Shown: one piece after another, positions 1 through 36,781 of the stretch
How positions within the stretch are numbered: position 1 is the first letter of the stretch
How the letters are laid out: the number at the start of each line of letters is the position of its first letter
Source: an uncultured Lachnospiraceae bacterium
Lineage (GTDB): Bacteria; Bacillota; Clostridia; Lachnospirales; Lachnospiraceae
Direction of reading: 5' to 3'
Length of the DNA stretch: 36,781 nt
Assembly (NCBI GenBank): GCA_902762955.1
Contig: CACWQH010000030.1
Coordinates: forward strand, 1-36,781
Notes under the pieces: model-generated
Told to the model about the DNA's origin: nothing
What the model saw: only the letters and a program-made list of their open reading frames with translations
The model's database searches: none
Program-made: the position numbers and the translations under genes

Positions 1-3000
1 CAATTATTGGAGTTGTATTTTCAACATTCTTTATATAAATTCTTGTATTATCATCATTATATCCGAGGACACCGCCCACATATATATCAGCTTCAATTCT
101 TCCGAGTGAGTTTTGAGTCATCTGCTCATTGCTTCCGCTGATGTACATAGTTGCAGCCGATGCATTAACATTACCTATTGCTCCGCTTTTAACTCCGTTA
201 AGTATGGCAACTTTTTCGATAAGCTTTTCATTGTCGGAAATACTCTTTTTATCCGATTCATCAAATGCGTCAACAATCTTTTGCTGAATTACATATGAAA
301 CATCAAGATCATTTTCGCCATTGTATGATAAAGCCGAAGTATTTGTTATAAGATTGTATCCTACAAAGCCTCCAACGAATGCTTTACCGTATATTGTTCC
401 AAGGAAATTATCTGTTTTAAATTCGGTAGGTATGTTATCGGTACGGTTAGTATTTAAAATGTTACCGCCTACACTTCCGCCTACAAAGTACTTTCCTATT
501 ACTCTGTTTGGCTTTGAAATAATGGCTCTTGCATTTCCGTTGTCATCCATAAGAAGTCTTAATGATGCATTAAATCCTGCATATCCTCCGACAAATGAGC
601 TGTTGTTTCTGTCACCGAGGATATATCCGCCCGAAAGCTCATAATCTTCAACTATCGCATCAACATCATTATAGCCTACGATACCTCCGACATAATTCTT
701 ACCGGACGTGTAACATACTGCAGATATTTTACGTTCATCTGCCGATTTATTTCCGCTGCTTATTACATATTCGCCGTTTGCCGCAGCTTCTCTTTTTGTA
801 TTACCGATAATACCGTTGTTATATCCTGCTATACCGCCGGTATAATCGCCGTTTGAATAAGTCGACTGGAAGAAACCTTCTATCTCGGCACTTTCAACTT
901 CACTGTTACAATTAAATATCCAGCCGCAGTTATAACCGGAAATACCTCCGGCATATTTACCCGTTGCAAATATAACACCCTTATTTACCCAGTTTTCTAT
1001 CTTGTTTTCAGGGTTTTTATCTGTATCCGGAACAACTATAATATCCGAAGATTCAAGGATTTCATTTAAATTCTTTCCGTTTATGTCTAATCCTTTTGCG
1101 ATTGCTTCCTCATTGACCTTAACAGAATCAACATCGGCATTACATCCTGTAATACCTCCTACATATTCGCAACCGACAACATTTGCCTCATTTATTCCGC
1201 TTACACTATCATTACCGCCTTTTATTCCGCTAGCAGGTCCCTGGTTAAAGCCTACGATACCTCCGACATATCTGTAGCCGAAAACATAACCCTGTTTTCC
1301 CTTTTCGCCCTTGGTAGTACAGCTCTGAATCGTACTGTAGTAGTTATAGCCTACTATACCTCCGACATATACACCATTTAGCTTGGATGAAAGGACATTT
1401 GCAGCATTATCTATACTGTCATCCAAAAGTGCAGTTAAATCACTGTCCGAGTAAACCGGTGAGCTCACACAGTTTCTTAGGGTTATAAGCTCTTGAACCT
1501 TATCCTCATCCTTGTGATTATTTGCATATACGTTTGCAGTATATCCGGTTATACCACCGATATACTTAGCTTTTGTCGGATCAGTATTTGACTTTACGGT
1601 TACAATTCCATCCGAATCAACCTCACTGTTTGAAGCAAGCACCGCACCTTTATTTATACACTCATCTACAACTATTTTTATAGGCTTTGTCTTTGAAGTT
1701 CTTACCTCGCCGATTATACCTCCAACGTATTTGTCTCCGGTAACCTTGGCATAATTGGTAAGCTCGGAAAGAGTTATTTCGTTAAAGGCTTCTCCTGTTG
1801 TATCATCCTCGCTTACTCCCTGAAGATATCCGACTATTCCGCCAACATGCTCTTTTCCAAGTATAACGCTGGCAGACTTTGTATTGATGCCTGTGTTTAA
1901 TACTGTGAGTTTAGTAAGCACACCGGTTCTTTCACCATTGGCAAGAGCACCTGCCACATTGACACCACAAAAAGCACCAACCTTATCGCTGCTGCTGGTA
2001 ACCTGAATGTTGTCAAGCATTGCGGTTTTAATTAAACCGTAATTTCTGTTAAACAATCCTACAGGCTTTTCTATATCATTTATGGTATCATTGTCATATC
2101 CGTAAAGACCGCTTATAACATTAAACTTTTCATTTATATTGATACCACTTACTTTATATTCATTGCCTATAAACTTATCATACATCCTGAGCTTTCCGAT
2201 AGATGCAAAGCTTGTGTCAGTCATTATGTTTATATTTTCATGTTTTTTATAATAGTCATCGTATTTTACTCCGGTTTTATCCGTAGCATAATAATTCTCG
2301 CCTTTTACAAATTCTGCCCAGTCTATATCTTTTATAAGTGCATAGGTAATATATGCAGTTTCTTCATTTGTCTTTTTATATTTTGCAAGATTAGCCTCGG
2401 ACATATCCTCAAGGTATCTGACATTGTAAAGATGTCTGGCATTTTTTACGGTATAGTTAAAATGATCAACCTCACCTAAATCCTCTACGATTTCTTTACC
2501 AACCGTTTCATTTGCAAAGTAAGCATCAGACACGTTACTCTGCTTAACAGAGGTTGCTTTATACTTAGAGCTGTAGCCCTGAAGTGAACAATATATCTTT
2601 TCGGCATCTATTCCAAATCTATGGAAGCTTAAGGTCTTTGAAAATTTAGCCGAACCGCTTTTAATATTTGCAGCATCGTAAAGCTTATCAAATTCTTCAT
2701 TGTAAAGATAAGTTGTAGCAGCCGCATCTGCCGCATCAAGCACTACCCTTACCTGATTATCCTTATCAAGATAGGCAAGTATATCAAGCTTTCCAAGCTC
2801 CTCTGCAGCAGCGTTACCGGATGCATCATAATTGTATCTGATTACATTACAAGGTACCGTCTGTCTGTTTTCATAATTTTTAAGATGATATGCAGAGGTA
2901 TCAAGCGTTATATCAAGTACCTTTTTCTTGGTTTCATTGTCATAAACCGATATATCATATGTCAGCTCGTTTGTAGCCGAAGCGTATTTTCCAAGCTTAA

Positions 3001-3820
3001 AGGAAAGATTTAAGGTTTCTTCGTTATTAAGAGAAATCTTTGATATGGTCGGCTTGTCATTTTTGGAAACTAAAGCAGCCGAAAGGGTATCAACGCCATA
3101 GTAGCCTACCATTCTGTCCTTACGATAGGACTCGTATCTTGTAGCTATATTTACAAGACCTCTTAAGGCTTCATTGGAGTTATTATATTCAAAAGCCTCA
3201 TAATCCGTCTCGTCCTTTGAAGTGAATTTATCGGTATAAAAGGCTGAAAAAACCTGACCATCCTCAAGAGAAAACTCTATACATATGGTTTCATTTAAGA
3301 TGCTCACATCATATACATAGCTTTCCAAAAGCTCAAAGGCTATAGCTGCAGTCGGGCTTTCGGTTTCTTCTCCTGCAAGATACTTCTTATAATCTCCCTT
3401 GTCTGCCATTGCATAGCATAAGGTACCGGCATTTTTTGAAACCCATACACTGTTTTCCTGCTTTAACTCCGCCGTAAAGGTTTGACCTTCTGCATAGTAT
3501 ATAGAATTAAGGTCTACCTTATTGCCATAAGCCTCCTTATATGCTCTCTCAGAAAAATCAGAAAGTGTTCCGTTAGAGCTATATTCGGAAAGCTGGTTTT
3601 GTGCAGCCAAAAACAAGGTTTCCGCATATTCATTTTCTCTGTTGAAATCCGCCCAATCCTGCCAAGCCATAAGACTCATGACAGATACAGAAAGTAAGAT
3701 TCCCAAGACAAGAAAAGTAACAATCATTTCAACCAAAGTGAAACCATTGTTATTTTTCAAAGGATTATTATTTAAATTATTTATTTTATAATCATTATTA
3801 TCTTTAATATTTTTTGCCAA
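1..3820 (-). CDS. Giant prepilin-type protein with GLUG-like repeats (3' partial)
   Basis: The frame stays open from a TTG start at 3818-3820 to the left edge, giving at least 1273 residues; the C-terminus lies outside the window. A strong GGAGGTGA ribosome site (826-833 of the 3 kb block, i.e. 3826-3833) sits 5 bases before the TTG. Residues 1-26 are a Lys/Asn-rich leader ending in Gly, followed by FTLVEMIVTFLVLGILLSV, a classic type IV prepilin cleavage and methylation signal (Gly at -1, Phe at +1, Glu at +5, hydrophobic helix). Residues of about 50-600 are an unrecognised extracellular-looking region rich in Tyr, Asp and Asn. From about residue 650 onward come about 13 copies of a YVGGIxGYN-like motif resembling the GLUG motif of surface proteins. 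I infer a surface-exposed, membrane- or pilus-anchored adhesin or minor pseudopilin. No pilus assembly genes are visible here. Confidence 0.85.
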   Translation of the reverse strand, partial: MAKNIKDNNDYKINNLNNNPLKNNNGFTLVEMIVTFLVLGILLSVSVMSLMAWQDWADFNRENEYAETLFLAAQNQLSEYSSNGTLSDFSERAYKEAYGNKVDLNSIYYAEGQTFTAELKQENSVWVSKNAGTLCYAMADKGDYKKYLAGEETESPTAAIAFELLESYVYDVSILNETICIEFSLEDGQVFSAFYTDKFTSKDETDYEAFEYNNSNEALRGLVNIATRYESYRKDRMVGYYGVDTLSAALVSKNDKPTISKISLNNEETLNLSFKLGKYASATNELTYDISVYDNETKKKVLDITLDTSAYHLKNYENRQTVPCNVIRYNYDASGNAAAEELGKLDILAYLDKDNQVRVVLDAADAAATTYLYNEEFDKLYDAANIKSGSAKFSKTLSFHRFGIDAEKIYCSLQGYSSKYKATSVKQSNVSDAYFANETVGKEIVEDLGEVDHFNYTVKNARHLYNVRYLEDMSEANLAKYKKTNEETAYITYALIKDIDWAEFVKGENYYATDKTGVKYDDYYKKHENINIMTDTSFASIGKLRMYDKFIGNEYKVSGININEKFNVISGLYGYDNDTINDIEKPVGLFNRNYGLIKTAMLDNIQVTSSSDKVGAFCGVNVAGALANGERTGVLTKLTVLNTGINTKSASVILGKEHVGGIVGYLQGVSEDDTTGEAFNEITLSELTNYAKVTGDKYVGGIIGEVRTSKTKPIKIVVDECINKGAVLASNSEVDSDGIVTVKSNTDPTKAKYIGGITGYTANVYANNHKDEDKVQELITLRNCVSSPVYSDSDLTALLDDSIDNAANVLSSKLNGVYVGGIVGYNYYSTIQSCTTKGEKGKQGYVFGYRYVGGIVGFNQGPASGIKGGNDSVSGINEANVVGCEYVGGITGCNADVDSVKVNEEAIAKGLDINGKNLNEILESSDIIVVPDTDKNPENKIENWVNKGVIFATGKYAGGISGYNCGWIFNCNSEVESAEIEGFFQSTYSNGDYTGGIAGYNNGIIGNTKREAAANGEYVISSGNKSADERKISAVCYTSGKNYVGGIVGYNDVDAIVEDYELSGGYILGDRNNSSFVGGYAGFNASLRLLMDDNGNARAIISKPNRVIGKYFVGGSVGGNILNTNRTDNIPTEFKTDNFLGTIYGKAFVGGFVGYNLITNTSALSYNGENDLDVSYVIQQKIVDAFDESDKKSISDNEKLIEKVAILNGVKSGAIGNVNASAATMYISGSNEQMTQNSLGRIEADIYVGGVLGYNDDNTRIYIKNVENTTPII
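60..1860 (-). repeat. GLUG-like YVGGIxGYN protein repeats
   Basis: On the minus strand, in the frame of the giant gene, motifs of the form [YFH]-[VIAT]-G-G-[IVFY]-x-G-[YFC]-N recur. I read them near 70, 365, 485, 590, 685, 830, 945, 1155, 1260, 1355, 1550, 1720 and 1840, for example EHVGGIVGY at 1840, RYVGGIVGF at 1260 and YVGGVLGYN near 70. Spacing is irregular, roughly 30-70 residues. This is a protein repeat, not a DNA-level tandem repeat, because codon choice and the sequence between motifs differ in each unit. Confidence 0.8.
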
Positions 3821-4017
3821 TGAAGTCACCTCCAACGAAACACGAACCCAGTTAGTAATATTATACAAAATTTTGTGGTCAAGGTCAATTAAAACACAAA
3901 AAAACTTATGTTTTTTATTGGTTTAATTTACATAATTTACTACTTAGTATATCGGTATTTCCTTGAAATATCTTAATGTTTGTGCAAATTTAACAATAAT
4001 TATTATAAATATTTTTA

Positions 4018-4920
4018 TTAATAATATAACTTTTTAATTAATTTAGAATATATTTTTCCCAAAACAGCATCATCAATTCTAATATCATTCCATATCTCAT
4101 TAGCTATAATTCCCTGGTATAATAGCATCTTTAAGCCATTTATTGCAGGTATATCCAGCTTCTCCATACATTTTACAAACGGGGTTTTTGCAGGATTATA
4201 TATTAAATCAACAGCAAATACTGCCTGTCGGTAAAAATCCATATCATTTATAAGAGGTAATCCAGCTTCATTTTTAAGTCCGATTGAAGTGCACTGGATT
4301 ATTATATATTTTCCTTTTGGAATATCCTTATAAGCATTTACAGGGACAGGGATGAATGCTTTAAAAGAAGCATCCTCATTCATATCCTCCGCAAGTCTTT
4401 TGGCCTTATCTATGCTTCTGTTTATTATATAAATCTTTTTAGCACCGTATTTTTTGCACATATATGCAACTGCTCTGGCAGCTCCTCCGGCACCAAGCAT
4501 AATCACTTCACTGTCTTTTATTTCTGCACCTGCTTCCTTTATCGAGCGATAGAGCCCTTCCATATCCGTGTTGTAACCTTTATATCCTTTGTCAGTTCTG
4601 ACTAGCGTATTAACCGCACCTATTTTTTTTGCATCCTCATCAATATCGTAAAGATACGGAATAACCTTTTCCTTATAAGGAACTGTAATATTTAAGCCCA
4701 CTATTCCACTATCATACGCTGACTTGACGTATTCCCCCAGATTACTGTCTACCTCAAAGGGTATATATCTTTCGCCCAGTAAATATTCATCTGAAATAGT
4801 ATCATGTATAATCGGCGAAAGTGTATGCTTAATCGGATATCCGAATATACCCATATATCTATCTGCTTTAACCTCTTTATATTCATCTATTACCTTATCC
4901 CATACATTAATATCATTCAT
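4018..4920 (-). CDS. aroE: Shikimate dehydrogenase
   Basis: Reduces 3-dehydroshikimate to shikimate with NADPH in the cytoplasm, the fourth step of chorismate synthesis. Family motifs are present in order: FGYPIKHTLSP (substrate loop), NITVPYKE with the catalytic Lys, GAVNTL and GYNTDMEG with substrate-binding Asn and Asp, the nucleotide-binding GAGGAARA, then NRS of the NADP site, and GLKMLLYQG near the C-terminus. The N-terminus is about 20 residues longer than usual. Start is uncertain: a GGAG lies only 2 bases before a GTG at 4932 but 14 before the ATG at 4920; I chose the ATG. The gene follows rpsO on the same strand, but a terminator-like hairpin separates them. aroC, a later step, is nearby on the other strand. 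Confidence 0.93.
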   Translation of the reverse strand: MNDINVWDKVIDEYKEVKADRYMGIFGYPIKHTLSPIIHDTISDEYLLGERYIPFEVDSNLGEYVKSAYDSGIVGLNITVPYKEKVIPYLYDIDEDAKKIGAVNTLVRTDKGYKGYNTDMEGLYRSIKEAGAEIKDSEVIMLGAGGAARAVAYMCKKYGAKKIYIINRSIDKAKRLAEDMNEDASFKAFIPVPVNAYKDIPKGKYIIIQCTSIGLKNEAGLPLINDMDFYRQAVFAVDLIYNPAKTPFVKCMEKLDIPAINGLKMLLYQGIIANEIWNDIRIDDAVLGKIYSKLIKKLYY

Positions 4921-5013
4921 TTTAACACCCACTTCTCCTTATAAAGATTTAAGTTTGAAAAATCTTGTTTGTTTATTATCAATAACCATACTTGCAAGTC
5001 ATATTTGTATAAC

Positions 5014-5049
5014 GAAAAAGGCATCAAGACTGCCGCCTGATGCCTTTTA
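5014..5049 (-). terminator. Rho-independent terminator after rpsO
   Basis: On the minus strand an AAAAGGCATCA arm (5038-5048) pairs with TGATGCCTTTTT (5015-5026) around a GC-rich loop, and the second arm ends in a T run. It begins a few bases after the rpsO stop codon and precedes aroE. Confidence 0.8.
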
Positions 5050-5055
5050 TAATTA

Positions 5056-5322
5056 TTACTTTCTAAGTCCAAGAGCCTCGATAAGCTTTCTGTAACGCTC
5101 GATATCCTTGCTCTTAAGATAAGCAAGAAGATTTCTTCTCTGACCTACCATCTTAAGCAGACCACGTCTTGAATGATGATCCTTTGGATGAACCTTAAAA
5201 TGCTCATTGAGGTCATTAATTCTGGCTGTAAGTAATGCTACCTGAACCTCCGGTGAACCTGTATCACCCTCGTTGCGTCCATACTTTTCAATAATTTCTT
5301 TCTTCATTTCTGCTGTAATCAT
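5056..5322 (-). CDS. rpsO: 30S ribosomal protein S15
   Basis: 88 residues, the normal length for S15, a primary 16S rRNA-binding protein of the small-subunit platform. Recognisable signatures are the N-terminal [27 protein letters not shown] and the [25 protein letters not shown] RNA-binding region. A GGAGG site lies just before the ATG. It is a single-gene transcription unit, with its own structured leader upstream and a terminator hairpin downstream. The usual Firmicute neighbour pnp is not seen. Confidence 0.98.
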
Positions 5323-5353
5323 ATTACATCCTCCTTTACATAATAATTAATCT

Positions 5354-5395
5354 ATTCACCGGGTAAAGGGCGGAGATTCCTTTTACTAAGTGAAC
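5354..5395 (-). promoter_or_regulatory. Candidate rpsO 5' leader structure (S15 autoregulation)
   Basis: In the minus-strand 5' UTR, GTTCAC (5395-5390) can pair with GTGAAT (5359-5354), and inside that GTAAAAGG (5386-5379) can pair with CCTTTAC (5369-5363), leaving an AATCTCCGC loop. Two stacked helices upstream of rpsO fit the known use of leader RNA structures by S15 to repress its own translation. The pairing is seen; the function is inferred. Confidence 0.5.
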
Positions 5396-5586
5396 GACTT
5401 GATTATATTAACATAATGCCTTTGCTTTGTAAAGAAAAAATTAATTTACAAAAATACTTTATTTTTTTTAGAAAGCATATATAATACAAATTGTATCACG
5501 CAATTAAATTGGATAAGTATAAATATTTTTATTATTTTAGCTTATCCGAAGTTATGAATATTATAAAATCAAGCGAGGAATAATCT

Positions 5587-6684
5587 ATGAGCGGTTCAAG
5601 CTTTGGAAAACTGTTTAAAATAACCACCTGGGGAGAATCCCATGGAAAAGGTGTAGGAGTTGTTATAGACGGCTGCCCTGCGGGTCTTTCCCTTTCAGAA
5701 AATGATATTCAAAAATTCTTAGACATAAGGAAGCCCGGTCAAAACGAGTTTACAACCTTAAGAAACGAGGATGACAAAGTAGAGATATTGTCCGGTACAT
5801 TTGAGGGAAAAACTACCGGTACCCCCATCTCTCTTATCGTATATAACAAGGACCACCATTCCACAGATTACGGAAATATAGCAAGCTGTTATCGTCCGGG
5901 ACATGCGGATTATACTTATGACGAAAAATACGGTTTCAGGGATTACAGAGGCGGCGGACGTTCCTCCGGACGTGAAACCATAGGTCGTGTCGCAGCAGGT
6001 GCGGTAGCCATAAAAATACTAAACGAGCTTGGAATCAATTTTTGTACATATGTCAATTCTATCGGCGAGTTGTCTATAGATAAAAATAATTTTGATAAAG
6101 AAGAAATAAATAAAAATCCTTTTTATATGCCGGATGCTTTATGTGCTTCAAAAGCAAGCGATTACCTAAAAAATATAATCAAAGAAAGCGATTCCGTAGG
6201 TTCATCTGTAGAATGTATAATAAGTGGTGTTCCTGCCGGAATAGGCGAGCCGGTTTTTGACAAGCTGGATGCACTCTTAGCACAGGCTGTCATGTCAATC
6301 GGTGCTGTTAAAGCTGTTGAAATCGGCGACGGTTTATCTGTAACCAACCGATTAGGCTCTGAAAATAACGACAATTTCCATATGAACAACAATAATGTTG
6401 AAAAAACAAGCAACCACTCCGGCGGAATACTCGGCGGAATAAGCGATGGATCGGACATAATATTAAAAGCCTCATTTAAACCAACTCCGTCCATATTTAA
6501 AGAGCAGCAAACCGTAACAAGCGATAAGCAGGATACCACCCTTTCCATAAAGGGCAGACACGACCCAATCATAGGGCCGCGTGCGGTTGTAGTTGTCGAA
6601 TCCATGTGTGCAATCACAATACTCGACCTCATGCTCCAAAACACGGGCACCAAGCTTTCAAATCTCAAAAAAATTTATAACTGA
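5587..6684 (+). CDS. aroC: Chorismate synthase
   Basis: Converts EPSP to chorismate, the last shared step of aromatic amino acid synthesis, using reduced FMN. 365 residues, normal length. The three family signatures are present: GKLFKITTWGESHGKGVG near the N-terminus, RPGHADYTYDEKYGFRDYRGGGRSSGRET in the middle, and SIKGRHDPIIGPRAVVVVE near the C-terminus. Start ATG follows GAGG by 8 bases. The A/T-rich upstream region contains a GGATAAG/CTTATCC hairpin (5511-5547) of unknown meaning. It converges with xerD, with a long hairpin element between them. Confidence 0.98.
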   Translation: MSGSSFGKLFKITTWGESHGKGVGVVIDGCPAGLSLSENDIQKFLDIRKPGQNEFTTLRNEDDKVEILSGTFEGKTTGTPISLIVYNKDHHSTDYGNIASCYRPGHADYTYDEKYGFRDYRGGGRSSGRETIGRVAAGAVAIKILNELGINFCTYVNSIGELSIDKNNFDKEEINKNPFYMPDALCASKASDYLKNIIKESDSVGSSVECIISGVPAGIGEPVFDKLDALLAQAVMSIGAVKAVEIGDGLSVTNRLGSENNDNFHMNNNNVEKTSNHSGGILGGISDGSDIILKASFKPTPSIFKEQQTVTSDKQDTTLSIKGRHDPIIGPRAVVVVESMCAITILDLMLQNTGTKLSNLKKIYN

Positions 6685-6742
6685 TATTGTTAGATATATT
6701 AACATTATACATCCATTCTAATCTGTCAATTTAAATATATTC

Positions 6743-6955
6743 AAAAATACCTACTGAAAATTAGACGGTTAGAAGTGCATTTAGTCCGATTTGCGTAAAA
6801 TCAGCAATATGGACTTGAAAAAATTCGCCCGGAAATCGATATGTTTGAGCGAAGCGAGTTTATCGATTTCGTGCGAATTTTAAAAGTACATATGCACTGA
6901 TTTAGCAAATTGATGGCTAGCACTTCTAACCGTCTAATTTTCAGTAGGTATTTTT
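6743..6955 (+). repeat. Long hairpin element, copy 1 (conserved blocks, variable paired stems)
   Basis: A 36-base perfect inverted repeat (6743-6778 and 6920-6955) encloses 141 bases that also fold on themselves. Conserved blocks shared with the copy at 25665-25862: GATTTGCGTAAAATCAGCA (6788-6806), GAAATCGA (6832-6839), apical GTTTGAGCGAAGCGAGTTT (6843-6861), TCGATTTCGTGC (6863-6874) and GCACTGATTTAGCAAAT (6894-6910). The segments between them (6807-6831 and 6875-6893) differ from the other copy but pair with each other. The T run at the right edge and the A run at the left suggest it also ends transcription of the convergent genes aroC and xerD. It carries no gene. Confidence 0.85.
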
Positions 6956-6959
6956 ATTA

Positions 6960-7844
6960 TTATGATTTAGCACGCGGATGTGCCTTGTCGTATTCTTGTT
7001 TGAGTTTGCTTTGGCGGCTCTTAAGGTATATCTGTGTGGTTGATATATCCGAGTGCCCAAGCATTTCCTGAACCGCTTTTAAATCCGCACCATTATTAAC
7101 GAGATGCGATGCAAAAGAGTGTCTTATCATGTGTGGTGTTATATCCTTATCAATTCCCGCTTTTCTCGCATAGGCTTTAATAAGCTTCCAAAAGCCCTGT
7201 CTGGTCATCTTCTCTCCTTTTAGGTTGGTAAAAAGAAGAGCACTGTCTCCACACATATCAGGTCTTGCATTTTTTATATAATATTCCAATGCCGATTTAC
7301 AAGTATTTTCAATCGGAATTACTCTTTCCTTGTTATTATCCCTGCACAATATATAATTAAGCGTAAGATTTACATCCTCAAGCTTAATAGAAATAAGCTC
7401 GGATACTCTTAAGCCCGTTGCATAAAGAAGCTCCAACATAGCTTTATCTCTTATTTCTTTGTTACTTCTGTCGGAAGGCTGTTCCAATAAAAGATTTATC
7501 TCCTCGATGGATAAAACATCAGGAACCTTCTTGTCAATCTTCGGAGCCTTAAGCTTATCGGTGCAATCTTCAGAGATAACTTTATTCTTGAATAAATACA
7601 TGAAGAAAGATTTAATGCTCGCAACATTTCTTGATATAGTTGCCGAGGACATACCCTGCTTGTCCAATGAGCTAATATATGTACTTAAGTCCGTAGCATT
7701 TACATCATGTACGTCTTCAATACCATTGCTGCTAAAATATTTGCACATCTTAAGTAAATCTCTTTTATAAGATGAAATGGTATTTCCACTTGACCTTTTT
7801 ACTTCACTTAAGTAATTTATATATTTGTCAACATACTCTCCCAT
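6960..7844 (-). CDS. xerD: Tyrosine recombinase XerD
   Basis: Site-specific recombinase of the Xer family, expected to resolve chromosome dimers at dif with a partner recombinase. N-terminal SAM-like core-binding domain at about residues 1-85 and catalytic domain after about 105. Catalytic residues are visible: Arg in TGLRVSELISI, HMIRHSFASHL (HxxR), LGHSDISTTQIYLK with the second His and nucleophilic Tyr. About 294 residues, normal for XerD. The start is set at the ATG at 7844, preceded by AGGGG at 7 bases; an upstream in-frame start has no ribosome site. Co-directional with the SpoIIM-like gene and nudix gene, the order found around xerD in Bacillus and Clostridium, which favours XerD over an integrase. 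Confidence 0.9.
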   Translation of the reverse strand: MGEYVDKYINYLSEVKRSSGNTISSYKRDLLKMCKYFSSNGIEDVHDVNATDLSTYISSLDKQGMSSATISRNVASIKSFFMYLFKNKVISEDCTDKLKAPKIDKKVPDVLSIEEINLLLEQPSDRSNKEIRDKAMLELLYATGLRVSELISIKLEDVNLTLNYILCRDNNKERVIPIENTCKSALEYYIKNARPDMCGDSALLFTNLKGEKMTRQGFWKLIKAYARKAGIDKDITPHMIRHSFASHLVNNGADLKAVQEMLGHSDISTTQIYLKSRQSKLKQEYDKAHPRAKS

Positions 7845-8066
7845 GGATATTCCCCTTATCATTCAGGCATAAAATGTTACAATATGTCATAAAGAAAAAT
7901 AAGTAAAAATATTATGTCATATTTTGCCTACAAGTATGATTTTAAATTCTAATTAACATAAAATCAAGTAGATTTTTTTCTGTAAACCATTGTAAAATCT
8001 ACGTTTTTTGCCTCATTCTACAAAATAGAGAAAGCTTTGACTTTTGATTTACTACATCTTGTTTTT

Positions 8067-8591
8067 TTAATCGAAAAAAAATCTTAAAAAATTTTCTTCA
8101 AGAAACACCCCAATCATGGTTAACATAAGTATAGATGATATAAATCTGACTTTATTTTTATTAAACACCCTTCCCTTATAAAATTTATATATCAAATCTA
8201 TACATAAAAAATACAAAATATAATGAGGCAAAACACTGACTATAAAAACACCCGAATAATATATTCCACCGATATGTGCCTGTACAGACATAATTATTCC
8301 GTATAAAACACTCAATAATATAATTAAAGAATTATATACTATCTCCGGTTTAACCAGCTTCATCAGGATAATTATCAAGATAAGCTGCTTCATTCTCTTT
8401 ATTAAGAGGATAAAGAATGATGAAATCACAGGAAGATTAATAACCCTTTTTATGTCTTCTATGGAAAAAACCAGATAATCAAATGAAACTCCTTTTTTAA
8501 TTATTATGTTAATTACCAGACTTGAAAAAAACACAGCAGCCATGGAAACAATTAACTCATTGTAATTCTGAAGCTTACCGGAACCCGACAT
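8067..8591 (-). CDS. spoIIM: SpoIIM-like sporulation membrane protein
   Basis: 174 residues with about five hydrophobic helices (near 12-32, 55-80, 86-106, 110-132 and 150-168). The segment with a small-residue-rich helix followed by SVLPHYILYFL resembles the LPHGIxEL region of SpoIIM (DUF95), and the tail GVFLEENF resembles its C-terminal Glu-containing end. SpoIIM works with SpoIID and SpoIIP in septal peptidoglycan remodelling during engulfment. Strong AGGAGG site 6 bases before the ATG. The nudix-spoIIM-xerD gene order supports the call. The protein is shorter and more diverged than Bacillus SpoIIM, so another small membrane protein is possible. Confidence 0.6.
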   Translation of the reverse strand: MSGSGKLQNYNELIVSMAAVFFSSLVINIIIKKGVSFDYLVFSIEDIKRVINLPVISSFFILLIKRMKQLILIIILMKLVKPEIVYNSLIILLSVLYGIIMSVQAHIGGIYYSGVFIVSVLPHYILYFLCIDLIYKFYKGRVFNKNKVRFISSILMLTMIGVFLEENFLRFFFD

Positions 8592-8646
8592 AATAATCCT
8601 CCTAACAAAAAAATAGAAAACAAACCGTTCTCTATTTTTTATGTTA

Positions 8647-8705
8647 AAAACTATTTAATTATTCCTTTTGATTCTATTTATCCAATAAAACTATTTAATT
8701 ATTCC
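8647..8705. repeat. Short direct repeat at the 3' end of the nudix gene
   Basis: A 19-base sequence, AAAACTATTTAATTATTCC, occurs at 8647-8665 and again at 8687-8705. The second copy contains the nudix stop codon. The 40-base offset is not a multiple of three, so the copy does not extend the reading frame. Confidence 0.75.
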
Positions 8706-9245
8706 GCTTGACTTCATTTCCCTATATGCAAATATTGCTGCAATTGTTTTGCTGTCAACAATTGTACCATCATATATCATATTTATTGCTTCTGTTATAT
8801 GTACATGTAAAAGCTCAATAAACTCATTTTCATCAAAATGCTTTGAACCCTTTTTTAAATTGGTTCCGATATATACATCTGTTGTTTCATCAAAGGTTCC
8901 GATAGAAGACACAAGATTGGTAACATGATATACCTCCTGAGGTATAAAACCGGTCTCTTCTTCGGCTTCACGAAGAGCACAAACCTTTCCCTCTTCATCA
9001 GGATAATTAAATGCTCCCGCAGGAATTTCAACACTTAATCTATCTATGGCATTTCTGTATTGTCTGACAAAATATGTATATTCATTCTCATCCACTAAAA
9101 GGATACCTGCACCACCACCCTTTTTGTGTTTAATAAAATCATATTCTACAATTCTGCCATCCGGAGTTTCAAGATAATCCCTATATAACTCTACAATCTT
9201 TGATTCGCACAAAAGTTCCATCTTTTTTCTTTTAAATTCATTCAT
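8691..9245 (-). CDS. Nudix hydrolase, probable ADP-ribose pyrophosphatase
   Basis: 184 residues. The nudix box is GAFNYPDEEGKVCALREAEEETGF, containing the REAEEETG core that binds the metal; the first loop between Gly and Glu is one residue longer than the consensus GX5E. Such proteins (NudF class) split ADP-ribose into AMP and ribose 5-phosphate; this specific substrate is inferred from similarity and the nudF-spoIIM-xerD order known in Firmicutes. N-terminal PDGRIVEYDFIKHKKGGGAGILLV is typical of the class. Start ATG follows GGAGG by 8 bases. No membrane segment. Confidence 0.85.
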   Translation of the reverse strand: MNEFKRKKMELLCESKIVELYRDYLETPDGRIVEYDFIKHKKGGGAGILLVDENEYTYFVRQYRNAIDRLSVEIPAGAFNYPDEEGKVCALREAEEETGFIPQEVYHVTNLVSSIGTFDETTDVYIGTNLKKGSKHFDENEFIELLHVHITEAINMIYDGTIVDSKTIAAIFAYREMKSSGIIK

Positions 9246-9308
9246 ATTTTAAGCCTCCATGTATATATAACGTGAGGGACAGTCACCTTGTCATTTTTAC
9301 TAATGTTA

Positions 9309-9335
9309 AAAGGGTGCGAATAATTACGCACCCTT
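9309..9335 (-). terminator. Terminator after rny
   Basis: AAAGGGTGCG (minus strand) pairs with CGCACCCTTTT around a short TAATTATT loop. It begins about 10 bases after the rny stop codon. Confidence 0.8.
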
Positions 9336-9343
9336 TATTTTTG

Positions 9344-10885
9344 TTATTTTGCAAAATAGGTAACTCTTGACTCACGAATAAGGTTAACCTTAATCTGTCC
9401 CGGATATTCAAGTTCATCCTCAATCTTCTTGGATATATCTCTTGCGAGTAAAATCATATCCTCATCAGTTACCTGATCTGGAACTACCATAACACGAATT
9501 TCTCTACCTGCCTGAATAGCAAAAGTCTTTTCAACACCCTTAAATCCATTGGCAATTTCCTCCAATGATGTAAGACGTGTCGTGTAAGTTTCCAACGTTT
9601 CTCTTCTTGCACCCGGTCTTGCAGCTGAAATTGTATCAGCAGCCTGAACTATGCAAGCAATTAAACTCTGAGGCTCAACATCTCCGTGATGTGCCTCAAC
9701 CGCATTGATAACTGTAGGTGTTTCCTTATATTTTTTACACAAATCCACACCAATAGTTACATGCGATCCTTCCATTTCATGATCAATTGATTTTCCGATA
9801 TCGTGCAACAAACCTGCACGTTTAGCAAGACGAACATCTTCACCCAATTCTCCTGCTAATAAACCGGACAAAAGTCCAACCTCTATGGAATGCTTAAGAG
9901 CATTTTGTCCATAGCTTGTTCTGAATTTCATTCTACCTAATAATTTAATTAATTCCGGATGAATACCATGCACTCCAACTTCAAGAGCTGCAGCTTCACC
10001 CTCTTCTTTCATCATGGTCTCAACTTCTTTTTGAGCCTTTTCAACCATCTCTTCGATTCTTGCCGGGTGAATTCTTCCGTCAACTATAAGCTTTTCAAGT
10101 GCAATTCTTGCAACTTCACGTCTTATAGGATCAAAGCTTGAAAGAACAACTGCTTCAGGTGTATCATCTATAATCAAGTCAACGCCTGTCAAGGTTTCAA
10201 GAGTCTTAATATTTCTACCCTCTCTACCTATAATTCTTCCCTTCATCTCATCATTAGGTAACTGTACCAACGAAATCGTAGTCTCTGATACGTGGTCAGC
10301 AGCACACTTTTGTATTGCTGTAACAACGTAATCCTTTGCCTTCTTATCGGCTTCTTCTTTTGCTTTAGTTTCTAATTCTTTGATCATGACTGCAGTTTCA
10401 TGTTTAACATCGTCTTCAACAGTCTTTAATAAGTATTCCTTTGCTTGTTCAGAGGTCAAACCTGAGATTCGCTCAAGTTCCTGAGTTCTTTTTGCTTCCA
10501 AATCCGATATTTCACGCTTTTTAGCATCGAGTTCAGCTTCCTTCTTAGATAAAAAAGCTTCCTTCTTTTCAACAGCTTCAGTCTTTTTATCAATATTTTC
10601 TTCTCTTGATAAAACACGCTTTTCCATACGTTGAAGCTCACTACGACGTTCCTTGACTTCTTTATCAATGTCATTCTTAGTCTTAAGGGCTTCTTCCTTA
10701 GCTTCAAGAAGTGTTTCACGCTTTTTTGCTTCGGCACTTTTAAGTGCTTCATCTATAATCTCTCTTGCCTTATCCTCAGCTTTTCCAACCTTAGCCTCTG
10801 CAATATTCTTTCTATATGCAACAGCGACAAACCAAGTTATGACAACTGCTAAAACCAACACTATAGCGAAGATTATATATAGCAT
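9344..10885 (-). CDS. rny: Ribonuclease Y
   Basis: Membrane-bound endoribonuclease that starts mRNA decay in many Firmicutes. 513 residues: transmembrane helix at about 2-22, long charged coiled coil at about 25-195, KH RNA-binding domain with [21 protein letters not shown] near 215-240, then an HD phosphohydrolase domain with [15 protein letters not shown] and EAHHGD metal ligands. Full length and intact. The ribosome site (AGGAGGTG) lies inside a small perfect hairpin just upstream. It lies downstream of recA-recX on the same strand with a 114-base gap, and has its own terminator. Confidence 0.98.
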
Positions 10886-10890
10886 TACTC

Positions 10891-10903
10891 AGGAGCACCT
10901 CCT
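10891..10903 (-). promoter_or_regulatory. Ribosome site of rny inside a hairpin
   Basis: The minus-strand sequence AGGAGGTGCTCCT is a 5-base-pair stem with a GTG loop. The AGGAG arm is the Shine-Dalgarno sequence of rny, so folding would hide it. Confidence 0.5.
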
Positions 10904-10998
10904 TATTAAGTTTTCATTGCATAAAATACAACAGTTAAATATTATACTTTTTTTATATAAGTGTCAAGGAAATAATTATTTTTTTTGTTAAAAATGTA

Positions 10999-11484
10999 TT
11001 ATAAACTTTCGCTAATTTCATCATTTTCTCTATATTTTTTAACAATTTTACTAATTTTTTCAAAAGAAAAACCTCTTCGTAAATAATACGACTGAACCCT
11101 GTTTCGAGCCTTAATATCACTTAAATCAAAACTGATAAATCGTCTCTTAAAGATATCCTCTATCTTCTCTTCTTCCATATCAGCCACTGAAAGTTCGCAA
11201 GCCTTTTCCTCTGCAAGAGACTTATCTATCCCTTTTTCAGCCAGTTCCCTGTATATTAACTTTATTCCCTTTTTATTTACATTGCTCTTGATATAAGAAA
11301 GAGTATAGTTCTCATCATTGATAAAGTTATATTCCAAAAGCTTATCCATAGCTTTATCAATTTCACAATCACTATACCCTTTACTTTTCAGTTTATCCAC
11401 TATCTCCTTGGAGGTTCTGCTCTTAAAGGTAAGCAGATAAACCGCCGTATCAAAAGCCGAATAACAAGCTTTTGAATTATTCAT
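10999..11484 (-). CDS. recX: Regulatory protein RecX
   Basis: 161 residues, rich in the three-helix repeats of RecX: LLTFKSRTSKEIVDKLKSKGYSDCEIDKAMDKLLEYNFINDENY is the typical first repeat. RecX binds RecA filaments and limits their activity. It begins 6 bases after the recA stop codon, and its ribosome site GAGG lies within the last codons of recA, so the two are probably co-transcribed and translationally coupled under the SOS promoter upstream of recA. Confidence 0.92.
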   Translation of the reverse strand: MNNSKACYSAFDTAVYLLTFKSRTSKEIVDKLKSKGYSDCEIDKAMDKLLEYNFINDENYTLSYIKSNVNKKGIKLIYRELAEKGIDKSLAEEKACELSVADMEEEKIEDIFKRRFISFDLSDIKARNRVQSYYLRRGFSFEKISKIVKKYRENDEISESL

Positions 11485-11490
11485 ATAAAA

Positions 11491-12546
11491 TTATACCTCG
11501 TATGTGTCTCCTGACGAAATTGATGTTCCTGCTGTATCTGCGTCATCCGAATCGCCAATACCGCATTTAGCTCTTACCATACCTTCAACCTGTGAAGAAA
11601 AATCAGAATGTTCTGCAAGATAAATCTTTGTATTCTCACGTCCCTGTCCGATCTTTTCGCCATTGTACGAATACCATGCTCCTGATTTATTGATAATTTC
11701 ATACTGTACAGCAAGATCAAGAATATCGCCTTCCTTTGAAATACCTTTGCCGAACATGATATCAAATTCTGCTTCTTTGAAAGGTGGTGCAATCTTATTC
11801 TTAACGACCTTAACTCTTGTACGGTTTCCGACTACTTCACCGCCTACCTTAAGAGTTTCTATTCTTCTAACATCAAGTCTGACTGAAGAATAAAATTTAA
11901 GTGCACGACCACCGGTTGTAGTTTCCGGATTACCAAATAAAATTCCTACCTTTTCTCTCAACTGATTTATAAAAATAACTACACAGTTTGATTTACTGAT
12001 AATACCTGTAAGCTTTCTCAATGCCTGTGACATGAGTCTCGCCTGAAGTCCTACATGAGAATCACCCATCTCACCATCAATCTCTGCCTTTGGAACAAGA
12101 GCCGCAACAGAGTCAACTATGATTACGTCAACCGCACCTGATCTTACCATGGTTTCGGTTATCTCAAGTGCCTGTTCGCCGTTATCCGGCTGAGATATGT
12201 ATAAGTTGTCTATATCCACACCAATATTTTTTGCATATACAGGATCAAGAGCATGTTCAGCATCGATAAAGCCTGCGATTCCTCCCATCTTTTGAACTTC
12301 TGCAACAACATGAAGTGCAACTGTAGTCTTACCACTTGATTCAGGTCCGTAGATCTCTATAACTCTTCCTCTTGGCATACCGCCAAGTCCGAGTGCTATA
12401 TCAAGACTTAATGAACCTGTAGGAACAACCTCAATATTCATATGTGCAGATTTATCTCCAAGCTTCATGACCGAGCCCTTACCATACTGCTTTTCAATCT
12501 GTGCCAAAGCGGCATCCAATGCCTTTTGTTTCTCTTCACTTGCCAT
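11491..12546 (-). CDS. recA: Recombinase RecA
   Basis: DNA strand exchange protein and LexA co-protease. 351 residues. Walker A GPESSGKT at 67-74, [38 protein letters not shown] (Walker B region), and [28 protein letters not shown] containing the L2-adjacent region are all intact. The acidic C-terminal tail ([11 protein letters not shown]) is typical. A GGAGG ribosome site lies 11 bases before the ATG. A near-consensus promoter with two LexA boxes lies upstream. Confidence 0.99.
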
Positions 12547-12565
12547 AATACTTTTTACCTCCCAG

Positions 12566-12579
12566 TGAACATTTGTTCG
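12566..12579 (-). promoter_or_regulatory. LexA box 1 (recA operator, downstream of -10)
   Basis: Minus strand CGAACAAATGTTCA matches the Gram-positive LexA consensus CGAAC-N4-GTTCG at all but one position. It lies about 10 bases downstream of the -10 element, over the expected transcription start. Confidence 0.85.
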
Positions 12580-12587
12580 TTTTTAAC

Positions 12588-12616
12588 AATATAATATAAA
12601 ATGGAATGGTTGTCAA
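12588..12616 (-). promoter_or_regulatory. recA promoter
   Basis: Minus strand: perfect -35 TTGACA (12616-12611), 17-base spacer, -10 TATATT (12593-12588). It lies between two LexA boxes. Confidence 0.85.
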
Positions 12617-12625
12617 TACCTTTTT

Positions 12626-12639
12626 CGAATTTATGTTCG
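12626..12639 (-). promoter_or_regulatory. LexA box 2 (upstream of recA -35)
   Basis: Minus strand CGAACATAAATTCG keeps both conserved half-site cores (CGAAC and TTCG, one mismatch). It sits about 10 bases upstream of the -35 element and could also affect the divergent tmcAL promoter. Confidence 0.75.
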
Positions 12640-12785
12640 ATTCATTTTTTGACACCTCAGAATAATATGCTATAGCTATTCTACTTTATTTTATACCTAT
12701 GTGTAAAGAGTAAATTATTAATTTGAGTTTATTTTTTACTTTAAATAATATATAATTATTTTATAAAAATACGGAGAACAAATTT

Positions 12786-14099
12786 ATGAAGACAATTGCA
12801 ATTATAGCTGAATATAATCCATTTCATAACGGACATCTTTATATGCTGAACAAAGCAAAAGAATTAACCGGCGCAGACTATAGCATAGCCTTAACGAGCG
12901 GCAATTTTACCCAACGTGGCACACCTGCAATCTGCGATAAATTTACACGCGCATATATGGCTGTTCTTTCCGGAATTGACCTTTGTCTTGAGCTTCCTTA
13001 TGTTTACTCAACCGGAAGTGCCTACGATTTTGCTTCCGGGGCCGTATCACTTCTTGACAAATTAAATTCCGTTGATTATCTTTGCTTCGGTGCAGAAAAT
13101 GACGATATGGATTTATTTAATATAATTACGGATATTATAATCGATGAACCCGAAGAATATCTTAATATTTTAAAATCAGAGCAAAAATGCGGTCTCTCAT
13201 ATCCTTCTGCCAGACAAAAAGCTTTAACAGGCTATATAGAAGCCTCATCAGAAGGTAATATAAAAAGCAATATATCCGGTATAACAGAGATAATTTCAAA
13301 GCCCAATAATATTCTTGCCATAGAATATCTATGCGCTTTAAAAAGAATCAATTCAAAAATCAAACCTGTCCTAATAAAACGCGAAATTGCCGATTATAAG
13401 GACGAGAACATAAACGGCTCTATCAGTTCAGCTTACGCCATACGAAAAGCCATTAGTGAGGTTTCGGTATGCAGTACAAAAGATACTCAAAAGAAAGATT
13501 TGGAAATAAGACTTAAAAATGATATGCCTCAGGATGCCCTTTGTTATTTTATGGAAATGTATAATAAAGAGTATCCGCTTTCACCATCATCCATAATGCC
13601 TTTTATTCAGGCAGCATGTATGAATTTTTCTTCCAAAAAAGAAATATGTGATTTAAACAATTCATTATTAAACAAATTAAAGAAAGTCGATTTGTGTATC
13701 AATTACGAGGATTTAATTAAAGCCTTAAAATCAAAGGATATCACAGAAACCAGAATCAACAGGGCACTGCTCCATCTGGTAACCGGCTACGAAGAAAAAG
13801 ACAGAGACAGCTTTTATAAATATGGCACTGCATTTTATGCTAGTATTTTATCCTTCAGAAAATCAAGTTCGGAATTGATCAAAAGGATAAATGAAGGAAG
13901 TTTAATTCCTGTCATAACAAAAAAATCCGATTTTGACAAAATTATATCTGCTAACTCAGATTCAGGATATGCTATTGCCAAAAGGATGTGGAACCTTGAT
14001 ATAGCCGCTTCAGAATTATACAGAAAATTATTGTTTAACACTCTGGAAACATATATAGATAATGACTTTAAAACAAACATACCGATATTTGATAATTAA
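12786..14099 (+). CDS. tmcAL: tRNA(Met) cytidine acetate ligase
   Basis: 437 residues. N-terminal nucleotidyltransferase-like fold with IIAEYNPFHNGHLYML (HxGH type motif) and TSGNFTQRGTPAICDKFTRAYMAV, followed by ELPYVYSTGSAYDFASGAV, the signatures of the TmcAL/YlbM family (old name DUF795). Family members form N4-acetylcytidine at the wobble base of elongator tRNA-Met using acetate and ATP. A GGAG lies 9 bases before the ATG. It is divergent from recA; the order tmcAL then ylbJ matches the ylbM-ylbJ neighbourhood of Bacillus. Confidence 0.93.
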   Translation: MKTIAIIAEYNPFHNGHLYMLNKAKELTGADYSIALTSGNFTQRGTPAICDKFTRAYMAVLSGIDLCLELPYVYSTGSAYDFASGAVSLLDKLNSVDYLCFGAENDDMDLFNIITDIIIDEPEEYLNILKSEQKCGLSYPSARQKALTGYIEASSEGNIKSNISGITEIISKPNNILAIEYLCALKRINSKIKPVLIKREIADYKDENINGSISSAYAIRKAISEVSVCSTKDTQKKDLEIRLKNDMPQDALCYFMEMYNKEYPLSPSSIMPFIQAACMNFSSKKEICDLNNSLLNKLKKVDLCINYEDLIKALKSKDITETRINRALLHLVTGYEEKDRDSFYKYGTAFYASILSFRKSSSELIKRINEGSLIPVITKKSDFDKIISANSDSGYAIAKRMWNLDIAASELYRKLLFNTLETYIDNDFKTNIPIFDN

Positions 14100-14130
14100 A
14101 ATTCATTTCAAAGAAACAATAATACTGCAT

Positions 14131-14240
14131 CATAGATTTAATAAATTAAATTTTCATAAAATTATATTACAGCATAGATTTAACAACTTAAAATCTCATA
14201 AAATTAATATCACAGCATATATTTTATAAATCAATTTTTT
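14131..14240. repeat. AT-rich tandem repeat between tmcAL and ylbJ
   Basis: Two full units of 42-43 bases (14131-14172, 14173-14215) beginning CATAGATTTAA and containing CATAAAATTA, then a partial third unit from 14216. Units differ at several positions, so the array is old. Confidence 0.6.
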
Positions 14241-14268
14241 AATAATATTATGGCTGTGATATTTTTTT
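14207..14268 (+). terminator. Terminator-like hairpin overlapping the ylbJ start
   Basis: ATATCACAGC (14207-14216) is fully complementary to GCTGTGATAT (14253-14262), which is followed by a run of T to 14268. The right arm contains the first codons of ylbJ if translation begins at 14250. It could end tmcAL transcription or attenuate ylbJ. The loop is long (36 bases) and AT-rich, which weakens the call. Confidence 0.45.
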
Positions 14269-15197
14269 ATATGATTATTTTGCTGGCATTAATACACGAA
14301 AATGAAATAGTATTTAAGGGTGCTGCCGACGGTCTTATGCTATGGTTCAACAATGTAATACCCTTGCTGCTTCCTTTTATGCTTATTTCTGCGTTAATAG
14401 TTAAAAAAATTAACCTGCTTCCACAAGATAAACAAAAAAATTATGCCGTTTTAATCACACTATTTACGGGAATCTTCTGCGGATATCCTCTTGGAGCCAA
14501 AAATTCAGCCGAATTTGTAAAATGTAATGCCTATAGCAAAGAAACAGGAAATATTCTATGTCCGCTATGCAACAATTGCAGTCCTATGTTTTTATCAGGC
14601 TATATCGTGGCAAATGTACTGAATAAAAACTTTTCATTTTTTAATGCCGTATTTTTAATTTATACGCCATATATTTTTTATATTTTAATAGTATTTTCTT
14701 TAAATAAATTTTTCAAAAAAAGAAAAGCACAAGGAACTGAAAAAAAATCAGATATAACCAACAACCTCAAAGGCAATGATGATATAATTTTGTCAACAAT
14801 TATTCAGATTACATATGTCGGGTTTTATATAATTATTTGTTCGATAATCAGCGAAATGATTATGTCTTTTGATATTTCTTTACTTTATAATAAGCTGTGT
14901 AATACTTTCAGCTTAACTTACAGTACACATACTTTATCATTGATAGAAATAATAAAAACTATTCTTTCCGGAATTACAGAAATTACAAAGGGTACTCTTA
15001 TCGCATCAACAAGCCTGCTATTTCCACCAAGGCAAAAAACCGCCCTGGTACTTGCACTTTCATCCTTTGGCGGAATATCAGCGATACTTCAAACAAAAAA
15101 TGTAATTAAGAATTCCGGATTATCCATAAAAAAATATATAATAACAAAGACCATATGTGCTTTCACAACATATGGTCTGTCATTACTTTTATTATAA
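14250..15197 (+). CDS. ylbJ: Sporulation integral membrane protein YlbJ
   Basis: About 315 residues with about eight hydrophobic helices. The start region AADGLMLWFNNVIPLLLPFMLISALI matches the YlbJ signature (GLxLWxxxVxPxLxPF), and GIFCGYPLGAKNSAEFVK, NNCSPMFLSGYI and GGISAILQT are also typical gate-type motifs of the nucleoside-recognition/YlbJ group. In Bacillus it is made in the mother cell and is needed for heat-resistant spores. No clear ribosome site precedes the ATG at 14250; the ATG at 14271, just after a terminator-like hairpin, is an alternative. It follows tmcAL, as in Bacillus. Confidence 0.85.
   Translation: MAVIFFYMIILLALIHENEIVFKGAADGLMLWFNNVIPLLLPFMLISALIVKKINLLPQDKQKNYAVLITLFTGIFCGYPLGAKNSAEFVKCNAYSKETGNILCPLCNNCSPMFLSGYIVANVLNKNFSFFNAVFLIYTPYIFYILIVFSLNKFFKKRKAQGTEKKSDITNNLKGNDDIILSTIIQITYVGFYIIICSIISEMIMSFDISLLYNKLCNTFSLTYSTHTLSLIEIIKTILSGITEITKGTLIASTSLLFPPRQKTALVLALSSFGGISAILQTKNVIKNSGLSIKKYIITKTICAFTTYGLSLLLL
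15148..15178 (+). terminator. Possible terminator inside the 3' end of ylbJ
   Basis: AGACCATATGT (15148-15158) pairs perfectly with ACATATGGTCT (15168-15178) around a 9-base loop. A T-rich stretch follows after a gap (CTTTTATTATAATTA). The hairpin is coding sequence for the last YlbJ residues, and it lies between two convergent genes. Confidence 0.5.
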
Positions 15198-15217
15198 TTA
15201 TCTGTGATGTATGATTA

Positions 15218-15976
15218 TTACTCATCTAAAAAATCTTCATCATCATCGTCAAAATCATCATCGTCATTTTGCTCGCCGTAAACATCGATGTCATCGCCAT
15301 ATTCATCACTTGCTAAAGGCTGTTCAGGCTGACCATCACGACTTACTACAGGCTGTGGACGTGCATCTTCATATACACCTTCATCCTCTTCTGTCTCTTC
15401 ATATGACATATTGCTTGATGCGGTAAGAAGATTAATATTTGCTTCCATCTCACTTATATTATTGTCAAATACGTATGTATCACTCTCAAGAGACTCAATA
15501 AGCGTTCTGTAATTTTCCTTTTCAACATCATGAATTCTGTTGTAAAGATCTCTCATTTCAGAAAGCTTGTCCTTTGTATAATACATAGCACCAAGTCTGA
15601 TTTCATTAGCCTCCTCTGAAGCCTGATCAACTATCTGCTGTGCCTGATTTCTAGCCATCTCAAGTATCTCATTGGCTCTTACATTAGCAAGCTCTGTTAT
15701 ATTGTGCTGGTCAACAAGACGGTTAGCTTCGTTAACTGATTCAGTAATGATAGCATCAGAACGTGTTCTTGCATCTGCAAGAATTGCCTCTTTATTGCGC
15801 ATAATCTTTCGGCATCTTTCTATCTCACTTGGAAGCTTAAGCTTAAGCTCTTCAAGCATAGATTCAAGCTCATCCTTATGAACTACTATCTTAGTCTGAG
15901 ACAGAGGCTGAAATTTACAGCTATCAATAAATATCTCAATCTGGTCTATCATTTCCTCTACGCCTTTTTTACCCAT
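15218..15976 (-). CDS. Coiled-coil protein of unknown function with acidic tail
   Basis: About 252 residues. Residues of about 20-170 are predicted by eye to be long charged helices with Ala/Glu-rich heptads (RANEILEMARNQAQQIVDQASEEANEI), similar to DivIVA-type or V-ATPase subunit H/E-type coiled coils. The last 30 residues are strikingly acidic (QNDDDDFDDDDEDFLDE). No membrane segment or enzyme motif. It lies directly downstream of rsmD-coaD with a 13-base gap, so it is probably in that operon; Clostridia often have such a protein next to coaD. Start ambiguous: GGAGG is 2 bases from an ATG at 15985 and 11 from the ATG at 15976. Function unknown. Confidence 0.8.
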   Translation of the reverse strand: MGKKGVEEMIDQIEIFIDSCKFQPLSQTKIVVHKDELESMLEELKLKLPSEIERCRKIMRNKEAILADARTRSDAIITESVNEANRLVDQHNITELANVRANEILEMARNQAQQIVDQASEEANEIRLGAMYYTKDKLSEMRDLYNRIHDVEKENYRTLIESLESDTYVFDNNISEMEANINLLTASSNMSYEETEEDEGVYEDARPQPVVSRDGQPEQPLASDEYGDDIDVYGEQNDDDDFDDDDEDFLDE

Positions 15977-15997
15977 TATCTTCATATCCTCCTACGC

Positions 15998-16474
15998 TTA
16001 TTTCATCTTATCTATAAGTTTTGATATAACACATTCAGGTACGAAGTCCTTTAAATCAACTCCATACTTGGCATACTCTTTTACCACACTTGAACTCAAG
16101 TATGAATATTCATTGCTGGTTGATAAAAACACTGTATCAACATCAGGGGCAACAACTCGATTACTCTGTGCCATCTGCATCTCGAGATCAAAATCTGTCA
16201 AAGCCCTAAGTCCTCTTATTACAACATTTGTCTTCTTTTGTTTTACAAAATCGACAAGAAGTCCTTCAAAGGACTCAACGGATACATTTGGTAAATCCAC
16301 CACTGCATCCTTCAACATTTTAACACGTTCTTCCAAAGAAAACAATGGTGTTTTTGATGTATTGTTCAAAACTCCTACAATTACATGGTCAAAAATCTTT
16401 GAAGAACGCTTAATAATATCATAATGTCCAAGCGTTACAGGGTCAAAGCTTCCCGGATAAATAGCTACTGTCAT
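15998..16474 (-). CDS. coaD: Phosphopantetheine adenylyltransferase
   Basis: Adds AMP to 4'-phosphopantetheine to give dephospho-CoA, the fourth step of CoA synthesis. 158 residues, normal length. Signatures: [17 protein letters not shown] with the TxGH motif, [35 protein letters not shown] (substrate site), and [16 protein letters not shown] (ISSTxVRE-type motif). It starts 3 bases after the rsmD stop, the usual rsmD-coaD pair. Confidence 0.97.
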
Positions 16475-16477
16475 AAT

Positions 16478-17026
16478 TTAGTCCCTTTTCTTTAAAAATA
16501 TATGTTTATTGGTTTTATACCTTTTTTCTTTTGTTATCTCAAAGCCAATCTCATCCACATAGGAGAAATCCTCATTTAATGCCGCTTCTATAACTATAAG
16601 AGTATCTTCAGAAAACTTTTTGTCACCAAGCACACTAAGAACCTGTTTTTCAAGTTCTTTTCCATATGGTGGATCCATAAATATAACATCAAAGTCAATA
16701 TTTTTCAGACCTCTTACATAAGAAACCGCATCTGCCTTAATAATGTGAGATTTTTCTTTAAATCGTGTAAATGCCACATTATCCTCTATACAGGCAACAG
16801 CCTTTGGATTTAATTCAACAAAGGTGCATTCGGTTGCTCCTCTGCTAAGAGCCTCTATTCCTATACCACCGCTTCCCGCAAACAAATCCAAAAAATTAGC
16901 TTCAGGAATATAGCCCATCATAATATTAAACAGCGTTTCTTTTATTCTGTCTGTCGTCGGTCTTGTATCAAGTCCCTCTATTGTTTTTAGAGGAAGACTT
17001 CTGGCTGTTCCCGCAATAACTCTCAT
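16478..17026 (-). CDS. rsmD: 16S rRNA (guanine-966-N2) methyltransferase
   Basis: SAM-dependent methyltransferase of the small-subunit rRNA. Signatures: RVIAGTARSLPLKT, RPTTDRIKETLFNIM, the SAM motif FLDLFAGSGGIGIEALSRGA, and the catalytic FMDPPYG (NPPY type). I chose the ATG at 17026 because GAGG lies 9 bases before it; the longer in-frame GTG start at 17041 would put that GAGG inside the gene. It is the first gene of rsmD-coaD-coiled-coil unit. Two TTGACA boxes lie just upstream. Confidence 0.95.
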   Translation of the reverse strand: MRVIAGTARSLPLKTIEGLDTRPTTDRIKETLFNIMMGYIPEANFLDLFAGSGGIGIEALSRGATECTFVELNPKAVACIEDNVAFTRFKEKSHIIKADAVSYVRGLKNIDFDVIFMDPPYGKELEKQVLSVLGDKKFSEDTLIVIEAALNEDFSYVDEIGFEITKEKRYKTNKHIFLKKRD

Positions 17027-17125
17027 TATGTACAACCTCACTTATTTTGTCAACTTAAATTTATTTTGTCAACTTATTTTTATATCAAATTTATTATATT
17101 AAACACATTTTATCGTAAATAATAA

Positions 17126-18736
17126 TTATTTGCTCATTATATCCTTAAACCACTTTCCTGTTTCAGAAAGCTCATCATCACTCCAGCCTGAAGTTTTATT
17201 GCAAGATGAAGAAATGAGTGATGAAGTTTCATCCTTATTTGATATGTTCCATACCGCATATGATAAATTGTTATCATTTATAAACGAAAACCACTTTTCT
17301 GCTTCACCATAATCTATGGCACCATTTCCCGAAGCATCACAGATACTGCATTCGCTTATAAATACAGGGATGCCCTTATCTAAAGCGGTTTGAGCCTTAT
17401 TTCTGATATTATCCTTATGTGTAGTTGCATAAAAATGCACTGCGTACATTATATTATCATAACCTGTTATCGGATCATTTGCCGCAATATCAACATCCTG
17501 TGACCAGGTTGGAGTTCCGACAATTATGATTGCATCCGGACAATTTTTCCTTATTACAGGTATAACCTCTTCGGCATAGCTCTTTACATCAGACCATGAG
17601 GTTCCGCCGTTTGGTTCGTTACAAATCTCATATATTACATTATCATAATCCTTATATTTTTCAGTTACTTCCTCAAAAAATGCAATAGCATCCGCCTTAT
17701 TAACCTGAGGATTTAAATCGTGAAGTATATGCCAGTCAACTATAACATACATACCCAAATCTGTAGCAGCATTTACGCCTTCATCCACAAGACCTTTAAG
17801 ATATGCCTTATCACCGCCACTGCAATATCCACCGTTTTCATCAGTGTACATGGCAATTCTGATCATATTTGCTCCCCAGTCATCCCTGAAGGTCTTAAAA
17901 GTGTCATAGCTTACATAATCAGGGAACCATGCTATACCATGTGTACTCGGACCCTTTAATTGGAATTTATCTCCATTTGAATCAACAATATCGGTTCCTT
18001 TTACAGAAAGCTTTCCATGGTTATCATAAGGTGTTTTTCCATTGTCATCCTTTTTTGGTTTTTCGGAATCATCCTTTTTATCATCAGTTTTGTCTTCATC
18101 TTTTTTGTCAGAATTCTCATCATCTTTTGCATCTGCTGTTTCGGTTTGTTTATATTCGACTCCGTCAACATAAAGAACTGCCTGATTAATCGCCTTGAAA
18201 TCCCCTGCCGATGCTGCAGTTACAATTATTCCTATATCACCAAGTGACTGCTTGGAAGCAACAGATCCATTATACTCAACAGGAGTAAGTGTGAGCACTC
18301 CGTCCTTTAAATCCGTATTACAATTCCAGAAGCTGTCCAAAGTTGTATCTTTTCCAACCTCTATCTTAACTGACCAATCCTTTAACTCACTGCTGCTGTT
18401 ATTAACTATCTTTATATCCAGCTGACCGGATTGTTTTCCGTTACTTTCCCAACTGTTTGTACTTGTAACTGTTGCATAATAAAGAAGCTTTTCTTCATCA
18501 TTTTTTGATGATGAGGCTTCATTGCTATCCTCATCCTGAACATCATCTTTGTTATCTGCTTTATCAGCATCACTGTCACTTGCATTAATCTCTTCAGTAA
18601 CAGCCTCTGTAGTGGTATTGTCCTCATCCTTATTTTTGCCCTTATTAACAATTACTGCAATCAGACCTATAACCACAACAGCAAGAACCGCAATAATAGC
18701 AATAAGAATTTTATTATTTCTTTTATTATCACTCAT
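17126..18736 (-). CDS. Membrane-anchored GH5 endoglucanase-like glycanase with CBM2-like domain
   Basis: 536 residues. Residues 9-30 are a hydrophobic helix after a short Lys/Arg-rich start, with no obvious cleavage site, so probably an uncleaved anchor. Acid Ser/Thr linker at 34-82; CBM2-like beta domain at about 85-195 (conserved Trp in LKDWSVKIEV and SFWNCN, then YNGSVASKQSLGDIGIIV); Asp/Lys-rich linker at 200-236; GH5 domain at about 240-536. Catalytic acid/base is Glu374 in ICNEPN, the nucleophile is Glu462 in FISECS; DWHILHD and VHFYA supply substrate-binding residues. The GH5 family hydrolyses beta-1,4-glucans such as cellulose; exact substrate is not decidable here. Secreted side of membrane. 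GGAGG 7 bases before ATG. No other polysaccharide genes adjoin it. Confidence 0.9.
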   Translation of the reverse strand: MSDNKRNNKILIAIIAVLAVVVIGLIAVIVNKGKNKDEDNTTTEAVTEEINASDSDADKADNKDDVQDEDSNEASSSKNDEEKLLYYATVTSTNSWESNGKQSGQLDIKIVNNSSSELKDWSVKIEVGKDTTLDSFWNCNTDLKDGVLTLTPVEYNGSVASKQSLGDIGIIVTAASAGDFKAINQAVLYVDGVEYKQTETADAKDDENSDKKDEDKTDDKKDDSEKPKKDDNGKTPYDNHGKLSVKGTDIVDSNGDKFQLKGPSTHGIAWFPDYVSYDTFKTFRDDWGANMIRIAMYTDENGGYCSGGDKAYLKGLVDEGVNAATDLGMYVIVDWHILHDLNPQVNKADAIAFFEEVTEKYKDYDNVIYEICNEPNGGTSWSDVKSYAEEVIPVIRKNCPDAIIIVGTPTWSQDVDIAANDPITGYDNIMYAVHFYATTHKDNIRNKAQTALDKGIPVFISECSICDASGNGAIDYGEAEKWFSFINDNNLSYAVWNISNKDETSSLISSSCNKTSGWSDDELSETGKWFKDIMSK

Positions 18737-18762
18737 ATTATTTCCTCCGATTTTTTGAAAAT

Positions 18763-19617
18763 CTATTTTTCATAAAAAAGCACTCCGAGTGTACCCGGTC
18801 CGCAATGACTTGAAATAACGCCACTCGCTTTGGTTTCGGTAATATTTTCAAAAATATTTAATTCTTCAAGATACTCTTTTACCTTATTTACAACATCTTC
18901 CGAAGCATGAGAATGTGTTATAAATACCTGAGTCGGATCCGCTTTAACAAGTTCTTCCTTCAAATCATTTACATATTTTAAAATAACCTTATCCTGTGAG
19001 CCGCGATATTTTTTTGCAACATGCATTTTACCTTCTTCAACAACAATTTCAGGCTTTAGCTTTAAAGTATTTCCGAGAAGTGCCGTTGCAGTTGAACATC
19101 TTCCGCCCCTTCCGAGATAAGTAAGTGTATCGACTACAAAACTTGCTCGAACCTTGCTCCTTCTTTCATTTACAAGAGCTGCTATTTCAGAAGCGGTCTT
19201 TCCTTCTTTAATAAGCCTCGCAGCATAAAGGATCTGTAGTCCTATACCGGTTGAAAGATTCATGGAATTAATAACAAACACATGGTCATCATATTCCAGA
19301 TCTTCTGCAACCATTCGCGCAACATTGCAACAGGTACTCATATCTTCCGAGATACAAAAGAAAAGTATGTCAGCTCCTTCATTTTTATACTTTTCTATCA
19401 GTTCCTTCGTCTTTTCATAGGTGATTGCCGCTGTCTTTGGTGTTGTTTTGTTGGCATCGGCCCATTTAAATATCTCCGTCGAATCAGTATCCAATCCATC
19501 CAGATATGACTTATCATCCATTATAATACATAACGGATCTACATCTATATCGTTTTCTTTGATTTGTTCCGGGGATAAATCACTTGAGCTGTCTGTGATT
19601 ATTTTGATTTTATTCAT
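18763..19617 (-). CDS. DegV family (FakB-like) fatty-acid-binding protein
   Basis: 284 residues. DegV fold: N-terminal IITDSSSDLSPEQIKEN, middle INSMNLSTGIGLQILYAARLI with the lipid head-group Ser/Thr and Gly, YLGRGGRCSTATALLGNTLKLKPEI, and HCGPGTLGVLFYEK at the C-terminus. DegV proteins of the FakB type carry a fatty acid to the kinase FakA, which phosphorylates it for phospholipid synthesis. A fakA homologue is at 23112-24794 in this window, which supports the role. AGGAG is 7 bases before the ATG. Confidence 0.93.
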   Translation of the reverse strand: MNKIKIITDSSSDLSPEQIKENDIDVDPLCIIMDDKSYLDGLDTDSTEIFKWADANKTTPKTAAITYEKTKELIEKYKNEGADILFFCISEDMSTCCNVARMVAEDLEYDDHVFVINSMNLSTGIGLQILYAARLIKEGKTASEIAALVNERRSKVRASFVVDTLTYLGRGGRCSTATALLGNTLKLKPEIVVEEGKMHVAKKYRGSQDKVILKYVNDLKEELVKADPTQVFITHSHASEDVVNKVKEYLEELNIFENITETKASGVISSHCGPGTLGVLFYEK

Positions 19618-19774
19618 AACGAATCTCCTAAGATATATTTATTTAAATTCTGCTGTTTTCTCGTTAAAATATTATCTTACTTAAAACATTTACTTCTATG
19701 AATTTACCACCTTTGTATATCAAAATCAAGCAACATTTTTATATGTAATATATTTAATCAATATTTTAAATAAT

Positions 19775-19826
19775 AACAGGCTGCTATGCCCATTATCCTT
19801 TGATAACGAGTATAGCAGCCCTTTTT
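19775..19826 (-). terminator. Terminator after the SASP gene
   Basis: GGCTGCTAT (19779-19787) pairs with ATAGCAGCC (19812-19820), with a smaller inner TTATC/GATAA stem. On the minus strand it follows the SASP gene by about 40 bases and is followed by TGTTATTATTT; on the plus strand it is followed by CTTTTT, so it may work both ways. Confidence 0.6.
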
Positions 19827-19866
19827 CACTTGATAGGAGGGAAATAATCTTTTTTCTTTCAGATAA

Positions 19867-20064
19867 TTACTTACCTGACATCTGTCTTTCCTGCTCAGCG
19901 ATCATCTTCTTAACCATCATACCACCTACAGAACCGTTCTGCTTGGAAGTGAGGTTACCGTTGTAACCATCAGTAAGAGGTACACCAAGCTCATTTGCTA
20001 CTTCATACTTGAATCTGTCCAAAGCTGATTTAGCTTCAGGAACACTTGCACTATTCTTGCTCAT
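19867..20064 (-). CDS. Small acid-soluble spore protein, alpha/beta type
   Basis: 65 residues. Contains the alpha/beta SASP signatures: ALDRFKYEVANELGVPL with the Glu-containing GPR protease site region, GYNGNLTSKQNGSVGGMMVKKMIAEQERQMSGK near the C-terminus. These proteins coat and protect DNA in the dormant spore. GGAG lies 8-9 bases before the ATG. The 180-base upstream region has a hairpin with GTACCG/CGGTAC arms; I see only a weak match to a sigma-G promoter (TATACTA with a poor -35). A single-gene unit, as usual. Confidence 0.97.
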   Translation of the reverse strand: MSKNSASVPEAKSALDRFKYEVANELGVPLTDGYNGNLTSKQNGSVGGMMVKKMIAEQERQMSGK

Positions 20065-20245
20065 AACATTTTCTCCTTTTTACCTTAATCAATTTATCAA
20101 ATTGCAAATGTGAAAGGAAGTTTCACCGTCATGTACCGAGGTTTTCTATCCGGTACACATATAGTATATGTAAGCAAGGAAAAAATAATCTGCCAATTTT
20201 TGTAGAATTATTATGTGTCAGCAAAAATCGTTCTAATTTACATAT

Positions 20246-22255
20246 TTATATATTAATTTGTTTTATACTTTCTACCACATCAGGTACTACTATGTCGCTG
20301 TGCTTATCAAGTATCTCCTGTGCAAGACGGAGCATGTCTGCATGGTTATATATATCGGCTATATTAAACTGCATATCACCGCTTTGCCTTATACCAAAGA
20401 AATCTCCCGGGCCACGCATACGAAGATCCTCACCGGCTATAAAGAAGCCGTCATTTGAATCCTCTAAAACCTTAAGTCTTGAGGTTACCTCTTCATCGTC
20501 CTCTTTTCCGTTTATAAAAATGCAATAGGACTGTTTATCTCCACGTCCCACACGACCTCTTAACTGGTGAAGCTGTGCAAGTCCGAAGCGTTCAGAGTTT
20601 TCTACCATCATAACGGTAGCATTCGGATTATTTATACCTACTTCTATTACAGTCGTCGAAACCAGTACATCAATCTTCCTATCCAGAAACCTTTGCATGA
20701 TTTCATTTTTTTCATCCGCCTTCATCTTTCCGTGAAGGGTTTCTACAACAACTTCAGGAGGAAGTGCTTCCTTTAAGGTATCTGTATATTCAATTACATT
20801 AGTCAAATCCATGGTATCACTCGTATCTACCATAGGGCATATCACATAGACCTGGCTTTTTTCAGCAACCTGTCCTGCGATAAATCTATATGCGGTATTT
20901 CTGTAATTTGTACCAACCACACAATTCTTAATCGGTTTTCGTCCTTTAGGGAGTTCCTTTATAACCGATATATCAAGATCGCTATACATAATTATGGCAA
21001 GAGTTCTCGGTATAGGAGTCGCACTCATTACAAGAACATGAGGATAATCTCCCTTTGAAGCGAGACAGTTTCTTTGGTTAACTCCAAAACGGTGCTGCTC
21101 ATCAGTTACAACCAGAGCAAGATTTTTAAATTCTACCTTATATTCAATAAGTGCATGGGTTCCGATAAGTATATCTATACTTCCCTCGGATATCTCTTCA
21201 TATATCCTTCTTTTTTCTTTAATAGGTGTTGAACCAACCAGATAACTAACTTTTATTCCAAAGCGCAAAAATAGTTTAGACAGTTCATCATAATGCTGTT
21301 TTGCAAGAACCTCTGTCGGAACCATGAGTGCTCCCTGAAAGCCTTCCTTTGCACAGGCAAAAAGTGATGCAGCCGCAACTACCGTTTTTCCCGAGCCAAC
21401 GTCCCCCTGAACAAGTCTGTTCATAACATTGTCTCCGCCCATATCAGCCAAAATATCCTCTATCGCCTGCTGCTGTCCCTTTGTAAGACCATAAGGTAAG
21501 CTTTGTATAAATTCAGCAACAGCTTTTCCCTGTATAATCTTGTGACTGTTTGAAAGCTTTATATTTTCATTTTTTAATATCTTTAATTCATATAAAAATT
21601 TGTAAAATTCATCAAATGCAGTTCTTCGAATCGCATTTTTTAAAATCTCTTCATTCATTGGAAAATGAATATTTTCATAGCTTTCGGTAAGCTCCATAAG
21701 ATTGTTTTCATTTCTTATTTCAACAGGTATATAATCCTTTAAATTAAGATAAGCAGATCTTGCACTTCTAACAGCCTTTTGAAAGGTTTTATTGGAAAGA
21801 CCTTTAGTAAGCGGATATACAGGCTGAAGCTCCTGACGCATGCTTTCATACTCTCGCGGCTTATAATATTCCGGATGCTCCATAACCCGCATATTATTTT
21901 TTATTTTTATCTCACCGACAAAAATATATGTTTCGCCCTTATGAAATAGATTTTTAAGATACGGCTGATTAAACCAGGTTATCTTAAGAGTTCCCGAGCT
22001 ATCCTTAACTGTCATGGTAACTATCTTAAGACTTCTTACTCTTTTTACATCTACATAAGAATAAACCATGCCACAAACCACATTTCTTACACCAATCTTT
22101 GTATCCTTTATATCAACCGGTTCTCCGTAAAAAATGTAATCTCTCGGAAATGTATTGATAAGCTCACCTACATTGTGAATTCCAAGCTTGGCAAAGCAGG
22201 CTGCGGTTTTATCTCCTATTCCTTTAATTGTCGTTATCTCTTCTCTTAAATCCAT
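20246..22255 (-). CDS. recG: ATP-dependent DNA helicase RecG
   Basis: Branch-migration helicase that remodels stalled forks and Holliday junctions. About 669 residues: N-terminal wedge/OB domain at 1-250 (IKGIGDKTAACFAKLGI ... GMVYSYVD), then helicase domains with Walker A GDVGSGKT, DEQHRFG (DExH box), SATPIPRTLA, TTVIEVGINNPNATVM, and QLRGRVGRG. I chose the ATG at 22255 with GGAG 6 bases upstream rather than an ATG-like start 21 bases earlier. It overlaps the end of the upstream YwaF-like gene by 32 bases, so they are likely co-expressed. Confidence 0.97.
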   Translation of the reverse strand: MDLREEITTIKGIGDKTAACFAKLGIHNVGELINTFPRDYIFYGEPVDIKDTKIGVRNVVCGMVYSYVDVKRVRSLKIVTMTVKDSSGTLKITWFNQPYLKNLFHKGETYIFVGEIKIKNNMRVMEHPEYYKPREYESMRQELQPVYPLTKGLSNKTFQKAVRSARSAYLNLKDYIPVEIRNENNLMELTESYENIHFPMNEEILKNAIRRTAFDEFYKFLYELKILKNENIKLSNSHKIIQGKAVAEFIQSLPYGLTKGQQQAIEDILADMGGDNVMNRLVQGDVGSGKTVVAAASLFACAKEGFQGALMVPTEVLAKQHYDELSKLFLRFGIKVSYLVGSTPIKEKRRIYEEISEGSIDILIGTHALIEYKVEFKNLALVVTDEQHRFGVNQRNCLASKGDYPHVLVMSATPIPRTLAIIMYSDLDISVIKELPKGRKPIKNCVVGTNYRNTAYRFIAGQVAEKSQVYVICPMVDTSDTMDLTNVIEYTDTLKEALPPEVVVETLHGKMKADEKNEIMQRFLDRKIDVLVSTTVIEVGINNPNATVMMVENSERFGLAQLHQLRGRVGRGDKQSYCIFINGKEDDEEVTSRLKVLEDSNDGFFIAGEDLRMRGPGDFFGIRQSGDMQFNIADIYNHADMLRLAQEILDKHSDIVVPDVVESIKQINI

Positions 22256-22976
22256 GTATCGCTCCATATAAAACATTCATTAGTGTAACAACTATCATAA
22301 CCAGCACCGCATATCCGGGCAGATACCATAAGCTGCCCGTTTTATTGTCTATCCACTCAAGAGGTGAATCCGGTGACGGTCTTAAAACAAACATATAATT
22401 TACATCAAAGTGCCTGTCAAATACATAAATCACAGGTACTATTATAACAAGAAAAGCAATTGCTTTCCACATTTTAAATATAGATGGCTTTATATCCTCT
22501 CCTATAAGCCCCAATACAGTATAGATCACTATTCCGCCATGAAATATAAAGCCCTGAAGTGTAATAAAATTAAATGCCGGATAATAACTCCAATCCGGGA
22601 ATATAAGTGCACATACTGTTCCCGGCAGACATAAGCTGTATAAAACCTGTCCTAAAAAATCCCATTTAAAAAAAGCATGGAAAAAGCATACAAAACCTGC
22701 AAGGCTACACAGATGTAACGGCAGTTCATAAACTGACATATGATTTCCTGCATATAAAACACCTATTCTTAAAAAAATAAGAAAAACCAAAAAGCTGCCT
22801 ATTATCTTTAAAATAATATCCCTTTTCTTCTCATTTTGCTTTGAATAATATATCCCTAAAACGACAGAAAGAGCTATAATAAAAATAAGCCAGCATATAT
22901 GATACAGGCTAAATTGATTAAAACCTGCTCCGTCAGGTATATCATCACTGTATGTCCAAAAATTCACATCATTCAT
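22224..22976 (-). CDS. YwaF/TIGR02206-like integral membrane protein
   Basis: About 250 residues with seven or so hydrophobic helices. YELPLHLCSLAGFVCFFHAFFK and LPGTVCALIFPDWSYYPAFNFITLQGFIFHGGIVIYTVLGL fit the YwaF (TIGR02206) family, whose role is unknown. Late acidic-polar loop followed by GSLWYLPGYAVL is also typical. Start is uncertain: a longer ORF reaches 23015 but has no ribosome site; the ATG at 22976 has GGAAGG 12 bases upstream. It ends 32 bases inside recG and follows the fakA terminator. Confidence 0.8.
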   Translation of the reverse strand: MNDVNFWTYSDDIPDGAGFNQFSLYHICWLIFIIALSVVLGIYYSKQNEKKRDIILKIIGSFLVFLIFLRIGVLYAGNHMSVYELPLHLCSLAGFVCFFHAFFKWDFLGQVLYSLCLPGTVCALIFPDWSYYPAFNFITLQGFIFHGGIVIYTVLGLIGEDIKPSIFKMWKAIAFLVIIVPVIYVFDRHFDVNYMFVLRPSPDSPLEWIDNKTGSLWYLPGYAVLVMIVVTLMNVLYGAIHGFKRRDNDN

Positions 22977-23050
22977 TTTAATTTTTAACCTTCCCGGTTT
23001 ATTAAAAGCCATCATTATATTTTATACAATTTATAATACATTATGTATAA

Positions 23051-23097
23051 AAAAAAGAAAAGCCATCACTTTACATTTTATCTGTAAAGTGACAGCT
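23051..23097 (-). terminator. Terminator after fakA
   Basis: On the minus strand AGCTGTCACTTTACA (23097-23083) pairs with TGTAAAGTGATGGCT (23075-23061), followed by TTTCTTTTTTT. It lies just after the fakA stop codon. Confidence 0.88.
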
Positions 23098-23111
23098 TTA
23101 TAATACTTAAT

Positions 23112-24794
23112 TTATTCTACTGAAAGAATATAATAGTAAACCGGCTGGTCTCCAGGATGAAGCTCAACCTCATAATCAGGATAGGTATCTGAAATAGCCT
23201 TTACAAGCTTTTCAGCATCCTCATTATTTACATCCTGTCCATAGTAAACACTTATAAGTTCTGAACCGTCGTAAGCCATTTCCTTAACAAGTTCTTTAAC
23301 AACCTCTGTTATATCAGTACCAACTGACTTGATACCGTCATCTGATATACCCATAAAATCGCCGGTCTTTATCTCCTTGCCATCTATGGAAGTATCTCTT
23401 ACTGCATAAGTAACCTCTCCGGACTTAACCATGCTCATAGCATCCTTCATGCTTTCAGCATTTTCTTCAGGTGAAAGTGTTCCCTCAAAGCCTATCATTG
23501 CACTTATACCCTGTGGAATAGTCTTAGATGGTATAACTATTACCTTCTTTTCCTTCTCAATACTTGCAGCCTGATTTGCGGCAAGAATGATATTTTTATT
23601 GTTAGGAAGTACAAATACTGTATCAGCATTAACCTTTTCTACAGCAGAAAGTACATCATCAGTACTTGGATTCATAGTCTGACCACCTGAAATGATATGG
23701 TCAACACCAAACTCTTTAAATATACTGTCCAGGCCCTCGCCAACAGATACTGCAACGAATCCGTAAGGCTTCTTTTCTTCCTTCTTCTTTAACTCAGCAA
23801 GCTCGGCATCACGCTCGGCAGATTTAATCTTATCCTGCTCCTTCATAAGCTTCTCGTGATGCTCCTCACGCATATTGTCAATCTTCATCTTGGTAAGTGA
23901 ACCGTACTCAAGACCTTTCTCAAATGCAAGTCCCGGATGATTGGTATGCACGTGAATCTTAACGAAATCATCATCAGCAACACATACCAGTGAATCTCCT
24001 ATCGAAGTGAGATATTCTTTAAATTTAATCTCATCATCCATAGTAAATTCTTTTTCAAGATTAATAATAAACTCTGTGCAATATCCAAACTTGATATCAG
24101 AAGTATCTATATTTTCCGAATCAACAGAAGCAGCACCGGCTGAACCTGTCTTAACAGGTTTAACATCAACAACCTCTTTTCCTGTCAATCCGTTATATGC
24201 GCCCTTAAGGAACTCCATAAGTCCCTGTCCGCCAGAGTCAACAACTCCGGCTTCCTTAAGTACAGGTAATAATTCAGGAGTCTTTTCGAGTGTTTCATCT
24301 CCACACTCTATAACTGCCTCTGCAAATGCTTCTACATCTACGCCTTGCTCTGCAAGCTCAACAGCCTTTTCTGCCATCGCCTTTGCAACAGTAAGAATAG
24401 TTCCTTCCTTTGGCTTCATAACAGCCTTATATGCTGTCTCAACACCACGAACAAAACCATCTGCAAGTACATTTACATTTATCTCGGCCTTTTCTTTGAT
24501 TTCCTTACAAAAGCCTCTTAAAAGCTGTGAAAGTATAACACCTGAGTTACCTCTTGCACCTCTAAGTGAACCGCTTGAAATTGTCTTAGACAATTCCTTT
24601 AATCCCGGATGCTCAAGGTTACTAACTTCATTTGCAGCTGACATAATGGTTAACGACATATTGGAGCCTGTATCGCCGTCCGGAACAGGGAATACATTTA
24701 ATTCATTTATATATTCCTTGTTTCTCTCCAAGTTATAAGCTCCTGCAAGAAATGCCTTTTGAAGCAAATCTGCATCAATTATCTTAATAGCCAC
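23112..24794 (-). CDS. fakA: Fatty acid kinase catalytic subunit-like, DAK2/DhaL plus DegV-like domains
   Basis: 560 residues. N-terminal DhaL (DAK2) ATP-binding domain at about 1-200 with the metal-binding VFPVPDGDTGSNMSLTI and RGARGNSGVILSQLLRGF; middle linker; C-terminal YloV/DegV-like domain. This is the YloV/FakA family, which phosphorylates fatty acids carried by FakB. Start is GTG at 24794 with AGGAGG 9 bases before it. It follows asp23 by about 16 bases; the pair, with rpmB upstream and recG downstream, is the conserved Firmicute order. Confidence 0.93.
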   Translation of the reverse strand: MAIKIIDADLLQKAFLAGAYNLERNKEYINELNVFPVPDGDTGSNMSLTIMSAANEVSNLEHPGLKELSKTISSGSLRGARGNSGVILSQLLRGFCKEIKEKAEINVNVLADGFVRGVETAYKAVMKPKEGTILTVAKAMAEKAVELAEQGVDVEAFAEAVIECGDETLEKTPELLPVLKEAGVVDSGGQGLMEFLKGAYNGLTGKEVVDVKPVKTGSAGAASVDSENIDTSDIKFGYCTEFIINLEKEFTMDDEIKFKEYLTSIGDSLVCVADDDFVKIHVHTNHPGLAFEKGLEYGSLTKMKIDNMREEHHEKLMKEQDKIKSAERDAELAELKKKEEKKPYGFVAVSVGEGLDSIFKEFGVDHIISGGQTMNPSTDDVLSAVEKVNADTVFVLPNNKNIILAANQAASIEKEKKVIVIPSKTIPQGISAMIGFEGTLSPEENAESMKDAMSMVKSGEVTYAVRDTSIDGKEIKTGDFMGISDDGIKSVGTDITEVVKELVKEMAYDGSELISVYYGQDVNNEDAEKLVKAISDTYPDYEVELHPGDQPVYYYILSVE

Positions 24795-24810
24795 TTTAAA
24801 TTTCCTCCTA

Positions 24811-25170
24811 CTAATCTATTACCCTAACACCTTCAACAAAGATGTTGATGTTCTTAACCGACATGCCGGTCATTTCCTCAACAGAATACTTTACAGTACT
24901 TATAAGATTGTCACATACAGTTGAAATGCTTACACCGTATGCTACTATGATATGAAAATCAATTGAAATTGTATTATCCTCATCGATAATAACATTTACG
25001 CCCTTGCTCACACTATCACCCTTAAGAAGCTTGGCGATACCATCCTTCATGCTTATGGTTGCCATACCTACTATACCAAAGCACTCAAGAGCTGCGTGTC
25101 CTGCATATTGAGCTATTACTTCGTTTTCTATAACAATGTCACCAAATTCGTTAGTCATATAACCCTTCAT
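24811..25170 (-). CDS. Asp23/Gls24 family envelope protein
   Basis: About 119 residues. The Asp23 pattern is clear: IVIENEVIAQYAGHAALECFGIVGMATISMKDGIAKLL, then DEDNTISIDFHIIVAYGVSISTVCDNLISTVKYSVEEMTGM, ending IFVEGVRVID. Family proteins sit at the inner face of the membrane and affect envelope stress; YloU is the Bacillus equivalent next to fakA. ATG at 25170 chosen because GGAGG lies 8 bases upstream; an ATG 2 codons earlier is only 2 bases from it. Confidence 0.93.
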   Translation of the reverse strand: MKGYMTNEFGDIVIENEVIAQYAGHAALECFGIVGMATISMKDGIAKLLKGDSVSKGVNVIIDEDNTISIDFHIIVAYGVSISTVCDNLISTVKYSVEEMTGMSVKNINIFVEGVRVID

Positions 25171-25326
25171 GGACATTACCTCCTTTTAAACATTCTAAAT
25201 AATTATACCCATTATATGTCATTTAATCAAGTGTTAAATTTATATAGTAATGACCCCTGCTTATTGGTAAATATTATGCCATAAATACGCATAAAACCGT
25301 TATTTTTAAAAAAAATAATTTTTTAC

Positions 25327-25355
25327 TTGCATATTGATTGGTTTTTTGTTAAAAT
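25327..25355 (+). promoter_or_regulatory. Promoter of rpmB
   Basis: -35 TTGCAT (25327-25332), 17-base spacer, -10 TAAAAT (25350-25355). It is followed by a GC-richer leader with GAGCC and GGGCT segments that could pair, ahead of the rpmB ribosome site. Confidence 0.65.
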
Positions 25356-25428
25356 ATGTTCGTTGTGAGCCTGCGAGCCGTTAGGTTAGGTATGGGCTAA
25401 TATTTGTTTTGTCAAGGAGGTGCTAACG

Positions 25429-25614
25429 ATGGCAAAGTGTAGTATTTGTGAAAAGAGCGTTCATTTTGGTAACAATGTGAGCCATTCTCATAGAAGATCA
25501 AACAGAATGTGGAAGTCAAACATTAAGTCTGTTAAGGCAATGATTAACGGTACTCCAAAGAGAGTTTACGTATGTACTCAGTGTTTGAAGTCCGGAAAAG
25601 TAGAAAGAGCATAA
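25429..25614 (+). CDS. rpmB: 50S ribosomal protein L28
   Basis: 61 residues from the ATG at 25429, which has AAGGAGGTG 6 bases upstream; an in-frame GTG at 25420 overlaps that site and is unlikely. KCSICEKSVHFGNNVSHSHRRSNRMWKSNIKSVKAMINGTPKRVYVCTQCLKSGKVERA is typical L28. Two Cys pairs (CSIC and CTQC) make this the zinc-binding form. It faces asp23-fakA, as in Bacillus, and has its own terminator. Confidence 0.98.
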   Translation: MAKCSICEKSVHFGNNVSHSHRRSNRMWKSNIKSVKAMINGTPKRVYVCTQCLKSGKVERA

Positions 25615-25616
25615 TA

Positions 25617-25661
25617 AAAAAAGTGTGTTACAAGAACAATTCTTGTTGACACACTTTTTTT
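25617..25661 (+). terminator. Terminator after rpmB
   Basis: AAAAAAAGTGTGT...ACACACTTTTTTT stem with an inner ACAAGAA/TTCTTGT stem, starting 3 bases after the stop codon. A near-identical copy (inverted) lies at 25883-25912 beside the tex stop codon. Confidence 0.92.
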
Positions 25662-25664
25662 ATT

Positions 25665-25862
25665 GATTATAAGATTAAGGCAGCTTGTATAGCTAACCAA
25701 CGATTTGCTAAATCAGTGCGTTCAAATTCTTTGTATGTGCACGAAATCGAAAACTCGCTTCGCTCAAACAGTTCGATTTCTGAGCACATACATGCGAATT
25801 ATCACTGCTGATTTTACGCAAATCTGGTCAAATGCTATACAAGCTGCCTTAATCTTATAATC
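25665..25862 (-). repeat. Long hairpin element, copy 2
   Basis: This fills most of the 305-base gap between rpmB and tex. A 29-base perfect inverted repeat (25665-25693 and 25834-25862) encloses the same conserved blocks as the copy at 6743-6955, here in minus orientation: GATTTGCGTAAAATCAGCA at 25806-25824, apical GTTTGAGCGAAGCGAGTTT at 25751-25769, GCACTGATTTAGCAAAT at 25703-25719. The intervening segments have the same lengths as copy 1 (25 and 19 bases) but different sequence, and they pair internally. It also lies between convergent genes. No gene is present. Confidence 0.85.
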
Positions 25863-25879
25863 TTATATAATTTTTCAAA

Positions 25880-25918
25880 AGTCGTGTCAACAAGAATTGT
25901 TCTTGTGACACATTTTTC
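25880..25918 (-). terminator. Terminator after tex (inverted copy of rpmB terminator)
   Basis: Minus strand TGTCACAAGAA...TTCTTGTTGACACG followed by ACTTTTGAAAAATT. Its asymmetry (bulged TTG on one arm) shows it is an inverted copy of the rpmB terminator with only a couple of differences. Confidence 0.75.
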
Positions 25919-25919
25919 A

Positions 25920-28067
25920 TTAGTCTACCATCGAAAGCTGTATTCTCTTTTTCTCTAAGTCTACTCCTATTACGGTTACGTCTATGATGTCGCCGACGGA
26001 TACTACCTCAAGCGGATGCTTGATATATTTTTTGCTCATTTTGGAGATGTGCACAAGTCCGTCCTGATGAACGCCTATATCTACAAAGGCTCCGAAGTCT
26101 ATTACATTTCTGACTGTTCCCTTTAACTGCATACCCTGTGTTAAATCCTTCATTTCAAGGACATCACTTCGAAGGATTGGCTTTTCAAGTTCTTCACGTG
26201 GATCTCTGCCCGGTTTTTCGAGCTCCTTTAATATATCTATCAGTGTAGGTTCACCAAGTCCTATCTCTTCTGCTGTCTTTTTGGTATCCTTAACCATGCT
26301 CTTTATGGCATTTCCTTTTATACCGCCGGACTTTAAATCATCCTCTGATATATTGAGTTTTTTCATCAACAGCTTGGTTGCCTCGTAGCTTTCCGGATGC
26401 ACACTTGTTGAGTCAAGTACCTCATCTCCGTCCAGTATTCTCATAAAGCCAGCGCACTGCTCATAGGCTTTAGGACCAAGCTTCGGAACCTTTAACAAAT
26501 CCTTACGGTTTGTAAATCTTCCGTTATTTTCCCTATATGATACTATGTTTTTAGCTATCGGCTTACTTATTCCCGATATATATGATAAAAGCTGTGGTGA
26601 CGCGGTATTTAAATCAACCCCGACATTATTTACACAGTCCTCGACAACTGCTGTAAGTGCGTTATCAAGGTTTTTCTGATTCATATCATGCTGATACTGA
26701 CCGACACCTATGGATTTTGGATCTATCTTAACAAGCTCTGCAAGAGGATCCTGAATTCTTCTTGCTATAGATGCAGCACTTCTCTGCCACTCATCAAAAT
26801 CAGGCAATTCTTCTGTGGCTGCTTTACTTGCAGAATATATAGAAGCTCCCGCTTCATTTACTATTACATACTTAATATCCTTACCGATTTCTTTAAGCAG
26901 ATCCACTATAAGCGCTTCTGACTCGCGGCTTGCGGTTCCGTTTCCAAGGGAAATGAGAGTAACCTTATATTTTGCTATGAGCTTCTTTAAAATCTCCCTT
27001 GCCTCAAGCTCTCTTTTCTTACCCATAGTCGGATAAATAATAACCGTATCAAGTACTTTTCCTGTTGCATCCACAACAGCAAGCTTGCTTCCATGATTGT
27101 AGCCCGGATCCCAGCCAAGTACAGTGTGCCCTGCTACAGGAGGCTGCATAAGAAGCTGATGGAGGTTTTTGCCAAATACATTTATCGCTCCTTCTTCAGC
27201 TATCTCTGTAAGTTCATTTCTTATCTCTCTTTCTATGGACGGAGCTATAAGTCTGTCATAGCTGTCTGCTATGGCTTCCTCGATATATTTTGAGCTTTCA
27301 TGCTCCGGTCTGTAGATAATTGTTTTATTTAAATACTTTATTATTTCTTCAACAGGTGCTTCAATCTTAACGGTAAGGAACTTTTCCGCTTCACCTCGAT
27401 TTATCGCAAGCACACGGTAGCCGGTTAATTTCTTTATATCATCCTCAAATTCATAGTACATCTCATATACGGACTTAGCTTCCTTATCCTTTGCAGAGAT
27501 TATAATTCGTCCTTTTTCTCTTGTAAGGTCTCTTATAACCTTTCTGTACTCTGCCTCATCAGCATAGTTTTCCGCAAGTATATCCTTGGCACCGGCGATG
27601 GCATCCTCAACTGTATTAACTTCCTTTTCCTCGGAAATGTATGCCTTCGCTTCCTCTTCAATTGTCTTTTTAGTCATCTGAAGGGCAATTATATTAGCAA
27701 GTCCTTCAAGTCCTTTTTCTTTGGCAACGGTTGCTCTGGTCCTGCGCTTTGGTCTGTACGGTCTATAAAGGTCTTCAAGAACAACCATGGTCATAGCATC
27801 CTCAATCTGCTTTTTTAACTCGTCGGTAAGCTTGCCCTGCTCCTCAATGGTTGCAAGTATAGACGCTTTCTTTTCCTCAAGATTTCTAAGATATGTAAGC
27901 CTTTCATCAAGACTACGGAGCTGCTCATCATTTAATGAGCCTGTTACCTCCTTCCTGTATCTTGAAATGAAAGGTATAGTATTTCCTTCGTCTATTAATT
28001 CTATAGCCTTTTCAACCTGCCACTCCTTGATATTAAGTTCTCCGGCTATCACTTTTCCTATGTTCAT
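25920..28067 (-). CDS. tex: RNA-binding transcription accessory protein Tex
   Basis: 715 residues, normal length. Tex N-terminal helical domain, then the YqgF/RNase H-like domain beginning LGWDPGYNHGSKLAVVDATGKVLD near 325, a helix-hairpin-helix region NTASPQLLSYISGISKPIAKNIVSYRENNGRF, and a C-terminal S1 domain (MQLKGTVRNVIDFGAFVDIGVHQDGLVHISKMS). Tex is an RNA-binding protein that affects transcription; its exact role is not settled. GGAG lies 7 bases before the ATG. Confidence 0.97.
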   Translation of the reverse strand: MNIGKVIAGELNIKEWQVEKAIELIDEGNTIPFISRYRKEVTGSLNDEQLRSLDERLTYLRNLEEKKASILATIEEQGKLTDELKKQIEDAMTMVVLEDLYRPYRPKRRTRATVAKEKGLEGLANIIALQMTKKTIEEEAKAYISEEKEVNTVEDAIAGAKDILAENYADEAEYRKVIRDLTREKGRIIISAKDKEAKSVYEMYYEFEDDIKKLTGYRVLAINRGEAEKFLTVKIEAPVEEIIKYLNKTIIYRPEHESSKYIEEAIADSYDRLIAPSIEREIRNELTEIAEEGAINVFGKNLHQLLMQPPVAGHTVLGWDPGYNHGSKLAVVDATGKVLDTVIIYPTMGKKRELEAREILKKLIAKYKVTLISLGNGTASRESEALIVDLLKEIGKDIKYVIVNEAGASIYSASKAATEELPDFDEWQRSAASIARRIQDPLAELVKIDPKSIGVGQYQHDMNQKNLDNALTAVVEDCVNNVGVDLNTASPQLLSYISGISKPIAKNIVSYRENNGRFTNRKDLLKVPKLGPKAYEQCAGFMRILDGDEVLDSTSVHPESYEATKLLMKKLNISEDDLKSGGIKGNAIKSMVKDTKKTAEEIGLGEPTLIDILKELEKPGRDPREELEKPILRSDVLEMKDLTQGMQLKGTVRNVIDFGAFVDIGVHQDGLVHISKMSKKYIKHPLEVVSVGDIIDVTVIGVDLEKKRIQLSMVD

Positions 28068-28093
28068 AATTGTTCTCCTTTTCCTATACTTAC

Positions 28094-28232
28094 GGTTGTA
28101 TACTGATTTATATATCTATCGCAGGCACGCTCTCGCTACTCTCGGACGCAGCGGTACTAAGCTCGGTAAACCTCACTAAGTACCGGCGTCCTCAAAGTAC
28201 CTGCTTATAGATATATAAATCAGTATACAACC
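28094..28232. repeat. Long hairpin, unrelated core
   Basis: A 26-base perfect inverted repeat (28094-28119 and 28207-28232; sequence begins GGTTGTATACTGATTTATAT) encloses GCAGG/CCTGC, GGACGC/GCGTCC and GGTACT/AGTACC inner stems, so all 139 bases can form one hairpin. The core does not match the conserved blocks of the elements at 6743 and 25665 but the design is similar. It is GC-richer than the surrounding DNA. It sits between the start of tex and the end of the 28280 gene. Confidence 0.75.
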
Positions 28233-28279
28233 TGTTTAATGTAAATATTATATATATAATTAATAATACATTTATTACT

Positions 28280-28714
28280 TTATAAATATGCTCTCATATC
28301 CTGTATGAGGTGGTCCTCGGAGTCAATGAGATTTTGTGCTATCTGTTTTGCCTTATCATTTGCCGCTTTAAATTCATTAAGGTATTTTTGAAGGGATTTA
28401 ATACCCATGTTGCAGCCTTCGGTAACCAGATCTGCGATGGTGTGGTCGCTGTCATTTAGTGCAATCTTTACATTGGTTTTCATCCATGACATTCCTTCCG
28501 CTATAGGATTAGGATTTTTTCCATCGTCATGGTATTCCTTTAAAAGCTCGGTGGTATCCTTTTCCAGATCACGACTAATCTCCAGGGTTCTGTACATACA
28601 CTCGGACATATTCTTGTTTTTGGTATATTTCAGCATCTCCTCAAGGCTGTCAATGCCCATTCTTATGCCCGCATCACACTCTCGCAATAATTTTATAGTG
28701 TCATCATTAATCAT
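28280..28714 (-). CDS. Helical protein of unknown function, possibly ferritin-like fold
   Basis: 144 residues, almost entirely helical by eye, in about four segments with a repeated pattern: GIRMGIDSLEEMLKYTKN in the first half and GCNMGIKSLQKYLNEFKAANDKAKQIAQNLIDSEDHLIQDMRAYL in the second. The two halves look like an internal duplication (xGIxMGIxSLxxxL), as in four-helix bundles of DUF2383/ferritin-like proteins. I see no complete ExxH metal motif that proves iron binding. No signal peptide. AGAGGT lies 6 bases before the ATG. Function unknown. Confidence 0.75.
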   Translation of the reverse strand: MINDDTIKLLRECDAGIRMGIDSLEEMLKYTKNKNMSECMYRTLEISRDLEKDTTELLKEYHDDGKNPNPIAEGMSWMKTNVKIALNDSDHTIADLVTEGCNMGIKSLQKYLNEFKAANDKAKQIAQNLIDSEDHLIQDMRAYL

Positions 28715-28770
28715 AATTTTACCTCTTTTTCCATTTATTTTAGTATTATTATGTAATGATGTTTAGGTTT

Positions 28771-29625
28771 TTATACAGCTTTTTCTTTTTTATAGTGAAC
28801 CGTGAAGTACCACTTTATAACGGCTGTAACTATTATGATTATATAACCTATTACACTTAAGTAATCCGGTATCTGATCCAGGAATAAGAACCCGAAGATT
28901 GCAGTAAATATTACGATAGAAAAATCATATACCGATATTTCCTTTGCAGGTGCATAGGAATATGCTTTTGTTATAAATATCTGACCGCCTGCCGCAGCAA
29001 AACCTGTGAGTATAAGAAATCCCCACTGAGTAAGTGTCATAGGCGTATAATTAAATATCAGATACGGCGTAAGCATAAGCGTTGTGAAGCCCGAGAAAAA
29101 TGCAACTATTATCATGCTGTTTTCTCCACGTAACCCTAGCTTTCTGACATAAGCATAAGCAAGACCTGCGCCAAGACCGCCCAGCACTCCTGCAAGAGCA
29201 GGTATTACCTCCGAAGAAAAGGTCGGTTTTACAACAAACAGCGCTCCCGTAAATGCAGAAAATACCGCAAGCCACTCATACCTGTTGGCTACTTCCTTTA
29301 AAGCAAATATTGAAAAAATAATCGCAAAGAACGGCGATAATTTATTTAATATAGATGCATCCGATATATGCATGTGGTCTACGGCATAAAAATTACATAC
29401 CATGCCAAGACCTCCGCTTATCGAACGTATTAAAAGGTATTTGGTATTACCCTTACCGATTTTAAACGGTGTATGACTTTTTACAAGTGTTCCGACTGCA
29501 ATAATAAGTGCAAAAAAGTTTCTGAAAAAGCATTTTTGCAATGTCGGCACATCGCCCGAGAGCCTGATAAACAGGTTCATAAGTGCAAAACAAAAGGCGG
29601 ATGTTATAATGCACAGAACACCCAT
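28771..29625 (-). CDS. DMT superfamily (EamA-type) transporter
   Basis: About 285 residues with ten hydrophobic helices in two EamA halves: first GVLCIITSAFCFALMNLFIRLSG...KCFFRNFFALI; second about from VLGGLGAGLAYAYVRKLG to the C-terminus, with ATGFAAAGGQIFITKAYSYAPAKEISVYDFSIVIFTAIFGFLFL typical of RhaT/EamA proteins. Probably an inner-membrane exporter or uptake carrier for a small metabolite; the substrate cannot be told. Start unclear: the ATG at 29625 has no ribosome site, while longer TTG starts up to 29697 would overlap thiI and use its GGAG. Ends with basic HYKKEKAV. Follows thiI, with which it may be co-transcribed. Confidence 0.88.
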   Translation of the reverse strand: MGVLCIITSAFCFALMNLFIRLSGDVPTLQKCFFRNFFALIIAVGTLVKSHTPFKIGKGNTKYLLIRSISGGLGMVCNFYAVDHMHISDASILNKLSPFFAIIFSIFALKEVANRYEWLAVFSAFTGALFVVKPTFSSEVIPALAGVLGGLGAGLAYAYVRKLGLRGENSMIIVAFFSGFTTLMLTPYLIFNYTPMTLTQWGFLILTGFAAAGGQIFITKAYSYAPAKEISVYDFSIVIFTAIFGFLFLDQIPDYLSVIGYIIIIVTAVIKWYFTVHYKKEKAV

Positions 29626-29641
29626 TTTATAGTTGTTTTTA

Positions 29642-30823
29642 TTATCTGCAGTAGACAACCTCAACACTCTCCATCGCTTTAGCATAAAGCTCTTCAATCT
29701 TACCTGTAAGCGCCTTTTCAGATTCCAGTATCTGATCCAATTTAGGTCGTGTTACAGGGTGCTTGTCAACAAATATTGTACAGCAATCCTCATACGGTAA
29801 AATCGAAGTTTCATATGTTCCAATCATTTCAGATATATCTATAATCTCCTGCTTATCCATACCGATACACGGTCTGAATACCGGTATTTTATCTATCGCA
29901 GAATCTATAACAAGTAAACTCTGTGTGGTCTGGCTTGATACCTGACCTATGCTTTCTCCGGTAACTATACACTGACAATCTTCCTTCATTGCAAGCTCTT
30001 CGGCAACCTTATACATATAACGCTTCATTATAATCGTAAGCTCGTCATGCGGACAGTTATCATATATGCAAAGCTGAATATCAGTAAAGTTTACTATATG
30101 AAGCTTAAGCACACCGGAATACTGGGATACCTGCTTGGCAAGGTCTATAACCTTCTGCTTGGCTCTTTCACTTGTGTATGGCGGTGCGTTAAAATATACT
30201 GCCTCAAGCTCAACTCCACGCTTGGCTATCATATATGCTGCTACCGGACTGTCGATACCTCCCGATAAAAGCGCCATGGCCTTTCCGTTTGTACCAACCG
30301 GAAGACCTCCCGGTCCCGGTATAACCTTGGAATATATGTAAGCTACATTTCTTACCTCAACCTCTATCATAACCTCCGGATTATGTACATCCACGGATAA
30401 ATCAGGAAATGCATTAAGCAAATCGGCACCCAGATCACAATTAAGCTCCATGGATGATTTTGGATAATTCTTATCATTTCTTCTTGCATGGCACTTAAAG
30501 GTAAAGGACTTATTTTTGTATTCCTCATCTAAATATTCAATAACTGCCTTGGAGATATTGTCATAAGCGGTATCCTCCACCACCTTGACAGGACAGATAC
30601 CTACTATACCAAATATCTGCTTAAGCACCTTTATAACATCATCAAAATCATAATCAGAAAATGCCTCGACATATATTCTTCCGTATTCACGTCTTACCTC
30701 AAATTCTCCGTAAGGCTTCAGGCGGTTACGCATACGCTTACACATAGCCTCTTCAAAGACATAGCGGTTCTTACCCTTGGTTCCTATCTCAGCATATTTA
30801 ATTAAGAACATTTTATACTGCAT
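29642..30823 (-). CDS. thiI: tRNA 4-thiouridine synthetase ThiI
   Basis: 393 residues: ferredoxin-like and THUMP domains in the first 165 residues, then an adenylating PP-loop domain with ALLSGGIDSPVAAYMIAKRG, CQCIVTGESIGQVSSQT, and CCTIFVDKHPVTRPKL. It has no C-terminal rhodanese domain, like the Bacillus form, so sulfur is probably handed over by a dedicated cysteine desulfurase; one lies just upstream, 15 bases away. Makes 4-thiouridine in tRNA and may serve thiamine synthesis. GGAG 7 bases before the ATG. Confidence 0.97.
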   Translation of the reverse strand: MQYKMFLIKYAEIGTKGKNRYVFEEAMCKRMRNRLKPYGEFEVRREYGRIYVEAFSDYDFDDVIKVLKQIFGIVGICPVKVVEDTAYDNISKAVIEYLDEEYKNKSFTFKCHARRNDKNYPKSSMELNCDLGADLLNAFPDLSVDVHNPEVMIEVEVRNVAYIYSKVIPGPGGLPVGTNGKAMALLSGGIDSPVAAYMIAKRGVELEAVYFNAPPYTSERAKQKVIDLAKQVSQYSGVLKLHIVNFTDIQLCIYDNCPHDELTIIMKRYMYKVAEELAMKEDCQCIVTGESIGQVSSQTTQSLLVIDSAIDKIPVFRPCIGMDKQEIIDISEMIGTYETSILPYEDCCTIFVDKHPVTRPKLDQILESEKALTGKIEELYAKAMESVEVVYCR

Positions 30824-30838
30824 GCTTATTCTCCTTGA

Positions 30839-31978
30839 TTATCTTGTATATTTTCTCAACATTGGTAAAAGTTCACTTATTGTTTCCACTGCATAATCTA
30901 CCTGCTCCATGGTGTTGTCTTCGCAGAAGCTGAAACGAAGTGTCGACTCAAGGCGCTCCTTGGGAAGATTTATCGCCTTAAGCACGTTGCTAACGTGTGG
31001 CTTGTTGGAAGAACATGCCGAGCCGGCAGATACGTATATTCCCTTATCCTCAAGAGCATGAAGCATTACCTCGCTTCTTACACCGACAAAGCTGATACTC
31101 ATTACATGCGGAGCATCACCGGAATTATCATATACATTTTCATAGGCTGTTACTCTTTCGATAAAGCTCTTCTTTAATGCTCTTATATAATCCATCTTTT
31201 TTTCGTTATCCTTATACATGAGCTCTGTAGCAAGTCCCATGCCTGCTATAGCAGGAACATTTTCTGTACCGGAGCGCATGGCATTTTGCTGACCGCCACC
31301 ATATATTATAGGACGCATCAAAAGCTTATCCTTTATATAAAGTGCCCCTGAACCCTTTGGTCCGTGTATTTTATGACCGCTAAAGCTCATCAGGTCTACA
31401 CCAAGCTTCTTTGGCGAGAATCTCATCTTTCCAAAAGCTTGAACTCCGTCCACATGGAAAACTATATTTTCATTATAATCCTTTATAACCTTTGAAATCT
31501 CCTCAATTGGTTCTATAACACCAATCTCATTATTTACAAACATTGTTGAGACAAGTATCGTGTCCTCTCTTAAAGCACTTTTTAATTCATCAAGCTTTAA
31601 TCTTCCATGTTCATCAACCCCGACATAGGTTACCTCATAGCCTTCCTTTTCCAGAAATTCCATAGGTGCACTAACGGATGCATGCTCGATTTCAGAACAG
31701 ATAATATGCTTTCCCTGACGTCTTTTCGCCATAGCTGCACCGATAATCGCAAGATTATTGCTTTCTGTTCCGCCTGATGTAAAGGTAAGCTCCTTCTCCA
31801 GACATTTAAGCTCCTTTGAAATGCGGGAAGCTGCCTCCTTTATGTACCTTTCAGCCTCTACACCCTTCATATGAAGCGACGAAGGATTACCGTAATCCTC
31901 CTCCATAATCTTAACCATTAAATCCTTTACTTCAGAAAAAACTGCAGTTGTTGCAGCATTATCAAAATAACATTCCAT
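30839..31978 (-). CDS. Cysteine desulfurase (NifS/NifZ-like)
   Basis: About 379 residues. Class V aminotransferase fold: YFDNAATTAVF N-terminus, FTSGGTESNNLAIIG, SEIEHASVSAPMEFL, HVDGVQAFGKMRF, PLP lysine in SFSGHKIHGPKGSGALYI, and the catalytic cysteine loop SAGSACSSNKPHVSNVLKAI. Takes sulfur from cysteine as a persulfide. Because it is immediately upstream of a rhodanese-less thiI, it most likely supplies ThiI (NifZ-type), not an iron-sulfur operon. The ATG at 31978 has AGAGG 7 bases upstream. Confidence 0.95.
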   Translation of the reverse strand: MECYFDNAATTAVFSEVKDLMVKIMEEDYGNPSSLHMKGVEAERYIKEAASRISKELKCLEKELTFTSGGTESNNLAIIGAAMAKRRQGKHIICSEIEHASVSAPMEFLEKEGYEVTYVGVDEHGRLKLDELKSALREDTILVSTMFVNNEIGVIEPIEEISKVIKDYNENIVFHVDGVQAFGKMRFSPKKLGVDLMSFSGHKIHGPKGSGALYIKDKLLMRPIIYGGGQQNAMRSGTENVPAIAGMGLATELMYKDNEKKMDYIRALKKSFIERVTAYENVYDNSGDAPHVMSISFVGVRSEVMLHALEDKGIYVSAGSACSSNKPHVSNVLKAINLPKERLESTLRFSFCEDNTMEQVDYAVETISELLPMLRKYTR

Positions 31979-32074
31979 AATCAAACCTCTTATCCTTTAT
32001 ACAAATCCCAAAAAAATCATCGTACTATATCATCTGATTTTTTAATAATTCAATAATATTATCTCTCAACATTA

Positions 32075-32818
32075 TTATTCATCTAACTCAAACATAATAA
32101 TTGAAAGCGTCGTAAGTCCGGCTGTTTCTGTCCTTAAAATCCTGTTTCCGAGTGTAATGCATTTTGCGCCTATAGCTTTAGCTGCATCTACCTCTTCTTT
32201 TGCAAAGCCGCCCTCCGGCCCTATAAAGATACCAAGACTTTTCTTATCCTTTATACCTTTTATAACCTCTCGTGAATACCCCATACCTTTTGCTTCTTCA
32301 TAAGGGATAATATTCATATCAAGGGTTTTGGCATATTCCAAAGCTTCCTTAAAGCTCATAAAGCCTTTAACCAAAGGCACGATACCTCTGCCGGACTGCT
32401 CGGCTGCTGATTTAGCTATGGCATTATATCGTTCAAGCTTCTTGCCCGCCTTTTTATCATCCAGCTTAACTATCGTTCTTTTTGTCATAACAGGAACTAT
32501 CTCACAGGCTCCAAGCTCCACAGCCTTTTGGATTATCAGCTCTAGCTTATCGGACTTTGGCATGCCCTGAAACAAAGTAATCCTGCACTTAAGCTCGGAT
32601 GCATTTTTTACAATGTCAACTATATCACAGGTTACCATCTCTGAAGAAAGACTTGTTATATGGCATATATAATCTGTCCCCTCACCGTCACTTATGGTTA
32701 CGGACTCACCCACCTTAAGCCTTAAAACGTTTTTTATGTGATTAACATCCTCACCTGTAATATTAATTGACTTGTCAGCATTTATACATATGCTCTTATC
32801 AACATAAAATCTTGGCAT
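32075..32818 (-). CDS. rsmE: 16S rRNA (uridine-1498-N3) methyltransferase
   Basis: 247 residues, SPOUT knot-type methyltransferase. N-terminal PUA-like part MPRFYVDKS...DVNHIKNVLRLKVGESVTISDGEG, then KSDKLELIIQKAVELGACEIVPV, RYNAIAKSAAEQSGRGIVP, the SAM-binding IFIGPEGGFAKEEVDAA and LGNRILRTETAGLTTLSI. The frequent partner prmA is not present; a terminator hairpin and a GGDEF gene lie upstream instead. Confidence 0.96.
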   Translation of the reverse strand: MPRFYVDKSICINADKSINITGEDVNHIKNVLRLKVGESVTISDGEGTDYICHITSLSSEMVTCDIVDIVKNASELKCRITLFQGMPKSDKLELIIQKAVELGACEIVPVMTKRTIVKLDDKKAGKKLERYNAIAKSAAEQSGRGIVPLVKGFMSFKEALEYAKTLDMNIIPYEEAKGMGYSREVIKGIKDKKSLGIFIGPEGGFAKEEVDAAKAIGAKCITLGNRILRTETAGLTTLSIIMFELDE

Positions 32819-32844
32819 TACATTTCTCTTTCCTATTACATAAA

Positions 32845-32878
32845 TGTAGCTGCTGTGCCCAAAAGCACAACAGCCACA
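32845..32878 (-). terminator. Terminator between the GGDEF gene and rsmE
   Basis: Minus strand TGTGGCTGTTGTGC pairs with GCACAGCAGCTACA around a TTTTGG loop; a short T-rich stretch (TTTATGT) follows. It lies after the GGDEF gene stop codon. Confidence 0.7.
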
Positions 32879-32936
32879 TTATAACACAATTAAATGAGTC
32901 AAGCAAACTCAAAGAGTTTATCTGTTAAATATATTT

Positions 32937-34277
32937 TTACTCATACATCGCCTTAAGCTCCTGCTTGTTGGCGTACATCCTTACATCTGCTTTATCAAAA
33001 ATCTCAGAAACCTTACGTTTATCGTTTATGTCATACTCCGCCATTCCCGTTGCCAGAACAGGCCCGTTGCTGGTTCTTAAATTATCAAGCGCCTTTTCAC
33101 GAAGCTCATTTAAAAGCTCGTCACGCCTTGCATAATCTCTTTCGGACAATACAACGCAGAATTCATCACCACCTATACGAAATACAGGACTGTGAGCATA
33201 AATATCACATATCATCTGACATGCCATTTTTATATACTCATCTCCGGCCTTATGTCCCAAGGTATCATTTATAAGCTTTAAATCATTCAGGTCACAAACC
33301 ACTATTGCAAATGGGAAATAATCTATTCCATTATCTATGTTACCCTGCATAGCATTCTCAAGCTCATGATACGCATTTTTGTTTTTGGCACCTGTAAGTT
33401 CATCCCTACGTGCCATTTCATTAGCAGCTTCGATAGCATTTAACCTTTCATTTTCTCTTATTACCTCTTCGGTAATATTTTCAACACCAATGATAAAATG
33501 AATACGGTCACTTGCCCACATCATGGTAAGTCTTGTATGCTGTGGATTGCCCTCAATCATAAGACGATAATCTTCTGTAAAACGCTTCTTTTCCTCAAGA
33601 GAAGAAATAATATAGTCTCTACTTAAGACATATTTTACTCTTTCCATATCATCCGGATGAACCAGCTGGTCTGCATTAACCTGAGATTCAGCGAAAAAAT
33701 CATTTCCGGTTTCATTGACCTCAAGATTTCCGTAAATGGAATTGGAAGTATATTCCGAATACACGCCGCTGTTTGAATCAACATAATATATTACGTCATA
33801 GTTTGCAGCAAGTCCCTCGGCTATCTGGTTAAAGACCTCGCGCTCCTTTTCAAGCTTTTCCGTTTCCTTCTTTAACCTTATCTCATTATCAATATTTAAG
33901 ACACCGAGGATGAAATAATCATCATCACCGCTAACCTCTCTGATTAAGCGAAGCGTATGCCATACAGGCTTTCCGTCTATTACAAGACGGTAAACTATAC
34001 TCTGCATATTGCCGTTTTTCATTTTAGAAAGAAGATTTTCCTTCTGGATATCTTTTTTGAAAATATGCTTATCCTCTTCGTAAACAACCTGCTCGGCATC
34101 TCTTGCCATATTTACAAAGAAGTCCTTACCATCCTTCTCGATTTGCAAAGAATGGAATTCCGGATTAATTGAGTACCACTTATATTCATTTGTAACAGCA
34201 TTAACATAATAGACACTTGAATAATCGATAAGTAATGCTTCCGCTATTTTATTAAATATAATATCATTATTATCCAT
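32937..34277 (-). CDS. Diguanylate cyclase with two PAS-like sensor domains
   Basis: 446 residues, no membrane segment, so cytoplasmic. Two similar N-terminal sensor domains (about 8-135 and 150-270): IYYVNAVTNEYKWYSI and IYYVDSNSGVYSEYTS start equivalent strands, and each continues to a VIDGKPVWHTLRLI or IEGNPQHTRLTMM strand. Short coiled segments link them. GGDEF domain from about 285: DELTGAKNKNAYHE, VVCDLNDLKLINDTLGHKAGDEYI, and FRIGGDEFCVVL with an intact GGDEF at 369-373. The RxxD inhibitory site usually five residues before GGDEF is absent. Makes cyclic di-GMP; signal unknown. GGGGAG 5 bases before the ATG. Confidence 0.93.
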   Translation of the reverse strand: MDNNDIIFNKIAEALLIDYSSVYYVNAVTNEYKWYSINPEFHSLQIEKDGKDFFVNMARDAEQVVYEEDKHIFKKDIQKENLLSKMKNGNMQSIVYRLVIDGKPVWHTLRLIREVSGDDDYFILGVLNIDNEIRLKKETEKLEKEREVFNQIAEGLAANYDVIYYVDSNSGVYSEYTSNSIYGNLEVNETGNDFFAESQVNADQLVHPDDMERVKYVLSRDYIISSLEEKKRFTEDYRLMIEGNPQHTRLTMMWASDRIHFIIGVENITEEVIRENERLNAIEAANEMARRDELTGAKNKNAYHELENAMQGNIDNGIDYFPFAIVVCDLNDLKLINDTLGHKAGDEYIKMACQMICDIYAHSPVFRIGGDEFCVVLSERDYARRDELLNELREKALDNLRTSNGPVLATGMAEYDINDKRKVSEIFDKADVRMYANKQELKAMYE

Positions 34278-34331
34278 TGTCTCTCCCCTATATCGCTTTG
34301 GTTTATTCCCTTATTTGTATATTAAAGTTAA

Positions 34332-36401
34332 TCACTCTTTAGCCGCTTCTATTTCCTTCTTGGCAACTTCATCAGGTGCCTGCTCGTATCTTGCGAATTC
34401 ATAAGAAAATGTTCCGCTTCCTCTGGTCATGGAATTGAGCCTTGTGTCGTATTCGTAAAGCTCAAGATAAGGTATATCAGCTACAATTTCCTGATATCCG
34501 TTCTCTATAGGATTCATACCGTTCACTCTTGCACGTCTTTTGTTAAGATCACCCATTACATCACCGGTATAGGTATCAGGAACAACAACCTTAAGAGTTG
34601 CATACGGTTCAAGAAGCACCGGCTTTGCATCCATAAATCCCTTCTTAAATGCCTGCTCGGTTGCAACCTTAAACGCAAGCTCGGACGAGTCAACCGAATG
34701 ATAGCTTCCGTCATATAAAACAACCTTAACTCCTGTTACAGGATATTTTGCCAAAGGACCGCTCTTTACCGACTCCGCAACACCCTTTTCAACAGCAGGG
34801 AAATAATTCTTCGGAACCGCTCCTCCGACTACCGTCTGCTCAAATACATATGGAGTTTCCATATCCTCTGACGGCTCAATAGTTATCTTAACGTGACCAT
34901 ACTGTCCGTGACCACCTGACTGCTTTTTATATTTATATTCTGTATCAACCTTTTTACGAATAGTTTCTTTAAATGCGATTCTTGGGCGCATAAGCTCTAT
35001 CTCAACCTTATATTTTTCCTGAAGCACGCTTTGCACAACCTCAAGATGCTGTCCTGTAATTCCGTAAATTAAGGTCTGTCCGTTTTCACTGTCATTTACC
35101 TGCTTAAGTGTTAAATCCTCCATCATAAGCTTGGCAAGAGCCTGTGAAATCTTATCCTCATCACCCTTTTTCTTTGCCACATATCTTCTATATACATAAG
35201 GCTTGGAAATCGTTGCACGAAGATATGTAACAGGATTTTTTCTGGTAGAAAGCGAATCAGTTGTCTGACTGACAGACAGCTTGGCAAGGGCTCCTATATC
35301 TCCTGCATGAAGCTCCTTAACCTCTTCTACCTTATTGCCACATATAACATAAAGCTTACCCAGCTTTTCATCTGCGTCACGATGATAATTATATAAGACA
35401 TCATCTGATTTAAGTACGCCTGAATTAACCTTGATAAGTGAATATTTTCCTATGTATGGATCTGCTATTGTCTTAAATATATAGGCGGATTTAGCCTTTG
35501 CAAAATTATAATCTGCTTCAAACACTTCATTGTTGGTAGTATTGATACCTGCACATTTACATTTATCAGGGCTTGGGAAATATTTGATAATGTCTGCCAT
35601 AAGCGTATACATACCTCTGGCAAGAGTATTGGAACCCATAAGAACAGGAACGACCGAGCCGTCACATACGCCTACACGAAGTGCCTGACGAATCTCATCA
35701 TCAGAGAAGGTGTCACCCTCAAAATATCTCTCTAAATACTCTTCACTGGTTTCCGCAACTGCCTCAAGCAAGGCATCACGGCAAATACTTAAGTTTTCAT
35801 AAGAATAATCCGGTACATCAAACTTATCTACTGTTCCATGATTATTCCACCTTTTAGCCTTTTGCTGAATAACATTTACATATCCCACAAACTGCTCATT
35901 TTCACGGATAGGCAGATGGAAAGGTGCAATCTTCTTTCCGTACATTTCCTGTAAATCCTGAACAACCTTTCTAAAGCTTGCTTTATCGATATCCATATCG
36001 GTAACAAAGAACATCCTTGGGAGCTTTCTCTTCTCGCACATCTCCCATGCACGCCTTGTTCCTGCCTCAATTCCTGCCTTACCCGATATAACGATTATCG
36101 CTGCATCCGCAACAGATACGGCTTCCTCTGCTTCCCCCACGAAGTCAAAGAAACCCGGTGTATCGAGGATATTAACCTTGTAGCCTTCCCACTCAATCGG
36201 TACAACTGAAGTCTTAAGAGAATTTTTACGCTTAATCTCTTCTTTGTCGTAATCACTAATCGTATTGCCATTATCTATGGTTCCCATACGTTTAGTCATA
36301 CCGGATAGGTATGCAATAGCTTCAACAAGTGAAGTTTTTCCGCATCCTCCATGTCCCAAAAGGACAACGTTACGAATCTTGTCTGTAGTAAATACATTCA
36401 T
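34332..36401 (-). CDS. Elongation factor G-like GTPase (EF-G paralogue)
   Basis: About 689 residues with full EF-G architecture: GTPase domain, then domains II-V ending in a typical LYEYDTRLNSMTRGSGTFSYEFARYEQAP. G1 is GHGGCGKT (16-23), G3 DTPGF (80-84), where EF-G proper has DTPGH. The G4 position reads FFVTDMDID (131-139), not NKMD. SGGHGQYGHVKITIEP and GGAVPKNYFPAVEKGV are EF-G domain IV motifs. These differences mark the EF-G2/FusA2-like group, not the main EF-G. Role uncertain: ribosome rescue or stress-phase translocation is possible. Start at the ATG at 36401 with GGAGGTG 6 bases upstream. A near-consensus promoter lies 28 bases further up. Confidence 0.9.
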   Translation of the reverse strand: MNVFTTDKIRNVVLLGHGGCGKTSLVEAIAYLSGMTKRMGTIDNGNTISDYDKEEIKRKNSLKTSVVPIEWEGYKVNILDTPGFFDFVGEAEEAVSVADAAIIVISGKAGIEAGTRRAWEMCEKRKLPRMFFVTDMDIDKASFRKVVQDLQEMYGKKIAPFHLPIRENEQFVGYVNVIQQKAKRWNNHGTVDKFDVPDYSYENLSICRDALLEAVAETSEEYLERYFEGDTFSDDEIRQALRVGVCDGSVVPVLMGSNTLARGMYTLMADIIKYFPSPDKCKCAGINTTNNEVFEADYNFAKAKSAYIFKTIADPYIGKYSLIKVNSGVLKSDDVLYNYHRDADEKLGKLYVICGNKVEEVKELHAGDIGALAKLSVSQTTDSLSTRKNPVTYLRATISKPYVYRRYVAKKKGDEDKISQALAKLMMEDLTLKQVNDSENGQTLIYGITGQHLEVVQSVLQEKYKVEIELMRPRIAFKETIRKKVDTEYKYKKQSGGHGQYGHVKITIEPSEDMETPYVFEQTVVGGAVPKNYFPAVEKGVAESVKSGPLAKYPVTGVKVVLYDGSYHSVDSSELAFKVATEQAFKKGFMDAKPVLLEPYATLKVVVPDTYTGDVMGDLNKRRARVNGMNPIENGYQEIVADIPYLELYEYDTRLNSMTRGSGTFSYEFARYEQAPDEVAKKEIEAAKE

Positions 36402-36428
36402 AAAAGGCACCTCCACATTATATAGTTT

Positions 36429-36457
36429 ATTATAGTTTATGCACGCTCATTTCTCAA
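36429..36457 (-). promoter_or_regulatory. Promoter of the EF-G-like gene
   Basis: Minus strand -35 TTGAGA (36457-36452), 17-base spacer, perfect -10 TATAAT (36434-36429). The first ATG of the gene follows about 28 bases on. Confidence 0.8.
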
Positions 36458-36574
36458 AATCCGAGAAATAATAACCCATAGAAATATCCTTTTTTATAAT
36501 AACATTTTAGCGATTATTTTTATAGTCATTTTTCGTTATTTTTCAATCTTTTTTAAAGAAAGGGGCTGGTGCCA

Positions 36575-36664
36575 ATGGTCACTTACAACGATTTATTCGA
36601 ATTTGTGATTATGCTATGCGCAGTTATAACTCTTGTTATACTTATAATCAAGCATAAAAAATAG
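36575..36664 (+). CDS. Putative holin-like toxin, 29 residues
   Basis: Too short for usual ORF calling. Reads MVTYNDLFEFVIMLCAVITLVILIIKHKK: polar N-terminus, one hydrophobic helix, basic tail. This pattern fits the small 'putative holin-like toxin' peptides of Firmicutes, which begin MVTYxxLF or similar and are thought to be type I toxin components. An AAAGGGG ribosome site lies 9 bases upstream. The CDS is followed directly by ACCCTCTGCC, which looks like the left arm of a terminator whose right arm is missing (see the IS next to it). GUGC in the ribosome-site region can pair with GCAC after the stop, possibly hiding the site. An antisense RNA cannot be judged here. Call rests on pattern and context. 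Confidence 0.7.
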   Translation: MVTYNDLFEFVIMLCAVITLVILIIKHKK

Positions 36665-36682
36665 CACCCTCTGCCTGACAAG

Positions 36683-36781
36683 TGTTCTGACCCCAAAAAG
36701 TTAGACAAATTTGAGAGTTAAGCTACAAAGGATTGAAGCCTATATTGCACAGGACTCAGTCCTTTTAGTTTACTCTTTATT
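36683..36781 (-). mobile_element. End of an IS3-family insertion sequence (truncated by window edge)
   Basis: From TGTTCTGACCCC (36683) onward the sequence matches the style of IS3-family ends (TG then CTGACCCC-AAAAGTTAGAC) and runs straight into a transposase reading frame on the minus strand. The remainder lies to the right of the window, so I cannot see the other end or a target duplication. Confidence 0.75.
36718..36781 (-). CDS. IS3-family transposase OrfB, C-terminal fragment (5' partial)
   Basis: Read on the minus strand the last 21 codons give IKSKLKGLSPVQYRLQSFVA then a TAA stop at 36718-36720. The KxKLKGLSPxQYR pattern is the conserved C-terminus of IS3/IS150-type DDE transposase subunits. 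The rest of the gene is off the window. Confidence 0.8.
   Translation of the reverse strand, partial: IKSKLKGLSPVQYRLQSFVA

What the first reader, a model, noticed from the sequence alone, without database searches (positions are those of the whole stretch)
6743..6955. Repeated long-hairpin element with conserved blocks and covarying variable stems
Seen: the 213 bases at 6743-6955 and the 198 at 25665-25862 (opposite orientation) share five blocks with near-identical spacing: GATTTGCGTAAAATCAGCA, GAAATCGA, GTTTGAGCGAAGCGAGTTT at the hairpin tip, TCGATTTCGTGC and GCACTGATTTAGCAAAT. Between blocks, the segments are of equal length in both copies (25 and 19 bases) but unrelated in sequence, yet each pairs with its own partner segment. 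The outer arms (36 and 29 bases, perfect) also differ between copies. So sequence is free while pairing is kept: that is strong two-copy covariation, favouring a structural DNA or RNA role. Constant-end transposons do not look like this. Inference: a structured RNA, a long bidirectional terminator family, or a mobile hairpin that enters terminator loops. I know of no named family matching it.
Basis: seen in the sequence. Interest (0 to 1): 0.85.

Follow-up and report, generated by a model that had tools for sequence, protein, structure and literature searches.

The report
Dispersed hairpins with rewritten arms
A gut-type bacterium carries dozens of long DNA hairpins that share a conserved centre, while their arms differ from place to place yet match each other, and relatives show both arms changing together, as if one arm had been copied onto the other.

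Summary
The two window copies belong to a family (here H1) with 47 copies in this Lachnospiraceae-like genome, found in 15 of 37 same-genus genomes and, more weakly, in 24 of 392 genomes of the order, own included. A 142-position core of conserved internal loops and covarying stems (99.1% of cells paired; 0 of 500 shuffles reach it), capped mostly by GAGC-GNA-GCGAG, sits between long arms. Of 62 single copies with readable context, 36 lie between convergent genes.

The main result is how arms change. At one orthologous site the core is 99.3% identical over 134 positions and both flanks match, but both arms differ, each well paired in its own species. At another the core is inverted and arm substitutions and indels are mirrored. 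A second hairpin family at a fixed site (28094-28232) shows 7 pairs changed on both sides and none on one side between close species. This fits template switching plus a strand-specific pairing constraint (79 G.U against 28 A.C). In 8 of 14 ortholog comparisons arms were kept. Function, mobility and expression are unknown. No Rfam match.

The parts
6743..6778 (+). copy 1, left arm (36 bp, perfect partner of 6920-6955)
6784..6923 (+). copy 1, conserved core (model R1, 138.9 bits)
6843..6861 (+). copy 1, tip GTTTGAGCGAAGCGAGTTT
6920..6955 (+). copy 1, right arm
25619..25652 (-). copy 2, outermost repeat, 3' side: terminator-like hairpin sequence
25665..25693 (-). copy 2, 3' arm (29 bp, perfect partner of 25834-25862)
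25690..25828 (-). copy 2, conserved core (model R1, 150 bits)
25751..25769 (-). copy 2, tip
25834..25862 (-). copy 2, 5' arm
25884..25917 (-). copy 2, outermost repeat, 5' side (inverted copy of 25619-25652)
   Evidence: the relative G023 has a single such hairpin and no core at this site
28094..28232 (.). separate hairpin family (H3) with the same arm behaviour, used as a fixed-site comparison

Best explanation
A dispersed hairpin element. Its inherited part is a ~140-nt structured core, capped mostly by GAGC-GNA-GCGAG, whose pairing is constrained on one strand (as RNA, or as single-stranded DNA of that strand). The core sits in long arms that in many copies are local to the site. Shown: many copies; conserved internal loops with covarying stems; dissimilar but paired arms at different sites and, at one clearly orthologous site, between species; mirrored multi-base changes, mirrored indels and an inverted core. 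Inferred: the arms are renewed by DNA template switching at the hairpin (the polymerase copies one arm while making the other), and selection for a stable hairpin keeps the result. Inferred more weakly: the hairpin acts at gene 3' ends, often between convergent genes, as a stable RNA end or transcription barrier. How cores spread to new sites is not shown.
For: 47 copies; core covariation score 0.403 against shuffled mean 0.188, 20 of 38 pairs changed on both sides. C36 site: core 99.3% identical to its G024 ortholog over 134 positions (next best among the loci held 89.6%), flanks 95.1% and 94.8%, arm identities 0.75 and 0.66 against 0.61 for shuffled letters; neither species' arms found elsewhere in the loci held, bar 21-base A/T-rich matches; 36 and 33 of 48 arm bases pair with the opposite arm in the two species. 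C25 site: core 95.1% identical (next best 79.7%) but inverted, with mirrored substitutions and mirrored indels read by eye from the alignment. H3 at one site: G000/G024 7 pairs changed on both sides, 0 on one; G000/G022 9 and 0; arms of 26 against 25 bp, equal on both sides, in G013 and G004. Isolated mismatches in H1 arms of 94 copies: 79 G.U, 28 A.C, 31 other distinct contexts; on 85 of these copies the ratio reversed when the other strand was folded. Convergent context 36 of 62, against 4 of 30 neighbouring ORF pairs in the window with the same caller. PMC8794818 (abstract and passages read) gives multi-base compensatory changes, stem insertions and loop inversions as template-switch footprints.
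Against: In 8 of 14 ortholog comparisons the arms are kept (identity 0.86-1.00), so renewal is occasional. In three of the four dissimilar-arm cases (C5:79769, C26:20562, C14 in G023) the core is of a common type, so independent insertion is not excluded. Template switching alone does not say where a wholly new arm sequence comes from. Inversion of the core could also come from recombination between the arms. A mutational strand bias could give the G.U excess. In co-directional gene contexts the core lies opposite to the genes in 17 of 23, which does not suit a simple 3'-UTR role. No transcript data.
Confidence: 0.58

Rival explanations
1. An ordinary structured RNA: arms drift by stepwise compensatory mutation through G.U intermediates under selection; no special copying.
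For: Core covariation and G.U excess over A.C.
Against: H3: 7 and 9 two-sided changes with 0 one-sided in two comparisons, though G000/G019 has 3 and 2; equal arm-length change on both sides; an inverted 141-nt core; dissimilar arms beside a 99.3% identical core.
Confidence: 0.15
2. A MITE or transposon that carries its arms; different arms at one site are independent insertions into a hot spot.
For: Some groups of copies share arms (for example C14/C45, C5:79769/C22:3364); the same convergent sites hold different hairpin families in different species; presence is patchy; three of four dissimilar-arm sites have common-type cores.
Against: C36 and C25 cores match their orthologs far better than any paralog among the loci held. 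C26:20562 has paralogs with 96-97% identical cores, and its homology to one of them stops 12 nt and 3 nt outside the core. No Y1 transposase found (genome 89% complete); other transposases were not searched for.
Confidence: 0.15
3. The core alone inserts into loops of terminators that already exist; the arms are old terminator stems.
For: Terminator-like repeats flank several copies; at site 1 the close relative G024 has the stem without the core.
Against: That core-less stem looks like a deletion between short repeats, since part of the inner arm remains on one side only (my reading). Nine of 10 long inverted repeats in the 92 kb scanned belong to H1 and the tenth to H3; all four stretches scanned hold H1, so this sample is not neutral.
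Confidence: 0.1

Closest known systems
REP/BIME/REPIN elements with RAYT (Y1) transposases
   Same: Palindromic intergenic repeats in tens of copies, sometimes in opposed pairs; some are reported inside longer palindromes (PMC3733652, start of abstract and passages).
   Different: REPs are described there as 20-40 bp; here there is a 140-nt core plus long arms of free sequence; no Y1 transposase was found.
Template-switch-made hairpins (Monttinen and Loytynoja 2022, PMC8794818)
   Same: Perfect stems, multi-base compensatory changes, stem insertions and loop inversion from one event (abstract and passages).
   Different: There: RNA genes (rRNA, microRNA), with inverted loops of about four to eight bases. 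Here: a dispersed bacterial element with arms of tens of bp and a ~140-nt inverted core.
Quasipalindrome-associated template-switch mutation in E. coli (PMC7202029; search listing only)
   Same: Imperfect inverted repeats are hotspots of template-switch mutation.
   Different: A mutational process, not a repeat family.
Bacterial MITE-like repeats (RU-1/RU-2; PMC2759123, search listing only)
   Same: Multi-copy small intergenic mobile sequences.
   Different: MITEs are, as I recall, defined by conserved terminal inverted repeats; here the centre is conserved and the ends vary.

Membership tests
REP/REPIN with RAYT | Y1 (PF01797) transposase in the genome | tested here: not met
   0 matches in the own genome (88.9% complete); the same search rings in 5 of 14 control genomes
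REP/REPIN with RAYT | 20-40 bp palindrome | tested here: not met
   core 142 positions plus arms
REP/REPIN with RAYT | GTAG or CGTC tag at one end | not tested
   not searched for
MITE | conserved terminal inverted repeats shared by copies | tested here: not met
   for many copies homology to any other stops within about 30 nt of the core; some groups do share arms
MITE | target-site duplication | tested here: inconclusive
   No clean empty and filled pair; the sites compared had remnants or other hairpins
Known Rfam RNA family | match to a covariance model | tested here: not met
   19 sources, gathering: only an L10 leader, away from the element; 5 sources, E up to 1: none
Intrinsic terminator | GC-rich stem, short loop, T run | tested here: inconclusive
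   0 found at the two window copies, but the scan allows loops of 3-8 only
Template-switch hairpin evolution | mirrored multi-base stem changes | tested here: met
Template-switch hairpin evolution | loop inversion between stems that stay in place | tested here: met
   C25 core inverted in G024; recombination between the arms would do the same
Functional RNA | transcript of the predicted strand | not testable with these tools
   no RNA-seq

The most novel reading that the evidence does not exclude
A class of bacterial elements in which only the hairpin centre is inherited and spread, while the arms are re-made at each site by self-templated copying, so that structure rather than sequence is what is passed on. 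It would occur across an order of gut bacteria and form not only single hairpins but ~650-700-nt cloverleaf composites.
Probability: 0.3. Interest if true: 0.85.

Novelty: new variant of a known kind. Interest (0 to 1): 0.68.

Why it matters
Paired changes on both sides of a stem are the standard sign of a functional RNA. Here is a bacterial genus where both arms can change together in one block, apparently by copying, so that covariation and selection can be told apart in one system with many copies and many close species. It would also make the origin of long perfect stems in bacteria directly testable.

Tried and rejected
Rfam: no match. Y1 transposase: none. Phage and plasmid collections: no match to copy 1's core at E up to 1e-5. 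Loss of SbcD as a licence for palindromes: 13 of 37 same-genus genomes have it over the cut-off; of the 8 genomes with at least 20 H1 copies, 1 has it (G013). One-sided hypergeometric about 0.14, worked by hand; phylogeny and completeness not corrected. Not significant. Core model on 80 named-record loci around the tex gene: no hit, so the element is not tied to a named organism here. A first, unanchored count of mismatches gave G.U 24 and A.C 25 in the core because it slipped across internal loops, and ran past the hairpin ends; replaced. Searches were given only part of the 97 rows: nine were left out, among them both C56 copies and close orthologs of listed copies, and L150, L269 and L118 fell out for short flanks. 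repeat the counts with the nine put back (L118 still out, L164 added); results moved little (G.U/A.C 76/25 to 79/28; convergent 31 of 56 to 36 of 62). A first hand-picked ortholog table held C38/L265, which lacks a matched left flank, and missed C14/L284; replaced by the rule-based table. A first ORF-context count missed genes under 80 codons. Literature: searches; none of the listed titles or abstract starts describes this family. PMC2267715, PMC3733652 and PMC12306157 were read only as passages. My notes call the gene at 25920-28067 PNPase; Pfam shows it is Tex.

Full report
What is there. Copy 1 (6743-6955) lies between chorismate synthase (5587-6684, +) and a tyrosine recombinase (6960-7862, -). 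Copy 2 (25619-25917, reverse) lies between tex (25920-28067, -) and a 64-codon ORF that I read as rpmB (25420-25614, +; name recalled). Both gene pairs converge.

The family. The tip 19-mer has 16 exact and 28 further places with 1-2 mismatches in the genome; the reversed control has 35, which is uninformative because the motif is nearly mirror-symmetric. A model built from 24 cores finds 47 places with E below 1e-7: 45 over the whole model and 2 cut by contig ends; of the 23 further matches at E up to 1, 22 are the opposite strand of the same places and one is another contig-end piece. In 61 genomes, 16 have matches: 15 of 37 in the genus, with 0 to 47 copies each, and 1 of 24 others. In 392 genomes of the order, 24 (own included) match at E up to 1e-4, in 16 of 173 genera, at most 8 candidates per genome being scored. 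Outside the own genome those matches are weaker. Of 22 such or viral loci looked at (L122, L359-L379), 20 show the tip by my pattern, each at the end of a predicted stem, from short and irregular (L361) to very long (L363, -185 kcal/mol); L378 and L379 do not. I did not measure arm similarity among these; several look alike. The exact 19-mer occurs in 3 viral contigs, each inside its own stem.

Core structure. On 97 matches (94 distinct), 99.1% of 3566 cells pair, against 88.0% in shuffles; 20 of 38 pairs have two-sided changes; sliding the partner by one column drops pairing to 42-53%. Five of seven pairs of helix 2 and three of eight of helix 1 never vary. In pairs with a Watson-Crick majority there are 95 G.U cells against 8 A.C, 46 of the 95 from one pair; by type, 16 against 5. 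The alignment is fitted to the model.

Arms. For 94 copies with at least 60 nt on either side, the longest perfect run has median 21 bp and maximum 44; 51 reach 20. Isolated mismatches flanked by three Watson-Crick pairs on each side are 79 G.U, 28 A.C and 31 other by distinct context. On 85 of these copies, folding the opposite strand gave 30 G.U and 71 A.C, so the bias lies in the sequence and marks one strand. RNA would explain it; so would single-stranded DNA of that strand, or a mutational strand bias.

Arms need not be inherited with the core. Core C26:20562 is 97.1% and 96.4% identical to two paralogs; homology to the second stops 12 nt and 3 nt outside the core. Other groups of copies do share arms.

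Orthologous sites. I fetched 28 of 36 G024 copies and 16 of 35 G023 copies and compared all 44 with 43 own rows, asking for a match of at least 80 nt on both flanks: 14 comparisons at 12 own copies, after setting aside two cross-matches between the halves of one composite. In 8 the arms are kept (0.86-1.00). In C41:21955/L260 they are partly changed (0.84/0.77), with a core of another type. In C25/L281 the core is inverted and the arms (0.70/0.73) carry mirrored substitutions and indels. In four the arms are close to shuffled letters: C36/L276, C5:79769/L259, C26:20562/L288 and C14/L284, the last with the core inverted. Only C36 and C25 have a core that singles out its ortholog (99.3% against 89.6%; 95.1% against 79.7%), so the other three could be separate insertions.

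A fixed-site control. The hairpin at 28094-28232, just upstream of tex, has a different conserved centre and occurs at the same place in six genomes (G000, G024, G022, G019, G013, G004); G023 lacks it, G015 gave no match and G009 only flank. Its arms differ strongly between species yet pair fully in four of six and with one or two mismatches in the other two. Among equal-length arms, two-sided and one-sided changes are: G000/G024 7 and 0; G000/G022 9 and 0; G000/G019 3 and 2; G024/G022 7 and 0; G024/G019 7 and 1; G022/G019 8 and 1; G013/G004 2 and 0. The arms of G013 and G004 are one base shorter on both sides. The scarcity of one-sided changes is what template switching predicts and stepwise compensation does not.

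Sites 1 and 2 in relatives. Site 1: G024 keeps the stem but lacks the core, with a junction that looks like a deletion between short repeats; G004 has a core with other arms; G022, G019 and G013 have hairpins with what look like remnants. Site 2: G023 has one simple terminator-like hairpin where the window genome has inverted copies of it on either side of the element; G024, G019 and G022 have another hairpin family there. So these convergent sites tend to keep a hairpin while its sequence turns over.

Context. With a simple ORF caller on 97 rows, 36 single copies lie between convergent genes, 23 between co-directional and 3 between divergent; 20 composite copies, 13 undetermined and 2 on short loci were left out; orthologs count separately. 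In the own genome alone it is 13, 6 and 2. In the window the same caller gives 4 convergent, 4 divergent and 22 co-directional neighbours. In co-directional places the core is opposite to the genes in 17 of 23.

Composites. Five places in this genome hold two cores in opposed orientation about 350 bp apart. The two folded, with a short middle hairpin, give predicted cloverleaves of 656 and 704 nt, -316 and -350 kcal/mol, z -34 and -21 against 20 shuffles.

Verdict. The pattern is real and not in Rfam. I read it as a dispersed hairpin element whose centre is conserved and whose arms are renewed in place by copying between arms, under pairing constraint on one strand. The copying step is inferred from footprints; the function at gene ends is a guess from position; the means of spread is open. 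The rechecked counts did not require a change of odds.

Noticed in passing
window 28094-28232: A second long hairpin upstream of tex with an own conserved centre and fast-changing, mirrored arms in six species; in G013 and G004 an extra hairpin sits at its tip.
   Followed up: partly
L198, L200, L201 (site of copy 2 in G024, G019, G022); L182, L184, L185, L187, L192, L193, L195 in the own genome: Another repeated hairpin family, or two related ones, with a conserved centre (TTAAGTGATAAC or GTTAAGTAACACGTGCC) and long arms.
   Followed up: no
own genome, 23 places: Terminator-like repeat GTGAGCCTTGTCACA with up to 1 mismatch (reversed control 0), alone or around H1 copies.
   Followed up: partly
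L024 1368-2023, L027 979-1682: Two H1 hairpins in opposed orientation with a short middle hairpin fold as a ~650-700-nt cloverleaf.
   Followed up: partly
genus genomes: SbcD over the family cut-off in 13 of 37 genomes, and in 1 of 8 H1-rich ones; not significant.
   Followed up: partly
H1 tip: The tip reads GC-GNA-GC in most copies; d(GCGAAGC) is, as I recall, an unusually stable DNA mini-hairpin, so a single-stranded DNA role deserves a test.
   Followed up: no
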